DNA from: Marinobacter psychrophilus
GTDB taxonomy: Bacteria; Pseudomonadota; Gammaproteobacteria; Pseudomonadales; Oleiphilaceae
Length of the DNA: 64,000 nt
NCBI RefSeq assembly: GCF_001043175.1
Contig: NZ_CP011494.1
Coordinates: 1,674,001 to 1,738,000, forward strand
Reading direction: 5' to 3'
This document shows positions 1-64,000 of the stretch, in pieces. Within the stretch, counting starts at the first letter, position 1; each line of letters opens with the position of its first letter. The notes beneath the pieces are model-generated. The model did no database searches. It had not been told where the DNA came from and saw only the letters and a program-made list of their open reading frames with translations. The position numbers and the translations under genes were made by a program.

Positions 1-282
1 TTTCAGGGTCTGCCCAGCATGATGACTGGCCTGACCACAGGCCGTATCGATCTCATGATTGCCGATGACGTGCCCGTGCTGGTTGCCATGCAGGAAAATG
101 CGCCTGACATCAAGATGGTAGACGTTGGTGAATTGCCACGCTGGCCTGCCGCTATTTCGGTTCAGAAAAACAAGCCTGAACTGCTTGCGGCGCTGAACGT
201 TGCGCTGGCAGAAATCAAGGCTGATGGAACTTACCAGACCATTGTCGACAAGTGGATTGGCAAGGGCGCTAACATCGAGTAA
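1..282 (+). CDS. Polar amino-acid ABC transporter, substrate-binding protein (3' part)
   Basis: The reading frame is open from base 1, so the gene begins before the window and only the last 93 residues are seen. The fragment has the ending of family 3 periplasmic solute-binding proteins: a GRIDLMIADD hinge segment, an AISVQKNKPELLAALN stretch and a closing DGTYQTIVDKWIGKG helix. It is followed by two permeases and an ATPase in the same direction, so it should be the periplasmic receptor of that importer. The ligand cannot be told from this part; the downstream deacetylase, RidA and cyclodeaminase-like genes point to an amino acid or acylated derivative. An inverted pair GGGTGA / TCACCC at about 296-333, just after the stop, could make an mRNA hairpin that raises expression of the binding protein. 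Confidence 0.85.
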   Translation, partial: FQGLPSMMTGLTTGRIDLMIADDVPVLVAMQENAPDIKMVDVGELPRWPAAISVQKNKPELLAALNVALAEIKADGTYQTIVDKWIGKGANIE

Positions 283-400
283 CGGCTCGGCAAGGGGGTG
301 ATCCAGACGCAACCAATGCATCAGGGTTCACCCTTCACCTCGTCCCCCGAGTCAACACGGCGGATGTTGTATCACCGACAACAGCAAAAAAGGTAAGACC

Positions 401-1057
401 ATGGATTTCAATTTGATGGTCGAGGTTACGCCCTTGTTGATCGAGGCGGCCTGGGTCACGATCGATGTTTCTGCTCGTTCAATGTTCTTTGGATTCTTTG
501 TCGCCTGCGGCCTCGTGTTCTTGCAATCTTTTCGCTTTGCACCTATCCGCTGGTTTGCCAGAGGTTATATCAGCGTGGTTCGCGGGACACCCTATTTCGT
601 CCAGTTGTTGCTGGTATTTTATGGCGGCCCCAGTATTGGCTTCAGGCTTGACCCCATTATGTGTGGTGTCTTCGTAGGCGCTTTCAATATTGGCGCCTAT
701 ATGAGCGAAGCGATTCGCGGCTCCATCGAGTCCGTGGATAGTGGTCAGACCGAAGCCGCCAGATCCGTGGGATTTGGCAAGGTACAAACGATGGTGTCTA
801 TCGTGTTGCCGCAAGCCGCCCCACTGATGATTCGTTCAGTCGGGGTGTTGGCCATTGTACTGGTGAAAAACTCCTCTCTGGTTTCCATCATCTCCGTGGT
901 TGAATTGACGTATCAGGCTCAGCGGTTGATTGGTTCGACCTACAAACCGCTGGAGATTTTCACTCTCAGTGCACTGATGTACATCGTCATTGTCTACGCG
1001 GTGATGGGCATCATCGAACTGGCCTATCGTCGCGCAACGCGTTACACAACCCAATAA
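401..1057 (+). CDS. Amino-acid ABC transporter permease 1 (HisM/GlnP type)
   Basis: Inner-membrane permease of 218 residues, the usual size for the His/Glu/Gln/Arg/opine family. About five hydrophobic spans are visible. The EAA coupling loop that contacts the ATPase lies at roughly residues 112-135 (EAARSVGFGKVQTM, then VLPQA). An AAGGT-like ribosome site precedes the ATG. It is the first of a permease pair, 12 bases before the second, and works with the binding protein upstream and the ATPase at 1761. The family is clear; the substrate is not. Confidence 0.9.
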   Translation: MDFNLMVEVTPLLIEAAWVTIDVSARSMFFGFFVACGLVFLQSFRFAPIRWFARGYISVVRGTPYFVQLLLVFYGGPSIGFRLDPIMCGVFVGAFNIGAYMSEAIRGSIESVDSGQTEAARSVGFGKVQTMVSIVLPQAAPLMIRSVGVLAIVLVKNSSLVSIISVVELTYQAQRLIGSTYKPLEIFTLSALMYIVIVYAVMGIIELAYRRATRYTTQ

Positions 1058-1069
1058 AAGGACGCAGAG

Positions 1070-1723
1070 ATGGAATTTGATTTCGGTCCGGTAATGACTT
1101 ACTTCCCAACCTTGTTGAAAGGCCTCGGTGTTGGTTCTTTGGTGGCCGTCGCTGTTGCCTTTCTGTCGGTTGTGGGTGGCCTGGTGGTGGCCGTGATCTC
1201 CATTTATATCAATAAGGTCGTGAGCTGGCCATTGCGCTTCTTTATCTGGCTGTTCATGACGACGCCATTGCTGTTACAACTTTACTTTTTGTATTTTGGC
1301 CTCGGTGAATGGATTCTGATTCCCGCCATCCTGGTTGGCATACTTGGGCTGGGTTTTCACTACATGGCTTACAACGCCGATATTTTTATTGCCACCATCA
1401 AGACAGTTTCCGATGGTCAGTACGAAGCTTCACGGTCGATAGGCTTTGGCCATATCGCCACCATTTTCTACATCATTGTTCCCCAGGCCTTTATTCGCGC
1501 GATCCCGCAACTGGGCAACAATATGATTTTAATGGTGAAAGATACGTCGGTCTTATCCGCTATCGGTGTGGCTGAGCTGGTGCATGCCTCCCAGTATGCA
1601 ATCAGCGTAACGTTCCGGCCGTTCGAGTTTTTCATCGTTATCGCTCTGTTGTATTACGTAATCAATATCTTTATGGAGCTAGGCCAGGCCTGGCTGGAGC
1701 GGCAGACGGCCTATCGTCGCTAA
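1070..1723 (+). CDS. Amino-acid ABC transporter permease 2 (HisQ/GlnP type)
   Basis: Second membrane subunit, 217 residues, with about five hydrophobic segments and its own EAA loop at about residues 118-140 (EASRSIGFGHIATIF followed by IVPQAF). An AAAGGA ribosome site sits just before the ATG. Having two different permeases plus one ATPase fits a heterodimeric polar amino-acid importer. It is co-oriented with its neighbours with very short gaps, so one transcript is likely. Confidence 0.9.
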   Translation: MEFDFGPVMTYFPTLLKGLGVGSLVAVAVAFLSVVGGLVVAVISIYINKVVSWPLRFFIWLFMTTPLLLQLYFLYFGLGEWILIPAILVGILGLGFHYMAYNADIFIATIKTVSDGQYEASRSIGFGHIATIFYIIVPQAFIRAIPQLGNNMILMVKDTSVLSAIGVAELVHASQYAISVTFRPFEFFIVIALLYYVINIFMELGQAWLERQTAYRR

Positions 1724-1760
1724 ACCCTAATCTTTGACAGCATAAAAGGCGGTAGAGCCC

Positions 1761-2546
1761 GTGAAAACTGAGCATCAAACCGACACTCCGATGGTCGAGA
1801 TCCGCAATGTACACAAGCGTTTTGGCGATCTGGAAGTTTTAAAAGGTATCGACCTGACGGTCAACCGCGGAAAGATCGTATCCATCATTGGCCCTTCCGG
1901 TTCTGGCAAGAGCACTTTGTTACGTTCGGTGAACCAACTGGAGGTGATTGACCAGGGTGAGATTCTTCTCGACGGCGTTCAAGTGAATCGGCCCGATATG
2001 AACGGCCTCGCATTTGAACGGCACATCAACCACATTCGCCAGAATATGGGCATGGTGTTTCAACACTTCAATCTGTTTCCTCATCTGTCTACGATTGACA
2101 ATGTCACCTTGGGGCCACGCAAGCTGAAAGGCATGGATAAAAAAATGGCTCGAGAATTCGGTATGGAGTTGCTTGACCGGGTTGGCCTTGCCGAGAAAGC
2201 CGAGGTGTTTCCCAACCATTTGTCGGGCGGTCAAAAGCAACGGGTGGCGATTGCCCGGGCGCTGGCGATGCAGCCCAAGGTGATGTTGTTTGACGAGGCG
2301 ACCTCAGCCCTGGATCCGGAGCTGGTCGAGGAAGTTAACCGGGTAATGCGCGGCCTGGCAGAAGAACATATGACCATGTTGATCGTGACACACGAGATGA
2401 CATTTGCGCGCGATGTGTCGGACTGGGCCATGTTTATGGACGGAGGGGTTGTTGTTGAAGAATGCGCCCCGGAGAAGCTGTTCAGCAATCCGGATCAGGA
2501 GCGCACGTGCAACTTCCTGCGCAAACACCTCGGCAATAATCACTAG
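1761..2546 (+). CDS. Amino-acid ABC transporter ATP-binding protein
   Basis: Cytoplasmic ATPase of 261 residues in the GlnQ/HisP class. Walker [10 protein letters not shown] lies at about residues 43-51, the Q-loop at VFQHFNLFPH, the signature LSGGQKQR at about 154-161 and Walker B VMLFDEATSALD after it. The start given is a GTG at 1761, preceded by AAAGGCGG; an ATG at 1791 (MVEIRN) is an alternative that would remove ten poorly conserved residues. It is the last gene of the importer operon and converges on the deacetylase gene. Confidence 0.92.
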   Translation: MKTEHQTDTPMVEIRNVHKRFGDLEVLKGIDLTVNRGKIVSIIGPSGSGKSTLLRSVNQLEVIDQGEILLDGVQVNRPDMNGLAFERHINHIRQNMGMVFQHFNLFPHLSTIDNVTLGPRKLKGMDKKMAREFGMELLDRVGLAEKAEVFPNHLSGGQKQRVAIARALAMQPKVMLFDEATSALDPELVEEVNRVMRGLAEEHMTMLIVTHEMTFARDVSDWAMFMDGGVVVEECAPEKLFSNPDQERTCNFLRKHLGNNH

Positions 2547-2699
2547 GCGCTGCGCTGTGAAATATGTTTGCCATAAGGCGCAATCTCTTCACGCGCCCAA
2601 GCATTTTTTTCTTCGCGGTCAATCTGCGCCTGCCCATAAAGATGACCCGCTGGCCGGGATGACGCTGGAAACCAAGGATTTTTACCGAATTGGCCAGCG

Positions 2700-3830
2700 T
2701 TATGCCGGTGTCGCGAGTGATTTGCTCCAGGCATCAATCAACTCGCGTTGATGCGGCTGCAGCGCCTGATAGCCCCAGACCGCAATTTCCTCATTTTGCG
2801 GGTCTGGCACCCGGGTATCGCTGTCCGCCAGCGCTGCGATCGCCGCATGACCACATAACGGAGCATAGCCTTCCGAATAGCCACCCTCATGAACCATCAC
2901 CAGGCGCCCATCGCAGACGTGCTCTGCCAGTTTTCGGATTTGTTCCGTCATTTGTGAAAACGCGCCACTGTTCAGCATCATTTTGCCCAGCGGATCCTTG
3001 GCGCAGGCATCGTAGCCGCAGGCAACAACAATCAGTTCAGGGCGAAAATCAGTCAGCGCAGGCAAGATCAACTGACTCATGGCATAGCGATACGCGCCAA
3101 TGCCGCAACCGGGTGGCATTGGCGCATTAAGGTTATAGCCTAGCCCAGCTCCTTCACCCTGCTCTTCAAACGCTCCGGTATCTAACGGATAGTTACCGGC
3201 CTGATGGATCGACAGCGTGAACACATCGGGGTCATCGTAAAACGCACTCTGGGTGCCGTTGCCATGATGCACATCCCAGTCAAGCACCGCGACGCGCCCA
3301 ATCTGACCCAGTGCCCGTGCACGCTTTATCGCGACGGGAATATTGCCCAGCAGGCAAAAACCCCGCCCGCGATCAGGCTCGGCATGATGCCCCGGCGGCC
3401 GGCAAAGCGCGTAGGCGCGGCGTCTTATACCCAGAGCTACATCCTCTACTGCGGCAATGGCCAGCCCCGCCGACTGTTTAGCCGCCGCCAGGCTGCCAGC
3501 GGTATAAGGTGCGCAATCGCCTCCGTCCCCACCACCCTGAAGATCGCCTTTTTCAAGTTCGTCCAGATAACGCCCGGTATGGAAATACTCGAGATCCCGG
3601 CGAGTAGCAGGCGGCGGTTTGACAACCACCAGCTCATCGATCAGCCCCGACACTTCCAAAAGGTTCTTGAGCCGACGTTTACTCTCCGGGCTTTCCGACG
3701 CAGGTTGAGGCTGTAGGAAAGCGCCCGCGGACGAAAACACACCAATGGCCCCGGGATCGTGCCAGAAACAGCGCTCATGCCAGTAAAATCCCGTTGTGTG
3801 AATCGCATCACTAGTAGCGGTTCGAGTCAT
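2700..3830 (-). CDS. Histone deacetylase-family amidohydrolase
   Basis: Zinc-dependent deacetylase of the HDAC / acetylpolyamine amidohydrolase superfamily, 376 residues. The active-site blocks are all visible in order: RPPGHHAE, the metal-binding DWDVHHGNGTQ, and the third metal aspartate in ACGYDA, with HEGGY near the end. In bacteria such enzymes remove acetyl groups from small molecules such as acetylpolyamines. The ATG at 3830 was chosen over one 48 bases upstream because AGGAT lies about 7 bases ahead and the family match begins soon after. It is divergent from the RidA and cyclodeaminase-like genes; with the amino-acid importer next door, a role in deacylating an imported compound is likely but inferred. 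Confidence 0.87.
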   Translation of the reverse strand: MTRTATSDAIHTTGFYWHERCFWHDPGAIGVFSSAGAFLQPQPASESPESKRRLKNLLEVSGLIDELVVVKPPPATRRDLEYFHTGRYLDELEKGDLQGGGDGGDCAPYTAGSLAAAKQSAGLAIAAVEDVALGIRRRAYALCRPPGHHAEPDRGRGFCLLGNIPVAIKRARALGQIGRVAVLDWDVHHGNGTQSAFYDDPDVFTLSIHQAGNYPLDTGAFEEQGEGAGLGYNLNAPMPPGCGIGAYRYAMSQLILPALTDFRPELIVVACGYDACAKDPLGKMMLNSGAFSQMTEQIRKLAEHVCDGRLVMVHEGGYSEGYAPLCGHAAIAALADSDTRVPDPQNEEIAVWGYQALQPHQRELIDAWSKSLATPA

Positions 3831-4080
3831 TTCGCATCCTGTTGCTGATAGGTGAGCGCACGTTTTCCGCAGGATCACTTTTCGGTTCGAAAAAAAGCCA
3901 TGTCACCGCGATTTAGGCCCAGTCGGCGGGCACGGTGTCCTGAGTATCTCACTGCCATGGCCCTTTTGCGGAACGCAGAATGGTATGGTACCTGTCGGCC
4001 AAAAAACAATCGACGAACTTTTTTAACGGGCTTTATCAACGGGTTTACCCAAAACCGTCCACTTTCAACTGGAGAATACT

Positions 4081-4434
4081 ATGACGATTAATTACCTGGA
4101 GTCCGGCGCTCGGATGAGCCAAGTCACTGTCCATTTGGGCACCGTTTATACTGCCGGGCAGGTTGCCAGCGATGCCACCGCTGATGCCGCTGGCCAGACG
4201 CAGCAGATACTGGAAGGACTTGATCGCCTGCTGGCAGAAGCAGGCACTGATAAGTCCCACTTGCTATCCGCCTCTATCTGGGTGGCCGATATGGCTGACT
4301 TTGCTGGCATGAATAGCGCATGGGACAACTGGGTGACACCAGGCCGCACTCCAGTCAGAGTCTGTGTAGAGGCGCGTCTCGCCAAGCCTGAATGGAAAGT
4401 GGAAATCATGGTTATCGCGGCGCTACCGGAGTAA
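4081..4434 (+). CDS. RidA/YjgF/UK114 family protein
   Basis: Small protein of 117 residues, the family's usual length. RidA proteins form trimers and many hydrolyse reactive enamine/imine intermediates released by PLP enzymes. The family signature is at the end: TPVRVCVEARL with the conserved arginine, then WKVEIMVIA. The GGAG ribosome site 7 bases before the ATG is good. It stops 4 bases before the cyclodeaminase-like gene, so the two are surely co-transcribed; an imine-forming reaction by that partner would give a RidA protein an obvious job. It belongs to a divergent subgroup, so deaminase activity is not certain. Confidence 0.87.
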   Translation: MTINYLESGARMSQVTVHLGTVYTAGQVASDATADAAGQTQQILEGLDRLLAEAGTDKSHLLSASIWVADMADFAGMNSAWDNWVTPGRTPVRVCVEARLAKPEWKVEIMVIAALPE

Positions 4435-4438
4435 TTCT

Positions 4439-5392
4439 ATGCACGTTATCTCTGCAGAGGAAGTCGCGAGATCACTGCCGTGGCTACCTTTAATTGACAG
4501 GATTGGACAGGCCTTCCGGGAAGGTGTCGAGGCGCCGCCTCGCCATCACCATACGATCCAGCGAGATGATGGCGAGGCAACCATGCTGCTGATGCCCGCA
4601 TGGGAACCGGACGGCTACATCGGGATGAAAATGGTGAACGTTTTCCCCCAGAATGCCGACAAGGGGCTGCCCGCTATTTCAGGGATTTACATGCTTTGTG
4701 ACGGCGCCAATGGTCAACCGTTGGCCTGTTTCGATGGCAGCGAGCTGACTCGCCGGCGCACGGCTGCCGCCTCGGCACTGGCCAGCCGCGCGCTTTCTCG
4801 CGAGGCCTCCGAAACCCTATTGGTGATTGGCACGGGTAAACTGGCGCCGATGCTGATCGAGGCCCATGCCAGCGTGCGCCCCATCCGCAAGGTGATGGTG
4901 TGGGGCCGCAATCCTGATAAGGCGCAGGCCCTGGCAAACGAATACGCCCATTACAAAGGCGGAATGGTTCCCTTTGATAGCGTGTCAGCGATCACGGATC
5001 TACCGGCCAGTGCAGCCACTGCAGATATCATCAGCTGTGCCACCTTGTCGGATCAGCCCATCGTGCTGGGTACGTGGCTTTCACCCGGTTGCCACCTTGA
5101 TCTGGTGGGCGCCTTCCGACGCACGATGCGAGAAACCGACAGCCACTGTATTGCCCGCGGTGAAGTCTATGTGGACACCTACGCAGGGGCCGAAGGTGAA
5201 GCTGGGGATCTCCATTTCGCCGCTGGGGAAGGCGTCTTCCGTTTCACTGATATTGCAGCCGATTTGGCGGAAGTCCTGCAAGGTCGTCATCCGGGCCGCT
5301 CCAGTGGCGACGCCATCACCGTTTTTAAATCGGTCGGTGCATCGTTGGAAGATCTGGCCGCCGCCATTGAAGTCTGGCAACGTGTTAAATAG
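4439..5392 (+). CDS. Ornithine cyclodeaminase / mu-crystallin family protein
   Basis: 317-residue NAD(P)-binding protein of the ornithine cyclodeaminase / mu-crystallin family, which also holds cyclic-imine reductases (pyrroline- or piperideine-2-carboxylate), alanine dehydrogenases and the ectoine-utilisation protein EutC. Visible features are KMVNVFPQN and GLPAISGIY near residues 63-83, the RRTAAASALAS helix at about 104-114 and a Rossmann motif LVIGTGKLAP near 128. Motifs alone do not separate the activities. The RidA gene immediately upstream and the importer nearby favour catabolism of an imported amino acid through a cyclic imine. Confidence 0.85.
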   Translation: MHVISAEEVARSLPWLPLIDRIGQAFREGVEAPPRHHHTIQRDDGEATMLLMPAWEPDGYIGMKMVNVFPQNADKGLPAISGIYMLCDGANGQPLACFDGSELTRRRTAAASALASRALSREASETLLVIGTGKLAPMLIEAHASVRPIRKVMVWGRNPDKAQALANEYAHYKGGMVPFDSVSAITDLPASAATADIISCATLSDQPIVLGTWLSPGCHLDLVGAFRRTMRETDSHCIARGEVYVDTYAGAEGEAGDLHFAAGEGVFRFTDIAADLAEVLQGRHPGRSSGDAITVFKSVGASLEDLAAAIEVWQRVK

Positions 5393-5696
5393 TTCGACCT
5401 CTGGCGACAGGCGAATGGGCATTGATTGGCCCTATCGATGCTGTCGCTGAGCACACCACTCTGCCTTTTCTCTTTCCGCATTCAGAGCACACGTTGCAAG
5501 CGGGAATTGTTAAGGTGAGCTAGCCGTGATCCTTCTCGTTTTATGACTTTAGCATGGCTTGAACTAGCGTCTATAATTCTGGTTTCAGAGTGCAAAAACC
5601 TATGAAATGCATCACTAAAAAATAATTAGGGTGGGGGTATTTCGAGAAAATACGTTGACCCATGAAACCGTCAAACAGCGCCCGGGCGAATGATTT
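5393..5696 (+). promoter_or_regulatory. Intergenic region with the corA promoter and leader
   Basis: No gene is seen in these 304 bases. A good sigma-70 promoter is visible: -35 TTAGCA at 5549-5554, a 17-base spacer and a perfect -10 TATAAT at 5572-5577. Transcription would start near 5584 and leave a leader of roughly 110 bases before the corA start codon. No convincing riboswitch fold was recognised by eye in the leader. Confidence 0.6.
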
Positions 5697-6770
5697 ATGG
5701 CCTATTTTAACAAACACTACCACAGCCCGGGTACAGCACCCGGAACCCTGGTGGCCATTCAGAAACCGGTAACGCCGGTCACCATAAAGCTGATTGATTA
5801 CACGGAGTCTTCGGTTGAGGAACTCCAACCTGCCTCTGCACGCGATTGTCGGCCATTTCTGGATCGGCAGAGCAAAACCTGGATTCAAGTAAACGGGCAT
5901 ATCGATCCAGATACCCTTCGAGATTTTGGCGAATTGTTTGACCTTCATGACCTGGCGCTGGAGGACATTATCAACAGTGGCCAACGCCCCAAAATCGAAC
6001 TTTATGACGATCAGATTTTCATCATCGCGACATTGCCTGTTTACGATGGCCAGAATTTAGAGATGGTTCAGGTTAGCCTGTTTGTTGGAAAAAACTATTT
6101 GATCTGCTTTTGCCCTCTGGCGAACGACCCTTTTGAGCCGGTACGCAAGCGCATGCGACAACCCAACAACCGCCGCTTCGCTGACCGCGGGATTGATTAT
6201 CTGCTGTACGCGCTGATGGATTTTATTATTGATGCCGGTTTTCCGGTACTGGAACAATTCGGCGGCCAGCTTGAAGCGCTTGAGGAGGAGTTGCTGGAGC
6301 GCCCGAGTCAGAAAACGCTGGCGTCATTGCATGAGCTTAAGCGCGAACTGCTGACCTTACGCCGGGTGCTCTGGCCCCAGCGGGAACTGATCACGACGCT
6401 CATGCGGGGTGAGGACGAGCTGATTCTGGCAAACACCCTGGTGTATTTCCGGGACTGTTACGACCACAGCATTCAGATTATCGAATTATTGGAAAGCTTT
6501 CGCGATATGGCGACCAGTATGCTGGATATCTACCTGTCCAGTATCAGCCAGCGCACCAATGAGACGATGCGGGTGTTGACGATTATCGCAACCATCTTCA
6601 TTCCGCTGACGTTTGTGGTGGGTGTTTACGGCATGAATTTTGACCATCCGGGCAGCCCCTGGTCTATGCCGGAACTGGGCTGGTATTACGGCTACCCGAT
6701 GGTCTGGGGCGCCATGATTTTAATCGTTCTGGGGTTGCTCTGGTTCTTCAAACGTAGGCACTGGATATAA
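5697..6770 (+). CDS. corA: CorA-family divalent metal transporter
   Basis: Pentameric inner-membrane channel for Mg2+ (or Co2+/Ni2+/Zn2+), 357 residues. The Thermotoga-type CorA layout is clear: an N-terminal PGTLV segment, the cytoplasmic funnel with LEDIINSGQRPK and YDDQIF near residues 88-107, a long helix, and two C-terminal spans. The first span carries the selectivity signature GMN in VGVYGMNFDHP, and the C-terminus is basic (FKRRHW). The start codon is preceded in frame by a TGA only 6 bases upstream, so the gene cannot start earlier; no strong Shine-Dalgarno is seen. The exact metal cannot be told from sequence. Confidence 0.92.
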   Translation: MAYFNKHYHSPGTAPGTLVAIQKPVTPVTIKLIDYTESSVEELQPASARDCRPFLDRQSKTWIQVNGHIDPDTLRDFGELFDLHDLALEDIINSGQRPKIELYDDQIFIIATLPVYDGQNLEMVQVSLFVGKNYLICFCPLANDPFEPVRKRMRQPNNRRFADRGIDYLLYALMDFIIDAGFPVLEQFGGQLEALEEELLERPSQKTLASLHELKRELLTLRRVLWPQRELITTLMRGEDELILANTLVYFRDCYDHSIQIIELLESFRDMATSMLDIYLSSISQRTNETMRVLTIIATIFIPLTFVVGVYGMNFDHPGSPWSMPELGWYYGYPMVWGAMILIVLGLLWFFKRRHWI

Positions 6771-6793
6771 CCGACTGGGTCGGTTCTAACTTA

Positions 6794-7432
6794 CTATAAA
6801 TGCTTCCCACAGAGCCCTGAATGTAGCCCGCGTCGGTGACTGTTCTGTTGTTCTGCGATCGCAGCCAACAGGTTGGATACAGCGTCTTCCACGTTCCCAT
6901 TGTTCTCGATCACAAGGCAGTTTGAAGGGAGTTGTTGTTCCAGCTCCCGGGCACGGCGAATACGCGCGTCGATCTGCTCAGCGCATTCCCGGCCGCGCAT
7001 TACCAGGCGCTGTTGCAGCCGGTCGGGGTCGACACGGATCAGCACTGGAACAAGTGTGTCGCCATAATGCGACTGAGCCTCATCAAGATAGGCGCGGGAT
7101 CCATTCACCAGTACCTGGCCACCGTGAGCAAGCCACTGGTCGATCTCGCGGCCGATTCCGTAGCGGAAACCATTGGCTGACCAGTGCATGGCAAAGGCAT
7201 CTATGGCTACCCGTTGCTCGAACTCGGTGTCTGAAAGCCAGACATGGCGCTCTGTGCCGCCATCCGCCTTTCGGGTTATATAGCGGTGGGCCACAAGTGG
7301 CCTCATGTCATCGGTAGAGTCTCTCCGACAGCCTCGTAGTAGCGTATCCTTGCCCGCGCCTGACGCCCCCATAATGTAAAACAGGCGTCCTAACCCGGCC
7401 GCAAGCGGCTGTCTATTGTTTGATTCTGGCAC
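6794..7432 (-). CDS. phnN: Ribose 1,5-bisphosphate phosphokinase PhnN
   Basis: Last gene of the C-P lyase operon, 212 residues. PhnN phosphorylates ribose 1,5-bisphosphate to PRPP, returning the ribose of phosphonate breakdown to metabolism. It has the guanylate-kinase-like fold: a P-loop GASGAGKD at about residues 22-29, then the RYITRKA segment and a nucleotide-binding VNGSRAYL. It starts 21 bases after phnM. The N-terminal ten residues are variable, so the start could lie slightly later. Confidence 0.9.
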   Translation of the reverse strand: MPESNNRQPLAAGLGRLFYIMGASGAGKDTLLRGCRRDSTDDMRPLVAHRYITRKADGGTERHVWLSDTEFEQRVAIDAFAMHWSANGFRYGIGREIDQWLAHGGQVLVNGSRAYLDEAQSHYGDTLVPVLIRVDPDRLQQRLVMRGRECAEQIDARIRRARELEQQLPSNCLVIENNGNVEDAVSNLLAAIAEQQNSHRRGLHSGLCGKHL

Positions 7433-7453
7433 CTTTCGCTCCTCAGTAGCGTC

Positions 7454-8641
7454 TCAATACACCCGTTTTCCGCCTCGCCAGACGTTTTGAATCACCGGCA
7501 ACTGATTTCTGGGTTCTACTAGCACCAGGTCTGCCCGTTTGCCGCGTTCGATCACGCCGCGGTCATGGAGGTTGGCGCAGCGCGCAGGGGTGGAAGTGAC
7601 GGTGGCGATGGCCCGAGCCATGTCATAGTCGTTGTCTTCCATGCTGGCCAGGCGAAATGCCGCGTGCAGCATGCTGGCGGGATAATAGTCCGACGACAGT
7701 ATATCGAGCACGCCGGCGGAGGCTAGCTCGGCTGCTGCAATGTTGCCTGAGTGAGAGCCTCCCCGCACAATATTGGGCGCACCCATCAATACACGCAACC
7801 CTTTGTCATGGGAGGCTTTAGCCGCTTCCCAGGTGGTGGGAAATTCCGCAATACGCATACCCAATGCTGCCGACTCTGCAACATGGTCGAGGGTCGCGTC
7901 ATCATGGCTGGCCAGCGGGATGCCTCTGGCCTGGCAAATGGCGACGACGGCTAGGCGGTTTCGGTCGCTGTGCAGTAGAGCGGATTCCTTGCGTTTGTGC
8001 GTGAAGGCGTCCATTTCAGCATTGTTGAGGTTGTGCTTGCCCTGGTAATACTGCCGGTACTTGTCCTCCCGAACGAATTGACGCTGTCCTGGTGTGTGGT
8101 CCATGACCGAGACAAGCTGGAGCAGGGGATGATCAACCAGCTCTTCGAACAGTTGCAGAGTTTCGCCAAAACTGACTTCGCAGCGCAGGTGCAGCAGGTG
8201 ATCGGCCCGCAAGATGCCCGCATCACGTGTCTCCGACAGAGCGTCGATGAGGGTCCTGAGGTGGCTCAGGCGATTGCTGCCATCAACAATATCACCGATG
8301 GACAACGCGTCGAATACCGTGGTTATGCCAGACGATACAATATGGGCGTCGTGGGTGAGCACGGCCGGATGGCTGGGCCAGATAACACCCGGCCGTGGCG
8401 AAAAGTGCTTTTCAAGGTTGTCTGTATGCAGTTCCACCAGTCCCGGAATCAGATAGGCTCCCTGGCAATCCTGGGCTTTGGCTGCTCGGGTATTGCCCCG
8501 ATCTATAGCGTTGATCAGACCATTCCGGACTTTGAGTGTGCCGGTAAATACCTCGGTTTCAGTCACAATACGGGCGTTGGTGAGCAGTAACTCACTGTTT
8601 TCAAGCTGCGGTCGTTCCAATGTCAGGTCCATGGCGCTCAT
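7454..8641 (-). CDS. phnM: RPnTP hydrolase PhnM
   Basis: Amidohydrolase-superfamily enzyme of 395 residues that removes pyrophosphate from alpha-D-ribose 1-methylphosphonate 5-triphosphate, giving the C-P lyase substrate. The metal-binding motif LHTDNLEKH near residue 71 and the later SHDDATLDH and DYYPASML segments are typical of PhnM. Its ATG overlaps the phnL stop by 4 bases (ATGA), with a GAGGAAG ribosome site inside phnL, so translation is coupled. Length and motifs match the family fully. Confidence 0.94.
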
Positions 8642-9342
8642 GCTGCTTCCTCTTTCGCGAGGCTGGTCAGGGGTATTCGGCGGTCGGCTAGCTGGTCGCG
8701 TAACCCGGCGTCGTGGAAAATACCGACAATAGCCGCGCCGCGTTCCCGCGCCTGCTGGATAAGCGACACCACAACAGCGCAGTTATCTGCGTCCAGAGAA
8801 GCCGTGGGTTCGTCCAGCAAAAGGATCGGGTAATCAACCACAAAGCCCCGGGCGATATTGACTCGCTGCTGCTCGCCGCCGGAAAAGGTCGAGGGAGCCA
8901 GGTGCCAGAGCGTCTTGGGTATGTTCAGCTGGCGTAGCAATTCGGAGGCTTTTTTGCGACAGCTCTCCCGGTCTACGCCCAGGGCCCTTAGCGGTTCCAT
9001 CACCACTTCGAGGGTAGATACCCGGGGAATAACCCGCAGGAACTGGCTAACATAGCCCAGGGTTTGGCGCCGGATGTTCAGAATCTGCCTGGGTGTTGCT
9101 GTAACCAGGTCGGTAAGCTCGCCTTGGTGCCGAACATGAAGCTGACCGGACTGGGGCTTATAGTTGGCATAAAGCGAACGCAAAAGGGTACTTTTCCCGG
9201 ATCCCGAGCGCCCGTCCAGCACGACGCATTCGCCAGCGTTCACGTCAAAGGACACATCTGTGAGGACAGAGTAGGAAACACCACCCTGATTGTGCAGGGT
9301 GAATCGTTTGTTCAGGTCGGTAACCTGGATCATGACCGTCAT
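8638..9342 (-). CDS. phnL: C-P lyase subunit PhnL (ABC-type ATPase)
   Basis: 234-residue ABC-fold ATPase without a permease partner; PhnL is required for methylphosphonate use and acts with PhnG-H-I and PhnM in forming ribose methylphosphonate triphosphate. Walker [10 protein letters not shown] is near residue 44, the signature FSGGEQQR near 154 and Walker [11 protein letters not shown] near 175. A GGAG ribosome site precedes the ATG. It lies 31 bases after phnK, in the usual K-L order. Confidence 0.93.
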
Positions 9343-9373
9343 TGCAGTTCTCCAGTTCGATCACAGTGCGGTG

Positions 9374-10183
9374 TCACGGGGTCAACACCGAAGACACAAG
9401 CAATTGACTGTATGGGTGTTGTGGGTCATCCAGAATCTGGTCGGTAAGGCCTTGCTCAACTACTTTGCCGCCACGCATCACCATAAGCCTGTGGGATAAC
9501 AGTCGGGCGACAGCAAGGTCGTGTGTTACCAGCACAACAGACAGGCCCAGGTCTACTACCAGGTTACGCAGCATATCCAGCAGGCGAGCCTGAACCGAGA
9601 CATCCAGCCCGCCGGTGGGCTCATCCATGAAAACCACTCGCGGCTGGGTGACCAGATTGCGGGCAATCTGAAGGCGCTGCTGCATGCCTCCGGAAAAGGT
9701 GCGCGGCAGGTCATCAATACGGGCGGTATCGATTTCCACTTCTCGCAGCCAGGCTTCCCCTGTTGAACGCAGGGTGCCGTAATGACGTTCGCCGATGGCC
9801 ATCAAGCGCTCACCAATATTGGCGCCAGCGCTCACGCCCATCCTCAGGCCATCCCGTGGATGCTGGTGGACAATTCCCCAGTCAGTGCGCAGCAAAAGCC
9901 GGCGCTGGCTTTCGGTAATGTCGTAGATGTCGAGTTTGTCGCCCTGTTTGCCGGTGTACTCAATCTGTCCGGAGTCTGGCGTCAGCATTCCAGACAGGCA
10001 TTGCAGCAGCGTGGTTTTGCCGGAGCCCGACTCGCCCACTATTCCCAGCACTTCGCCGGGCCAGAGTTCAAAGTCGACGCCATCCACACCTTTGCCAGGG
10101 GCGTAAAGTTTGCGCAGATTGTTCACCTTCAGCAGAGGCTCGGCCAAGCCCTCTTCTGCCATAGCCATTGCCGTGTTCGTCAT
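9374..10183 (-). CDS. phnK: C-P lyase subunit PhnK (ABC-type ATPase)
   Basis: 269-residue ABC-fold ATPase that docks on the PhnGHIJ core complex through PhnJ. It shows Walker A GESGSGKTT, signature FSGGMQQR and Walker B VVFMDEPTGGLD. The ATG at 10183 was chosen because a perfect AGGAGG lies just ahead and the codon overlaps the phnJ stop as ATGA; an upstream in-frame start at 10225 would lie inside phnJ. Coupled translation with phnJ fits their direct contact in the complex. Confidence 0.93.
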   Translation of the reverse strand: MTNTAMAMAEEGLAEPLLKVNNLRKLYAPGKGVDGVDFELWPGEVLGIVGESGSGKTTLLQCLSGMLTPDSGQIEYTGKQGDKLDIYDITESQRRLLLRTDWGIVHQHPRDGLRMGVSAGANIGERLMAIGERHYGTLRSTGEAWLREVEIDTARIDDLPRTFSGGMQQRLQIARNLVTQPRVVFMDEPTGGLDVSVQARLLDMLRNLVVDLGLSVVLVTHDLAVARLLSHRLMVMRGGKVVEQGLTDQILDDPQHPYSQLLVSSVLTP

Positions 10184-11073
10184 ACAGCCTCCTGACGGGC
10201 GCCGGTCTCGAAGCGCTGGTTGCAATAGTCGGTGTCAGAACAGATGAAAATACGCCCGCCCTCATCGTCGGTCACAACTTCATCGAGGAAGGAATGGTCC
10301 GACCCGCAAAACTCGCAGGTCTGGTCCCAGCCTTGGATCTCGAAGGGGTGATCCTCGAAATCGAGACTTTCAACCCGGGTGAATGGCGGGATAGCGTAGA
10401 TGCGTTTCTCCCGGCCAGCGCCGAACAGTTGCAGCGCCGGGTTGCCGTGCATCTTTGGGTTGTCAAATTTGGGTATAGGTGACGGGTCCATCACATAGTG
10501 GCCGTTGACCTTGACCGGATAGGCATAGGTAGTAGCGATGTGCCCGAAGCGGGCAATGTCCTCATACAGCTTGACGTGCATCACACCGTATTCCTGCAGC
10601 GCATGCATTTTCCGGGTCTCGGTTTCCCGTGGTTCGATGAACCGCAGCGGCTCGGGAATCGGTACCTGATAGACCAGTATCTGGCCGTGGCTGAGCGGCG
10701 TCTCCGGTATCCGGTGACGGGTCTGGATAACGCTCGCTTCACAGGTGGATTCTGTGGTGGCAACGCCGGCGGTGCGGGCAAAAAAGCGCCTGATGCTGAC
10801 CGCATTGGTGGTGTCGTCTGCGCCCTGGTCGATGACTTTGAGAACGTCATCCTGACCGATAATAGTGGCCGTAACCTGCATGCCACCGGTGCCCCAGCCA
10901 TAGGGTAGCGGCATTTCGCGTCCGCCGAATGGTACCTGATAGCCGGGCACCGCCACGGCTTTCAGCAGGCATCGGCGAATCATCCGTTTGGTCTGCTCGT
11001 CCAGATAAGCGAAGTTATAGCCGTTGCTGTCACTCTCGGTGTCAGAATTGTGGTTAGAAGCTGCGCTAGTCAT
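10180..11073 (-). CDS. phnJ: Carbon-phosphorus lyase PhnJ
   Basis: Catalytic radical-SAM subunit, 297 residues, which cleaves the C-P bond of ribose-1-phosphonate 5-phosphate to a cyclic ribose phosphate plus an alkane (methane from methylphosphonate). The unusual PhnJ cysteine pattern CX2CX21CX5C is intact at residues 253, 256, 278 and 284. The gene overlaps phnI at its start (ATGA) and phnK at its end, so the core subunits are translationally coupled. Marine bacteria use this pathway under phosphate limitation. Confidence 0.96.
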   Translation of the reverse strand: MTSAASNHNSDTESDSNGYNFAYLDEQTKRMIRRCLLKAVAVPGYQVPFGGREMPLPYGWGTGGMQVTATIIGQDDVLKVIDQGADDTTNAVSIRRFFARTAGVATTESTCEASVIQTRHRIPETPLSHGQILVYQVPIPEPLRFIEPRETETRKMHALQEYGVMHVKLYEDIARFGHIATTYAYPVKVNGHYVMDPSPIPKFDNPKMHGNPALQLFGAGREKRIYAIPPFTRVESLDFEDHPFEIQGWDQTCEFCGSDHSFLDEVVTDDEGGRIFICSDTDYCNQRFETGARQEAV

Positions 11074-12293
11074 GCCTGTTTCACCTCACGGTGTTGTTCG
11101 TTGTCCATGCTCGGCTCATCTTGGTTGCCGGGTTTGGACGTGGTGTTCATTTTTGGGTTCTGGTGGCCTGATTTGCGTTGTTCAAACTCTTTACGGAGTC
11201 GTCGCAGCAGTACCAGCTCAGACTGAAAATCAACGTAGTGCGGTAGCTTCAGATGAGACACGAAACCCGAGGAGTCGAGGTTGTCGCAGTGGGCGAGAAC
11301 AAACTCCTCGTCTTGCGCCGGCGAAACCACGTCCTCACCCAACTCCCGCGCCCGCAGCGCGCGATCCACCAGCGCCATCGCCAGTGCCTTGCGCTCGGAA
11401 TTGCCAAACGCCAGACCGTAGCCACGGGTAAAACGTGGTGCCTCGGTGGCGGTGCCGATAAACTGGTTGATCATGTCGCATTCGCTAACCTGAATGTCAC
11501 CGACAATAACGGGAAAGCCCAGTTCTTCCGGTGCGATTTCCACCGCCACTTCGCCCTGGCGGATTTCCCCTGCAAACGGGTGATTACGACCGTAACCGCG
11601 CTGGGTAGAGTAGGCGAGTGCCAGCAGGAATCCTTCGTCGCCGCGGGCCAGGGCTTGAAGGCGCAGGTCGCGGCTAGCGGGATAGTCCAGTGGTTGGCGG
11701 GTAAGATCGGCCGGCGCCGAATCGTCGGGTTGAAGGTCACCGCTATTGGCCAGTGGGCTTTCAATCAGTCCCTCGCTGTTGAGGAAATCCAGTACCCGTG
11801 GGCAGTCTTCTACCATTTCGTCAGAGGGCTGCGTGGAAGGAATCGTAGAGGGTGATGGAGAAGGTGACGAAGAGCCCCGCTCACCATTGGCCAACAACGT
11901 AAAATCCAGCAATCGATGGGTGTAATCGTAGGTGGGGCCTAACACTTGGCCCCCAGGCAGATCCTTGTAGGCAGCGGAAATCCTGCGCTGGATAGCCATG
12001 GTGTTGGTTTCCATCGGCAGAGACGCGAGGAAACGCGGCAGGGTCGTGCGATAGGCCCGCAGAAGAAAAATAGCCTCAATAGAATCGCCGCTGGCCTGCT
12101 TGAGCGCCAGTGCTGCAAGTTCCGGGTCGTAAAGAGAACCTTCGGCCATGACCCGGTCTACGGCGAGTCCCATCTGTTGGCGAATCTGGGCAACGCTCAG
12201 TTCCGGTATCGAGGTGTCACCGCGGCGGGTTTCGTCGAGCCAGCTGTGGGCCTGATCGATGGCTTTTTCGCCGCCTTTGACAGCTACGTACAT
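11070..12293 (-). CDS. phnI: C-P lyase core subunit PhnI
   Basis: 407 residues. PhnI is the nucleosidase-like subunit that, with PhnG, H and L, swaps the adenine of ATP for the phosphonate. The N-terminus MYVAVKGGEKAIDQAH and the RGYGRNHPFAGEIRQGEV segment are diagnostic. At about residues 138-157 there is a Ser/Pro-rich run (SSPSPSPSTIPS) that looks like a lineage-specific surface loop. The C-terminal 25 residues are polar and probably disordered. It starts one base after the phnH stop. Confidence 0.94.
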   Translation of the reverse strand: MYVAVKGGEKAIDQAHSWLDETRRGDTSIPELSVAQIRQQMGLAVDRVMAEGSLYDPELAALALKQASGDSIEAIFLLRAYRTTLPRFLASLPMETNTMAIQRRISAAYKDLPGGQVLGPTYDYTHRLLDFTLLANGERGSSSPSPSPSTIPSTQPSDEMVEDCPRVLDFLNSEGLIESPLANSGDLQPDDSAPADLTRQPLDYPASRDLRLQALARGDEGFLLALAYSTQRGYGRNHPFAGEIRQGEVAVEIAPEELGFPVIVGDIQVSECDMINQFIGTATEAPRFTRGYGLAFGNSERKALAMALVDRALRARELGEDVVSPAQDEEFVLAHCDNLDSSGFVSHLKLPHYVDFQSELVLLRRLRKEFEQRKSGHQNPKMNTTSKPGNQDEPSMDNEQHREVKQA

Positions 12294-12294
12294 G

Positions 12295-12972
12295 CTATAT
12301 CTCCACTCGAGTGGTGCGTGGCAGACCCATCAGGGCCGTTCCGGCGGTGAACAGAAGGTCAACGCCACAAGGAAATTGACGGCAATTATCGGCCAGCATG
12401 CCAGGCCAGCGCCGGTCCAGACCGGCGATGCCGACCGTGCGTACGCCATCAATCCCCGGTCCACGCAGAGCCCAAGTGCTGTCGGCATCCAGGCTTTCCA
12501 CCTGCACGATCACGGTGGTGGAGCGATCTGGGTATTCATGGCTGCCTTGGGCAAAATAGGTCAGATCGCCGTCGAAATCTGGCGGTATCAGGGCAAACTC
12601 TGCCTGGCCCGGTTCGTCCACAAGGCGACAACCACAATGAAAGCGCAGCGCGCTCACCAGGGCGTCGGTTCTTAAGGCCGGCGCAATCCACAAGGGTGTT
12701 TCCGCGTCCAGAAGTGTCAGGCAAAGCTGGTATGACGCAATGTGCACGCCTTCAGGCGCTGGGATCTCTGGCACATTTTGCACGGTTCCGGGCTCAGAGA
12801 GCGCGGTGAGCGCGCGCCGAAACACCTGTTGTGACTGATGCACCGGATCGTCGAATCCGGCACAAAGCCCGGCCAGTGAGAATGCCGGTGAGAATGCCGG
12901 TGAGAGCGCCGGCGAAAATGTTGTGGACAGCGCCGGCATGGCGAATGGGTGACTCTCGTTGGTCGCGGTCAT
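12295..12972 (-). CDS. phnH: C-P lyase core subunit PhnH
   Basis: 225 residues; PhnH is part of the PhnGHIJ core. The conserved body runs from GFDDPVHQSQQVFRRAL at about residue 40 to the end and includes TTVIVQVESL and a final GIDLLF-like strand. Ahead of it is an odd N-terminal extension of repeated SPA(L/F) units (about residues 16-32) encoded by a short tandem repeat at roughly 12870-12920. A start downstream of the repeat is possible but no better ribosome site was seen. Confidence 0.9.
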   Translation of the reverse strand: MTATNESHPFAMPALSTTFSPALSPAFSPAFSLAGLCAGFDDPVHQSQQVFRRALTALSEPGTVQNVPEIPAPEGVHIASYQLCLTLLDAETPLWIAPALRTDALVSALRFHCGCRLVDEPGQAEFALIPPDFDGDLTYFAQGSHEYPDRSTTVIVQVESLDADSTWALRGPGIDGVRTVGIAGLDRRWPGMLADNCRQFPCGVDLLFTAGTALMGLPRTTRVEI

Positions 12973-12975
12973 CGA

Positions 12976-13464
12976 CTAGCTCCCCCTTACCATGGTCATG
13001 AAGTTAACTTTGGTTGTGGCAGCTTTGCGGGAGACCTTTTCACGACGAGCCAGCCACTGCTCGTGCAGTGGCTGTATCAATGCAGGGCCGTGTATGCGGC
13101 TGTTTTCGCACATCAGGCCGTCGAACAGTGCCGCCAGTTCAGCGTGGCGCCGGCTGCGGCCACTGACATAGCCAAAGCCCTGTGTACTGCCATCCAGTTC
13201 CACCACACACCGGGTAAGCGTTATTTCGCCGAGATTAAAGGGCGAGCCTGTGCCTCCGGTGCGGCCACGCACCATGGCCATGCCAATTTCCGGTTTACGG
13301 AGGTGGCGGAAAGTCGGTTGGAGTGGCAGGTTTTGCCAGTAAGTCTCCAAGTCACTCAGGTCGGCTCTTGCCAATACCGACATCCAATATTGACGATCGG
13401 CGACCTCCGACGTGGAATCCTTAGTTTGTGAAAAGCTCTGCGAAAAGGCCTGCGCGTGGGTCAT
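12976..13464 (-). CDS. phnG: C-P lyase core subunit PhnG
   Basis: 162 residues, the usual PhnG size; it pairs with PhnI in the core complex. The family pattern is visible in RQYWMSVLARADLSDL, then RKPEIGMAMVRGRTGGTG and FNLGEITLTRCVV. The reading frame extends 81 codons further upstream into the end of phnE, but the ATG at 13464 has AGGAG about 9 bases ahead and begins where the family does. The phnF regulator gene that precedes phnG in E. coli is absent here. Confidence 0.92.
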   Translation of the reverse strand: MTHAQAFSQSFSQTKDSTSEVADRQYWMSVLARADLSDLETYWQNLPLQPTFRHLRKPEIGMAMVRGRTGGTGSPFNLGEITLTRCVVELDGSTQGFGYVSGRSRRHAELAALFDGLMCENSRIHGPALIQPLHEQWLARREKVSRKAATTKVNFMTMVRGS

Positions 13465-13496
13465 GGGCCGTTTTCTCCTGTAAGTGGGCCAGTTAT

Positions 13497-14303
13497 CTAG
13501 ATGAAGCGTTTGCGGACCCACTGAGACGTGATATCCAGTGAGGTCACGACCAGAATAATGATGATCATCACCGCGCAGGTTTGAGCAAACTGGAAGCCGC
13601 GCATGCTTTCCCATAGAATCACGCCGATGCCCCCGGCGCCCACCATGCCCACAACCGTAGCGGAGCGGACATTGGATTCGAATCGGTACAGTGAATAGGA
13701 AATCCACAACGGCAAAACCTGCGGGATAACGCCATAAATAATTTCCTGCAGACCACTGGCTCCGGTGGCTCGCACACCTTCTACCGGCCCTGGGTCAATG
13801 GCCTCTACGGCTTCGGAAAACAGTTTTGCCAGCACCCCGGTGGTATGGATGAACAACGCCATGACCCCGGCGAACGGTCCCAGCCCTACCGCGACCACAA
13901 ACAGCATGGCAAAGACCATCTCGTTGATGGCGCGGAACGAGTCCATCAAGCGGCGAACTGGCTGGCAGACCCACCAGGGCACGAGATTTTCCGAGGACAT
14001 GATTCCGAAAGGGATGGCTAGAATAACGGCCATTACGGTGCCCCAGATCGCAATCTGTACGGTGGTGACCATCTCGCTGACATAGAGCGGCCAATGGTGA
14101 AAATCGGGTGGGAAAAAATCGGCTGCGAACACAGCCATGTTGTTACCGTCGGCAATCAGAGCCGCCGGATTCATCTCGGCTCCCTCCCAGGCCCAGATTA
14201 GGACAGCGCCGGTGATGCCCCAGCCCAGCAAGGCCGCCCAGCTCCGTGAAAGCAAGTTGCTTTGGCCTTCGGGAAGATGTGAGTGTGTTGATGCGCTTTG
14301 CAT
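13497..14303 (-). CDS. phnE: Phosphonate ABC transporter permease PhnE
   Basis: 268-residue inner-membrane permease with about six hydrophobic segments. The PhnE coupling region [24 protein letters not shown] lies in the middle, followed by [16 protein letters not shown]. It imports phosphonates with PhnC and PhnD. It is separated from phnD by about 100 bases that hold a strong hairpin, and from phnG by 32 bases. Confidence 0.93.
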
Positions 14304-14360
14304 GAGAGCTGCCTGTCGCTTTTACGTCTGGAGTTACCGGGGTTGTCTCCGGCGCGAAAA

Positions 14361-14383
14361 GGGCTGGCGTTATAAGCCAGCCC
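14361..14383 (-). terminator. Hairpin between phnD and phnE
   Basis: A perfect 8-bp stem (GGGCTGGC / GCCAGCCC) with a 7-base loop lies between phnD and phnE and, read in the operon direction, is followed by TTTT. It looks like a partial terminator or 3' stabilising hairpin that would give more binding protein than permease. Confidence 0.6.
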
Positions 14384-14401
14384 CGGGGTCGATCAGTTGG
14401 A

Positions 14402-15403
14402 CTATTCGCGGGCAGCGTCCAGTGCTGCAAGTCGACGATCCAGGCCGGCCAGTTGGGCTGCGATGTCAGCCAGCTTTTCGGTCTTTTCCTCTGCTGAGTA
14501 ACGGCTGTCGTTCTCGATGGCCGCTTTTTGCTTGAACATTTCGAGCTGACGAATGGGAATCAACTGGTCATTGCTCGAAGCACGGAAGGGTGCCCATTGG
14601 AGATCAGCCAGGATTTTCAATTCTTTTTCGTCGCCGGTAGTGCCGTAGCCCATCAGGAAGTCGTAGACTTTCTGTTTGGTTTCCGCAGACAGATTTTTGC
14701 GCCAGACCAGTGGGTCAGACGGAATCAACGGTGATTTCCAGATTACTTTGAGGTTGTCTGCTTTTTCCGGAAAAGTGAGTTGCAACCGTGCCATGCTCTC
14801 GGTATTGAAGGTGGCCACGTCTACCTGTTTGTTAGCCACAGCCATGGCGTTGGTTTCATGGCCGGAATTTAGTGTGCGCTTGAAGGCTTTTTTGGGATCG
14901 ATGCCGTTTTTGGCGAAAATGTAGTAGCTGGGCACCAGGAAACCGGAGGTGGAGTTGGGATCGCCATTACCAAACGTAAGGTCTTTAGCGTTGGCGAGCA
15001 CATCCTCGACTGTATTCAGGTTGGTACTGTCTTTGTGAACAATCATCAGGCTCCAGTAGCCTGGTGAGCCGTCCGCTGCCACAGTCTGCACCACAATTTC
15101 GCCGCCGGCACGGTCGACAGCTTCCATCGCCGACTTGTTGCCGTACCAGGCAATGTCAACCTTGTCGAAGCGCATACCCTGAATGATGCCGGCATAATCC
15201 GGGGCGAAGAAACCTTTCACCTCCATGTCCAATTTTGCCGACATGTCCTCAAGGAAAGGTTCCCAGACGTTTTTTAGATTGCTGGAAGATTCGGTTGAAA
15301 TGATGCCGAAGTTAAGAGTCTTCTGTTCTTCTGCCTGCAAGCCGGCTGCGCCTACTGTGACTGCGGCCGCCAGGGTCATGCGGCCTATCCATTGTTTCAA
15401 CAT
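14402..15403 (-). CDS. phnD: Phosphonate ABC transporter substrate-binding protein PhnD
   Basis: 333-residue periplasmic receptor. A signal peptide is visible (MLKQWIGRM, a hydrophobic stretch and a likely cleavage after GLQA). The mature part has the PhnD pattern LNFGIISTESS, FDKVDIAWYGNKSAMEAV and FGNGDPNSTSGFLVPSYY. The ATG at 15403 has a CAGGAAA ribosome site; the frame is open 126 bases upstream but that would bury the signal peptide. The C-terminal 40 residues are highly charged and probably helical. Confidence 0.94.
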   Translation of the reverse strand: MLKQWIGRMTLAAAVTVGAAGLQAEEQKTLNFGIISTESSSNLKNVWEPFLEDMSAKLDMEVKGFFAPDYAGIIQGMRFDKVDIAWYGNKSAMEAVDRAGGEIVVQTVAADGSPGYWSLMIVHKDSTNLNTVEDVLANAKDLTFGNGDPNSTSGFLVPSYYIFAKNGIDPKKAFKRTLNSGHETNAMAVANKQVDVATFNTESMARLQLTFPEKADNLKVIWKSPLIPSDPLVWRKNLSAETKQKVYDFLMGYGTTGDEKELKILADLQWAPFRASSNDQLIPIRQLEMFKQKAAIENDSRYSAEEKTEKLADIAAQLAGLDRRLAALDAARE

Positions 15404-15455
15404 AATGTTTTCCTGTGATTTTGAGTGTAAGTAAAAATACGGGACAGTTTTCCGG

Positions 15456-16304
15456 TCAGCCGGTGGCTGCCAGGGCAAACGCTTTGGTGGGTGTGGGGGT
15501 TGTTCTGCTCTTGACAGGTTCGCCGTCAATGTCGAAAGACGTGGTGCCGTAAATACTGGCCAGCACCGCGGGAGTCAGATTCGCGGATGGGCCGTCATAC
15601 ACTATTTCGCCAGCCTTAAGTGCTACCGCTCGGTGACAAAATTCGCGGGCATATTCGACTTGATGCAGCGTGACCACAACGGTGCGACCGTCTTGATCAT
15701 TAATATCGGCGAGAATTTCCATGACACGGCGGGCCGATTCAGGATCCAGCGAAGCGATGGGCTCGTCAGCAAGAATCACTTCGGCCTTCTGGGTGAGTGT
15801 GCGGGCGATGGCAACCCGTTGCTGCTGGCCGCCTGACAGACAGGATGCGCGCTGGGTTGCCCAGAGATCCATTCCGACGCGATTTAGGCATTTTAGGGCC
15901 AGGGCTCTTTCTTCGGTGTTAAACAAGCCGAGGCATCCACGCCAACCGGGCACGCGGCCTAAAGTGCCGGTGAGCACATTGGTTATGACCTTCATGCGGC
16001 CGACAAGGTTGAACTGCTGAAAGATGTAGCCTATTCGTGCTCGCGTTTTTCGGATGTCCGGTGATAGCCGACCTTGGCATTGCACGAGTTGTCCCAGTAC
16101 GCGAATTTCGCCGCTGTCTACATCGCCGCAGCTCAGCCCGGCGAGGTGGCGAAGGAGGGTGGATTTGCCAGAACCGGAGGGGCCGATAAGGGCTACCATC
16201 TCGCCGGATTCAATGGAAAGATTGATGTTCTTGAGGGCTTTATCCTCGCGTTTGCTGTTGCCAAACGTCTTTGATAAACCTTGAACCTGAATTTCGGGAC
16301 CCAT
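15456..16304 (-). CDS. phnC: Phosphonate ABC transporter ATP-binding protein PhnC
   Basis: 282-residue ATPase of the phosphonate importer. Walker [10 protein letters not shown] is near residue 40, the Q-loop [10 protein letters not shown] and the PhnC-typical [10 protein letters not shown] follow, then signature LSGGQQQR and Walker [13 protein letters not shown]. The last 25 residues are a low-complexity tail. It is the first transport gene after a strong Pho box at 16359-16387, so it likely heads the phosphate-starvation transcript. Confidence 0.93.
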
Positions 16305-16358
16305 AGATCGCCTACCCTGTCGCGTTTTTAACGTGTGCAGGTAGTTTCTCTGGCGGCT

Positions 16359-16387
16359 GTGACGATTCGATGTCGTTTAGATGACAG
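16359..16387 (-). promoter_or_regulatory. Pho box (PhoB site) upstream of phnC
   Basis: Read on the minus strand, three 7-base units recur exactly every 11 bases: CTGTCAT (16387-16381, a perfect PhoB half-site), ACGACAT (16376-16370) and TCGTCAC (16365-16359). PhoB binds CTGTCAT direct repeats with 4-base spacers. The site ends 54 bases before the phnC start. Only the first unit is a full match, but the spacing and the gene context make the call good. Confidence 0.7.
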
Positions 16388-16400
16388 TTTGTTGAAGGTT

Positions 16401-17165
16401 TTAAGACGGGAGTGTGAAATCTACCCAATCCCCGTCCCGGGCAACGTTTATACGATTCGGCAAGGCCGGGTTCGTACTCTGGCGCCAGTTATCCAGCTCG
16501 TGGCTGATGTGGATGAGCCACGCCTGGGCCGGATCTACGGCTTGAATACAATCCAGAGCCAGGGTCCAGTCGTTATGGCCTTTCGGCTGACCAGACGGCG
16601 GGAATGTGCAGTCTATTGCCAGTCCATCAGGCTTTATTGTTTGTAAAAAGTGTTGGGTGTCATTGGGTAAGCCACGAGTATCGGTCAGATAGGCAAACGT
16701 GGGGCCACCGGTAACTTCGAAGACGTAGCCGAAGGTCGGCTTCGAGTGGATCAATGGCACAGGTGTGACCTTTAACCCTCCGATTTCAAATGCAGAGAAT
16801 GCTTTTTGAGGGTTGAAATCCAATATGCCAGGATGGCGGAACAGATCGGCGCAGCCGTCAGGGTCAGGCGGAATAAAGACGGGGATACTCGGCCCCTTGC
16901 CCCAGCGCAGGTGAAACAGCCCCTGAACATGATCAGGGTGAAAATGCGTCAGCACAATGGCATCCAGATCGCCGGGAGCGAAGCGTTTGTGCAGGTCCAT
17001 CAGACCGCCATCAATCAAAATGCGTGTGGTTCCTGATTCGATCAGGGCAGAGCAGGGCTCGCGCGCAAAGACCGCGTTTGTTTTGGCGACGGAACAGGCC
17101 GCGCAACTACAACCGTAAAGTGGCACACCACCGGCAGCGCCCGTTCCTAGAAAGGTTATCCGCAT
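16401..17165 (-). CDS. phnP: Phosphoribosyl 1,2-cyclic phosphate phosphodiesterase PhnP
   Basis: 254-residue metallo-beta-lactamase-fold enzyme that opens the cyclic ribose phosphate made by PhnJ to ribose 1,5-bisphosphate, the PhnN substrate. Visible are the PhnP structural zinc cysteines (GCSCAAC near residue 19), the metal motif THFHPDHVQG near residue 73, LIHSKPTFGYVFE and the DTRGLP aspartate. In E. coli phnP ends the operon; here it lies upstream of phnC, 96 bases away, so it may be read from its own promoter as well as with the operon. Confidence 0.93.
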   Translation of the reverse strand: MRITFLGTGAAGGVPLYGCSCAACSVAKTNAVFAREPCSALIESGTTRILIDGGLMDLHKRFAPGDLDAIVLTHFHPDHVQGLFHLRWGKGPSIPVFIPPDPDGCADLFRHPGILDFNPQKAFSAFEIGGLKVTPVPLIHSKPTFGYVFEVTGGPTFAYLTDTRGLPNDTQHFLQTIKPDGLAIDCTFPPSGQPKGHNDWTLALDCIQAVDPAQAWLIHISHELDNWRQSTNPALPNRINVARDGDWVDFTLPS

Positions 17166-17248
17166 CGGGCGCTCCCAGAAGGGGTTGTGTCCAGACCGGC
17201 CTTAGAGTTGGCCTGATACTGGAAAGAGCGTCAAGGATAACCCTTTAA

Positions 17249-17268
17249 AGTTAAACAGATGTGACAGT
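17249..17268 (-). promoter_or_regulatory. Possible weak Pho box ahead of phnP
   Basis: On the minus strand CTGTCAC (17267-17261) is followed by CTGTTTAA, and TTATCC about 9 bases on could serve as a -10. One half-site is good but the neighbouring 11-bp units match poorly, so this is tentative compared with the site before phnC. Confidence 0.3.
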
Positions 17269-17284
17269 CAGAAATCGGCGTTTT

Positions 17285-18907
17285 TTACGGTTGCTCAACA
17301 CCCTTCACAGAGGCCACTTCGGTGCTCAACGGCGCTCGACGGAACGCCTTGAGCATGAAAGGGCGGACGCTTGCCATGCTAGGGCCTTCTTGATTCACGT
17401 CTGGTTTTGCACCCAGTTGAAAGCTGGGCAACCCACCGCCGTTGCTTCCGGTCGCCAAGAACGGCGCAAGTAATTCCGGATTGCCGCTGATCACGTGAAC
17501 AATAACGTCACGGCTGGCGCCTTCGCCGGTCACCAGGGGTGCCGGCTGGTGATCGCCTAACAGCACCAGCAGGGTATTCTCATCCACGTGGCGCGTTGCA
17601 TAGCCTGTCGCCACGTTCAGCGCGTAATCGATAGCAAGAGCGAAGTGTTCACGAACTCGCTCAGGCTCCCGCCACAGGCTGGCAGGTGTTTCGCCGGCGC
17701 CTTCCCACTGCTTGAATGCGGTGCCGTCGCCAACACTGTCCCAATCGTCCAGCACCGGCAAAATAGGGACCCAGGGAGCATGGCTGCTAATCAGAGCTAC
17801 TTCTGCAAACATCGGCCCAACCGTTTGTTCACGAACGCTGCGCTGAAACCAGGACCAAGTGTACTGATCCGGCATGGTCACCCAGTTAAACGGAGGCCCT
17901 TGGTAATCCATGGTGGTGGATTGGTAAATACGGTTGTAGCCAAAGGCCTGGCCTTCTGGCCAGTCTTGGGTAATAGCCGGCATCACTGCGATTGTATCGT
18001 GTCCGGTTAACGCCATATCGTCTATCAGTGTGGGGTAATCGCTGGCTAGCAAAATCTCGTAGTCCAGCTGGGTATCAATCCACTGGCCGCTTAACATCGT
18101 GGCGTGTGCCAGCCAGGATTGCCCGCCTTGCACCGGTGAACCCAAGCGTCCAGACACCATGTACAGGCCCGCTGCGCTAACGGCGGCTTCCATTTTGTCG
18201 AGGCGGGAGCCGATAAGGTCCGTAAAGCGGTCGTCGGTGAGGCTGGAGATGCCGTAGGATTCGATAAACCCAAAAATCACATCGGTGTTGGCCAGGCCGG
18301 CCAGTGCCACAGGCTCTCCGGCCGCCGGATCGTTCGCCAAACTCTGGCTGAACTCTGCCGTTGACCGACGGGTGTCGATAGCGAGCAGTATCTGGTTCGA
18401 TGTTAGCTGCGCAGCGCTCAGGCTTACCACTGATTGGGGCGTAAACGACACCGCCACCAGCATTACCCCTGTGGCTAAAGCTGCTTTACCAAAACCGGAG
18501 TGCAAGCCTCCGGCAAGGTGGCTTAGCAGCTTGCTTATCCACAATGCCAAGCCACAAAACGCCAGCAGTAAAGCCAGCAGTATCAGCAGTGAAAGGCCAG
18601 TACCGAGGTTACTCAGCATCAGGTCGACCACCGAGCCGACCACCCCCAGCTCCAGATAAAGATTGAGTCCCCGCCCGAGACTTTGGCGAACCAGCAGATC
18701 GCTCAGTGTAAATAACGCCAACACGGCGTACAGCGTACCGACCACGCTGGCCAGCACCCGGGTAAATACAGACGGCGATAATAGACTAAACATGGCACAA
18801 ACTATCAGCGCCTCGGCGGCAATCCAAGGAATCCAAGGGTAACGCGGTAACAGTAACGCCAACAACAGAGCATTAAACAGCAACAACGTGAGCGCGAAAC
18901 GCTTCAA
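17285..18907 (-). CDS. Membrane-anchored alkaline-phosphatase/sulfatase-fold protein
   Basis: 540 residues. The first 165 or so hold about five hydrophobic segments; the rest is a periplasmic domain of the sulfatase / phosphoglycerol-transferase type. Metal-site elements are visible: the first-strand glutamate in GFIESYG, a candidate nucleophile serine in QSWLAHATMLSG, and the late LLGDHQP. This layout is shared by lipid-head-group transferases such as LtaS, OpgB and EptA, but the nucleophile context differs from all three, so the substrate is unknown. It is upstream of phnP on the same strand with 119 bases between; a link with phosphorus use is possible but unproven. Confidence 0.75.
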   Translation of the reverse strand: MKRFALTLLLFNALLLALLLPRYPWIPWIAAEALIVCAMFSLLSPSVFTRVLASVVGTLYAVLALFTLSDLLVRQSLGRGLNLYLELGVVGSVVDLMLSNLGTGLSLLILLALLLAFCGLALWISKLLSHLAGGLHSGFGKAALATGVMLVAVSFTPQSVVSLSAAQLTSNQILLAIDTRRSTAEFSQSLANDPAAGEPVALAGLANTDVIFGFIESYGISSLTDDRFTDLIGSRLDKMEAAVSAAGLYMVSGRLGSPVQGGQSWLAHATMLSGQWIDTQLDYEILLASDYPTLIDDMALTGHDTIAVMPAITQDWPEGQAFGYNRIYQSTTMDYQGPPFNWVTMPDQYTWSWFQRSVREQTVGPMFAEVALISSHAPWVPILPVLDDWDSVGDGTAFKQWEGAGETPASLWREPERVREHFALAIDYALNVATGYATRHVDENTLLVLLGDHQPAPLVTGEGASRDVIVHVISGNPELLAPFLATGSNGGGLPSFQLGAKPDVNQEGPSMASVRPFMLKAFRRAPLSTEVASVKGVEQP

Positions 18908-19054
18908 AAGGGGACGTCCTTTAAGAGAGGGCTCCCGCCGACGGGATACCCTATGTTGATACCGATAAGAAAACAGATACGCATGGGGCGGGGTTTTCGG
19001 ATTGCTAGGCGTGTAACATATTGCTCAAGTATTTAGCAGCATAGCGGGTAACCA

Positions 19055-19264
19055 TTAGCCGGCTGTACGATACTGTAAAATAAGGCTTACAATTTCATGG
19101 TCGCTTTTTGTCGATGCTAGAGAATCATTCAGAGAAGTTCTCTGCGGTAAGTGGATGTTGAATTTAGAACGTAAAATACTTTGTACTTCGCCATCAACGG
19201 CTGGGTCAAAATCTTTTCCAACATAAACACGGATGCGCTGATAAATAAATTCTTTATTGGCCAT
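19055..19264 (-). CDS. Small conserved-looking hypothetical protein
   Basis: 69 residues, soluble, mixed alpha/beta by eye (FIYQRIRVYVGKDFDP, then a helix and ILRSKFNIHLPQR). I do not recognise a family. The ATG at 19264 is used; another ATG three codons upstream is equally possible and neither has a strong ribosome site. It is 14 bases after the EamA exporter gene on the same strand, so it may be its downstream partner. Confidence 0.5.
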   Translation of the reverse strand: MANKEFIYQRIRVYVGKDFDPAVDGEVQSILRSKFNIHLPQRTSLNDSLASTKSDHEIVSLILQYRTAG

Positions 19265-19278
19265 TAAAATCATTTCTG

Positions 19279-20157
19279 TTATTTAGCATTAAAGTGTTTT
19301 CCAATATTTTGTCGGGTAACCTGAGCAGATGGTTTTCGAACAATGACAAGTGCGATTCCTCCGAGAATGGCGGCGGATGCCAGCACTAATCGCAAGGTTA
19401 TGAATTCGCCCAGAAAAACAACGCCACCTACGGCTGCAATCACCGGAACACTGAGCTGTATGACAGCGGCGTTCGTGGCTTTTAGCATGGGCAATACCAT
19501 GTACCATACAACATATCCTAGCCCGGATGTGAGCGCACCTGAGATAATTGCGTACCAGATGCCCGCAACATCCAGAGAAAGCCGGCTCAGCATGAAAAAG
19601 CTTAAAACGACGGCAAAGGCAACGGCGCGCGTGAAGTTCCCGGCGCTTGTGTGAACAGGGTTGCCGGCACTTCTCCCGCGCAAAGAATAAACACCCCAGC
19701 AAATCCCGGCTCCTAGCATCAACAGGGAACTGGCCACTGGCGGTGTGGTTGACAAACCAGGCAGAAACAACAGCAATAGCCCGCCGAAAGCGAGCGCAAG
19801 GCCGGCTAATTGCAGCTTGAGCAGGCGCTCTCCCGCCCAAAAACCGTAAACAATCATAGTGACTTGAACCGCGCCGAACAGCAGCAGTGCGCCCGTGGCC
19901 GTGGGCAAACTCACATAGGCAAATGAAAAACCCGCCGCGTAGGCGAACAAGGCCGCAGCAGACCACCAGCTTCCACTGCCGCTGCTGGGCCGGTTGCTGA
20001 TCCGCACAACCAGCAAAAGTACAATCGCACCCGAAATCAAACGGATCGCCGTAAAGCTAGCAGCATCAATATCCGTGTGTTTCAGGGCCATTCTGGCCAG
20101 CACCGAATTACTCGCGAAGGCAATCATGGCAAGAGTTGTCAGAATGATTATTCGCAT
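19279..20157 (-). CDS. EamA-family (DMT superfamily) transporter
   Basis: 292-residue inner-membrane protein with about ten hydrophobic spans in two EamA repeats. It starts with the typical MIAFASNSVLARMAL first span and has SFTAIRLISGAIVLL in the first repeat and GLGYVVWYMVLPMLKATNAAVIQL in the second. Members export amino acids or other metabolites or salvage small solutes; the substrate cannot be told. It stands alone apart from the small gene that follows it. Confidence 0.88.
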   Translation of the reverse strand: MRIIILTTLAMIAFASNSVLARMALKHTDIDAASFTAIRLISGAIVLLLVVRISNRPSSGSGSWWSAAALFAYAAGFSFAYVSLPTATGALLLFGAVQVTMIVYGFWAGERLLKLQLAGLALAFGGLLLLFLPGLSTTPPVASSLLMLGAGICWGVYSLRGRSAGNPVHTSAGNFTRAVAFAVVLSFFMLSRLSLDVAGIWYAIISGALTSGLGYVVWYMVLPMLKATNAAVIQLSVPVIAAVGGVVFLGEFITLRLVLASAAILGGIALVIVRKPSAQVTRQNIGKHFNAK

Positions 20158-20302
20158 AAGAAACTCTCTATCTGACGACTCGTTGCCACCACGCCAGCCT
20201 GCCCATTACTCCCGTAAGGAGCATGTGTTTGTTGTCGAAAGTGCGGAACGCGCCAACGGGTCTGTACTCCGGCGAGCGCCGCAAATGGGTTTAACGGGCT
20301 TG

Positions 20303-20542
20303 TTATATTTGCTTGTGGCTGCCATCACACAGTGGCTGTGATGCTGTTGATTTACAGCCGCAAAAAAAGACTTTTTTCGTTTCTGGTGCCGCGTATTTCA
20401 CGGGCCTAAAAGCTGAGCCACTATGAGAACCGTCGCAAAAAGGCTGTTTCGCACTTTTACCACAAGCGCACCAAAAGTAACTTTTTCCAGATTCTACTTC
20501 CACTGCGTAGGGCGTATCAGATGCTCGAATGGCTTCTGTCAT
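20303..20542 (-). CDS. CDGSH iron-sulfur domain protein
   Basis: 79-residue protein with two CDGSH motifs: CACGKSAKQPFCDGSH at about residues 25-40 and CGCKSTASQPLCDGSH at about 61-76. Each should bind a labile 2Fe-2S cluster through three cysteines and one histidine, giving a tandem-CDGSH (mitoNEET-like) redox or cluster-transfer protein. It lies close to a YkgJ-type cysteine protein on the same strand (43 bases apart), so both may serve metal or redox handling. Confidence 0.9.
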   Translation of the reverse strand: MTEAIRASDTPYAVEVESGKSYFWCACGKSAKQPFCDGSHSGSAFRPVKYAAPETKKVFFCGCKSTASQPLCDGSHKQI

Positions 20543-20585
20543 TATTATTCTCTCTCAATGATCGAATGAACATACCGCACAGAGT

Positions 20586-20939
20586 CTACACCAATACTTG
20601 CCGCGTATTCGCAATGTAGTGATGGACCTGGCGCTCAACTTTGGCGCCAATCATAACGTCGGGGCGTCGACCGTTAGGGCAGGGCAAACTGGGTGTTGTG
20701 CCAAATAATCGGCAGATTAAAGGACGCTCCCCGTAAACTGTGCAACCATCGGGGCCCAGGTGCACACAGCTAAGGTCACCCAGTGCGGCCTCATGTTCGG
20801 CGTCAGTTTTTACAGGCAGGCGCGACATTTCTTCCGAAGACGTCGTTACCGGCCCGCAACAATCGTGACAACCCGCCACACACTCGAACGAAGGAATCTG
20901 CTCGCGTAGACGCGCGATAATATTTCGATTTTTGTACAT
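20586..20939 (-). CDS. YkgJ-family cysteine cluster protein
   Basis: 117 residues. The YkgJ / UPF0153 pattern is clear: CVAGCHDCC, then CVHLGPDGCTVYGERPLICR and a late LPCPNG, the set of cysteines thought to bind zinc or an iron-sulfur cluster. Function in the family is unknown. The ATG at 20939 was preferred to one 39 bases upstream because the family match begins there, but its ribosome site is weak. Confidence 0.85.
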   Translation of the reverse strand: MYKNRNIIARLREQIPSFECVAGCHDCCGPVTTSSEEMSRLPVKTDAEHEAALGDLSCVHLGPDGCTVYGERPLICRLFGTTPSLPCPNGRRPDVMIGAKVERQVHHYIANTRQVLV

Positions 20940-20987
20940 ATATAGCCGCCATTTACCAAAACATAAACTGTGTTTCAAAAACCAACT

Positions 20988-21356
20988 CTACCGATATAAC
21001 GCGCAGATTTTATTGCCTGAGGGGTCTCTTAAATAGGCAATGTATAAGTTGGCTCCGCCGCGAAGCCCGGGTGGGTTCTCGCATGACGTGCCACCATTGG
21101 CAATGCCGGCAGAGTGCCAGGCATCAACGGTTGCGGAATTTTCTGCAGAAAAGCCGATGGTGGTGCCGTTACCATGATAAGCGGGTTCGCCATCAATTGG
21201 CTTTCCAATCGCAAAAGTGCCGCTGTTTGTTCTGTAAAAGCAGCGCCCTTTGTCATCCACCAGACCAGACTCGTGCCCTAGAGAGCCAAGAATAGCATCG
21301 TAAAAGATCTTTGATTGTTGAACATCGTTTGCACCAACCATAATGTGACTGAACAT
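20988..21356 (-). CDS. VOC-superfamily (glyoxalase/dioxygenase fold) protein
   Basis: 122-residue single-domain protein. It opens with MFSHIMVGANDVQQSKIFY, the usual first strand and helix of VOC proteins, and closes with YIAYLRDPSGNKICAL, where the late glutamate ligand of metal enzymes is replaced (GNKIC). It may therefore be a binding protein rather than a metal enzyme. The ATG at 21356 has GGAGAG ahead of it; the frame extends 42 bases further without a better start. Confidence 0.82.
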   Translation of the reverse strand: MFSHIMVGANDVQQSKIFYDAILGSLGHESGLVDDKGRCFYRTNSGTFAIGKPIDGEPAYHGNGTTIGFSAENSATVDAWHSAGIANGGTSCENPPGLRGGANLYIAYLRDPSGNKICALYR

Positions 21357-21431
21357 GCCTGCTCTCCGTAAGAAATATAAATACGCCCGAGACATCAATG
21401 CCGTATCTCGCTTTGACGCATGAGCATTGCG

Positions 21432-21734
21432 TCAACCGTCAAAAATATCAGATTGTAAGTTCGCACGGTCTACCTGCGGCTTTGTGTCGTCGTTGCTCTG
21501 CGCGGACATACTGAAAAAAAGAAAAACCAATAAGCAAAAGCCCGTGCCCCATACAAAAATTACTTTTAAATAGACGGCTATTTTTTTCTTAGCCGTCGGG
21601 TTAGGCTTTTTAGAGAAGCCGAAGTAATCCGCACCGAACAGGCCAACCCCGCAACTCTCACAATAGTTTTTCGAATACGAAATTCTTAATGCTGAAGGCT
21701 CAAATACTTCCCGACAACTATAGCAGCTAGGCAT
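21432..21734 (-). CDS. Hypothetical zinc-ribbon membrane protein
   Basis: 100 residues with two CXXC pairs (CYSC at 4-7 and CESC about 25 residues later), making a short zinc ribbon, then one membrane span (VIFVWGTGFCLLVFLFF) and a polar tail. I do not recognise a family. An in-frame start at 21788 would add 18 residues; the later ATG is chosen because it places the zinc ribbon at the very N-terminus. The role is unknown. Confidence 0.55.
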   Translation of the reverse strand: MPSCYSCREVFEPSALRISYSKNYCESCGVGLFGADYFGFSKKPNPTAKKKIAVYLKVIFVWGTGFCLLVFLFFSMSAQSNDDTKPQVDRANLQSDIFDG

Positions 21735-21807
21735 AGTGATTACTGATTCCTTGAAGTCATAACGTCGCCAGTATGTGCGTATGCTCATTACGAATCCCGA
21801 ACTTGCG

Positions 21808-22662
21808 TCAGGGCTTTTCGGTGGAATAATCGGTGTCTGCGAAAACCTCTGAGAGAATCGCTTGCTCTATATAACTGCGTTGCCTGGGTTTGGCTGGCAG
21901 CCTGACGGTGAGGTGAATCTCGCTGGCTACCGGAACCTGAATGGTCACCCTTGGGTCTACAGAAGGCACTTCCAGGCCCCGCGAAACGCCAACCTTAGTC
22001 ATGTACGTACGCACAGATTCCAGATAGGGCTTGCAATGGCGATTGGCTGCCGCCAGCAGTGCTTTTTGGGCGGTATGCCAGTCATCTTCTCGTTTGAAAG
22101 GCACGGTAAAAACATGAAAATCCCAGTGGTCAGTAAAACTCTCGTTGATAACCGGCTCAGACAAAAACAATGCATTGGGTATCACAATCATCCGCCCGGT
22201 GCGCTGGTGGGATGTTTTTCCAGGGCCTACTTCAAGCACCGTCGTTGCCAGCAGGGTCTGATCGATGACATCGCCCCGGAAATCCTTAACCTGAATACGA
22301 TCGCCCAGATTGAACGAGCCGGCACCACTCTTTAATATTGCGCCGGAAACACAAAGAATCAATTCTTTGGTGGCGACTACAAAAGCGACAGCGATAGCGA
22401 CGATGGACAAAGCCAGAGATCGAATCTGGTCGCCCCAGATTAGCGCCAGACCCAGTAATCCCAATAACAGGAAACCGTTGCGAAAGTTCATCAGTAACCG
22501 GCCCCGCAACTCTGACGACGTGACGTGCCGACGAATAAAGCGGGCGGTCAGCGTCCGCAGAATAACGATGGCCAGCAACAGCAACCCAGTGCTGATCAGC
22601 AGTCGCCAAATCGCGTCTGGCAACGAAAAATTCTGAGGCATCAGCGCCATGGTTTCGAACAT
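21808..22662 (-). CDS. MscS-family mechanosensitive channel-like protein
   Basis: 284 residues. Three N-terminal hydrophobic spans are followed by the MscS core: a pore-helix-like SLALSIVAIAVAFVVATKELI and the beta-domain start SGAGSFNLGDRIQVKDFRGDVIDQTLLATTVLEVG. Channels of this family release solutes on hypo-osmotic shock. The pore helix has fewer Gly/Ala repeats than E. coli MscS, so conductance may differ. It stands alone. Confidence 0.85.
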   Translation of the reverse strand: MFETMALMPQNFSLPDAIWRLLISTGLLLLAIVILRTLTARFIRRHVTSSELRGRLLMNFRNGFLLLGLLGLALIWGDQIRSLALSIVAIAVAFVVATKELILCVSGAILKSGAGSFNLGDRIQVKDFRGDVIDQTLLATTVLEVGPGKTSHQRTGRMIVIPNALFLSEPVINESFTDHWDFHVFTVPFKREDDWHTAQKALLAAANRHCKPYLESVRTYMTKVGVSRGLEVPSVDPRVTIQVPVASEIHLTVRLPAKPRQRSYIEQAILSEVFADTDYSTEKP

Positions 22663-22967
22663 ATTTCAGTCTCATGACAGTTAATTCGAGGGGGTATTGT
22701 CGGGGGAAAGCGAAGGCGTAACAAGCCGACATTCAGCTCATTCTCTCACGGTTGCCCGCGGAACAGGCCCTCACTACAGCGTCCCACCTAGGCGGAGCAG
22801 CGGCTCCGAACAACGCGGCTACTCGTGCAGTGCTCTCCCCGGTATGAAAGAAACCATCGACCTCCATTCCCTTGTGAATTCGGCAGGCTGGCACGTTTCG
22901 GCGGTCACACAAATTAAACTACAAACACGCGAAACACGGTGCTCTTGAGTTGGTTAACAGATCCGTA
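22663..22967. other. Intergenic stretch, no gene seen
   Basis: 305 bases between the start of the MscS-like gene and the end of the CAP-domain gene. No convincing coding frame, RNA or repeat is visible; it presumably carries the MscS promoter near its left end. Confidence 0.5.
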
Positions 22968-23480
22968 TTAACGCGGCCGGGCAAAAACCTGGGTCCAGAG
23001 AGGGGAGTATTGCGAGCCTGGCGACTCAATTCTCACCGCGCCCATTTCGGTGAATTTGGCACTCATTATATTGGCGCAGTGTCCCGGGCTCGAGAGCCAC
23101 GCATCAACCACCTCCTCAACAGAGTTCTGGCCTGCTGCAATGTTTTCGCCCACCGCTGACCAGCGGTAATCTCTGTCATTCACTCGCTCGCCGATCTCAG
23201 CGCCGTCAGGGCTGGTATGACTAAAGAATTCCAGCTCCGCCATGGCCTCCGAGTGGGCTCGCGCGGCATCCTCAAGTTTGCAGTTCCAGGACAGCGGATC
23301 GACGGCGTTAAAGTCGTGGCTGCCGCATTGCCGGGGCTGACTGCGAGCTTCATTGACTCGATTCAGCAAAGACTGATCTGCTTCGTCCATCTGGCAGTTA
23401 CCGGCCATAAGAAAACCGGAAAACCCGAGAATAAACAGCAAGGTAAGAGTGCACAATGAACGGGTAAATAAGAAAGTCAT
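22968..23480 (-). CDS. Secreted CAP-domain (SCP/PR-1-like) protein
   Basis: 170 residues with an N-terminal signal peptide (MTFLFTRSLC, hydrophobic core, cleavage near LMAGN). The CAP domain follows: LLNRVNEARSQPR, CKLEDAARAHSEAMAELEFFSHTSPDG with the conserved histidine, then VVDAWLSSPGHCANIM with the second one. Bacterial CAP proteins are exported and poorly understood; some bind sterols or lipids. A GTG one codon upstream is also a possible start. Confidence 0.87.
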   Translation of the reverse strand: MTFLFTRSLCTLTLLFILGFSGFLMAGNCQMDEADQSLLNRVNEARSQPRQCGSHDFNAVDPLSWNCKLEDAARAHSEAMAELEFFSHTSPDGAEIGERVNDRDYRWSAVGENIAAGQNSVEEVVDAWLSSPGHCANIMSAKFTEMGAVRIESPGSQYSPLWTQVFARPR

Positions 23481-23535
23481 CACTTAGTGAGAACCGGACA
23501 TGATTACCGTAGCCTGTTTAGCCATCTGACTTTCC

Positions 23536-23554
23536 TCGATTTTAGCAAAATCGA
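23536..23554. repeat. Perfect 8-bp inverted repeat
   Basis: TCGATTTT and AAAATCGA flank a 3-base AGC loop between the divergent CAP and CHAD genes. It could be a regulator site or a short hairpin; nothing else supports a function. Confidence 0.35.
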
Positions 23555-23717
23555 TCCCTGCGCAGCTGAGTATTAAATTCTCTACGTACGCTACGCTGAA
23601 TACGAATAATTCTATCAGAGGATCGACGATATACTAAAGTCACACCATTATTTTGTGATTTCGATAAGGCTTAGATAACGTCGGCAGTACCTTCTGAATA
23701 AAGAGTGGAGAGAAGTA

Positions 23718-24587
23718 ATGCGCTTTCGTCTCAATTCTACCGGTAACTTTGGCAAGCAGCTCAAGCGGCTGATGCAGTCAATTAACGAAGATATTGCTCT
23801 AGCGCTTTTGCACGCATGCAGGGTTCCGGAAACGGGTGTCCATGAGGCTCGAAAAAGCTGTAAAGAAGCGCGTGCTCTACTACGGCTGATTGGATCCCAG
23901 ATTGGCAAAGCCGAGTGCAGCCGCCAGCAAGAACATTACAAAGCGATTTCCGGGAAGCTTTCCGGCAGCCGAGACGCAGCGGTTCGTGTGAAAACCTGGC
24001 GGCAACTGGTAAACGAAAAAGCCGCGTTGCAGGAACAACGATACGACGCCATTGACTGTTTCCTTTCTGGACAGCAAAAACTCAATCCACTCGAGGCTAA
24101 AGGTCGTGAATTTTTCATCGAGCTGGCTTTAGAAGCAGAAGCTCAGAGCGCCGCACCGGAAGAATGGGATCTTCCAAAGTCACTGTCGACACTTATGCCC
24201 AACCTCAAACTCATATACCAAAAAGCTCTTAACGCCGAGAAGAAGGCAAATAGCTCTGACGAAATCGAAGCTTTTCACCAATTTCGAAAACGATCAAAAG
24301 ACCTGTTCTACTGTTTACGTGTATTGCGTCCGATGTTTGGCAAGGGCTCAAAGTCAAAGGTAAATAAGCTTGAAGTAATGACAGAACTTCAAGGCTTGGC
24401 CAATGACCAAGCCGTATTACTCGAATACTTGGCAGATCATCGCCACGAGATTGACCTGGATGATGAACAATGGGACTTAGCCGAGGCATGTATCGTTGCG
24501 AAGCTTCAGGCGCTTCAAAAGCAGACCCACAAACGGGCGAAAAGCCTTATTTCAGTTTCAGCAGCTTCCTTTATCAAGTCGTTATAG
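23718..24587 (+). CDS. CHAD-domain protein
   Basis: 289-residue all-helical protein. The CHAD signature histidine and basic residues are seen in VHEARKSCKEARALLRLI at about residues 40-57 and again in the second half in AFHQFRKRSKDLFYCLRVL. CHAD domains bind polyphosphate and are often fused or next to adenylate-cyclase-like CYTH domains; none is here. The ATG follows GGAGAG at 9 bases. It could respond to phosphate stores, which would fit the phosphonate operon in the same region, but that is inference. Confidence 0.85.
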   Translation: MRFRLNSTGNFGKQLKRLMQSINEDIALALLHACRVPETGVHEARKSCKEARALLRLIGSQIGKAECSRQQEHYKAISGKLSGSRDAAVRVKTWRQLVNEKAALQEQRYDAIDCFLSGQQKLNPLEAKGREFFIELALEAEAQSAAPEEWDLPKSLSTLMPNLKLIYQKALNAEKKANSSDEIEAFHQFRKRSKDLFYCLRVLRPMFGKGSKSKVNKLEVMTELQGLANDQAVLLEYLADHRHEIDLDDEQWDLAEACIVAKLQALQKQTHKRAKSLISVSAASFIKSL

Positions 24588-24700
24588 TTTTCAGTGCATG
24601 GAACGGCTCACTCAGAAGTGGGAAACGCTTGCGATCTGGCACCATGGGCCTAGGATAAAGGTGATCAGAGAAGGTATCTCATTGCGTGGAGGAAAGGGGT

Positions 24701-24886
24701 ATGAAGTGGGTCATTTTGATCATTATTGGCGCTGTTGTGGCCTTTTGGCTTTTTCGGGGCCGCGGTAGCAACAGCATTGAAGATCCCGAGGTGAAAATAT
24801 TTGAGGGAAAGGATTACTACCTCACATCCGATGACACCTCATCCGATGACAAGCCATCCTCTGGCGACAGTAACCCGCGTCATTGA
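24701..24886 (+). CDS. Small single-span membrane protein
   Basis: 61 residues: one N-terminal membrane span (MKWVILIIIGAVVAFWLF) followed by a short acidic, Ser/Asp-rich tail. The ATG at 24701 has a strong GGAGGAAAGGGG ribosome site, so it is very likely translated. No family recognised. It lies 113 bases after the CHAD gene in the same direction. Confidence 0.55.
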   Translation: MKWVILIIIGAVVAFWLFRGRGSNSIEDPEVKIFEGKDYYLTSDDTSSDDKPSSGDSNPRH

Positions 24887-24996
24887 GTTGCTGCTGGAGT
24901 GCACCGCCAATGAGGATGAGGTTGGATCCCTTTTACACATCCAAAAAAGCTAGGCGAGCACTGAAACAGATACGCAAACAGGTTGTCAGGCGAGTG

Positions 24997-25365
24997 TCAG
25001 TTTCCTAGCGCTTCAATTGCGCGCTGACCCACTTCTGTGTGGTGCAGCAACTTACCAAAGGGCGCGCTGGTGTCTCCCGACCCCTGTGTAAATACCAGTA
25101 CCGGGGTGTGGGTGCCGGTGTGAGTGCTGGTGTGGGTGCCGGTGTCGTTGTAATGCGCGGCCCAGTCGATTTGCCCGGCTTCGATCATCAGGAAGGATCC
25201 TTTGTCGTTCTGGGATAGCGAGTTTTTCGCTTTTTCCAGAATGCTTTCTGTGCTGTTACCGTCTTTATTTACGCCAACCATCTCGGCGCCACGCAACTGA
25301 CCGGTTGCCAGTTGCGTGGCGGAAGCGGCGGAATCCACCACAAGATTGTTGTTGGCGTGAGTCAT
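24997..25365 (-). pseudogene. Alkaline phosphatase remnant (5' truncated, internally deleted)
   Basis: The 122-codon frame joins pieces of an alkaline phosphatase. VVDSAASATQLATG is the segment carrying the phosphoserine of the DSAAS motif, then STESILEKAK; it jumps to a later FLMIEAGQIDWAAHYND (metal site) and HTPVLVFTQGSG near the normal C-terminus. The first part of the enzyme and roughly 200 central residues are missing. A Thr-His-rich run (THTSTHTGTHT) has grown from a short DNA repeat at about 25105-25145. The remnant starts right behind choV. An active enzyme is not possible from this. Confidence 0.85.
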
Positions 25366-25383
25366 GGAGAGGCCTATGCGGCC

Positions 25384-26565
25384 TTAGCTATCGTCTAAAT
25401 GTTTGCCCAGCATCGCGTGATACAGTTCCCGATCGCCGATGGCGCCGGTGATTTGACCGTTCTCTTCCACCAGCAGGCTATGACCGGTGAAGTACCGAAT
25501 CTCCACGGCATCCCGCAAGGGGGTGTCTGGCGCGATGCGGGTGGGCTGCTGGGCCAGGCTTTCGATAGCCTGACCTTCTTGCCACAGTTGGGTCTGGAAG
25601 GTTTGGCCACCGCTGGTGACCACCGCTTTTTCGGCTACATCCGGTGTGTGCAGCCAAATACCGTAGCGTTTATTGATGCAACGATTACCGCTGGCGTCTT
25701 CCTGTATCTCCCCGATAGGCAACGCCAGGGAACGTGCGGCCAGAACATTGAGCGGATTGGTGCTGGCAACAAAGCTTTTGACGTAATCGTTCGCGGGTTC
25801 CAGCACAATTGCTTCCGGCTTGCCATGTTGAACGATCTGACCGTCCTTCATAATCGCAATGTGCGAGCCCAGCTTTAGTGCTTCATCCAAATCATGACTG
25901 ACGAACACAATCGTTTTCTGCAGTTCTTCCTGCAAGGTCAGCAGTTCGTCTTGCAACTGGTTACGAATCAGCGGGTCAAGGGCGGAAAATGGCTCGTCCA
26001 TCAGCAGAATTTCCGATTCCGTTGCCAATGCCCGGGCCAGCCCCACCCGCTGCAGCATACCGCCGGACAGCTCAGCCGGTCTGGACTTGGCCCAACTGGA
26101 GAGACCAACCAACTCCAATTGACGCGCGACCTTCTTGCGGCGCTCGGCCTTGCCCAGACCTTGCAACTCCAGACCAAAAGCAACGTTGTCTTCCACCGTC
26201 AGCCAGGGCATCAGGGCGAAGTTTTGAAACACCATGGAGATGCGACGGGTGCGGATGTCCCGCTGAACTTTATCGCTGGCCTGGGTAAAATCCACCATCT
26301 CACCGTCGTGCCGAATGCGAATGGCACCACTGGTGACATCGTTCAAGCCGTTAACACAGCGCAGCAGGCTGGATTTTCCGGAACCGGACAGCCCCATCAG
26401 AACGCAAATCTCACCTTTCTTGACACTCAGGCTGGCATTTTGGACACCGACCACTAATCCGGTCTGGTCACGGATTTCAGCCCGGTCCATGCCCTGTTCA
26501 ATCAACGGCAGCGCGCGTTTGGGGTTTTTGCCGAAGACGACGTTTACATTCTCAAATTCGATCAT
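25384..26565 (-). CDS. choV: Choline/glycine betaine ABC transporter ATP-binding protein
   Basis: 393-residue ATPase of the ProV/OpuAA/ChoV class. Walker A GLSGSGKSS near residue 59, signature LSGGMLQR and Walker B ILLMDEPFSALDP are followed by a C-terminal regulatory extension of about 130 residues with a CBS-like piece (TPLRDAVEIRYFTGHSLLVEE). The ATG overlaps the choW stop (ATGA) and has an AAGGAG site. With the ChoX-like receptor upstream, choline import for osmoprotection or carbon use is the likely role; glycine betaine is the alternative. Confidence 0.88.
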   Translation of the reverse strand: MIEFENVNVVFGKNPKRALPLIEQGMDRAEIRDQTGLVVGVQNASLSVKKGEICVLMGLSGSGKSSLLRCVNGLNDVTSGAIRIRHDGEMVDFTQASDKVQRDIRTRRISMVFQNFALMPWLTVEDNVAFGLELQGLGKAERRKKVARQLELVGLSSWAKSRPAELSGGMLQRVGLARALATESEILLMDEPFSALDPLIRNQLQDELLTLQEELQKTIVFVSHDLDEALKLGSHIAIMKDGQIVQHGKPEAIVLEPANDYVKSFVASTNPLNVLAARSLALPIGEIQEDASGNRCINKRYGIWLHTPDVAEKAVVTSGGQTFQTQLWQEGQAIESLAQQPTRIAPDTPLRDAVEIRYFTGHSLLVEENGQITGAIGDRELYHAMLGKHLDDS

Positions 26566-27410
26566 GATGACGTCTCCTTAGCATCACTTTGGCGGAAGAA
26601 CCGGTCCATCCAGATGGCCAACAGCACAATCGCTAGACCGGCTTCAAAGCCCTTGCCAATATCGACCGTATTCAAAGCTCGAACCACCGGTACACCCAAT
26701 CCATCGGCGCCTACCAAAGCGGCAATAACAACCATTGAGAGCGATAACATGATGCATTGGGTAATACCGGCACCAATGGAACTCATGGCAGCGGGTAGCT
26801 CAACCTTGAACAACAGTTGCCGATTGGTGCAGCCGAAGGCCTTGCCCGCTTCGACCAATTCTTTCGGCACCTGGGAGATGCCCAGGTGCGTTAGCCGTAC
26901 CGGGGCGGCGATGGCAAAGATCACGGTTGAGATCACGCCAGGTACCACTCCCAGGCCGAACAAGGTCAGCGTCGGGATCAGGTAAACAAAAGGTGGGATG
27001 GTCTGCATCAGATCCAGCATCGGCTGCAGGAATTTGTACAGCCAACGGCTATGAGCCGCATAAATGCCCAAAGGAATGCCGATCACTACACACAACAGGG
27101 TGGCGTACAACACCAGCGACAGCGTCGCCATGGTGTCTTCCCAGTAACCAATATTCCAAATCAGCAAAAAGCTGAAGGCGGTAAAAGCGGCCAATCCCCA
27201 ACGGCGATGACGAAGATACGCCGCCACCGTCAGAAGCAATATCAGAGCGCTAGGCGGTACCCACAACAGGGCCCCGGTCAGGCCGTGGATCATGCTACTC
27301 AGAGTATCGGAAACAGCGTCAAAAAAGCCGCTGAAATTGACGACCAAAAAATCAACAATGCCTTCGACGAAGTCGCCGAAAGGCAGTTGGTGCTCAGTTA
27401 TCCAGCTCAT
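26562..27410 (-). CDS. choW: Choline/glycine betaine ABC transporter permease
   Basis: 282-residue membrane protein of the ProW/OpuAB family with about six hydrophobic spans. The EAA loop is GKAFGCTNRQLLFKVELPAAMSS-like (about residues 190-212), followed by SLSMVVIAALVGADGLG, a family hallmark. The start has only a weak ribosome site and lies downstream of a strong hairpin, suggesting that expression relative to choX is adjusted. Confidence 0.88.
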   Translation of the reverse strand: MSWITEHQLPFGDFVEGIVDFLVVNFSGFFDAVSDTLSSMIHGLTGALLWVPPSALILLLTVAAYLRHRRWGLAAFTAFSFLLIWNIGYWEDTMATLSLVLYATLLCVVIGIPLGIYAAHSRWLYKFLQPMLDLMQTIPPFVYLIPTLTLFGLGVVPGVISTVIFAIAAPVRLTHLGISQVPKELVEAGKAFGCTNRQLLFKVELPAAMSSIGAGITQCIMLSLSMVVIAALVGADGLGVPVVRALNTVDIGKGFEAGLAIVLLAIWMDRFFRQSDAKETSS

Positions 27411-27479
27411 GGCGTTCAGTCTTGTTGGGTGCAGGCCTTGGCCGACACCGGAAATGGGAGGTGTTCGTTATAGAATCGG

Positions 27480-27507
27480 GCGCTCTGAACCTGTCAGTTC
27501 AGAGCGC
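27480..27507. repeat. Perfect 11-bp hairpin between choX and choW
   Basis: GCGCTCTGAAC and GTTCAGAGCGC are exact inverted copies around a 6-base CTGTCA loop. Placed after the binding-protein gene of an ABC operon, it resembles the 3' stem-loops that protect upstream mRNA. There is no clear T-run on the minus strand, so full termination is unlikely. Confidence 0.55.
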
Positions 27508-27577
27508 GACCAAAGTGCTTTCTATAATATTCTCTGAAGTATTCTCTACAAAATGCTCATCAGTGCTTTCTTCAGTA

Positions 27578-28507
27578 CTACTTCAGGGATGCCTTAACGG
27601 CAGGCAGTGCTGCATCGCCGTTCAAGGTTGTGACACCTTTGAGCCAGACATCCAATACGGCCGGGTTGTTGGCCAGCCAAGTGTGAGCAGCATCCCGTGG
27701 TTCTTCGCCGTCGTTCAGAATAGCGCCCATCACTTCGTTTTCCATGGACAGTGAAAACGTCATGTTAGTCAGTAGCTTGCCCACGTTCGGGCATTCGTTC
27801 AGGTAATTCTTACGCACGTTGGTGTGAACGGTTGCGCCGCCGTAGTTGGGGCCAAAAAAGTCGTCACCACCGTCCAGGTAGGCCATGTCATGATTGGCGT
27901 TCATGGGGTGCGGTTCCCACCCTAGGAATACCACCCATTCATTACGACGAACTGAACGGCCAACCTGGGACAGCATGCCAGCTTCGCTGGACTCCACGAG
28001 CCGGAACTCACCAAGATCGAACGCATCCTGGCCGATCATGTCTTGAATCAGACGGTTGCCATCGTTGCCGGGCTCAATGCCATAAATCCGGTCGTCAAAT
28101 TGGTCGGCGTGCTTGGCAATGTCGGCAAATTGGGTCACACCGGCATCGTAAACGTACTGCGGTACCGCCAAGGTGTATTTGGCGCCTTCCAGGTTAGTGA
28201 CAACGGTTTCAACATCACCGCTTTCCAGGTAAGGACGCACGTCTGCTTCCATGGTGGGCATCCAGTTGCCCAGAAACACGTCAATGTCTTTGTTCTGGAG
28301 CGCCCGGTAAGCCACGGGCACTGACAGCACTTTTGCTTTTGGCTCGTAGCCCATGCCTTCCAGTACTTCGGAGGCCAGCGCGGTGGTGGCCGTGATGTCG
28401 GTCCAGCCAACATCGGCAAAACGGACGGTTTGACATTCGGTATTTGGAGCCGCTACTGCAGCGCCACTAATAGCAAGGCCAGCAAAGGCCAAAACAAGCT
28501 TTTTCAT
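27578..28507 (-). CDS. choX: Choline ABC transporter substrate-binding protein
   Basis: 309-residue periplasmic receptor of the OpuAC family. The signal peptide ends near AVAAP. The mature protein has VRFADVGWTDI, the aromatic-rich VFLGNWMPTME and FLGWEPHPMN segments that form the quaternary-ammonium cage, and YGIEPGNDGNRLIQDMI, all matching ChoX-like choline receptors better than betaine-only ones. It heads the choXWV operon and has a palindromic operator candidate about 200 bases upstream. Confidence 0.87.
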   Translation of the reverse strand: MKKLVLAFAGLAISGAAVAAPNTECQTVRFADVGWTDITATTALASEVLEGMGYEPKAKVLSVPVAYRALQNKDIDVFLGNWMPTMEADVRPYLESGDVETVVTNLEGAKYTLAVPQYVYDAGVTQFADIAKHADQFDDRIYGIEPGNDGNRLIQDMIGQDAFDLGEFRLVESSEAGMLSQVGRSVRRNEWVVFLGWEPHPMNANHDMAYLDGGDDFFGPNYGGATVHTNVRKNYLNECPNVGKLLTNMTFSLSMENEVMGAILNDGEEPRDAAHTWLANNPAVLDVWLKGVTTLNGDAALPAVKASLK

Positions 28508-28925
28508 TTGTCGTTCTCTTTTTATGGATTGTCGGTCACAGCGTTAGCGCTGTGCATTTTTCCAATCAGGGTGCCCGCACAGGGTGGGTCTAGGCCACGG
28601 GTGTAATCCGCGCATTGAAAGGCAGTAGACGCTGTGCGTAGCTCTTCGCCGCCGAAGCGGATCGAAGGTCAAAAGCGCTCGATTTGAACGAATACCCAAA
28701 AAGTTGAACAAGCGTTCAATGAATATAGGTTAATGGTATGAAGCCTAAATATCAAATGCGGGGAAAAAGCCCGAACAATAGGGACTCAGCTTTAAAAGCA
28801 GTCAAAAGCGGCAGGACAGTAAAAAAATTATTTAGAAGACATAGAAAAGATGCCTCTAAAAATCGCTTCAACGCGAGAAAAAGAGACATCAGCACTCGTT
28901 TTTCAAACCCCCTGACGGAAAATTT
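28508..28925. promoter_or_regulatory. Intergenic region upstream of choX
   Basis: 418 bases between choX and alkB, which point the same way. A perfect palindrome at 28704-28719 is the main feature. A 63-codon plus-strand frame (28738-28929) rich in Lys/Arg/Asn with an AGG-like ribosome site is open here, but it resembles no family and its composition fits AT-rich noncoding DNA, so I do not call it a gene. Confidence 0.45.
28704..28719. promoter_or_regulatory. Palindromic operator, BetI/TetR-like
   Basis: TTGAAC and GTTCAA are exact inverted copies around AAGC. The half-site resembles those of BetI-type TetR regulators that control choline genes, though BetI sites usually have no 4-base gap. 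No regulator gene is adjacent. Confidence 0.4.
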
Positions 28926-30095
28926 CTAGTGCAAAAAGTATCGTTTAATCATTTTCCGTTTTGCCGGTTTATGGAAGTTGATTTTTGTAATGTCGCCGTC
29001 CACATGTTTGACCAATCTCGGGTTCATCACCGCAAACCACAGTGGCGGGATGTAGGCGAGAACGAACATGCCGAGGTAACCGTTCGGCAGCGTCGGCAGA
29101 TTGTCGAAATGGCGTAACGACTGATAGCGACGTGTTGGATTTGCGTGGTGATCCGAGTGACGCTGCAAATGGAACGTCGCCCAGTTTGAAAAAATATGAT
29201 TACTGTTCCAGCTGTGGTGAGGCTGAGTTGGCTCGTAACGACCGTTTTCACGTTTTTTCCGCAGCAGACCGTAATGCTCAATGTAATTTGCCGAAGTGAG
29301 TTGGAACATACCCCAAACGGCGATGGCGAGAATAAAGGGCAGAACCGCAACGCCCAGCAAGATGACGGCGGTTCCCCACGCGAACGCAGTGATTAACGCC
29401 GGTTGCAAGATCTCATTATTAAGCGACCAAACCGGCTTGTCGGCCTTGTTTAATCGCGTTTTTTCAATGTCCCATGCGCGCAAGAACGCGCCAGGAATTT
29501 CGCGCAACGCAAACCCCCAAAGTGTTTCGCCCATGCGTGACGACGCCGGATCGTCCGGTGTTGCAACGTCGCGATGGTGGCCTTTGTTGTGCTCGACAAA
29601 AAAGTGACCATAGGCGCAAGGCGCAAGAACGATCTTTGCCAGCCAGCGTTCCATTCGGGCTTTTTTATGGCCTAATTCATGGCCTAGGTTAATGGCGGTG
29701 CCCTGCAGCGTGCCGATAACAAGCACGGTGGCGATCATGCCGTGCAGTGGGGCATCCTGGGTACCAATAAACCAAACGCCGAGCGCCCATATTGCCCAAA
29801 GCACAGGAACCAGTAAGTAGGTGACATAGCGGTAGTAGCGATCTTGTTCAAGCTGCGCCACAACCTCTTCTGGTGGGTTGTTGGTGTCTTCGCCGAGCAC
29901 CATGTCCAGAACCGGAATTACCACAAAGTAAAACGCCAGCGGAGCCCACAGCCAGAGCGCATTGCCGGTGACGAAGAACAGGCCGGGGCCGACAAGGGCC
30001 AGCATCGGTACGAGAACAGACAAGGCCCATAAATAGCGCTTACGATCGCGGTAGATCTGGCCTGATGGAGTGACAAAGACACCAGCTTGGTTCAT
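28926..30095 (-). CDS. alkB: Alkane 1-monooxygenase AlkB
   Basis: 389-residue integral membrane di-iron hydroxylase that oxidises medium-chain alkanes to 1-alkanols using rubredoxin as electron donor. All histidine boxes are present: HELGH (139-143), HNKGHH (169-174) and HSDHH (313-317), plus the AlkB signature NYIEHYGL (270-277). Six hydrophobic spans are visible. AAGGAC precedes the ATG. No rubredoxin gene is nearby, so it must be encoded elsewhere. The divergent AraC gene is the obvious regulator candidate. Confidence 0.95.
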   Translation of the reverse strand: MNQAGVFVTPSGQIYRDRKRYLWALSVLVPMLALVGPGLFFVTGNALWLWAPLAFYFVVIPVLDMVLGEDTNNPPEEVVAQLEQDRYYRYVTYLLVPVLWAIWALGVWFIGTQDAPLHGMIATVLVIGTLQGTAINLGHELGHKKARMERWLAKIVLAPCAYGHFFVEHNKGHHRDVATPDDPASSRMGETLWGFALREIPGAFLRAWDIEKTRLNKADKPVWSLNNEILQPALITAFAWGTAVILLGVAVLPFILAIAVWGMFQLTSANYIEHYGLLRKKRENGRYEPTQPHHSWNSNHIFSNWATFHLQRHSDHHANPTRRYQSLRHFDNLPTLPNGYLGMFVLAYIPPLWFAVMNPRLVKHVDGDITKINFHKPAKRKMIKRYFLH

Positions 30096-30169
30096 GTTAT
30101 TGTCCTTATAGGGATGGGGGGTACGTTGCCATATTGGCCTTTTCCGCCGGCGTCGGTCACCGCTATAAG

Positions 30170-30195
30170 TGGCAATTAGTCGTCAAATAGTGCCA
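30170..30195. promoter_or_regulatory. Inverted TGGCA/TGCCA pair in the alkB-AraC intergenic region
   Basis: TGGCA and TGCCA lie 16 bases apart in the 137-base divergent promoter region, next to repeated AATTAGT/AATAGT-like words. It is a plausible AraC-family binding site, weakly supported. Confidence 0.3.
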
Positions 30196-30232
30196 TCATA
30201 ATGACTAAAAATGAGCGTAGTACAGGAGACGT

Positions 30233-31258
30233 ATGGCGCTATTGGCAACGGAAAGACTTCGCCCCGCGATACACCCAACCTATGCGCGGTTGGTGTGCGC
30301 GCATTTGCGTCAAGAGGGCTTTGATAACGAGACAATTCTGCAGGGTACGCGGTTGCAGTGGGAGCAATTACTGAGCGGGAATCGTTATCTCAGTCTTGAG
30401 CAGCTTGCGCGTTTATTGCGGCGCGCCACAGCGCTAACTCGAACGCCGTGGCTGGGCCTGGACATCGGTGGCATTACCTCGGTTTCTGCCCATGGTGCGC
30501 TCGGTTACGCCATTGTGTCGGCGCCGAATCTTCGTGTGGTGTTACACACTCTGGCGCGTTTCACCCGCTTGCGTTTTCAGTTGGTGAACGTTGTTATTTC
30601 TGAAACGGACGAACATTTTACCGTGAGCATGGAAGAACTGTCAGAGCTTGGCGATGTGCGCGAGTTTATCTACAGCGCGCTGTTGGTCACCTATCTTCAA
30701 TTGGTCGACACCGTGACCTCTCAGCGCTTACGCAATATTCAGATTGAATTGCCAATATCGCGCCCGCAATGGGCAGACGTTTACCAACAGCGTTGCGGTT
30801 GCCCGGTGATGTTTGATGCACCGGCGTTTCGTTTGCAAATGCCGGTGAGCGTACTTGATACGCCTTGCCTCACCGCCGATGCCGGCACCTTTCGCACCGC
30901 ATTGCGTGATTGCGAAAATCAGTTGCGCCAGCTTGATAACGGTGGCGCGTTGAGTCAGCAGGTGAGTAATTGTTTGCTCAATAGCTCGGATGGCTATCCG
31001 GGCCTTGACGAGGTGGCGTCCAGCTTAGCCATGTCGCGACGTACATTGATCCGTAGATTAAAAATCGAAGGCACCAGTTACCAAGAGCTGCTTGACGGAG
31101 TGCGGCAAGAATTGGCTGCCTGGTATTTGTTGGAAACCACTGTTGCGGTTGAGCAGATTGCGGAACGACTGGGTTATCAAGACACCTCTAACTTTAGCCG
31201 CACCTTTCGGCGCTGGTTTGGTATGACCCCGCACGCTATGCGTAACGGGGACATATAG
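30233..31258 (+). CDS. AraC-family transcriptional regulator (OruR/ArgR-like)
   Basis: 341 residues. The N-terminal two thirds match the arabinose-binding-like domain of the AlkS-unrelated AraC group (HGALGYAIVSAPNLRVVLHTLARF), and the C-terminus holds the two helix-turn-helix motifs: SLAMSRRTLIRRLKIEGTSYQELLD and IAERLGYQDTSNFSRTFRRWFG. AGGAG precedes the ATG. It is divergent from alkB, so it probably activates alkB in response to alkanes or fatty acids; that link is by position only. Confidence 0.88.
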   Translation: MALLATERLRPAIHPTYARLVCAHLRQEGFDNETILQGTRLQWEQLLSGNRYLSLEQLARLLRRATALTRTPWLGLDIGGITSVSAHGALGYAIVSAPNLRVVLHTLARFTRLRFQLVNVVISETDEHFTVSMEELSELGDVREFIYSALLVTYLQLVDTVTSQRLRNIQIELPISRPQWADVYQQRCGCPVMFDAPAFRLQMPVSVLDTPCLTADAGTFRTALRDCENQLRQLDNGGALSQQVSNCLLNSSDGYPGLDEVASSLAMSRRTLIRRLKIEGTSYQELLDGVRQELAAWYLLETTVAVEQIAERLGYQDTSNFSRTFRRWFGMTPHAMRNGDI

Positions 31259-31268
31259 CGCTGCCCGG

Positions 31269-31646
31269 TTAGGGGGTTTGGAGCACCGCTTTACTCGAAC
31301 GCAGGAGTTGGATAATCGAGGCGGCCGAGCCAATCAACATCACAGTAATCAGGCTCGCAGCAAAAAGTTTAGGTTCGCCATCGGCATAAGCCTGCCAGCT
31401 CATAGTCGAACGCCAGCTAAACGTTGCGCACAGCAGCAGCGTAGTCAATCCGGCGGCTATCAATGCCGGCCAACGACCGCCCTTCAGCAACCAGAATCCC
31501 CACACTGCACTCAGTATTCCAAAGGTAGCACCCGACATTAAAGCCGTTTTGGCTGCAGCCGGATTGGACGCAAATCCAACCAAACCACACACGATCAAAA
31601 AAAGTCCGTACCCGATATACCAGCGGCCAATGCTTGTTCTGCTCAT
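31269..31646 (-). CDS. TMEM14-like small membrane protein
   Basis: 125 residues with four hydrophobic spans. GFASNPAAAKTALMSGATFG followed by GFWLLKGGRW resembles the TMEM14 / UPF0136 family, whose bacterial members are uncharacterised. It converges on the AraC gene with only 10 bases between the two stops. The downstream gap (31647-31836 side) shows no other gene. Confidence 0.6.
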   Translation of the reverse strand: MSRTSIGRWYIGYGLFLIVCGLVGFASNPAAAKTALMSGATFGILSAVWGFWLLKGGRWPALIAAGLTTLLLCATFSWRSTMSWQAYADGEPKLFAASLITVMLIGSAASIIQLLRSSKAVLQTP

Positions 31647-31836
31647 GTTTATCCGCTACCGATTAGTGTTGTAAGAAATTGAAGACCGTCTCGTTCGCCA
31701 GTCAGTCCGGGATCAGAGAGAGGCCTTACATGTCCCGACTGATGAACGCACACTCCGATCAGGCGAGTGCCATTTCGACAACATGCGCAGCCAATAGTTT
31801 CGTATCGATCTTCAATTTTTAGCTCAATGCGAAACG

Positions 31837-32280
31837 CTACGGCCGTGTGGACGTGGTTTGGCCTGCTAATAGCTTTTCAAGAAGCTCATCTATTTCTTTT
31901 TTTAATTCTTTATCGTCAATCCTGTCAGCGCTGATTTTCGCATTTTCAAGACTTTTGATGGCTACGTCAGTTTGGCCTAATTCGATTTGCAATGTCGCCA
32001 TGGAAAATGCGATGGACGACATATGGTCCTTCAAATCCATATCGACGGCTTTCCCCAGAGCTTTTTCATAGCCAGGCAAAGCGTCTTCTATCTCTTCTTC
32101 AAAGTCAGCCAGTGTTTCCCATTGCTCTGGATGATCTTTATCGGTGTTTTCGTTATCTGTACAAACCGCCTTCAACTCTGCATAGAGCGAATTGAAGGCC
32201 TCTCTATCATCTTTGTCGGCAGCCTTCATTAGCTTTTCAGCTAACTCATAAACGGACTTGTGTATTTTGGTATTAATCAT
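31837..32280 (-). CDS. Hypothetical helical protein
   Basis: 147 residues, acidic and helical, with a TPR-like spacing of small and aromatic residues in its second half (SIAFSMATLQIELGQTDVAIKSLENAK). No family recognised. The ATG at 32280 has an AGGTGG ribosome site; an upstream in-frame start at 32316 is less well placed. It lies 52 bases after the peroxiredoxin gene on the same strand and may be co-transcribed. Confidence 0.6.
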   Translation of the reverse strand: MINTKIHKSVYELAEKLMKAADKDDREAFNSLYAELKAVCTDNENTDKDHPEQWETLADFEEEIEDALPGYEKALGKAVDMDLKDHMSSIAFSMATLQIELGQTDVAIKSLENAKISADRIDDKELKKEIDELLEKLLAGQTTSTRP

Positions 32281-32332
32281 TACGAACCACCTGCTGCCGA
32301 TGCTTATTGCCATCAATATCTAGCTGAATTGC

Positions 32333-32989
32333 TTACTTCTTCAGTGCTTTTGCAAAGCGCAGGTAAGGCAATTTAATGTCGATCTCGCCGAATTTCTCTT
32401 TTGCCTGCTCATCGTTTAGAGCCAGCCCTACAATCACGTCCTGACCTGGAACCCAGTTAGCAGGCGTTGCGATACCGGCACCGTCTGTGATCTGGACAGC
32501 GTCCAGGGCACGCAAAATTTCCGCAAAGTTGCGACCTACAGCCATGGGGTACGACATGGTCAGACGAACCTTTTTGTCCGGACCAATAATGAACACCGTC
32601 CGCACGGTAGCACTGTTGGCAGGCGTGCGATTCTCGGGCAGATAGGCACCGGCTGGCAGCATGTCGTAAAGTTTAGATACCAGCAAAGACGTGTCATCAA
32701 TAATCGGGAAGTCGGCAGCGGCACCGGAAAACGCTTCGATATCGCGCTTCCATTTCAGGTGTTCTTCAACGTTGTCTACCGATACGCCCATCACCTTGGT
32801 ATTGCGGCTGGCGAATTCAGGTACCAGCTGAGCAACAGCACCAAATTCGGTGGTGCATACCGGTGTAAAATCCTTTGGGTGTGAAAACAGGATGGCATAG
32901 CTGTCACCAATCCACTCGTGAAACGTGATTTTGCCGTCTGTGGAATCCACAGTGAAATCTGGAGCTACATCGTCGATACGAATAGACAT
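32333..32989 (-). CDS. 1-Cys peroxiredoxin (Prdx6 type)
   Basis: 218 residues that reduce hydrogen peroxide and lipid hydroperoxides in the cytoplasm. The peroxidatic cysteine is Cys45 in FTPVCTTE, and no resolving cysteine in a second CXXC or VCP motif is seen, consistent with the 1-Cys Prdx6 group; the long C-terminal domain (WVPGQDVIVGLALNDEQAKEKF) is typical. AAGGAA precedes the ATG. It would suit an aerobic alkane degrader facing oxidised lipids. Confidence 0.92.
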   Translation of the reverse strand: MSIRIDDVAPDFTVDSTDGKITFHEWIGDSYAILFSHPKDFTPVCTTEFGAVAQLVPEFASRNTKVMGVSVDNVEEHLKWKRDIEAFSGAAADFPIIDDTSLLVSKLYDMLPAGAYLPENRTPANSATVRTVFIIGPDKKVRLTMSYPMAVGRNFAEILRALDAVQITDGAGIATPANWVPGQDVIVGLALNDEQAKEKFGEIDIKLPYLRFAKALKK

Positions 32990-33149
32990 AATTGCATTCC
33001 TTGGTTGTTGTGACGAAGCAGAGCGACTAAATCGTCGCTCTGCCTGCTTTGGTTAAGCTGCGTCAAATTCAGCGGATGAATACCGCTCGGGTTGATCGTA
33101 CTGCGAGCCATCCAAAGATGATACCTAGTTTGCATCGCCACGCGGCTTT

Positions 33150-33776
33150 CTAGGTGTGCTGTTCAAGCGGCACATCGTCGTGCCAGTCCTCCATCGAGTC
33201 GTACATCTCGCCTTTGAGGATGTAGTAGGGCGCTTTCTGGTAGATCTTGATGTCGTGAAACGGGTCGGTGAAAATCTTGGCCATCCACACCAGACCTGAC
33301 TGCACGCCCATCAGTTTGAAAAGATGTACGGTTCTGAACACCACGGCACCCAGACCGACAAACAACCATATCAGTGCGGTGTTGCTGATGAATTCAACCA
33401 GATTGGTTGCCGGGGAGAGCAGGCCGAGCAGGTCGGGGTTCAGCAGCAGTGCCACCGGGGTCAGCGCCCAGATCGATAGCAGCACCACCTTGCGGTTGAG
33501 GTTGTAGCCCACTTTTACACGTTCCTTGAAATCGTGGCTGGCCTTGTTCACCTCATCGTAAGTCTTCGGCTCAAAGAAGAAGTGACCCGTTTGGCGCAGT
33601 GTCATCGCCAGCAGCCAACCAACAAGCGCCGCCGCCGCCGGATGAAAAAACACCAGGCCATAGCTGATCAGAAAACAGCTGGCGCTGAGTAGATGCAAAA
33701 ACTGGTTGATCCGATTGTGATGATAGTAGCGGTGATCGTCCCACCGTTGTTTTTGTAATTCCTCACGAAATGTCAT
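33150..33776 (-). CDS. Mpo1/DUF962-like membrane protein
   Basis: 208 residues with four hydrophobic spans. The opening HHNRINQFLHLLSASCF and the later LRQTGHFFFEPK resemble the histidine motifs of Mpo1-like (DUF962) proteins, Fe-dependent dioxygenases that shorten 2-hydroxy fatty acids in yeast. The match is by motif shape, so function is tentative. The ATG at 33776 has AAGGAC ahead; an ATG at 33794 would overlap the psd stop. It ends a four-gene operon with psd, a PHP-glycosyltransferase and an aminotransferase, which supports lipid-related work. Confidence 0.6.
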   Translation of the reverse strand: MTFREELQKQRWDDHRYYHHNRINQFLHLLSASCFLISYGLVFFHPAAAALVGWLLAMTLRQTGHFFFEPKTYDEVNKASHDFKERVKVGYNLNRKVVLLSIWALTPVALLLNPDLLGLLSPATNLVEFISNTALIWLFVGLGAVVFRTVHLFKLMGVQSGLVWMAKIFTDPFHDIKIYQKAPYYILKGEMYDSMEDWHDDVPLEQHT

Positions 33777-33786
33777 GGCAGCGTCC

Positions 33787-34725
33787 TTATACATCAAGTG
33801 TTGTAGTGGGTTCTTCGGATCGACTGGAATCGTGCAAGGGCAAAGCTGGCAGCGGGTGGCCTGACAACAGCGCTTCACCCATCCTGACCGGCTGGCCTTC
33901 GACGATTCCGGGGCAGAGTTGGTATTGCTCTGAGGCAAAAACAAGGATGGTAGAGCCGTGCTGGAAATAGCCCATTTCCTGGCCTTTGCGCAGCATTGCA
34001 TTGCACGGAATCACGTTGGCACCCCGGTATTTCAGATCCAGCGGCTCGGCCAGAAAATGAAATTTCATGCTGGCCACCAGAATGGCGGCAACCGGCACCA
34101 GCGTCAGGCTGTAATCTGGATGGCCAAACTCCAGTTCCAGAACCGCCCTTTCGTTTTTGCAAAACAGTTTTTCGACTTTTTTCAGGGCGATGGGGTTTAC
34201 GTTCCAGGTGTCCCCGGACACGTAGTTCACCCGGCGAACCTGGCAGTCTACTGGCGCATGAAACCGGTGATACATGCTGGATTTAAGCCGCAGGGTGACA
34301 AATTGGCCGTTTTGGTAGCGCGCTGCCAGCCTAGTATCCGGGATCAGTTGCTCCAGGGTGTAAGGAAAACCCTTGGCCTGAAACAGCCGGTTGTCCTGAA
34401 TACGGCCGCAGGCGCCAACGATGGCGTCGCACGGGCTGCTGACAGTGCCCAGCCGGTTGTCTAGCGGGCGCAGGCCAGGCTTGAGCTGCCGTGTGAAGCA
34501 CTCTTGGAGGCTTTTAAAACGCGGGTTTTTAGCATCCTGTAACCGCAGGTCGTCACAGAAGCACTGCCAGATGGCAATGGATAGCCGAGTCAGGGCGGGG
34601 CTTTCAATACGGCTGAACCAACCCATAAACAAGGTGAGCCAGAGCCGAGGCAGGCGGTTGGTCAGCAGAAAATTCAGTTGTTCGCCGGTGGTTAAACCAG
34701 GCGTTGCCTTTTTAACCGAACTCAC
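33787..34725 (-). CDS. psd: Phosphatidylserine decarboxylase
   Basis: 312-residue proenzyme making phosphatidylethanolamine from phosphatidylserine. The self-cleavage site is seen as HGST in the C-terminal part, where the serine becomes the pyruvoyl group, and YHRFHAPVDCQV carries the conserved histidine pair. The start is a GTG at 34725 sharing one base with the stop of the upstream gene (TAGTG), so translation is coupled. Being inside an operon with sugar- and amino-transfer enzymes, it may be a second, specialised copy; whether the main psd is elsewhere cannot be seen. Confidence 0.9.
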   Translation of the reverse strand: MSSVKKATPGLTTGEQLNFLLTNRLPRLWLTLFMGWFSRIESPALTRLSIAIWQCFCDDLRLQDAKNPRFKSLQECFTRQLKPGLRPLDNRLGTVSSPCDAIVGACGRIQDNRLFQAKGFPYTLEQLIPDTRLAARYQNGQFVTLRLKSSMYHRFHAPVDCQVRRVNYVSGDTWNVNPIALKKVEKLFCKNERAVLELEFGHPDYSLTLVPVAAILVASMKFHFLAEPLDLKYRGANVIPCNAMLRKGQEMGYFQHGSTILVFASEQYQLCPGIVEGQPVRMGEALLSGHPLPALPLHDSSRSEEPTTTLDV

Positions 34726-37433
34726 TAGGCTACCGTCACTTCAGCGTGAACCTGTTCCGGGTAGTCCAGGCCCAAATCCTCAAGAAACTTCCGCATGATG
34801 GGTTCCGCCTGGAACCGGGCTGCGCGTTTGCGAGCATTCTCGGCCATCACATTGCGGTCGTTCGAGGCGCTGAAGAACTCCACAACCGCTTCGGCCATCG
34901 TGCTTACATCCTCGGTCAGGTAACCGCTAACCCTGTGCTCAAGGATGTCTTTCGGGCCCTTGCAGTTGTAGGCTACTGCGGGCATGCCGTGGGTAAAGGC
35001 TTCAAGCAGCACGTTGCCGAAAGTGTCAAAACGCGAGGGAAATACAAACAGATCCAGCCCTAGATACAGTGACGCCAGTTGCTCCCGGGTTTGCCAGCCT
35101 AAAAATACGGCGTCCGGCAGGGCTCGCTGAAGGTCTTCGCTGGCAGGGCCGGAACCGGCCACAACGATTTGCAGGTTGGGCAGTGACAGGCGCGCTTCCT
35201 GAACGATTTCGGGCAAATCGAAAATGCCTTTTTCGCGGCTTAGCCGGCAGGCGATAAACAGCACCGGTGTTTTTTCGTTGGCGCCGGGAATCAGATCCGA
35301 CTTGCGGGCAGGTTGCACCTGAAGGTCCCGCGGGGCGGTGTGGTGGGCGGTCAGAAATACCCGATCCTCTGGCAACTGCATTTCATGACCGATCAGCCAA
35401 TCTCTGTGTTCACGGTTGAGCACGAACACACCGTCAAACCGATTGTAGAGCGCCCGCATCAGGCGGCGAACCCGGTCTCTTTCGTGCTGATTCAGATGGG
35501 TGGTGTGAGCGATAAAATCAATCCAGTCTGTGTGCATGAAGAAGTAGCAGGGCACGTTGAACATCTGTTGCAGAAACAGCGCAACCAGCGCCATGGGGCC
35601 TTCGGTGGAGCAGACAATCCGGTCGTAGCCGCCTTGGTAGAATATTCGGGCAATTTCCATCACATCCGGCACCCGCAGGGTTTGATCGCCGAAGGGGTGC
35701 AGGTCAATGTCCGCAATAGGCCGAACCACACTCAGGTGGGGCTCGGACACGGCGTCGGAATGGCAGATCAGAAAATCAAGCGGCAGATTGGTACGTTTGA
35801 TCTCTTTCAGCTTCCCGCTCAGCGAGGTGGAGACCCCGTTTTTATCCAGCAGCGTGTCGGTCAAACACAACGCCCGCCGGGAGTGCTCGTTTTTGCCCAG
35901 TTGCCGGGCAAACTGGTTGAGCAGGTCGCGGTTCTGATACAGCACGCGGGTTGAGGCAAGAGTAGACCCGGCCAGTATGGTGCTGATCAACACCGGGAAC
36001 GAGAGGCTGTCCAGAATTTCGGCCAGGTTAATATTGCTCATGTTGTCCTGGCGCTTGCTGTCGCCCAGAAACAGGGCCGTGAGCTGGCTGGGTATTTCCA
36101 GTTTGCGGGTTAGCTCCTCGGTGGAAAAATCTTTCAGGCTGAGGCCGTTGTGCTTGTCCACCGCTTTGCGAATGCGCTTGGCGATCAGATGGTTCAGGTG
36201 GTTGAACAGCTCGCCGATGATCTGGTTGACGGTGTCCACAAACGCTTCGGGATGGTTGCGCTTGCTGTCGGCGATTTTATCCAGCTGGGTAATGCAGAAC
36301 GCGTAGTCTTTTGACGCCTGCCATTTCAGAAACCGCTTGGGCTTCTTGCCCTGAAGTGCATCGTGTATGAGGGCGAAAAACACAGCGGTTTTCTTGTGCT
36401 TTTGCATTTCCAGAAACAGGTTGGCGACTATAAAGCAGCCCATCTTGTCCCAGGTAGACCCGCGATGAAGAAGAATTCGAAGCAGGCCCGGGTCTTTCAG
36501 TTTGGTGGCCGCCTGGGCGAAGTAATCCAGCAGGGCAATGTTGAGTTTCTGGTTCTCGCCAACGTTGCCGAAAGGCGCTATCTGGCCGTTGCGCAGCGCT
36601 TCCAGGGCCAGATCGGATGCGGGTTGGGTTTTCAGGCGTTTTTGCAAATCGGGCAAGTAAAGCTGTGAGCCGCAAAGGCCGGCAAAAATACCGGTGTGGT
36701 CGTCAGAGCCGCCCGTCATCACTTTGGGCTTATCGGGGTCAACACCAAATTCTGCGGGGTCCAGTTTGTGCTTGCTGGCATAGGCTCGAATGCTTTCTGG
36801 CGTCAGGCTTTGCACCCAGTTCAGAGTGAGTACGCTTTGCCACAGGTCCCGCTGGCCGTTCAGCACCTCAAAGCGCCAGAACATCACCGCCAGTTTTTCG
36901 AACAGGCACAAATCAATACGCTCGTTGCGGCTGTAGAAGTAGAGCGGGTGGGGCAGAATCACCGGGATGTCATAACTGGCGGCGTAGCGCAGAAAATCGT
37001 AGATATTCTGGCGCTTCTCGTTGAGGAGCACTTCCTGTTCGCGGGTGAAGCCGTAAGTGAGCACGTGAATAAACAGATCGTACTCGGGGAAGAAACAGGT
37101 GAACTCGCAGCCCACCAGCACATCCACGCCTTTGTCTTGAAGCGCCCAGCAAGAGCGAGCGTTGTTGTGGTTGGTGACAGTTACCACGGAACTGCCGTTC
37201 TGCCCGAGAACCTCCACCAGTTTCTTGGTTTTAATCCAGGTTTCAGGCAGGCGCAGTATTCGGCCCCAGAGTTCATCGGGCACGTCGCTGTTATGGTCGT
37301 GGCAGTGAAAGTCGATCTGCAGGCAGTTTTCGGGGTCGAAACGCCCGGCCTGCTGACTGAGAAAATGGTCAAATTCTGCTCTAAGCCCATTACGGAACTG
37401 TGGTTCGCCGTTGCTTTGCGCTTGCATCGTCAT
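34725..37433 (-). CDS. PHP-domain / GT4 glycosyltransferase fusion protein
   Basis: 902 residues. The first third has PHP metallo-phosphoesterase motifs: IDFHCHDHNSD near residue 42, VTVTNHNNA near 88 and LPHPLYFYS. After a helical linker, the last 400 residues form a GT-B fold glycosyltransferase (VLISTILAGSTLAS start, FIACRLSREKGIFDLP, and the EX7E-type region FVFPSRFDTFGNVLLEAF). PHP domains hydrolyse phosphoesters, so one chain may both trim a phosphate and add a sugar. The ATG at 37433 has AGGTGG ahead. The partner genes (psd, aminotransferase) suggest a lipid or surface-glycan substrate. Confidence 0.8.
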   Translation of the reverse strand: MTMQAQSNGEPQFRNGLRAEFDHFLSQQAGRFDPENCLQIDFHCHDHNSDVPDELWGRILRLPETWIKTKKLVEVLGQNGSSVVTVTNHNNARSCWALQDKGVDVLVGCEFTCFFPEYDLFIHVLTYGFTREQEVLLNEKRQNIYDFLRYAASYDIPVILPHPLYFYSRNERIDLCLFEKLAVMFWRFEVLNGQRDLWQSVLTLNWVQSLTPESIRAYASKHKLDPAEFGVDPDKPKVMTGGSDDHTGIFAGLCGSQLYLPDLQKRLKTQPASDLALEALRNGQIAPFGNVGENQKLNIALLDYFAQAATKLKDPGLLRILLHRGSTWDKMGCFIVANLFLEMQKHKKTAVFFALIHDALQGKKPKRFLKWQASKDYAFCITQLDKIADSKRNHPEAFVDTVNQIIGELFNHLNHLIAKRIRKAVDKHNGLSLKDFSTEELTRKLEIPSQLTALFLGDSKRQDNMSNINLAEILDSLSFPVLISTILAGSTLASTRVLYQNRDLLNQFARQLGKNEHSRRALCLTDTLLDKNGVSTSLSGKLKEIKRTNLPLDFLICHSDAVSEPHLSVVRPIADIDLHPFGDQTLRVPDVMEIARIFYQGGYDRIVCSTEGPMALVALFLQQMFNVPCYFFMHTDWIDFIAHTTHLNQHERDRVRRLMRALYNRFDGVFVLNREHRDWLIGHEMQLPEDRVFLTAHHTAPRDLQVQPARKSDLIPGANEKTPVLFIACRLSREKGIFDLPEIVQEARLSLPNLQIVVAGSGPASEDLQRALPDAVFLGWQTREQLASLYLGLDLFVFPSRFDTFGNVLLEAFTHGMPAVAYNCKGPKDILEHRVSGYLTEDVSTMAEAVVEFFSASNDRNVMAENARKRAARFQAEPIMRKFLEDLGLDYPEQVHAEVTVA

Positions 37434-37470
37434 ACTCAACCCACCTTTCTGGAGTATTGGTCCTGGTTCG

Positions 37471-39210
37471 TCATCGGGCCGGAACCGGGCCTTTCACCCG
37501 ATCTTTGGCCGACTTTTCACGAGATGTTGCCAGCGGGCCAGACAGCCTGCCGGCAAGAAACGGGAATCGGGCTGTCAGCACGTCAACCAGAAACTGTCGC
37601 TTGATCGCCTTATTGGTCAGCTCCGGGCTTTGCCACCACCAGCCATCTGACTGCATTTGATGGGCGGCGCTGACAAACCGTTCAACCACTTGGTTGAAGT
37701 CGTCATCGGTAAAGCGGTAAGTCATGATCAGCCGCCCGGTACCGGTCCAGCTCAGCTCAAGGCCGGCCTGTCTCAGGTAGAATTGAAACATCCAGTTGTA
37801 GCGGCCAGGCAGGGTGTAAAGCACCGATAAAATTGAATGGATGTTGGTGATTTGCAGAGGCAACCCCTCGCTTTCAAGCCGCTGATTGAATTGGGCCACT
37901 CGGGTGTTCCACAGGCTTTCGGACTCCAGGTATTGCTGCTGGATATCGGACTGCCCGATACGGTTCAGGAACACATTCATCGCACCCATCACATAGGGGT
38001 GGGAGTTGAACGTGCCGCGGGCAAAGGAGACATTGACCGGCTGGTTGTCTTTGAAGCGCTGCATCAGCTTCTGAGTTCCTGCCAGCACGCCGACAGGGAG
38101 ACCGCCGCCCAGGGTTTTGCCGTACGTCACCAGGTCCGCCTGTACGCCGTAAAACTCCTGGGCGCCGCGATAGGCCAGTCGGAAGCCGGTAAAAACTTCG
38201 TCAAAAATCAGCACAATGCCGCGTTCAGTGCACACATTCCGAATTCGGGTGAGCCATTCGCTATAGCGCTGTTTGTCGAAGCCGTTGCTGCGGTCGCTGG
38301 CGATAAGCGCGGTGTCAGAGGGTGCGTCACAGTTGGGGTGGAAAGCCTGCAGCGGGTTTATCAGCACACAGGCGATGTCGCTGCGGGTGCGCAGTACGTG
38401 TAGGGTTTTTTCGCTCAGGTCTGCCAGAGTGTAAACATCCCGGGCTTTGCGGGTGTTACCGATGCCCGGCTGAACGCCGTCCCACCAGCCGTGGTAGGCG
38501 CCGCAGAAACGCACAAGATGGGTCTTGCCGGTGTGGTAGCGCGCCAGCCGCACCGCCTGCATGACGGCTTCAGTGCCGGACATGTGAAACGACACCTCGT
38601 CCAGCCCGGACACCTGACGGATGATATTCACGTTTTCAGCAATCAGAGGGTGATACAGGCCCAGCACCGGCCCGAGGGCTTTGGTTTGCGCGATGCCCTC
38701 ATCCATGCACTGTTTGTAGAAGTCGTAGCCGAAGACGTTGACGCCGTAAGAACCGGACAGGTCATAGCGCCAGTTGCCGTCTAGATCCCGAACCTGGGAG
38801 CCACGGGTTTCATCGGCCATGGAGCCAAGCAGGAAGCAGTCTGGAAGTTGCCGGCTGTAGGGAAAGGGCACCCGGTAGCGGCTGGTAAAACGCACATCCG
38901 AAACGCTGTTCTGAATGGCGCGACAGTGCGCCAGGGTTTCGGCGCACTGTTGCTCGGCATTGGCCTGAAGCCCCCGCATGGCCTTTCGGCGCTGTTGCTG
39001 CACCGCTGGCGGCGCACCGTCACTGGCGAAAAAGTCGTGCTCGCTGTAGCTGAAAAATGGAATCAGACGGGCAATGCGCCGAGACAGGTTACTGTGCCCC
39101 CGGAGCGAGGGATGTTTCGCCCGTGAAAGTTGAAACCTGGCCGCAAGCCTGTAAATAAGGTAAGGACTGGCCATGGCCGCGACGGCGTAAAAAACAAAGG
39201 TAGACGTCAT
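37471..39210 (-). CDS. Class III aminotransferase, glutamate-1-semialdehyde-aminomutase-like, membrane-anchored
   Basis: 579 residues. An N-terminal hydrophobic segment (VFYAVAAMASPYLIY) and basic stretch precede a PLP-enzyme domain. PLP features are MSGTEAVMQAVRLAR, the FCGAYHGWWDG loop, LIFDEVFTGFR and the PLP lysine in TYGKTLGGGLPVG. It is about 150 residues longer than HemL and has an anchor, so it is not the haem enzyme; it probably aminates a sugar or lipid-linked keto group. AGGAAT precedes the ATG. It is the first gene of the operon. Confidence 0.82.
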   Translation of the reverse strand: MTSTFVFYAVAAMASPYLIYRLAARFQLSRAKHPSLRGHSNLSRRIARLIPFFSYSEHDFFASDGAPPAVQQQRRKAMRGLQANAEQQCAETLAHCRAIQNSVSDVRFTSRYRVPFPYSRQLPDCFLLGSMADETRGSQVRDLDGNWRYDLSGSYGVNVFGYDFYKQCMDEGIAQTKALGPVLGLYHPLIAENVNIIRQVSGLDEVSFHMSGTEAVMQAVRLARYHTGKTHLVRFCGAYHGWWDGVQPGIGNTRKARDVYTLADLSEKTLHVLRTRSDIACVLINPLQAFHPNCDAPSDTALIASDRSNGFDKQRYSEWLTRIRNVCTERGIVLIFDEVFTGFRLAYRGAQEFYGVQADLVTYGKTLGGGLPVGVLAGTQKLMQRFKDNQPVNVSFARGTFNSHPYVMGAMNVFLNRIGQSDIQQQYLESESLWNTRVAQFNQRLESEGLPLQITNIHSILSVLYTLPGRYNWMFQFYLRQAGLELSWTGTGRLIMTYRFTDDDFNQVVERFVSAAHQMQSDGWWWQSPELTNKAIKRQFLVDVLTARFPFLAGRLSGPLATSREKSAKDRVKGPVPAR

Positions 39211-39333
39211 ACACTCTATTCCTGCTGAATTACGCTAAAACTAGCAGGGCAAGGTGAACGCTTTGTGTCAGTTTTCCGACAGTTATATGACAGGGCTGAA
39301 TATCGCGGAGATAGTTTGGATCAGAAATCAATG

Positions 39334-39362
39334 TGGTAGTTGATGACCTCCATCGAATATCG
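39334..39362. mobile_element. Tiny fragment like the IS1182-type transposase start
   Basis: About 25 bases (ATTCGATGG, then GGTCATCAAC on the minus strand) nearly match the 5' coding part of the IS1182-type remnant at 49.6 kb. It sits just past the stop of the permease gene. The match is short, so chance is possible. Confidence 0.3.
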
Positions 39363-39363
39363 T

Positions 39364-40830
39364 TCAGCAGGTCGGCATGGTTTGCAGGGCAAGTTTACGG
39401 CGAATATAACGCCCGAGAGTATCAATGCCAATGTTGAGCAGCGCCGTTATCAGAATCAGCACCATGGCACGATCAAAGCGGATGTTCTGAATAGCGCTGT
39501 CTACATAGAAGCCAAGGGTGTAAATGCCAAGAATCCCCAGTATGGCTGTCTCCCGCATGATGATTTCCCAGCGATAGAACAGAAACGCGAGAAATGAGCG
39601 ATATACGCGGGGTACCAGCTCCCAGCTATAACGGTTGAAGCCCTTTGCCGCGTCTGGGCGGAGTTTGATGGCATTGGTTTGCCGGCCAATCAGGTGGCCA
39701 ATAATCCCGCCGTTGTGCAGCGCTAACGCAACCACCGCAGGCAGCATGGAAGGCCCCCAGAGTTGCAGCAGAATGTACGCCAGAATGTACTCAGGCGTAG
39801 ATCGCACGATCACCAGAACCACATGCCCGGCAGTGCGCCGTACTGGCCCGCCAAAGTGGTTTGATATCAAGGGAAATGCCAGTAACGAGAGAATCCCTGT
39901 CGCTACAAGCGCGATCTGAGTGAGCACAAGGGTGTTCCAGATGCCTGGCATCGCCTCGTTGATCATCAAATCACTTAGCCAAGGCGTTAGCCCCGTTAAA
40001 CCTTCTCCGTTGCGCAATGGCGCGGGTACGATGTCTTCGGTGAAAAAGCGCTGCACATTGCCCCAGACAATGGGCAACCCCTCACCCAGAAAAAAGGGAG
40101 CGCCAAGAACGTAGACCGGCAGAAGCTTTGGCCTTACCCAGAGTGGCATGGTGGCAATTAACACATAGAACAGAATCAGCATCGCGCCAGCGTCGGAATA
40201 AAGCCCTTGGGAGAACGATGCTTCAAGGTAAAAGCCAAGCGTGGGCAATCCAACGAAGCCAAGAATGGCACTGGAGCGAAGGCCGCATTCAAGTCTGTAG
40301 GCGGTGTAGGTGCGCATTTTTGCCCAGCAATCGGGAATGCGGGCATAAAGGAACGCCGAAATATTACCAGTGCCGGGCGGCAGTACGCGGCCGGATTCCG
40401 GGTTGGCCTCTTCCAGGATTTCTGAATAGACCTTGGCGAAAATCCCCGCGTAGGGAATGGCGATGGCCAACACGCCCGTGAGTGGGTGAAAACCAAAGAA
40501 CTGCAGAAAAATCAACGCCCAGAAAAGCTCGTGAATGGCGCGGATGAAGGCGCAAAAAATCCGCACCGGCAGGGATCGGTAAGCCAATGCCATCAGGAAG
40601 CCAGCGACACTGCCAAGCGCAACCCCGACAAAGGCAAAAGCGACCGTTCTCAACAGTGCGGTCTTCAACCCTTCAGTGCTGAAAAAGTTGGGCGTTGCGA
40701 TGCCAAACAGGAAATTACCAAGATCCCGCCAGGGGTTGGAGGAGGTCACCGCGATGTCTGCAAACAGCAACCCAACCAACGCGATGGCAAGGAAAATCAG
40801 GCTGACACGCACCGTTGGAGAAGAGGGCAT
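39364..40830 (-). CDS. Fused double PhnE-like ABC permease
   Basis: 488 residues, twice the usual PhnE length, with two permease units of about 240 residues each. Each half has its own coupling loop (GTGNISAFLYARIPDCWAKM in the first, AAKGFNRYSWELVPRVYRSF in the second) and a VRSS-type or IMRET-type segment after it. The fused form is found with PhnD-family receptors for phosphonate, phosphite or oxyanions. It follows the ATPase gene by 17 bases. Substrate is uncertain; see the receptor. Confidence 0.85.
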   Translation of the reverse strand: MPSSPTVRVSLIFLAIALVGLLFADIAVTSSNPWRDLGNFLFGIATPNFFSTEGLKTALLRTVAFAFVGVALGSVAGFLMALAYRSLPVRIFCAFIRAIHELFWALIFLQFFGFHPLTGVLAIAIPYAGIFAKVYSEILEEANPESGRVLPPGTGNISAFLYARIPDCWAKMRTYTAYRLECGLRSSAILGFVGLPTLGFYLEASFSQGLYSDAGAMLILFYVLIATMPLWVRPKLLPVYVLGAPFFLGEGLPIVWGNVQRFFTEDIVPAPLRNGEGLTGLTPWLSDLMINEAMPGIWNTLVLTQIALVATGILSLLAFPLISNHFGGPVRRTAGHVVLVIVRSTPEYILAYILLQLWGPSMLPAVVALALHNGGIIGHLIGRQTNAIKLRPDAAKGFNRYSWELVPRVYRSFLAFLFYRWEIIMRETAILGILGIYTLGFYVDSAIQNIRFDRAMVLILITALLNIGIDTLGRYIRRKLALQTMPTC

Positions 40831-40847
40831 AGAACGGGCCGCGTTAC

Positions 40848-41498
40848 CTAGTAAAGAGATACAATGTCTGCCGCTGCAAGGTGTTCGCTGGGTTGGTCCA
40901 AGGCGACCTGGCCATCCTGAATGCCAACGATTCGGGTACAGTAATTCAGTGCCAGGTCCACATCGTGCAGCGCAATAATACTGGTGGTGAAGCGATCACG
41001 CAGTTGCATCATGACCGAGTTCGCCATGGGGCCATCGAGTGCAGAAACCGGCTCGTCGGCCAACAGCACGGCTGCGTTACGGTACAGCGATCGCGCAATA
41101 GCAACACGCTGGCGCTGCCCACCGGACAGAGAGGCTGCCGGTGTCCATAGCTTTTCGGTGATACCCAGTGACTGCAATAAGGACAGCACGTCAGCCTTGT
41201 CTTTGGCGAACGGGCGGGCAAGCGTGAGGGTGTTGTACCACGTGGGGTGTTTATCGAGCTGGCCCATAAAGACGTTATGAAACACCGAAAGAGCGTTTAC
41301 CAGGCCAAGATCCTGAGGGATCAGAGACGAATCCCGGTTTATCCGTTCGTAAATCAGGCGAATCAAGGTGGATTTTCCCGCACCACTTTTACCCACCAGC
41401 GCGATTTTATCGCCCGGATTAACCGTCAGCGACAACGGGCCTATAACCCGTTTGCCGTTGAATGATGCGGTAAGGTCCGTAAGGTCAAAACCTGTCAT
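40848..41498 (-). CDS. PhnC-like ABC transporter ATP-binding protein
   Basis: 216-residue ATPase: Walker A GKSGAGKST near residue 36, signature LSGGQRQR near 123 and Walker B VLLADEPVSALD. It is shorter than PhnC at both ends. The ATG overlaps the receptor stop (TAATG), so the two are translationally coupled. It powers the double permease downstream. Confidence 0.88.
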   Translation of the reverse strand: MTGFDLTDLTASFNGKRVIGPLSLTVNPGDKIALVGKSGAGKSTLIRLIYERINRDSSLIPQDLGLVNALSVFHNVFMGQLDKHPTWYNTLTLARPFAKDKADVLSLLQSLGITEKLWTPAASLSGGQRQRVAIARSLYRNAAVLLADEPVSALDGPMANSVMMQLRDRFTTSIIALHDVDLALNYCTRIVGIQDGQVALDQPSEHLAAADIVSLY

Positions 41499-42373
41499 TA
41501 ATCGAGAATCCCGATCTCTTGAGCTGTTTTACGAATCGGCTCATAGTCGGCGTTAGAAGCAGGAATAAACCCTGAGCGCGGGAAGCTTGCCAGCAGTTCC
41601 GGGTTATCAAGGTTCAGCAGCGCCTCGGTAACGCGCTGCTTGAAGCCATCACCAAAACGCTCGTCCACATCGCCACGAATCGTCCACTGATAATCCGGGT
41701 AGTGGGGCGTTTTCCAGATCACCTGAACGGCATCGGTGTCTATGTTTCCATCACTCAGTTCTTTCTCCCAAACCTGAAAGTTCAGCGCGCCTACATCGTA
41801 AGTGCCGGCTTCAACCAGGCGAAGGGTGCGCGTATGGTTGCCGCTGAAGCCAACGCGCGAAAAAAAGTCATCAGGCTTTGCACCAAAGGTGTCGCGCACA
41901 TAGAACTCAGGCATGAGTCGGCCAGATGTCGAGCCTTTGGAACCGAAGGTAAAGGTTTTACCTTGCAACGAATCTTTGAGTGCTGAAAGCTCCGCGGCGG
42001 GTTCTATACCCGTGTTGGTATTGGCAATAAAATAAGTCTCGAAGGCTTCGTCTTCCACCCCTTGGGCGATGGCTTCAGAGCCAGGAACCAACCGGCGCGC
42101 CTGCACACCAGAAAGACCGCCAAACCACGCCAGTTGAACCTGATTGTTACGGAACGCTGAAACGGCAGCCGCGTAGGACTTCACGGGAATATAGCGTACA
42201 TCAACATTCAGTTGCTCAGAGAGGTAGTCCGCCACACCGCGAAAACGCTCAACCAGTTTGGTTTCGTCTTCATCCGGAATTGCCGTGAATACCAAGGTCT
42301 CAGCCGATGCAGCAGCAGCGGTGAAACAGAAAAAACAGGAAAGCATCAACTTCCGTATTACATGCGTAGCCAT
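41498..42373 (-). CDS. PhnD-family substrate-binding protein, putative selenate type
   Basis: 291 residues with a signal peptide ending near ASA-ET. The body reads LVFTAIPDEDETKLVERF, VQLAWFGGLSGVQARRL and FGSKGSTSGRLMPEF, a pattern I associate with the PhnD-family group labelled putative selenate-binding rather than with true PhnD. Phosphonate and phosphite remain possible. AAGGAT precedes the ATG. No Pho box was seen upstream, in contrast to the phn operon, which argues for a ligand other than a phosphorus source. Confidence 0.8.
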   Translation of the reverse strand: MATHVIRKLMLSCFFCFTAAAASAETLVFTAIPDEDETKLVERFRGVADYLSEQLNVDVRYIPVKSYAAAVSAFRNNQVQLAWFGGLSGVQARRLVPGSEAIAQGVEDEAFETYFIANTNTGIEPAAELSALKDSLQGKTFTFGSKGSTSGRLMPEFYVRDTFGAKPDDFFSRVGFSGNHTRTLRLVEAGTYDVGALNFQVWEKELSDGNIDTDAVQVIWKTPHYPDYQWTIRGDVDERFGDGFKQRVTEALLNLDNPELLASFPRSGFIPASNADYEPIRKTAQEIGILD

Positions 42374-42661
42374 GTGAAATCCTTGATCGTCTAACGAATT
42401 GATAAATCAGAAAGGCCGTGCGGGCGCATCAGTGGGCTGCAGGATACTCTGATTCCTATCAATCTTGAACTCTACCAACGCAAAGACGGGATGATGTGGT
42501 CTTCTCGTTTTCTTGTGCTGCTCTATTGAAGGAACTATAAACATAATAGCGTTGCACGCCGATAGAAGGCGGGCTGAGTTCTACGTTTATGCTCAGCTTA
42601 GCTTTAGACCACTTGTCATCGGTCAACCGCTAGCGGCATATGCAAGAAAGGGGGCGGGTTT

Positions 42662-42883
42662 ATGTCAAAAGAATATTTGGTCGCATTATTCCCACGCAGG
42701 CGTCGCGTGCTGATCAACGGTCAGTTTATGGGGACCACCAACACCAAACTTGAACTTGAAAGCGGCGTGTATGAGGTGACCCTTGGCCCTCCACTCAATT
42801 TCTCTCCTGAAAAATTCGAAATTGATTTGCGCAACACATCGTCCCTTATGCCGTTGATGATCGAGCTCACAGAGGCCAAATGA
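42662..42883 (+). CDS. PEGA-like small protein
   Basis: 73 residues. The centre (RRVLINGQFMGTTNTKLELESGVYEVTLG) has the beta-strand rhythm of PEGA domains, small beta folds often found on surface or envelope proteins. AAAGGGGGCGGG precedes the ATG. Its stop overlaps the next start (ATGA), so it is coupled to the patatin lipoprotein and may be its partner. Confidence 0.65.
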   Translation: MSKEYLVALFPRRRRVLINGQFMGTTNTKLELESGVYEVTLGPPLNFSPEKFEIDLRNTSSLMPLMIELTEAK

Positions 42884-44349
42884 TGAGTCAGCATGCCATA
42901 CGACTGGCCATCGCCATCTTGGCTTTTATCCTACTCCCGGGCTGCGCTCACTACATCGTCAACGATCGAAGCCAAAACTTTGATGCAGAGTCAGGCTATC
43001 GGTTTGATGCCCTTGATCGCAGTGAACTTAATAGCGATTCCCTTTTTGTCTGCCTCATGTTCTCCGGCGGCGGTACGCGTGCGGCCGCTTTATCCTACGG
43101 CATTATGGAATCTCTGAGCGATACGGTTATTCGTGTCGATGGCCAGGATAAGCGCCTTTTGGATGAAGTGGACTGTATTTCTTCGGTATCGGGAGGTTCT
43201 TTTACGGCCGCTTATTACGGGTTGTTTCGGGAACGGCTGTTTGAAGACTTCGAGGGCCGTTTTCTGGAGCGCGATGTTCAGGGCGCATTGGCCGGCCGGC
43301 TGTTTAATCCTGTGAACTGGGCGCGACTGGCGTCGCCGTATTTCAGCAGGATAGACATGGCCGCAGAGTTGTACGATAGAGACCTCTTCGATTCGGCGAC
43401 ATTTGAACAACTGCAACGTAACGGGCGACCCTTTGTTATTCTCAACGCCACCAATTTGGGAGTTGACCGGCGCTTTGACTTTACCCAAGAGTATTTCGAC
43501 GCCCTTGGTTCGCGGCTGGATTCATACCCGGTCTCTAGCGCTGTGGCGGCCTCATCCGCTTTTCCCTTTCTTTTGACCCCCATCAGCCTGAAAAATTATC
43601 CGTTGGCCGAAGGCTACAACGCCCCCTGGTGGTACAAGGGCGCAATCAGGCCCGCTAGCTGGACCAGTGAACGTTACAATGCTGCGAAAAACCTGAGCGT
43701 TTATCTGGATAAGGAGAATCGCTATATCCACCTGATGGATGGCGGTTTATCGGATAACATCGGCGCAAGATCTGTTTTGAATGCCTTTGATCGCGGCTTC
43801 ATTCGAACTCGCATTAACGAGGGCGCCATCAGGCAGCTGGTGTTGATCGTGGTTAACGCGCGCACCCAAAGTGAAGATCAGCTCAGCCGCAGCGAGAAAC
43901 CGCCGGGATTCTTCACCGTGGCAGCGAAAGCCGGCACGGTGGCTATGGATAATTACAGTTATGACAGCGTGACCAAACTACGCGAGGCCCTTTATACCCG
44001 CGTGCAGACCCAAATGAACGACCAGGCCTGCGCGGCGTTGCTGTCTACACAGTGTCCTAATGCCCCCGAACCTATTGCGTTTGCAGCCGATATCGATCCG
44101 TATGTGATCGAGATTAATTTCGAGCAGGCCAGTCAAATCCCTGGCGAGAAACCTCGCTATTATCTGGATATGCCGACTTCTTTCACACTGAGCAAGGAGC
44201 AGGTCAAAAAGCTCGTCGCCATCGGACCGAAGCTGCTGAAGGCAGCGCCTCAATACCAATGCATGATCAAAGTGCTGGCGGCCGAAGCAGAGAGCAAGCC
44301 CCGCCCGGAGGAATGCCCGGTGGGCGCGGGAATTTACACTAATGACTGA
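42880..44349 (+). CDS. Patatin-like phospholipase lipoprotein
   Basis: 489 residues. It has a lipoprotein signal with lipobox LPGC (lipidated Cys22). The patatin elements are all present: the oxyanion loop SGGGTR at about 62-67, the nucleophile serine in SSVSGGS (Ser104) and the catalytic aspartate in MDGGLSDN (Asp287). It should be a lipid acyl hydrolase held in the outer or inner membrane facing the periplasm. The nucleophile elbow is SVSGG rather than the classic GXSXG, as in some bacterial relatives. It overlaps the PEGA-like gene. Confidence 0.87.
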   Translation: MMSQHAIRLAIAILAFILLPGCAHYIVNDRSQNFDAESGYRFDALDRSELNSDSLFVCLMFSGGGTRAAALSYGIMESLSDTVIRVDGQDKRLLDEVDCISSVSGGSFTAAYYGLFRERLFEDFEGRFLERDVQGALAGRLFNPVNWARLASPYFSRIDMAAELYDRDLFDSATFEQLQRNGRPFVILNATNLGVDRRFDFTQEYFDALGSRLDSYPVSSAVAASSAFPFLLTPISLKNYPLAEGYNAPWWYKGAIRPASWTSERYNAAKNLSVYLDKENRYIHLMDGGLSDNIGARSVLNAFDRGFIRTRINEGAIRQLVLIVVNARTQSEDQLSRSEKPPGFFTVAAKAGTVAMDNYSYDSVTKLREALYTRVQTQMNDQACAALLSTQCPNAPEPIAFAADIDPYVIEINFEQASQIPGEKPRYYLDMPTSFTLSKEQVKKLVAIGPKLLKAAPQYQCMIKVLAAEAESKPRPEECPVGAGIYTND

Positions 44350-44613
44350 GGCGAACCCTAAAATACTTCACATTTGAGGATCGGATTGCTACCTCCGGAA
44401 TCCGCTTGCTGGCCCGATTTTCAAGTTGCTTCATCCAATTTTCAGGGAAGACACACCCTCCAGTCGGCCTCTATATATTCTGCTTGAACTCCACACAAAA
44501 GGATGGATACTCGATCGAGTAATCTTTTGCCACTGCTTGGCCTGACTTACATGAAAGTGTCTCTACCGCCAGTCAGTGTGCAGTTTAAAAGCCGCACAAA
44601 GGAGCAAGCCGAT

Positions 44614-45423
44614 ATGTTTGACCCGACAACGTTAAAAGATAAGGTGGTATTTATTGCTGGCGGAACAAGCGGCATCAATCTGGGTATAGCCAAAGGCATG
44701 GCGGCCGTTGGTGCGAAGGTGGCCGTACTTGGCCGAAACGCAGATAAAGCCGCAGCGGCAGCTCAAGAGATTTCTGAAAGTGTTAAAAGCAGCAACGGAC
44801 ACAGTGCGATTGCGCTAACGGCTGACGTTAGAGACCCCGAACAGGTGGCGAGCGCTTTGCAGGCCTGTGTTGCGCAACTTGGCAAGATTGACTGTTTAAT
44901 TTCCGGTGCGGCCGGTAACTTCCCGGCACCTGCCTTGGGGATCTCGCCGAAAGGCTTTAAGACCGTTATCGATATTGACCTGATTGGCACATACAACGTG
45001 TTCCATTTAGGCTTTCAGCACCTTAACAAAGGCGCCTCTTTAATCGCGATCAGTGCTCCACAAGCCGTGTCTGCAATGCCTTTCCAGGTTCATGTTTGCG
45101 CAGCCAAAGCGGGCATCAATATGATGATTAAATGCCTGGCAGTGGAATGGGGCGCGTCTGGCATTACGGTCAACGGCATTTCACCAGGGCCAATCAGCGG
45201 CACCGAAGGCGCCGAGCGTTTAGCGCCCACCCCCGAAACGAAAGCAATAATGGCCAAGAAAATTGCCAGTAAACGATTTGGTGAAGCCAAAGAAATAGCC
45301 GACGCCGCGATTTTTCTTGCCAGTGATATGGGCCACTATATGAACGGGACGATTATGACGGTAGACGGTGGCACCGAACTGGGCGATGCCAGCATGGATT
45401 GCCTTAGCGTTCCATCGCGCTAG
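44614..45423 (+). CDS. SDR oxidoreductase, 2,4-dienoyl-CoA reductase-like
   Basis: 269 residues. The Rossmann motif is GGTSGI at about residues 16-21. The usual YXXXK is replaced by a VHVCAAK-type segment, and the block LAVEWGASGITVNGISPGPISGTEG matches peroxisomal-type 2,4-dienoyl-CoA reductases (DECR2), which reduce double bonds in unsaturated fatty acyl-CoA before beta-oxidation. The ATG at 44614 has AAAGGAGC ahead; the open frame extends 111 bases upstream but without family match. Fits a fatty-acid- or alkane-using organism. Confidence 0.85.
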   Translation: MFDPTTLKDKVVFIAGGTSGINLGIAKGMAAVGAKVAVLGRNADKAAAAAQEISESVKSSNGHSAIALTADVRDPEQVASALQACVAQLGKIDCLISGAAGNFPAPALGISPKGFKTVIDIDLIGTYNVFHLGFQHLNKGASLIAISAPQAVSAMPFQVHVCAAKAGINMMIKCLAVEWGASGITVNGISPGPISGTEGAERLAPTPETKAIMAKKIASKRFGEAKEIADAAIFLASDMGHYMNGTIMTVDGGTELGDASMDCLSVPSR

Positions 45424-45497
45424 CGCAACGTTGTACGACGCTTCGTGATTCGGCGGGGCAAAATGCAAGACCAGACTCCGATGTTCTGGTCAGTCAG

Positions 45498-45552
45498 CTA
45501 ACGCTGACGGCCTTGAGTCGGCCTTGCCAGGCTCAAGGCCGACAGCCGTTAG
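45498..45552. terminator. Long inverted repeat between convergent genes
   Basis: CTAACG-CTGACGGCCTTGAG and its near-complement (CTCAAGGCCGACAGCCGTTAG) form a stem of about 19 paired bases with a 14-base loop between the SDR gene and the broken hibernation-factor gene. It could end transcription from both sides. No T-run follows, so it is a structural call only. Confidence 0.5.
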
Positions 45553-45866
45553 CGTTTGCCGAGCTTGCCCAGTTCACGTCCCAGCAGGCTAACCATCTTA
45601 TGGGCGGTACCGGTTACCGCTTACTCAACCGTGAGTGCCAAGTTACTCACCGACACCGGGTCACGACCCGCAAGCCGAGCCTCTAGCAAACATCGCTTGT
45701 CAGTCATGCCGGACTTCGAGGCGCTGTTCTCGTCGCTAAGGTGTACTTCCAGCCTGGTGATTTGACCCGCGAAGCGCGCGAGAACGTGGTCAAGAATTTT
45801 TTTGACACTCTGAGTCATAGCCTCGTTTCCGGAAATATTCTTGTCTGTATTTATTTGGATATGCAT
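45549..45866 (-). pseudogene. HPF/RaiA-like ribosome-associated protein gene with an in-frame stop
   Basis: The product MHIQINTDKNISGNEAM... through LEVHLSDENSASKSG and DKRCLLEARL is the HPF/RaiA ribosome-hibernation fold. The frame stops with TAA (45621-45623) after 81 codons, yet it continues in the same frame with AVTGTAHKMVSLLGRELGKLGKR before the natural stop at 45549-45551. That tail is the expected C-terminus of the family, so one codon, most likely CAA, has become TAA. The result is either a recent nonsense mutation, a sequencing error, or a readthrough site. Confidence 0.8.
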
Positions 45867-46193
45867 ATAGATTTTCTCCAGTAATGTTGGGTGTTTCAGG
45901 CATGACGCGAGTCACAAAAAGCGGCGACTATAGAATGGGACCAAAGGGGCCTTGGAAAGTTCGCCTAGCGGCCACCGGCGTGCTGGCTGAAAGACTTGGG
46001 TAAGGTGGTGAAGAGCGGGACGGGATCGCACGACAATGCTTGAAACGAGGCATACCGACGGTTCCCTGTCTGTTTGCTCAATACTCCAAAACTGGCCTGG
46101 TTTGGGGTTTACTTCGGCTATAGTCAACGTGTCCCCAACACAAACATCAAAAAATTGGCGACTCGAGTCAGTTAACCTAAAGGCACCGCTTCT
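45867..46193. other. Intergenic region with an IS1182-type end remnant
   Basis: 327 bases between the broken HPF gene and the pentapeptide gene. The stretch 46037-46130 is a diverged copy of the IS1182-type end at 49.6-49.7 kb. The rest presumably holds the pentapeptide promoter; no gene is seen. Confidence 0.5.
46037..46130 (-). mobile_element. IS1182-type transposase end remnant
   Basis: About 94 bases match 49626-49717 at roughly 70 percent by eye, including TGCTTGAAACGAGGC, which on the minus strand encodes the first codons (MPRFK) of the transposase, and the upstream TTTGCTCAAT stretch. It is the left-over 5' end of a second copy of the element. Confidence 0.6.
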
Positions 46194-47144
46194 ATGATAT
46201 TTACTGCAGGCGTCAAACGCACCAGTCTACTTGCAGCAGCATTGATGCTCTCACTCGCCGCAACAACAACTGCAAACGCAGCCTGCTCAGACCCAGCCGC
46301 ACTGGGCGTTGACTGGGAAGGGTGCGAACTGAAGAGCGCTTATCTGATCGGCGTGAACCTGACCGGTGCGAATTTGACCAGCGTGAACCTGACCAGCGCA
46401 GAACTGGGTGGAGCCAATCTGCTCGACGTAGACCTGACAAATGCGAATCTGACCAGTGCGAACCTGAGAGCGGCGAATCTGAGCAATGCGGACCTGACCA
46501 ACGCGAACCTGACCAACACGCAGCTGGGCGGGGCGTACCTGACACAAGTGAACCTGAGCGGTGCGAACCTGACTGGCGCGAACCTGAACCGCACGACCAT
46601 GCAAAAGTCGAGCCTGAGAGACGCGGAGCTGAGAGGCGCGAACCTGAGATTCGCCGACTTGGAAGGTGCGAACCTGATTTCTGCGGACATGAGTTACGCG
46701 GACATGACCAGCGTGAACCTGATCAAAGCAAACCTGCACAACGCGAACCTGAGTAACGCGTACCTGAGCGGCGCGAAAATGCAATACGTTGGCATGGGCA
46801 GCGCAAACCTGGTTCGCGCAGACATGAGAGACGTTAATCTGAACTTGGCTAGCCTGTCCCACTCGGACATGGACAGCGTGAACCTGACCAACTCTAAACT
46901 GAGAGGCACGAACCTGACCGAAGTGAACCTGCAAAACGCGATCCTGAGCGGCGCGGACCTGAGTGGCGCGAACCTGAGCGGCGCATATCTGTTTGGCGCT
47001 GACCTGACCGGCGCGAACCTGACCGGCGTGGACTTGAGAGGCGCAGACCTGGCGACCGCGAACCTGAACGGTACGAACCTGGGCGGTGCACTCTGGGTTA
47101 ACGGTATGCAATGCGCCAAGGTGTCCATCGGTGGATGTAAGTAG
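46194..47144 (+). CDS. Secreted pentapeptide-repeat protein
   Basis: 316 residues. A signal peptide ends near ANA-ACS (about residue 29). From about residue 45 to 300 the chain is a nearly unbroken series of A(N/D)LXX pentapeptides, about 50 of them, which should wind into a right-handed quadrilateral beta-helix. A short cap with two cysteines (QCAKVSIGGC) ends it. Cytoplasmic relatives such as Qnr/MfpA mimic DNA, but an exported one cannot act on gyrase in its own cell, so its role is open. The DNA itself is repetitive (GCG AAC CTG), which keeps other frames open by chance. Confidence 0.9.
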   Translation: MIFTAGVKRTSLLAAALMLSLAATTTANAACSDPAALGVDWEGCELKSAYLIGVNLTGANLTSVNLTSAELGGANLLDVDLTNANLTSANLRAANLSNADLTNANLTNTQLGGAYLTQVNLSGANLTGANLNRTTMQKSSLRDAELRGANLRFADLEGANLISADMSYADMTSVNLIKANLHNANLSNAYLSGAKMQYVGMGSANLVRADMRDVNLNLASLSHSDMDSVNLTNSKLRGTNLTEVNLQNAILSGADLSGANLSGAYLFGADLTGANLTGVDLRGADLATANLNGTNLGGALWVNGMQCAKVSIGGCK

Positions 47145-47300
47145 TCTTGATTTGGCTCAGGGCAGGGCGGAAAGAACGATAGCCTCGTTCCGCAAGGAAG
47201 TCATATCATAGTAGCCTTTTAAGGGATTTGTTGAGGGTCGGCGTGGACTGGTCGATATGTCGCTCAGCCGATCCGGCCCTAAATTCGCCTCTTTGCCGTG

Positions 47301-47948
47301 TTAAGAAGGGAAAACCACAACGTCATCTCCCTCTTGCCATGGCGGAAACTTGGTCATGGCTTGCAGAAAGAATGAGTGCTCCAGCCAGTGTTGTAACCAC
47401 AGATGCAGGTTCGGGTAAGGTAGGCGGTAAAAAACATCGCGATCCACATGGGCGAATTGGCGAACAAAAGGCACGATACTAATATCGGCAATGGTCGCGT
47501 TATCCCCCAGTAGGTAAACGTTTTTAGTCAGCAACTCTTCTAAAACCTGTAAAAAAGCCTCGCCCCGTTGCCGATACTCTGACTGGGTCATTTCGAGATA
47601 TCGGTCGGCGTATTTATAGCGATCCAACCAATGTTTAAAGTCGTTGTCGTTTTGCTCAATCAGAGCATTAGCCTGATCCAAAACCGTTGCATTTAAAAGC
47701 CCTTGTGGGTCTTGCTGCCGAAGCGCCCACACCATTATTTCCCGGCTCTCTTCAACCACGGTACCATCCAAAAGCTGTAAAACAGGCACCGTGCCTTTCG
47801 GGCTAATCGCCAGCATCTGGTCCGGTTTTTTTTTCAACATTATCTCCCGCAGCTCCACCTGCAAATCAGCAAACAAGAGGCCGAGACGGGCGCGCATGGC
47901 ATAGGGACAGCGACGAAAAGAGTACAGGCGGTGAAGTGAGGACGTCAT
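47301..47948 (-). CDS. Glutathione S-transferase
   Basis: 215 residues. The N-terminal thioredoxin-like domain has the RRCPYAMRAR motif with a catalytic cysteine, as in Omega/Lambda or glutaredoxin-like GSTs, and SPKGTVPVLQL with the cis-proline; GSH contact residues VVEESREIM follow. The C-terminal helical domain contains the N-capping ATIADISIVPF. Cysteine-type GSTs usually reduce mixed disulfides or dehalogenate rather than conjugate. Confidence 0.9.
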   Translation of the reverse strand: MTSSLHRLYSFRRCPYAMRARLGLLFADLQVELREIMLKKKPDQMLAISPKGTVPVLQLLDGTVVEESREIMVWALRQQDPQGLLNATVLDQANALIEQNDNDFKHWLDRYKYADRYLEMTQSEYRQRGEAFLQVLEELLTKNVYLLGDNATIADISIVPFVRQFAHVDRDVFYRLPYPNLHLWLQHWLEHSFFLQAMTKFPPWQEGDDVVVFPS

Positions 47949-48047
47949 GGGTCTTTCTTCGCAGTTGAATCGAAATCAGCGGACTTGGCTCTTTTAATCA
48001 ACGCAACCAAGTCTGGCGCGATTGGCATTTTCCTAATCGGACGGATA

Positions 48048-48227
48048 TTAATTGCCCTTACGTCTAGAGCTTGGTTTAAAAAGTTTAAACCAAGCGATTA
48101 AGCCCGCTATAGACCCGAGTCCCAGAAAAACGAAAAATTCTTCGACGTTAAAGTCGCCAACTTCATACATTAGCCCCAGGAAAACGAGAAGAAATGTCCC
48201 AATGGTGCCGAAAATCCTTAAAATCAT
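48048..48227 (-). CDS. Small membrane protein, 59 residues
   Basis: A short frame on the minus strand: one strong N-terminal span (ILRIFGTIGTFLLVFLGLM), an acidic middle and a second hydrophobic stretch (VFLGLGSIAGLIAWF), then a basic tail. GAGG lies 8 bases before the ATG. Translation is likely. No family known to me. A perfect 11-bp hairpin lies near the end of its coding region (48070-48094). Confidence 0.55.
   Translation of the reverse strand: MILRIFGTIGTFLLVFLGLMYEVGDFNVEEFFVFLGLGSIAGLIAWFKLFKPSSRRKGN
48070..48094. repeat. Perfect 11-bp inverted repeat
   Basis: CTTGGTTTAAA and TTTAAACCAAG flank a 3-base AAG loop inside the 3' end of the small membrane-protein gene. It may be a hairpin affecting the mRNA end. 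Confidence 0.5.
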
Positions 48228-48282
48228 ATGTTAATCCTCGAATTTTTTATCGCCTCCGCTCTCTGCCTGAGCATGTGCCTGA

Positions 48283-49206
48283 TTACTGGTGCGCCAGCGC
48301 GTAGTCGATAGCCGCACACACTGCGGTAGCCTGTGCAGTATTGCATTGCTCGGGCGTTGTACGGGGGCTGTCGGGATAGACCTCAGTGGTGGTTTTGTAT
48401 GGGGCGCTGGTGATACTGGCACACAGGCCCAGCTGCTTGAGCGGATACTGTATAACGCCCCGAGCGACCACCGGTGAGCCGATGAGCTCGCCGCTGTCAT
48501 CGGCCGGAGCGATATGAGTGACTTGCTCCACCGCCTTGATCACCGCCTGTTGAAACTCAGGCTGCGGGTTCTCGCTGTCATCGACCAGATAGAAGCCATT
48601 GGGAATCCCAGCCGGCTCGAACGGCTTGCCGTCGCGGGCCGCCAGCGCGGGACGAAACTCGGTTTCGTCGGTATCGGTGGTTTCGTGCAGGTCGATATGC
48701 ATCAGTACTTTATCGCGAACGGGCGCCACCAGTCGCATCAGCGCCGCCGACTCCTCAGCCGGACTGCCATGGCAGAACGAGCGGTTCGGGTCGACCGCGT
48801 TCGGGTTCCAACGATGAATGCGCTCGTAAGCCCAAGGGCTAACACAGGGCACAACCAGCAAGTTGACGCGGCCCGCGTAATCCGCCGCATGCTGATCGAC
48901 AAACTGCAGCGCACCTTGTACACCGCTGGTTTCATAGCCGTGTACTCCGCCCGTTATCAGCACGACGGGCAGATTGTCACGCCAGTCGCGACTCCGGATC
49001 GCCATCAGCGGATAGCTTTCGGAGCCATAGTCCAGACGGCCATACTGTTCCACGTCGAAGCGCGGGCGCAGGCGCTCGGTCACACTCAACACCTCGGACT
49101 CGTAGCTGCGTTGCCGGGGCCGTCGTGACAACCACTCTGCGCGTTCCACGTCGCCCCAAGGAGCGTCGGGCGTACCGATCGGATAAGGTGCGGTCGTTGT
49201 GCTCAT
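48283..49206 (-). CDS. M14-family metallopeptidase / acyl-amidohydrolase
   Basis: 307 residues. The zinc pair appears as HGYE in LITGGVHGYETSG at about residues 89-92, and MHIDLHETTD carries the third ligand; RWNPNAVDPNRSF holds the substrate-binding NR motif. This matches M14 carboxypeptidase-like and succinylglutamate-desuccinylase-like enzymes, which cut a C-terminal residue or an N-acyl group. No signal peptide, so cytoplasmic. It stands alone, so the substrate is unknown. Confidence 0.85.
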   Translation of the reverse strand: MSTTTAPYPIGTPDAPWGDVERAEWLSRRPRQRSYESEVLSVTERLRPRFDVEQYGRLDYGSESYPLMAIRSRDWRDNLPVVLITGGVHGYETSGVQGALQFVDQHAADYAGRVNLLVVPCVSPWAYERIHRWNPNAVDPNRSFCHGSPAEESAALMRLVAPVRDKVLMHIDLHETTDTDETEFRPALAARDGKPFEPAGIPNGFYLVDDSENPQPEFQQAVIKAVEQVTHIAPADDSGELIGSPVVARGVIQYPLKQLGLCASITSAPYKTTTEVYPDSPRTTPEQCNTAQATAVCAAIDYALAHQ

Positions 49207-49717
49207 ATCGTTCTTCTCCAGTGATGGCGAATGCTTGGGCTTTGCGTCTCCGCCTCATCCCGCTTGTGATGCCTATGCAGGTGGTGGCGAATCAATCGTT
49301 TCAGCTTATCCCGTTTTTCGCTCAGTTTTTTAAAAGGGCCAGACCATTCCTTCGCGGCTTCTGACGACATTTTGCAGCCATCGATGGCAAACAGCTCGTT
49401 GCTCAGAAGGCCCTGTTCATGGAATACCAGCAGTACTTGCTAAAACAGCTCTTCGATCTCATCGGCGTGCTGGCTGACGAACCTGGCCAGGGTGGTGAAA
49501 TGCGAGACGGTATCGCAGGACAGCGCTTTGAAGATTATGTTGGTCTCAAAAGCACCACTGGATCTCGCGGCTGGAGCTGCTCTTAGTGGTTGATGACCAC
49601 CATCGAATCTTGATCGTAGTTGTAGTGCTTGAAACGAGGCACTCCGACGCCTCTTTATCAGTTTGCTCAATGCTACCAAAATCAGTCTGACTTGGGTTTT
49701 TTCTACAGCCTCAACGT
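49207..49717 (-). mobile_element. IS1182-type transposase remnant
   Basis: Minus-strand pieces of one transposase: the start PRFKHYNYDQDSMVVIN (around 49639-49580), then after a deletion and a frameshift ETNIIFKALSCDTVSHFTT (about 49555-49495), an in-frame TAG at 49440, and LLSNELFAIDGCKMSS...AAKEWSG (to about 49320). The order and words match IS1182-family transposases. About 80 residues are missing near the start. The upstream end of the element (49626-49717) is repeated at 46.0 kb. It cannot move by itself. Confidence 0.8.
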
Positions 49718-49785
49718 TTAGGTTAAGGGACTGGCTTTAGCCAGTTCCAGTGAGCGAAGCGAACAATTTGAACCATTTTTAGGCT
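49708..49785 (-). repeat. Possible degenerate attC of cassette 7
   Basis: GCCTCAAC at the left and TTTTAGGC at the right, with a hairpin-forming centre (GGACTGGC / GCCAGTTCC). The gene stop lies in the right core, as in other cassettes. The left core overlaps the IS1182-type end, so this call is weak. Confidence 0.35.
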
Positions 49786-50307
49786 TCGCTGGGATGGCTT
49801 TGAATTTTTCCTTTCTCTCCATAGCTCGATTCCCACTCCACTACAACACCGAGCCTTTTCGATAGCTGGCTGGAAAAACCTTTAATGTCATCCTTTATTC
49901 GTTTTCTTGTTTCTTTATTCGCTGGCAATTCGTATTTGAGACCATCCCACTTGATTTCTATAATTGAGCATTTCTCATCTTTTGAAATGGCGCTTCCTGG
50001 CTTGAGCTTGGTTATATATACCGAATTCCGAAGGAAGCTTTTCAATAACATTAAGAAGTTCTTTAAATTCGACTGCAACCCCATCTAAATAGTACGTTGT
50101 TGATTTTATCAGTGCAGGGCCTAGCCCTTTGTTTGTAATATAAAATCCGCATATAAAATTTACTGAGTCTATCTCTATTAACTCATATAGGTGCGGCCTA
50201 ACGGTTAGCTTATTGTGTTTTCTGCTACTAGTAATCGACCATAAGGCAACAAATAAAGCGAGTATTGCAATAGTCGATTTTGGATCAAATAGTTCTGTAA
50301 AGGTCAT
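49779..50307 (-). pseudogene. Cassette 7: membrane-anchored hypothetical, probably frameshifted
   Basis: Two overlapping frames look like one protein. The first (from 50307, AAGGAAG ribosome site) has a membrane span and FICGFYITNKGLGPALIKS; the second runs from about 50040 to the stop at 49779 with KCSIIEIKWDGLKYELP. They meet at a TATATATA run (about 50014-50021), where a one- or two-base slip would join them as ...PSEFGIYITKLKPG. It could be a true frameshift or a sequence error. No family recognised. Confidence 0.55.
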
Positions 50308-50401
50308 ACGCTATCTTCCTTGTAGGCATAACGCCCAAAGCAGCAGAACGAAAAGCCGTAGGTTTTTGTGTGGACTTCCCCAATAAAATGCACACGCCCC
50401 A

Positions 50402-50827
50402 TCAGTTAATTCCTTCGAACTTAATCGGATTCCGGTAACCAAGGCCATTGTGCAGCCGTTGGGTATTATAAAAGCCCTCAATATAGGCTTTTATATGTTT
50501 TCGTAATTGCCGCATTGTCACGAAGCTGGTTGCATGCAGCAATTCTCCCTTGAGGGTCTTGAAGAACGACTCCACCTCCGCATTATCAGTGCACTGGCCG
50601 GGGCGATTCATGCTGTGCCGTACCCGGTGTTGATTCAGCAAAGCCTGTGTTTTGTGAGCGCGGTATTCGATGCCACGATCCGTATGGAGCAACAGGTCTG
50701 ACACTGGTTTCCGGCTAGTGAAAGCCTCGCGGAGTGTGGCTCGGGCAAAGTCTGCACTCAGATTCTCTCCCAGCCGCCAACTGATGACGCGTCGTGAATA
50801 CAGATCCAGCACTACGGCCAGGAACAC
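50402..50827 (-). pseudogene. IS3-family transposase OrfB, C-terminal part
   Basis: 141 codons are open, and the frame also reads back through SSDVTYIKLDEKYV to the orfA stop. The DDE catalytic core is partly seen: VVLDLYSRRVISW, LLHTDRGIEY (second aspartate), and CTDNAEVESFFKTLKGE with the glutamate. The N-terminal 130 or so residues, including the HTH-like region, are missing, so the enzyme is inactive. Confidence 0.88.
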
Positions 50828-50866
50828 ATATTTTTCATCCAGCTTTATGTAGGTGACATCACTGCT

Positions 50867-51112
50867 TCACTGCTGGTTCGTTTGTTCCTGTATCTTCTTT
50901 TTGGCGTCTACTGGCGCTTTCTTGACCCGTTTCATGGCGAATTTTCCCTCTCGGTACTCCTTACGCCAGCGTGACAGCATGAAAGGGTGAATATCCAGCG
51001 CTTCGGCAACGCTTTTCACACTGCGATGGGCCTGGTGGCTCCATTCCACCGCTTTGACTTTGAACTCAGTGCTGTACCGCTGAGTTTTCTTCCCCGTGAT
51101 CATCTCCGGCAT
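50867..51112 (-). CDS. IS3-family OrfA, truncated
   Basis: 81 residues with the transposase helix-turn-helix: RYSTEFKVKAVEWS, then VKSVAEALDIHPFMLSRWRKEYREG. It stops with TGA and the following bases continue in the same frame into OrfB, showing that a deletion of several hundred bases removed the OrfA end and the OrfB start. In an intact element a -1 frameshift would make OrfAB. Confidence 0.82.
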   Translation of the reverse strand: MPEMITGKKTQRYSTEFKVKAVEWSHQAHRSVKSVAEALDIHPFMLSRWRKEYREGKFAMKRVKKAPVDAKKKIQEQTNQQ

Positions 51113-51189
51113 CGCTTTGCTCCTCTTGCAGAGTTATCGATGCGTGTCCACTAAACCGGGGGAAGTCCAAGGTCGATTTGATGGCTTTG

Positions 51190-52104
51190 TTAGCATTTAT
51201 TATTGTGCTGGCTCTTTAAATGCTTTTTTAGGTTCTTGGGGTTTAATTTAATATTGCACTCTGGGCAATTTATATACGCTCTAGTATTTTCAACTCTCTC
51301 AGCTTCCACTAAGAAGTCATTGCTACCCGAACCACCACCCTGATTAACACTCCGGTCTAAAGGCGTTTCCCCCACAGGAAACTTATTACAAATAGATTCA
51401 AATGCTTTTTTACAAACCGACTCAATACCAGGAGCCAACTGCATTGCTGTTACACCCATCAATTCTAGATCGAGCATAACGTTGCTCCTTTCTTTAACCG
51501 ATAAAGTATATTTCTTTAAAAACGTTCTTTCTTTTGTCTCGTTTAATCTAACGTGAGCCTCTGGGTCTGCACAATTTGTAAACCAAAATATTCCTTGTTG
51601 TAACATTTGCTTGTGATTATTTCTAAACGTTGGCCTAAGAATAGTAACGTGACCTTCATTTTCATCATCGTATTGATATATCTGTTTAAAGGTATTCATC
51701 CATTGATTCTGATCGAAACTATAAAGTGCTACTTCTTCAGATACGGGCTCAAAGTGGTTCACACCTTCAAATGCGAAATAAGCTGCAACATATGGAGAAA
51801 ATGACCAATCGAGTAAAGGCGTAGGAAAACCATTGTGTTGTAAAAATGCAATAAACTGCGCCATTTCAATTGGATCTGATAAGTCTCTATTTTTCCCATC
51901 CCATGCTTCGACTTGTTCTTGAATTTGAGGAATCACAAAGACGAAGTAGGCTTTAAAATCTTCAAACGTTCGAACTTGCTTTGTCCTATGGATTGACGTT
52001 TGTAGCATCCAGGATGAGTTCGACTGCCCTCGATAAATGTATTGACTGCGAGATTTTATATCCTCAGTGACAAGATTTTTATATTCTTCCCAGGTTACTT
52101 TCAT
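51190..52104 (-). CDS. Cassette 6: FRG-domain protein with C-terminal zinc finger
   Basis: 304 residues. The FRG domain is clear: YIYRGQSNSSWMLQTSIHR at 22-40 and LLDWSFSPYVAAYFAF at 97-112. A C2H2-type finger (C280, C283, H295, H300) ends the protein. FRG domains are found in genes of defence islands and toxin-like loci, but their biochemical action is not well known. GGAG precedes the ATG. The stop codon lies in the attC core. Role in defence is an inference from domain and setting. Confidence 0.8.
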   Translation of the reverse strand: MKVTWEEYKNLVTEDIKSRSQYIYRGQSNSSWMLQTSIHRTKQVRTFEDFKAYFVFVIPQIQEQVEAWDGKNRDLSDPIEMAQFIAFLQHNGFPTPLLDWSFSPYVAAYFAFEGVNHFEPVSEEVALYSFDQNQWMNTFKQIYQYDDENEGHVTILRPTFRNNHKQMLQQGIFWFTNCADPEAHVRLNETKERTFLKKYTLSVKERSNVMLDLELMGVTAMQLAPGIESVCKKAFESICNKFPVGETPLDRSVNQGGGSGSNDFLVEAERVENTRAYINCPECNIKLNPKNLKKHLKSQHNNKC

Positions 52105-52120
52105 CGCTACTCCTTTTAGA

Positions 52121-52172
52121 TGCTAACGCATTAATCAGCCGCTGCGTCAGCAGTCAGCTGCATTTAATTGTC
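52121..52172 (-). repeat. Probable short attC of cassette 5
   Basis: TGCTAAC at the left and TTGTCAT at the right bound about 52 bases with the centre CAGCCGCTGCGTCAGCAG able to self-pair. Both cores deviate from consensus, so it is a degenerate site. Confidence 0.45.
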
Positions 52173-52712
52173 ATGTTCTGGGGAGACCAAAGACTCAATC
52201 ATCTGATCATAGGCACGTTGGCGTAGCTGAACAGCCAGCATTACCGAGCTAAAGATCACGAGCAAAAATCCCGCTACTGAAGAGGCCCCCTCACTCATTC
52301 CCATTACAGTTAATGACACGAGCAGTAAGCCGCCATAAACGAAAATAGAAAAATGCGTGAACCAACAATCTATATAGCGAAATACCTTATTCCGACCTAC
52401 GTTGGTGTATTGAAACGTACCATTCTTAAAGGAGATAATCCCAGGAGTTTTTTTAAGCGCGTATATTATTTTTGAACAACCATCATGTTTGACTAATTCG
52501 GCCACATCACTGTAGTTCATCTTAAGGCCATGTATAAGTCTGAAAAGCTCGGTGGTGGAGTGTTTTCTCTCCCTACTGATCGCTTCTTCAAACTTCTCGA
52601 GGAGTTCGGCCTTCACCTTCCTAGCTTGGCCCATGTTGTAAAAAATGAGAGCCATAGTTCCAAACGAAGAAATGGCGCCAAATACACGTTTTGTTGCAAT
52701 ATTAAAGTCCAT
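52164..52712 (-). CDS. Cassette 5: hypothetical membrane protein
   Basis: 182 residues. An N-terminal span, a cytoplasmic helical part (about 30-105) and two spans in the C-terminal third (HFSIFVYGGLLLVSLTVMG and VAGFLLVIFSSVMLAVQL). No family recognised. The ribosome site is weak. Two-span proteins of this kind are common in cassette arrays and sometimes act as membrane effectors; here nothing more can be said. Confidence 0.65.
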   Translation of the reverse strand: MDFNIATKRVFGAISSFGTMALIFYNMGQARKVKAELLEKFEEAISRERKHSTTELFRLIHGLKMNYSDVAELVKHDGCSKIIYALKKTPGIISFKNGTFQYTNVGRNKVFRYIDCWFTHFSIFVYGGLLLVSLTVMGMSEGASSVAGFLLVIFSSVMLAVQLRQRAYDQMIESLVSPEHDN

Positions 52713-52729
52713 TTTTTAAATCTCAGTGA

Positions 52730-52832
52730 AAATAACACCTGCATAAACGGCGGCTTTTACGCAGCAAAGCGGAGAAAAAGCCGTCCGGTGGAGCCTCTTC
52801 GGGCCGGAACGAATTTAATGCATTTGTCAGGC
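52730..52832 (-). repeat. attC site of cassette 4
   Basis: Left core AAATAAC (52730-52736), right core GTCAGGC (52826-52832, one base off GTTAGGC). The outer arms pair (TGCAT-AAA with TTTAATGCA) and the inner arms GGCTTTT / AAAAAGCC. 103 bases. Confidence 0.65.
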
Positions 52833-52833
52833 A

Positions 52834-53397
52834 TTATCTCCATCTAGGGAATACAAGCTTTCCGTGCCTGGCTCTAGGAAAACCATACTTTGGTGCGAAA
52901 TTTCTATACCAGAGTACTTGTCCCCGACAATGTTCGATAAATTTGGAGTCATTCCAAAGCATTTTCATATCTTTTTTGTCTAGCCGTTTTCCAGTTTCTT
53001 CCTTATGCATATCAGAAAAAACCCGACCTGTGTAAGGATTCAGTTTAGGCCACTCTCTAGTTTTGGATTTGTAATGACCATGCGGTACCGACGGGTAGCA
53101 ATCCCTATCACCAATGGTGAACATCCACTGATTCATCATCAGTAATTCAAACCACGGTGGTTCATTGCTTTCAGATTTACTAGTGCCGTCCACTTCATCC
53201 TTGTTAGCGTTCTCGTTTGAATAATCCGATTCTGGATTAGCCGGTTTGCCCTCAGGATTTGATATTCTTGGATCAGCGTCGCGATCATCGGTATCTATTA
53301 ACCAATCAGCAACTTTACACCGCTCACAGTATTCGGAATAGCCAATTATTCCTGTCATAAAGCTTATGTCTGATAGTAGTTTTATATATTGAGACAT
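52834..53397 (-). CDS. Cassette 4: hypothetical protein
   Basis: 187 residues, soluble. A Cys pair (YCERC near residue 23) opens it, then a low-complexity acidic stretch rich in Asn, Glu and Ser (about 45-75), then an aromatic-rich domain with PSVPHGHYKSKTREWPKLNPYTGRVF and a final basic tail. The PHGHYK...NPYTG pattern with conserved His and Lys could be an active site but I know no match. The ATG at 53397 is used, as the upstream in-frame start at 53439 lies in the neighbouring attC. Confidence 0.6.
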   Translation of the reverse strand: MSQYIKLLSDISFMTGIIGYSEYCERCKVADWLIDTDDRDADPRISNPEGKPANPESDYSNENANKDEVDGTSKSESNEPPWFELLMMNQWMFTIGDRDCYPSVPHGHYKSKTREWPKLNPYTGRVFSDMHKEETGKRLDKKDMKMLWNDSKFIEHCRGQVLWYRNFAPKYGFPRARHGKLVFPRWR

Positions 53398-53421
53398 ATA
53401 ACTCTCTGATTTAATTGGGCC

Positions 53422-53519
53422 GCCTAACGCCTCAATCACCGGATTGGTAAAGTTAGCGGATTTTTTGGAGCAAAAAATGTGACTACTTTGGCAAGTCCGA
53501 GTGCATTGACTTGTTATAT
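53422..53519 (-). repeat. attC site of the ParA-SIR2 cassette
   Basis: GCCTAAC (53422-53428) to GTTATAT (53513-53519), 98 bases. The arms align as TCAAT, CAC, CGGA, TTG on both sides with single extra bases on one strand, the extrahelical bases expected in attC. Confidence 0.8.
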
Positions 53520-53529
53520 TCTTTTACAC

Positions 53530-54396
53530 TTACCATTGCCCATTTCTAGTAAGCTCAAATCGAACTCCTTCAACGTCTGTAACGAGGTCAGCTAAGGACA
53601 AGGAAAGCTCTTCATGTCCATTATCTGAAGAGTATTCAACAAATTTAATACGCATAGAAGCTGAAGCAACCTCTAACACATCATTATGAACTTCCCCTTT
53701 AGGTAATGTCATATAATGATATGGCATACGTCCATGTGTAAATTGAAGGTCTTCAAAAAGCTGCCTAATATCAGGGTCATCTGTCCCACAGCCTAGAAAT
53801 AGAAAAGTGTGTGTTAATGCTAGTGATTTTAAAATCTCATAAAATAAAACATACTTAGTCCTAGCTTCGGCATAATCGTTTCTTGTGAAAATAATTTCTG
53901 TTGGGTTATTCGCTGAACCATGTGTCTTGATAATTAGACGCTTATCCCCACCCAATAAATAGTTAGCTATGTCACTACTTGTATGATCTTTGATAACCAC
54001 AGAGCTAGCTGATTCAGAAGAGGCATATGTATCATAAATATTGTCGAAATTTGGGCTTGCTACAATCGATGAATCTAATTTGTAAATTTGCTCATGAATA
54101 GAAGCATGGCGGTAGCCTGAGCGTTGATATTCTTGTTGTACTTTCTCTGTAAAGTCATCAGCTCCCATTCTTTCTTTAATCAACTCACAAGCAGTTAAGA
54201 AGTCTTTTTGGGAAATCAAAGTATTAATATGATCTACATCGGTTAAGTTGCTTACGCAATTCTTTAAAAAGTCTTCCCATGTATCTGGCCTTTTCCCTTT
54301 TGCATTAGTGGAGTTTCTAGAAACACCAGCACCTAAAACTATTACACAACGTCTACGAGCAATTGCATTAATAATCGAGTTATCCCAACTAATCAT
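53530..54396 (-). CDS. Cassette 3b: SIR2-like domain protein
   Basis: 288 residues, almost only a SIR2_2-type domain. NAD-site features are GAGVS at 22-26, the catalytic asparagine in SPNFDNIYD (N116), the catalytic histidine in IIKTHGS (H159), then IIFTRNDY and LFLGCGTDDPDIRQLF (202 onward). Such domains in bacterial defence systems (Thoeris ThsA, DSR, SPARSA) are NADases that starve infected cells. Its ATG overlaps the ParA stop (ATGA), so both proteins are made together. NAD depletion triggered through the ATPase is inferred. Confidence 0.88.
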   Translation of the reverse strand: MISWDNSIINAIARRRCVIVLGAGVSRNSTNAKGKRPDTWEDFLKNCVSNLTDVDHINTLISQKDFLTACELIKERMGADDFTEKVQQEYQRSGYRHASIHEQIYKLDSSIVASPNFDNIYDTYASSESASSVVIKDHTSSDIANYLLGGDKRLIIKTHGSANNPTEIIFTRNDYAEARTKYVLFYEILKSLALTHTFLFLGCGTDDPDIRQLFEDLQFTHGRMPYHYMTLPKGEVHNDVLEVASASMRIKFVEYSSDNGHEELSLSLADLVTDVEGVRFELTRNGQW

Positions 54397-55385
54397 TCAA
54401 ACAACCTCGCATATAACACTTCTGAAATACTATGAAAATATTCACCAGCTTCAGATACCCGTGTATATTGAGAGCCAACTATTCCATCTTGCGCGCCTAA
54501 CGAAAAAACTGGGGCATGGGCTTGCTGTGAGAGAGGCACTACACTACTAAGCGTTGGTATTACACCTAAATCTACATCGCTTTGATTTACATTAAATGCA
54601 GAGCACAGGTTAGCTATTTCATCTTTCTGCTTCTCAATTATTCGCTCAAATGCTTGAACTGGCTGTCTTATACCTCCTTTTGTTTTTGCTTTATACTGTT
54701 GCATCACATAGCCTAGGAATTTTAAGTCCCACGTAATATCTTTATTTTCAATTTGAAAATTGTAACCCTCATCACGGTGGTGTTTAGCTATTGCATCTTC
54801 TAAACTTTGACGCCAGTTATCAAACGAGCTTATTATGTTCCCTACAGCCATTAAGCTAAATATATCCACTGACAATGGCATTAAAAAATAATCTACAGCT
54901 AATAATACCGAGCGATTTAATGCTCCTAAAGATGGCCCCATATCCACTAATACTAAATCATAATTATTTAAACGAGAGAGCAACTCTTTTATAGCATATG
55001 TCGTTTGAAACCCTCTAGACTCTCCATTTCTTGTTGAAGCCCAATCTGTCGCTAATAAATCCTCCCTAATAGATAATTTAGGGTCTCCTACAATTAGGTC
55101 AACTTTAAACCTTTCACTACGAACTATTGTAGGCATCTCAATTGGATAGCCTTGCCCTCTTCGGATAGGCTCATAAAATGAGTCCAAACTATTGTGTTTA
55201 TTATCTAATAATATTTTTTCAAGTTCCTCCTCAGGAAGGAGGTAGGCTGAGGCGTTACATTGTGGATCAGCATCAACAATCAACACTTTCAGTTTTTTAT
55301 TTACAGCCAAGGATGAGGCTAAATTACATATTAATGTTGTTTTACCTACGCCGCCCTTGTTATTAAAAAAACCGATACTTTTCAT
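54393..55385 (-). CDS. Cassette 3a: ParA/MinD-like ATPase
   Basis: 330 residues. It begins with the deviant Walker A NNKGGVGKTT (residues 8-17), followed by VLIVDADPQCN near 34 and DLVLVDMGPSLGALNR near 145. The C-terminal 100 residues, with QQYKAKTKGGIRQPVQAFERI, are longer than in plasmid ParA. No ParB or parS is nearby and the gene sits in an integron cassette with SIR2, so plasmid partition is unlikely. AGGG lies 7 bases before the ATG. I propose a sensor or switch for the SIR2 partner. Confidence 0.88.
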   Translation of the reverse strand: MKSIGFFNNKGGVGKTTLICNLASSLAVNKKLKVLIVDADPQCNASAYLLPEEELEKILLDNKHNSLDSFYEPIRRGQGYPIEMPTIVRSERFKVDLIVGDPKLSIREDLLATDWASTRNGESRGFQTTYAIKELLSRLNNYDLVLVDMGPSLGALNRSVLLAVDYFLMPLSVDIFSLMAVGNIISSFDNWRQSLEDAIAKHHRDEGYNFQIENKDITWDLKFLGYVMQQYKAKTKGGIRQPVQAFERIIEKQKDEIANLCSAFNVNQSDVDLGVIPTLSSVVPLSQQAHAPVFSLGAQDGIVGSQYTRVSEAGEYFHSISEVLYARLFE

Positions 55386-55418
55386 TTTTACCCTTTAAAA
55401 ATTGAATTATAATAAAAA

Positions 55419-55487
55419 ACATAACGTCTGCGTCATGGATGACGAAAAGTGCAGCTTTTTGGCATCCCATGCACGCACTTGTTAGGC
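55419..55487 (-). repeat. attC site of the nuclease cassette
   Basis: ACATAAC (55419-55425) to a perfect GTTAGGC (55481-55487), 69 bases. The arms TGCGT-CATGG-ATG and CATCCCATGCACGCA pair with single unpaired bases, a textbook attC. Confidence 0.88.
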
Positions 55488-55489
55488 TC

Positions 55490-56923
55490 TTATTCAATTA
55501 AACGTGACCATAGATTTTTTAAAATAGTGTAGCTTCGATCTTCTGAATCTTTCTTATATGCTTCGACCATTTCAAAAATGTCATCATCGCCTAGCGCGAG
55601 CATGTAACCACGTCGATCTTTAGCTGTATCAATGCAGCGCTGGTATAGCCTTTCTTTGTTATCAATAGATCGGCATATCAATATCCCTACCTGTCCTCTG
55701 CTTGGTGAAAACCGACCCGCGAGCTGATCAATTTCTGGATTACCTACTTCTTTACCATAATTCTTGCACTCTATGAAAATTAAGGCACATGGATAGTGTA
55801 AAGATAGCCAATAAAAGAAACCGCTCTTAGCTTCATTCGTGTAAGTTATATCAATACGTTTCCTTCCATCGTGAATGTTATGCTGCTTTTTCGGATTGCA
55901 AAGTGAAGGATAAAGTATGACTGAAAGGATTTTTTCAACAAGATCTTCATAACGCCCTGCGGTTTCCTTTCCGGTAGCGAGTGCTTTTAATTCTTCAACT
56001 ATAGGGTCTAAATCGGGAAGATCTATTCCTTCGACTTCTGAAAACTGCTTTTGTGTAAGAGGTGTAGATGGACTGCCTGCTTTCTGATCTTTATATTCTT
56101 GTAGTATTTGCGGCCTAACCTTAGTCTGTTCAACAACTGAGAGTTTATCGTTGCCATACTTTTCCATTAGAGCTTTTTTAGTTACTCGCTCACTTCCATC
56201 TTTAAGAACTTCAACTAAGGAAGAGTGTGCAGCAAGGTGTTCGTGTTGCATTTCAGGAAGTATATAGTGACGGTAATATTCATCATATTGGTAAGTTAAT
56301 CGGTGGCGAACCAATATTTTTGGGACCAAAATAACTTTGCCATATTCAGTCATGGGAAGTGGAATTAGTGATTCTTCCCATGCTTCATTCTGTGGGTTCC
56401 AGATAGGCCCAGAAGCGACATCTGGGGTTAGTGTAATTCCATAGTAAATACACATATCTTGAGTGTACTTTATTAATGGCCCCCGAATGATGTTACTTAC
56501 TGCATCAGAAATCATATCTGTTCCGATACCAGGAATAAGTAATGCAGCGTCCTCTAAATCTTTGAGGAGCCCAGTTACCGCTGCATTACTCTTGCTTAAA
56601 GCTCCCCACACGGTCTCTGCCGAACCAGATCCAAACCCATGACCTCTAGATCTCCCTGATGAATATCCAAGGTGAAACTCGTTTCGCTCACTGAGAGAAG
56701 TAAGTAGTTGCTGAGCTTTTGTATGATTGCCAGAATTAATTAATCGTAAAACAGTATCAAAAAAAGTTTGTAGCATTGACGATAGTTCTGATCCCCACGG
56801 TGATCGTAAAGCTTTTATTGCACAAGGCTCCAGAAATACAGGGAGGTCTGTATCGAGAGGAATATCCACGAAATCCAAATATGGTTGTGTTCTATTTAAT
56901 TTAAAATGCTCTGAAAATTTCAT
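55490..56923 (-). CDS. Cassette 2: protein with C-terminal PD-(D/E)XK-like nuclease motif
   Basis: 477 residues. The C-terminal part has a restriction-endonuclease pattern: an aspartate in GRKRIDITYTN (D358) and E-C-K in LIFIECKNYGKE (E385, K387), followed by EIDQLAGRF, as in Mrr-like enzymes. The first 340 residues are unfamiliar and include a Gly/Ser/Arg-rich stretch (GYSSGRSRGHGFGSG near 98). The ATG at 56923 has GAGGG ahead; 13 more upstream residues are open but fall in the attC. A DNA-cutting defence role is likely, by motif only. Confidence 0.75.
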   Translation of the reverse strand: MKFSEHFKLNRTQPYLDFVDIPLDTDLPVFLEPCAIKALRSPWGSELSSMLQTFFDTVLRLINSGNHTKAQQLLTSLSERNEFHLGYSSGRSRGHGFGSGSAETVWGALSKSNAAVTGLLKDLEDAALLIPGIGTDMISDAVSNIIRGPLIKYTQDMCIYYGITLTPDVASGPIWNPQNEAWEESLIPLPMTEYGKVILVPKILVRHRLTYQYDEYYRHYILPEMQHEHLAAHSSLVEVLKDGSERVTKKALMEKYGNDKLSVVEQTKVRPQILQEYKDQKAGSPSTPLTQKQFSEVEGIDLPDLDPIVEELKALATGKETAGRYEDLVEKILSVILYPSLCNPKKQHNIHDGRKRIDITYTNEAKSGFFYWLSLHYPCALIFIECKNYGKEVGNPEIDQLAGRFSPSRGQVGILICRSIDNKERLYQRCIDTAKDRRGYMLALGDDDIFEMVEAYKKDSEDRSYTILKNLWSRLIE

Positions 56924-56944
56924 TGTTCCCTCAATCTCCGTGGA

Positions 56945-57016
56945 GCCTAACGCCTTGCTCACCGGAAAATTGGGAGCGCAGCGAGTGATTTTTCCGCGTG
57001 CAGCAACTTGTTATGC
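56945..57016 (-). repeat. attC site of the SEFIR cassette
   Basis: GCCTAAC (56945-56951) to GTTATGC (57010-57016), 72 bases. CACCGGAAAA pairs with TTTTCCGCGTG leaving one extra base, and GCCTTGCT with AGCAACTT. The gene stop lies in the right core. Confidence 0.85.
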
Positions 57017-58447
57017 CTTTGTTGCTAATTGTTCATAGCCTAGCAATACCGATGGGCTAAATGAATCAAACTGCCACCTTGGCAACCTATTTCGATCGGT
57101 TTTATAAGCCTCCATCAACTCATTGAGGTCTGTTGGTTTATCTATGCCGAGAAGGCATTTTGATTTTTCAAAGTATGACTTAGATGAAGATCTCGCGAAC
57201 ACCTCAAGTGCGCTGTGAAACCGACCAATATAAACTAAGGTGTCTGGAAACCAGCGGGAGTAAAAATCAGACTGTTGTACTTCGGCTCTCATGAACAATA
57301 TAAAATCAGCTTGCATAAGGTGTCTAAACTCAATCCCTGAATGTTTGCTACGTTGCTCCAGTAGATCAGCATGCAGTGATAGTCGATTCAATTTTAACCG
57401 AGTATTCCTATGCTCCAACGACCTTAAGTGTGCTCGAAAAGCATCGTAACCCACCATCACATCTTTGCCGTAATCGGATTGACCCGGTACATAATATTCT
57501 TGATTCAATAGAAGGTTAACTTCTGAGAACTTTTCATGCTTTATAAGAATGGCTACTAAGTAGAGAAAAAGTTCGTGTGCAATAAACTTGAAGTTGTCGA
57601 AGTCCCATTTACTCCAACTATTCACGCTTTCAGGCTTATTCATATAAGGTATTAATGCCTCGAAAAAACGATGCAATTTCGAAATATTTTCTTCCGTTGG
57701 CGCGTATTGCGCTAACGCTACAAACAAAGAAATAGCTTCATTTCGATACGGGATAAATTTCTCAAGGCTATCTATTACTTGATCGTCAAACTCACCATCT
57801 TTATCTGTAATTCTAAATTTCTCTAGATTACTCACAAATGTCGTCAAATATTCATCTAGAACACCTGATAAAAATGGCTTATTTTCTTTAATTGCTGATA
57901 GCGCTCTTTTGTGGGTTGCAGTAGTCCCTAATGAAATACCTTCTGATTCCTCTAAAAATGACGGTCGCTTTCCTACTTCTGGCCTTGTATAAAGAGGCTT
58001 GTCATATATCCATCGCAATAATTTTTCGAAGTTGTCTGCGTAATTATCAGGCTCACTCAGATCTATATATATCCTAGATTTATAGTATGTTGGTAAAAAT
58101 GCTTTACCTTGATCATCTTTTTCAGGAATGATTGCTACAAATTTTCCTTGCTCCTGATTTTCATATACCTCACGTGAGATGATCTGCGTTTCAGTTCCCA
58201 CACCTCCCGACCGACCATCTGCTTTTGATGCATAAACTTCATCGCATACAATTGCCACTTTTGATATTTCAGGGTCAGTAACCATCTTTTCCATGAAAGC
58301 TACAGAATCATGGCCTTCCTTAAGATCCCACTTATCTAGAATGACATGAATGCCAGATTCGGTTAACTCGTTTGCTAGCTCAATAACCCATTGCTCATGT
58401 GTTGGATTAGACCAACTATAAGATATAAATAATTTTGGGGTTTCCAT
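57011..58447 (-). CDS. Cassette 1: SEFIR/TIR-like domain protein
   Basis: 478 residues. The N-terminus is a SEFIR domain (KLFISYSWSNPTHEQWV at 5-21, then VILDKWDLKEGHD near 35-47 and VAIVCDEVYASKAD), a TIR relative found in bacterial immune-type proteins. About residues 175-478 are helical, with no family I know. TIR-like domains in defence genes often cleave NAD or make signals; SEFIR chemistry in bacteria is less clear. The stop lies in the attC core. The ribosome site is weak (GGAT). Confidence 0.8.
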   Translation of the reverse strand: METPKLFISYSWSNPTHEQWVIELANELTESGIHVILDKWDLKEGHDSVAFMEKMVTDPEISKVAIVCDEVYASKADGRSGGVGTETQIISREVYENQEQGKFVAIIPEKDDQGKAFLPTYYKSRIYIDLSEPDNYADNFEKLLRWIYDKPLYTRPEVGKRPSFLEESEGISLGTTATHKRALSAIKENKPFLSGVLDEYLTTFVSNLEKFRITDKDGEFDDQVIDSLEKFIPYRNEAISLFVALAQYAPTEENISKLHRFFEALIPYMNKPESVNSWSKWDFDNFKFIAHELFLYLVAILIKHEKFSEVNLLLNQEYYVPGQSDYGKDVMVGYDAFRAHLRSLEHRNTRLKLNRLSLHADLLEQRSKHSGIEFRHLMQADFILFMRAEVQQSDFYSRWFPDTLVYIGRFHSALEVFARSSSKSYFEKSKCLLGIDKPTDLNELMEAYKTDRNRLPRWQFDSFSPSVLLGYEQLATKA

Positions 58448-58468
58448 CAGAGTTTAATCCCTTAGTGG

Positions 58469-58475
58469 GCATAAC
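58469..58475 (-). other. Lone core site at the upstream end of the array
   Basis: GCATAAC reads GTTATGC on the minus strand, immediately ahead of the SEFIR gene. It marks the 5' edge of that cassette and would be the join to an attI or to a lost cassette. No matching second core was found up to nrdJb. Confidence 0.5.
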
Positions 58476-58676
58476 AGCGTATTGGACAGCGTCCTTTATG
58501 ATTGAATCATCTGACATCTTCGTTTTCGCCCATCACGATTACGCAGTTTCCAGGCAACTCATCCATAAAACTATTCTAAAAACAGAAAATTATTACCCTT
58601 ACATCGTCAAACTTTGTAATATCACAACGCAATAACGAAGCTGCCACGCGATTACTCAAAATACAAGCTGCTATCC

Positions 58677-58712
58677 AAAAAAAAGGCCCGAAGCAAAACC
58701 CCGGGCCTTTTT
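58677..58712 (-). terminator. Rho-independent terminator after nrdJb
   Basis: AAGGCCCG and CGGGCCTT form an 8-bp stem with an 11-base loop, with A-rich and T-rich flanks on both sides, so it can stop transcripts from either direction. It is 22 bases past the nrdJb stop. Confidence 0.88.
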
Positions 58713-58734
58713 CTCACTTCATTGCGCTATCAAC

Positions 58735-59421
58735 CTAACCACACTTACTATCACCACAATTCAAGCAAGTTGCACAGCCATCCATCACAATTACGGCTTT
58801 GGTGCTGCACTTGCCACACGTGGTGGCGTTGGGTGGGAAGTCACCGGACGTGTCGTCGTTGGTGGCTTTGCTCTGGTTGGCTTCAAAATCAGCCCGCTTT
58901 TCAGCCAGTATGCGCTTGGTGTTGTCGCTCATTTCTTCGCTTTCCATCAGGCCAACGGCCTTCAGGTGCTTTTCAATCACGGCACCAATTTCGGCGACCA
59001 GTGAGGGCATGAACACGCCGCCTTTTTTGAAGTAGCCGCCGTTGGGGTCGTATACCGAGCGCAGTTCTTCCACCAGGAAGGTCAGGTCGCCGCCTTTGCG
59101 GAATACCGCAGAGATGACGCGAGTGAGGGCGATAACCCACTGGAAGTGTTCCATCGACTTGGAGTTGATGAACACTTCGTAGGGCTGGCGGCTTTCGTGG
59201 TCGGTGTCTTCGTTCAGCAGAATGTCATTAATCGTAATGTACATTGCGTGCTCCGCCACCGGCGGTTTGATTTTGTAGGTGGTGCCCAACAAAAACTCTG
59301 GCCGCTCGATGTATTCGTTCATCTTAACGAGCGTGCTTTCTACAGCCGGCGCGGGCTGATTGTTTTCGTCGGCTTTGGTTACCCGATAACCGACGATTTT
59401 GTTGCTAATTTTTACTGTCAT
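58735..59421 (-). CDS. nrdJb: Class II ribonucleotide reductase, NrdJb subunit
   Basis: 228 residues. It corresponds to the C-terminal portion of the vitamin B12-dependent reductase, which is split into two genes here as in Pseudomonas aeruginosa. It begins with a strand segment, has SMEHFQWVIALTRVISAVFRKGGD, and ends with a cysteine-rich tail CGKC...CATCLNCGDSKC that should bind zinc and shuttle electrons to the active site. It lies 27 bases after nrdJa. Confidence 0.9.
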   Translation of the reverse strand: MTVKISNKIVGYRVTKADENNQPAPAVESTLVKMNEYIERPEFLLGTTYKIKPPVAEHAMYITINDILLNEDTDHESRQPYEVFINSKSMEHFQWVIALTRVISAVFRKGGDLTFLVEELRSVYDPNGGYFKKGGVFMPSLVAEIGAVIEKHLKAVGLMESEEMSDNTKRILAEKRADFEANQSKATNDDTSGDFPPNATTCGKCSTKAVIVMDGCATCLNCGDSKCG

Positions 59422-59448
59422 GTCTGTGTTCCTGTGTCGGTTTTCGGA

Positions 59449-61587
59449 TCAATACTTTCCGTAAGTGCCTTCTTTCAAAGCATCAAACAGGTTAGCGGCG
59501 GAGTGAATTTCGCCGTCGTAATCGACCTGTTCGTTACCCTTCAGTTTTACTTTGGTGCCATCGTCCAGGGTGAATTCGTAGACGGTGTTTTCCAAATCGG
59601 ACTCTTTGACCAGTACGCCCTGGAAGGCTTCTGCGTTGAAGCGGAAGGTGGTGCAACCTTTCAGGCCTTTGTCAAAGGCGTACAGGTAAATGTCTTTGAA
59701 GTTCTTGTAAGGGAAGTCTGTAGGCACGTTGGCGGTTTTGGAGATAGACGAATCTATCCACAACTGGGCTGCGGCCTGGATGTCTACGTGCTGGGCCGGG
59801 GTTACGTCATCTGAGGTGGTGAAGTAATCCGGCAGTTTTTTATCAGCGTCGTCTGAGAACGGCATGGCGCCCGGGTTGCTCAGGTGGCGGTAGGCCAGCA
59901 ACTCGAAGGAGAACACGTCGACTTTCTCTTTGGTTTTACGGCCTTCGCGAATGATGTTGCGGGCGTAATGGTGCGAGAAGCTTGGCTCTATGCCGTTACT
60001 GGCGTTGTTGGCCAGTGACAAGCTGATCGTGCCGGTAGGCGCGATGGAGGTGTGGTGGGTAAAGCGGCCACCTTTTTCGGCCAGTTGTGCCACCAGCTCC
60101 GGTTCTACTTCAGCGATGCGCTGCATGTAGCGGCTGTATTTGGCGTGCAACACGCGGCCTTTAAGCTTGTCGCCCAGGTTGTAGCCGTCGGCTGTCAGCT
60201 GCGGGCATTTGCCCAGCAATTTCGGGGTAATTTCGAATTCGTCGTCCATGATCGGCGCCGCGCCTTTTTCTTTGCCCAGGGCCAGGGACTGGCGCCAGCC
60301 TTCTACGGCCATTTCACGTACGACGTCTTCGGTGAACACCACGGATTCTTCAGAACCGTAAGGCATACGCAGCATGGCAAGGGTAGAGCCCAGGCCCAGA
60401 ATGCCCATGCCGTGGCGGCGCTTGTAGGTAATTTCGTGGCGTTGTTGCGCCAGCGGAAGGCCGTTGATTTCCACAACGTTGTCTAGCATGCGGGTGAAGA
60501 TGCCAACGACTTTTTTGTACTTTTCATAGTTAAAGCTGGCTTTGTCTGTGAACGGGTAGTCCACGAACATGGTCAGGTTTACCGAGCCCAGCAGGCAGCT
60601 GCCGTAAGGGGGCAGGGGCTGTTCGCCGCATGGGTTGGTGGCGCGAATGTCCTCGCAGAACCAGTTGTTGTTCATCTGGTTTACTTTGTCGATCAGGATG
60701 AAACCTGGCTCGGCGTAGTCGTAGGTGGAGGTCATGATGGTGTCCCAGATGAACTGGGCTTTCAGGGTGCGGTAAATGCGGCAGGCTACTTTGCCTTCGG
60801 CGTTCATCATGTAGTCTTTTACGACCGGGAAGTCACGGTATACAAACTTGGTCGGGTCGGTCAGGTCCAGGCCTTCTTCTTCTACTTCTTTATCGGTCAC
60901 CGGGAAGGACAGGTTCCAGTCGGCGTCGTCACGTACGGCGTTGATGAAGTCTTCGGTGATCAGCAGCGACAGGTTGAACTGGCGCAGGCGGCCATCTTCA
61001 CGCTTGGCTTGAATGAAGTCGATGATGTCTGGGTGGTGAATGTCAAACGTAGCCATTTGAGCGCCGCGGCGGCCACCGGCTGATGACACGGTGAAGCACA
61101 TACGGTCGAAGATATCCATGAACGACAGCGGGCCGGATGTGGTGGCACCGGCGCCGGCGACGTAGGCACCGCGGGGGCGCAGGGTAGAGAATTCATAACC
61201 AATTCCACAGCCGGCTTTGAGCGTCAGGCCTGCTTCGTGGTTTTTCCCCAGAATGTCGTTCATAGAGTCGTTAATGTTGCCACTAACGGTGCAGTTAATC
61301 GTAGAGGTGGCAGGCTTGTGCGACCGTGCACCGGCGTTGGAAATAATGCGGCCGGCAGGAATGGCGCCGTGTTTCAGGGCCCAGGCGAAATCTTTGTAGT
61401 GTTTGGCGCGCAGGTCTTTGTTTTCGACTTCTGACAGGGCACGGGCTACGCGCTCATAGGTGGCTAGAATGTCTTTGTCGACGGCGTCGCCAGTTTTGGT
61501 TTTCAGCTGGTACTTGCTGTTCCAGATGTCGAGTGATGCGTCTTGCATCGGAATGGTTGTGACTAATGCTTGTGCTTTAGCGTTCAT
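59449..61587 (-). CDS. nrdJa: Class II (cobalamin-dependent) ribonucleotide reductase, NrdJa catalytic subunit
   Basis: 712 residues. It makes deoxynucleotides with or without oxygen using adenosylcobalamin. Motifs of the catalytic barrel are present: LKAGCGIGYEFSTLRPRGA, NPCGEQPLPPYGSCLLGSVNL with active-site cysteines, and PTGTISLSLANNASNGIEPSF. The ATG at 61587 has GAGGG ahead; the frame is open 63 bases upstream without family match. A possible NrdR box lies further upstream. No cobalamin riboswitch was recognised. Confidence 0.94.
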   Translation of the reverse strand: MNAKAQALVTTIPMQDASLDIWNSKYQLKTKTGDAVDKDILATYERVARALSEVENKDLRAKHYKDFAWALKHGAIPAGRIISNAGARSHKPATSTINCTVSGNINDSMNDILGKNHEAGLTLKAGCGIGYEFSTLRPRGAYVAGAGATTSGPLSFMDIFDRMCFTVSSAGGRRGAQMATFDIHHPDIIDFIQAKREDGRLRQFNLSLLITEDFINAVRDDADWNLSFPVTDKEVEEEGLDLTDPTKFVYRDFPVVKDYMMNAEGKVACRIYRTLKAQFIWDTIMTSTYDYAEPGFILIDKVNQMNNNWFCEDIRATNPCGEQPLPPYGSCLLGSVNLTMFVDYPFTDKASFNYEKYKKVVGIFTRMLDNVVEINGLPLAQQRHEITYKRRHGMGILGLGSTLAMLRMPYGSEESVVFTEDVVREMAVEGWRQSLALGKEKGAAPIMDDEFEITPKLLGKCPQLTADGYNLGDKLKGRVLHAKYSRYMQRIAEVEPELVAQLAEKGGRFTHHTSIAPTGTISLSLANNASNGIEPSFSHHYARNIIREGRKTKEKVDVFSFELLAYRHLSNPGAMPFSDDADKKLPDYFTTSDDVTPAQHVDIQAAAQLWIDSSISKTANVPTDFPYKNFKDIYLYAFDKGLKGCTTFRFNAEAFQGVLVKESDLENTVYEFTLDDGTKVKLKGNEQVDYDGEIHSAANLFDALKEGTYGKY

Positions 61588-61748
61588 TGCCGCCCTCGAA
61601 CTGTGTGTGTCGGGAAAAAAAGCGTCGCCGCGTACAGCGCGCCATGTCATTACTTTATCAGTGCTTTCGCCAGACGATCGTGCTGAGCGCCGGGCTGGAA
61701 ACGTGTGTCTACCTACGACGGGTTTTCTACAACAGATTGCTGTGTAGT

Positions 61749-61761
61749 CCTACATATAGGT
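61749..61761. promoter_or_regulatory. Possible NrdR box
   Basis: CCTACATATAGGT resembles the centre of NrdR sites (ACACWATATATWGTGT) upstream of ribonucleotide reductase genes. Usually two boxes lie about 31 bases apart; a second clear copy was not seen. Confidence 0.35.
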
Positions 61762-61796
61762 CAGATTGAACGCCAGTATAACAGGATGTAGTGTTT

Positions 61797-61827
61797 TTAA
61801 AAGAAAAGCCCGGCTATGGCCCGGGCT
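61797..61827 (-). terminator. Rho-independent terminator after the ABC ATPase
   Basis: Stem AGCCCGG / CCGGGCT with a 7-base loop, followed in the minus direction by CTTTTCTTTT. It ends the ABC transcript that reads leftward from the permease and ATPase genes. Confidence 0.8.
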
Positions 61828-61949
61828 AATATGAAGGTTAAAATCAATGGAAAAGCACTTGCAAAATCGCAACAAACTGAAAACCGAAGAGCTTCAATAT
61901 GTTGGGGGCGGCTGTGTGTTTTCAGATTAGCGCCGTGTAACGGGGGGAG

Positions 61950-62744
61950 TTAGCTCAGTAGGAGGCTGTCGTCGTCCACGGTTAGGCCGCGCTGTTGTTC
62001 GAACAGGTTGAGCAGGTCTTTTACTTGCAGCCCTTCGCGGTCTTTGCCGGCAATGTCGAACACCACTTCGCCCTGGTGCAGCATCACGGTGCGGGTGCCT
62101 ACTTCCAGCGCCTGCTTCATGCTGTGAGTGACCATCAGGGCGGTGAGTTTCTGTTCAGCGATAATATTCTGGGTCAGTTCCAGTACGAAAGACGCGGTTT
62201 TTGGGTCCAGTGCAGCGGTGTGTTCGTCTAGCAGCAGAATGCTGGACGGTGTCAGGCTTGCCATCAACAGGCTAACGGCTTGGCGCTGGCCGCCAGAGAG
62301 AAGGCCCATTTTATCGGTCAGACGGTTTTCCAGGCCCAAACCCAGAGTGGCCAGGCTGGCGCGAAAGTGTTCCCGATACTGTTTTTTCACCGCGGTGCCC
62401 AGGCTGCGGTGTTTGCCGCGTTTGGTGGCCAAGGCCAGGTTTTCTTCAATCGACAGGCCTTCACACGTGCCGGCCAGCGGGTCTTGGAATACCCGCGCCA
62501 CGCGCCCGGTGCGTTTGTGGGTGGGCAGCTTGGTGACGTCGATGTTATCGACAAGAATTTTGCCACTGTCGACCAGTACTTCGCCGGCCAGGGCGTTCAA
62601 AAAAGTGGATTTTCCGGCGCCGTTACTGCCAATAACGGTGACAAATTCGCCTTGGTTGACGGTCAGGCTCATGCCACGCAGAGCCGGGTTTTCCAGGGGG
62701 GTGCCTTCGCCGAAGGTCAGCCGGAGGTCTGTTGCGGTAATCAT
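61950..62744 (-). CDS. ABC transporter ATP-binding protein (tryptophan/BCAA-like)
   Basis: 264 residues. Walker A GSNGAGKST near 38, Walker B ILLLDEHTAALDP and signature LSGGQRQA are seen. DEH in place of DEP at the Walker B end is typical of this group, which pairs with a membrane protein of the branched-chain type and a periplasmic protein of the ABC_sub_bind (PF04392) family. The ligand is unknown; in some bacteria it is tryptophan. It lies 9 bases after the permease. Confidence 0.87.
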   Translation of the reverse strand: MITATDLRLTFGEGTPLENPALRGMSLTVNQGEFVTVIGSNGAGKSTFLNALAGEVLVDSGKILVDNIDVTKLPTHKRTGRVARVFQDPLAGTCEGLSIEENLALATKRGKHRSLGTAVKKQYREHFRASLATLGLGLENRLTDKMGLLSGGQRQAVSLLMASLTPSSILLLDEHTAALDPKTASFVLELTQNIIAEQKLTALMVTHSMKQALEVGTRTVMLHQGEVVFDIAGKDREGLQVKDLLNLFEQQRGLTVDDDSLLLS

Positions 62745-62753
62745 GGTGCCTCC

Positions 62754-63656
62754 TCAGGCCTTTCTGCGTTTGAATTTGTTCATCAGTGACACGCGGGCAC
62801 CGGGCAGAACAATGGCCAGGGTGACCAGAACGGCGGTAATCAGGTTCAGGTCTTGCGCTTTCAGGCCCAGTACATCGGCGTTCAGTGCGAAGGCGATGGC
62901 CAAGCGGTAAATGATGGCGCCGACCACGCAGGCCAGCAACGCACGAAATACGCTGGTGGGCGTTATAACCGCTTCACCGCCAATCAGCGATGCCAGGCCG
63001 ATCACAATAACGCCTACGCCCATGGTGACATCGGCTGCGCCCTGGCTTTGGGCGAACAGTGCTCCGGCCAGGCCTACCAGGCCGTTGGATACAGCCACAC
63101 CCAGAATAATCATGCCACCCGTTGCGATGCCCTGGGCCCTGGCCATACGAGCGTTAGCACCGGTGGCGCGCATGGCCAGCCCGATTTCAGATTTCATGAA
63201 ACGCCAAAGCAGAAACAGCGTGGCACCGATAACGAGGGTGAACAGCAACACCGATACCTGATGATATTCAAGCCCCAAGTTGTACCAGGGGGTCAGCACG
63301 GTGTCTTCCATTAACAGTGCCACGTTGGGGCGGCCCATAATGCGCAGATTTATGGAATAGAGCGCGATCATGGTCAGAATAGACGCCAGCAGGTTCAGAA
63401 TTTTCAGTTTTACGTTGAGCAGGGCGGTTACCGCACCAGCGGCCATGCCGGCCAGTATCGCAGCTCCGGTTGCCAGCCAAGGGTTCCAGCCGGCAATAAT
63501 CAGCATGGCGGCCACGGCAGCGCCAAGGGGGAAGCTGCCGTCTACGGTCAAGTCGGGGAAGTCCAGAACACGGAATGACAGGTAGATTCCGAAGGCAACC
63601 AGGCCGTATATCAAGCCGGTTTCTAATGCGCCGTAAAAGGCAATGTTACTGAGCAT
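62754..63656 (-). CDS. ABC transporter permease (branched-chain type)
   Basis: 300-residue membrane protein with about eight spans. It begins with ETGLIYGLVAFGIYLSFRVLDFPDLTVDGSFPLGAA, characteristic of the group that works with PF04392 receptors, and includes SEIGLAMRATGANARMARAQGI, the coupling loop. It lies between the receptor and the ATPase and reads in the same direction. Confidence 0.88.
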   Translation of the reverse strand: MLSNIAFYGALETGLIYGLVAFGIYLSFRVLDFPDLTVDGSFPLGAAVAAMLIIAGWNPWLATGAAILAGMAAGAVTALLNVKLKILNLLASILTMIALYSINLRIMGRPNVALLMEDTVLTPWYNLGLEYHQVSVLLFTLVIGATLFLLWRFMKSEIGLAMRATGANARMARAQGIATGGMIILGVAVSNGLVGLAGALFAQSQGAADVTMGVGVIVIGLASLIGGEAVITPTSVFRALLACVVGAIIYRLAIAFALNADVLGLKAQDLNLITAVLVTLAIVLPGARVSLMNKFKRRKA

Positions 63657-63725
63657 GGATAAGGTTCGCTGTTAAAGAAAACGGACAGGTCGGTGTGGTT
63701 GCCGCCTGCCCGTGTAAGTCAGGCT

Positions 63726-64000
63726 TTACTTGGCGTTGGAAACCACTTCTTTGGCTTCCGCAATAATGTCATCGGCAATGGTCATGCCCATGCGTGCGGC
63801 GGCTTCAGGATTAACAAACAGGTCTAGGGTGTCCATGGTTTCTACCGGCATATCGGCGGTGCCAGCACCTTCCATGATGCGTACGACCATGGCGCCGGTC
63901 TGGCGGCCGTGATTGTAGTAATTGAAGCCCAGTGCAGCAACTGCTCCGCGGGAAACCGTGGCGGTGTCGGCGGCAAATACCGGAATTTTCGAGCGTTCAC
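63726..64000 (-). CDS. ABC transporter substrate-binding protein (3' part)
   Basis: Only the last 91 codons are inside the window; the gene starts beyond the right edge. The end reads FAADTATVSRGAVAALGFN, then NYYNHGRQTGAMVVRIM and the final helix IAEAKEVVSNAK. This fits ABC_sub_bind (PF04392) periplasmic proteins such as TrpX. It precedes the permease by 69 bases and forms one operon with the permease and ATPase. Confidence 0.8.
   Translation of the reverse strand, partial: ERSKIPVFAADTATVSRGAVAALGFNYYNHGRQTGAMVVRIMEGAGTADMPVETMDTLDLFVNPEAAARMGMTIADDIIAEAKEVVSNAK

Follow-up and report, generated by a model that had tools for sequence, protein, structure and literature searches.

Why would an ATPase of the partition type be tied to a stand-alone SIR2 protein within a run of gene cassettes? 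The question is raised by a locus of Marinobacter psychrophilus that lies in the 64,000-nucleotide stretch analysed here (contig NZ_CP011494.1, positions 1,674,001 to 1,738,000; hereafter the window). The first gene of the pair (54393..55385, minus strand) encodes a ParA/MinD-type deviant Walker A ATPase of 330 aa, and the second (53530..54396, minus strand) a SIR2_2 protein of 288 aa, as judged in each case from the ORF, Pfam matches, alignment and fold. By their ORF coordinates the two genes overlap by an ATGA (54393..54396, minus strand), and they are likely translationally coupled. This arrangement, with intact NAD residues N116 and H159 in the SIR2 protein, had been claimed in a preliminary description of the locus, and it is borne out: both ORFs are present at these coordinates, and the two residues are invariant in 53 aligned sequences.

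The ATPase matches the Pfam families AAA_31 (1.6e-28) and CbiA (1.1e-14). Its deviant Walker A motif reads FNNKGGVGKTT and includes lysines K10 and K15, which, together with D40, are invariant in 51 aligned sequences. The protein thus has the characters of the ParA/MinD group, namely KGGVGKTT, the signature lysine, the switch-region Asp and a ParA fold, which is close to Soj. Its full length is also matched by PDB 3PG5, the structure of DIP2308 from C. diphtheriae, which was solved with no function given. Residues 231-243, a conserved basic loop of low pLDDT, were considered as a candidate contact for the partner or for DNA. Of the 45 SIR2-paired sequences, all have K or R at position 234 but only 34 have R or K at position 240, and AlbA-paired ATPases have a shorter loop, so nothing firm follows about such a role. 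The SIR2 protein (SIR2_2, 2.8e-19) has the fold of ThsA, KomC and DSR2, with the catalytic Asn and His and the NAD-binding GAG.S motif all present. By hand count on the alignment, H159 corresponds to H171 of DSR2, the residue mutated in H171A entries, and N116 to N133.

The pair has the layout of an integron cassette, with attC-type sites on both sides and the same orientation as the neighbouring cassettes. The upstream site, which ends the previous cassette (55410..55486, minus strand), and the site that closes the cassette (53423..53523, minus strand) both form long hairpins with unpaired bases that fold on the plus (bottom) strand, with z scores of -4.4 and -5.2, respectively, and no equally good fold among 200 shuffles in either case; the earlier placement of both genes in one attC-bounded cassette is therefore upheld. 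Four further candidate sites are not clearly distinct from shuffles (z +1.1 to -2.2). These include a probable attC of the same hairpin shape at 56945..57016 (minus strand; z -1.1, 27 of 200 shuffles as good), and stretches at 52724-52842 (z -2.2), 52115-52172 (z -1.8) and 51140-51196 (z +1.1). An Rfam search of positions 49000-60000 gave no match at the gathering score, and the assignment of attC sites is therefore based on folding and on inspection by eye, the boxes having been recognised from motifs that we take to be those of attC.

The probable site at 56945..57016 separates the cassette of a bSEFIR defence protein (57011..58447, minus strand; PADLOC 1.5e-129, Pfam SEFIR 1.7e-15) from that of a PDC-M36A-like candidate defence protein (55490..56962, minus strand; PADLOC 1.5e-45, with a weak Mrr_cat match of 0.0027, below the cut-off). 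Further along lies an FRG-domain protein of candidate class PDC-S15 (51190..52104, minus strand; PADLOC 6.2e-43 and Pfam). These genes and the pair form one run in one orientation, a small defence array. GC content is 36.7% in the pair and 39.0% across the run (51190-58447), against 54-55% in the flanks. An intact integron integrase (C1:3925952-3926881, 403 bits) lies 2.2 Mb from the window on a linear reading of the contig and 1.8 Mb away on a circular one, and a nearer piece (C1:1995601-1996011, 0.27 Mb away) is broken by two internal stops, so that the run has no working integrase nearby. Chromosomal integrons are described as carriers of defence genes in a review (PMC12409362), which makes a cassette an expected context for a defence module.

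The pair is conserved well beyond this locus, as the preliminary description had required of it. Scanning 84,980 species genomes with conserved SIR2 stretches yielded 47 confirmed loci, all 47 with the ATPase directly upstream, and the same was true of 19 out of 19 loci on IMG/VR viral contigs. Plasmids gave 18 matching records, of which seven were opened, and the ATPase adjoins the SIR2 gene in six; the seventh (L007), with a 1048-aa SIR2 protein 28% identical to that of the window and no ATPase, was excluded from the pairs. Of the remaining records, H7 and H8 are listed with ParA, and H10-H18 (21-31% identical) were left out. Judging from record titles, some of them metagenome bins, the genome loci span at least seven phyla (Pseudomonadota, Bacteroidota, Cyanobacteriota, Actinomycetota, Bacillota, Planctomycetota, Myxococcota and Poribacteria are named). 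The pair is nonetheless rare and patchy, occurring in 3 of 369 class-sample and 5 of 398 phylum-sample genomes, the source genome counted in each, and it is absent from the three congeners sampled. The matches G196 (a 651-aa frame with a stop) and G405 (a 1204-aa protein) fit the SIR2 profile with no ParA match at E ≤ 1e-40 in the same genomes.

Gene spacing is similarly constant. Among 97 pair instances, 83 overlap, 56 of them by exactly 4 nt, and 13 are spaced by 0-50 nt; the one remaining has a spacing out of range and a broken SIR2 frame. These instances are redundant, and start codons were picked by nearness to the expected start. When viral contigs were scanned with the ATPase (75 loci), every one of the 19 contigs known from the SIR2 scan turned up again; the 97 therefore include copies, the window itself being present twice. 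Three loci (L014, L034, L059) are cut by contig ends, three (L016, L051, L065) have broken frames, and in L050 the SIR2 frame is 11 aa. Pairwise distances of the two proteins are correlated (r = 0.82 over 52 loci; the highest value in 2000 permutations was 0.18), which partly reflects shared host ancestry. Genes around the pair elsewhere show no clear sign of defence islands. Counted without a control set, the top PADLOC family among the upstream ORFs makes up 2 of 124 (among 25 of 56 families listed), and that among the downstream ORFs, the methyltransferases, 7 of 127 (among 25 of 97 families listed). Phage_integrase accounts for 6 of the 124 upstream and 2 of the 127 downstream ORFs. In short, the pair is a nearly obligate conserved unit, often found in mobile contexts. 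One Pseudomonas genome has an S-type pyocin with a cytotoxic domain (L036:11394-12524) some 0.5 kb downstream of the pair.

SIR2 NADases are known to be driven by STAND domains, Argonaute, HerA, HAM1, TIR-made signals and phage tail proteins. We rejected Thoeris, DSR, SIR2-HerA, SPARSA and KomBC as the identity of the pair, since partner or architecture differs in each. Thoeris ThsA carries a C-terminal STALD/SLOG domain, which the 288-aa window protein lacks (its match covers 13-225 of 478), and has the TIR protein ThsB as partner, whereas here the partner is a ParA-type ATPase upstream in 47 of 47 genome loci; a SEFIR/TIR gene does occur in the window, two cassettes from the SIR2 gene. DSR1 and DSR2 are single proteins that run to about 1000 aa or more and include a C-terminal sensor, in contrast to a short SIR2 protein and a separate ATPase. 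In KomBC the partner of SIR2 is a HAM1-type protein (also "HAM-SIR2" in the title of a structure match) rather than an AAA_31 protein. SIR2-HerA, also known as PD-T7-2 or Nezha, likewise consists of two genes, for an ATPase and a SIR2 protein, but HerA belongs to DUF87, which the ATPase matches at E 0.19 as against 1.6e-28 for AAA_31. SPARSA combines APAZ with a short pAgo, and neither window protein has such a Pfam match. Nor does a known PADLOC system provide an identity, because the only match of its models to the ATPase is a weak one to PDC-M28B over about 50 residues. The effector is of a known kind, and the ParA-type partner is new for SIR2. The earlier statement that no system is known to its author to join SIR2 to a ParA/MinD-type partner agrees with this lack of a PADLOC fit and with a text search of the open-access PMC literature, in which none of the papers listed describes a ParA-SIR2 system, although subscription papers, preprints or supplements may hold one. 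The table of SIR2 systems in PMC10952713 has no ParA partner.

Relatives of a 130-nt stretch were found in 12 of 5,426 E. coli genomes. In both of the loci opened among these 12, the pair lies in a P2-like prophage, with replication gene A on one side and portal gene Q on the other, an interval described by Rousset et al. (PMC9122126) as a hotspot of anti-phage genes. SIR2 is named in a legend of that paper, and the section text, tables aside, has no ParA-SIR2 system among those tested. According to the same authors, about a fourth of P2-like phages have a putative partitioning system, which might include orphan members of the ATPase superfamily.

Does the ATPase have a ParB? A partition function of this kind would have undermined the preliminary description, and we find none apart from one plasmid's own. 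Across the 97 pair loci, tblastn with three ParB queries, two of them judged to be ParB by eye, matched only a V. ponticus plasmid; with so few queries, distant ParBs could be missed. This plasmid has a separate parAB, 2.6 kb from the pair, and a ParB fragment (L001:4626-4857), 69% identical to the plasmid's ParB, just before the pair. The presence of both argues that the ATPase of the pair is not the regular partition protein of this plasmid. In Marinobacter, the genome's own ParB is at least 1.7 Mb from the pair.

Some pairs have a third gene. An N6_N4-type DNA methyltransferase lies directly downstream in 5 of the 47 genome loci (L033, L034, L038, L040, L049), and a homologue lies directly upstream in the Salmonella plasmid locus and in 3 of the 19 viral contigs, the upstream and downstream enzymes being 40-42% identical. 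That one extra gene recurs on either side of the pair speaks for a third subunit with a function, and self-DNA methylation may therefore be important in this branch. Methyltransferase-linked pairs all belong to the more divergent part of the family, with SIR2 proteins 31-39% identical to that of the window, and the four placed in the ATPase tree fall in one 17-row branch without forming one group. A natural fusion is also seen. When the window proteins were joined end to end as a query, P0241 (640 aa) was the sole two-domain protein among 120 of 1,704 matches listed; it carries the ATPase followed by SIR2, 38% and 35% identical to the window proteins, respectively. One caveat is that P0241 is a lone metagenomic protein whose altered ATPase tail may reflect a frameshift.

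The ATPase is more widely distributed than the pair. Its profile (E ≤ 1e-40) matches in 29 of 398 phylum-sample genomes, and partners were called as blastx matches (E ≤ 1e-4) to a small reference-partner set anywhere in the fetched stretch, which extends about 1.5 kb to either side of a genome locus and as much as 6 kb for a viral one. Of the 31 phylum places, one gave no locus; the other 30 have AlbA_2/HATPase_c_4 proteins in 19 cases, SIR2 in five, RelA/SpoT-type proteins in four, HEPN in one and none in one, so that 29 of 30 lie beside a known partner class (SIR2, Schlafen-AlbA_2, RelA/SpoT-type or HEPN). The 13 non-SIR2 loci of the class sample show AlbA_2 in nine, RelA/SpoT in two, HEPN in one and none in one. 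On viral contigs (57 loci, many more distant), the figures are RelA/SpoT 20, SIR2 nine, AlbA_2 two, HEPN one and none 25. Pfam supports at least one member of each class. A tree of 95 ATPases (94 hand-picked sequences and that of the window; quick method, long-branched outgroup), with partners labelled by eye from adjoining ORFs, places 45 SIR2-paired ATPases on one side of a branch (support 99), groups ten AlbA_2-paired ones with one other (100), and groups 16 of 18 RelA/SpoT-paired ones with one other (99). The Walker A and switch motifs are common to all partner groups, with G14 replaced by S in the two HEPN-paired ATPases. The preliminary description, in treating the pair as a unit, was correct as far as it went, but it missed this wider family with its varied neighbours as well as the methyltransferase branch.

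Judged from gene neighbourhoods, partner swapping around one ATPase would be the pattern expected of a sensor with interchangeable effectors. By extension, ParA-type ATPases with the motif FNNKGGVGKT could form a general chassis for sensing invaders, with SIR2, Schlafen-AlbA_2, RelA/SpoT-type and HEPN proteins as plug-in effectors and a methyltransferase for self-recognition in one SIR2 branch. We offer this extension tentatively, as plausible but short of probable. If true, a partition-type ATPase would be a new class of immune sensor, with a modularity comparable to that of STAND proteins. The AlbA_2 class, commonest in the genome samples, may be defensive or something else. Loci L087-L099, L112-L168 and L183-L207, in which the ATPase lies beside AlbA_2/HATPase_c_4, RelA/SpoT-type or HEPN proteins, are possible immune or toxin modules. 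Two ATPase relatives 43-44% identical to the window's, P0304 and P0321, occur on 203 and 357 contigs from gut Bacteroidales (Parabacteroides, Alistipes).

What, then, does the pair do? The explanation that we consider reasonably probable is a two-gene immune module, in which a ParA-type sensor or switch drives a SIR2 NADase. The pair is real, widely spread and probably immune. Established are its obligate pairing and co-inheritance, the intact catalytic residues and the folds, the mobile contexts and the lack of a regular ParB; function, trigger and mechanism are inferred. In its ATP state, the ATPase would dimerise and bind either the nucleic acid of the invader or a component of plasmid or phage attached to it. 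It would then assemble the co-translated SIR2 protein into an active oligomer or filament, by analogy with ThsA, KomC and Avs5, which are among its nearest SIR2 relatives, and SIR2 would cleave NAD+, halting the infected cell before the invader spreads. Where the methyltransferase is present, self DNA would presumably be marked by methylation. NAD cleavage, direct ATPase-SIR2 contact, the trigger, an abortive outcome and protection against phage are all predictions of this scheme, as would be the polymerisation on infection that the preliminary description suggested. Weighing against it are the absence of the SIR2 protein from 50,697 phage records, the lack of a clear defence-island signal among neighbouring genes, the 25 viral-contig loci with no recognised partner, the doubtful status of the one fusion protein and an ATPase fold that is common to MinD as well. 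It is also possible, though unlikely, that the pair is a toxin-antitoxin or addiction module, in which the ATPase keeps SIR2 inactive and the pair stabilises its host array, plasmid or prophage. Two overlapping genes in mobile contexts and in a cassette array would suit such a role, as would the RelA/SpoT- and HEPN-type neighbours of the wider ATPase family, whose folds are known from toxins. Addiction leaves the invariant catalytic residues of the ATPase and the methyltransferase branch unexplained, however, and it is compatible with defence, since modules of this sort can have a defensive role too.

A narrower version of the immune-module explanation names the trigger: the ATPase would be a decoy that mimics a partition ATPase, and its engagement by the ParB or partition complex of an incoming plasmid or plasmid-prophage would release SIR2. 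This is rather doubtful. The closeness of the fold to Soj is in keeping with it, and a chromosomal orphan ParA-like protein, ParI, is described as disturbing the partition of plasmid pCAR1 (PMC8544851); the V. ponticus plasmid, with parAB and a ParB fragment near the pair, can be read in the same way, but it bears both ParB and the pair, which would require mutual tolerance. Partition or maintenance proper, in which the ATPase segregates DNA and SIR2 is a modifier, is very improbable despite the ParA family annotation, the likeness to Soj and the putative partitioning system of P2-like phages (PMC9122126). We rejected ParABS partition as the main function for want of a regular ParB companion: the three queries matched near the pair on one plasmid only, the genome's ParB is distant, the pair is here a chromosomal cassette, and the ATPase differs from Soj-type partition ATPases and from 3PG5 in having SIR2 as its constant partner. 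It is equally hard to credit that SIR2 acts on the ATPase in a regulatory way, as a protein deacylase or ADP-ribosyl enzyme, and has nothing to do with immunity, although some records annotate it as an NAD-dependent deacylase.

If the immune-module explanation is correct, a ParA-type ATPase that drives SIR2 would represent a new class of sensor, and a family that annotation files under chromosome and plasmid partitioning would gain a function. The immune reading is directly testable through the E. coli prophage members and the 3PG5 fold, which is solved but unexplained.

Elsewhere in the window, a 316-aa ORF at 46194-47144 has a 15-nt period and would give a five-residue repeat protein. Stretches at 45973-46091 and 49460-49680, about 3.5 kb apart, are repeats of 78-80% identity.
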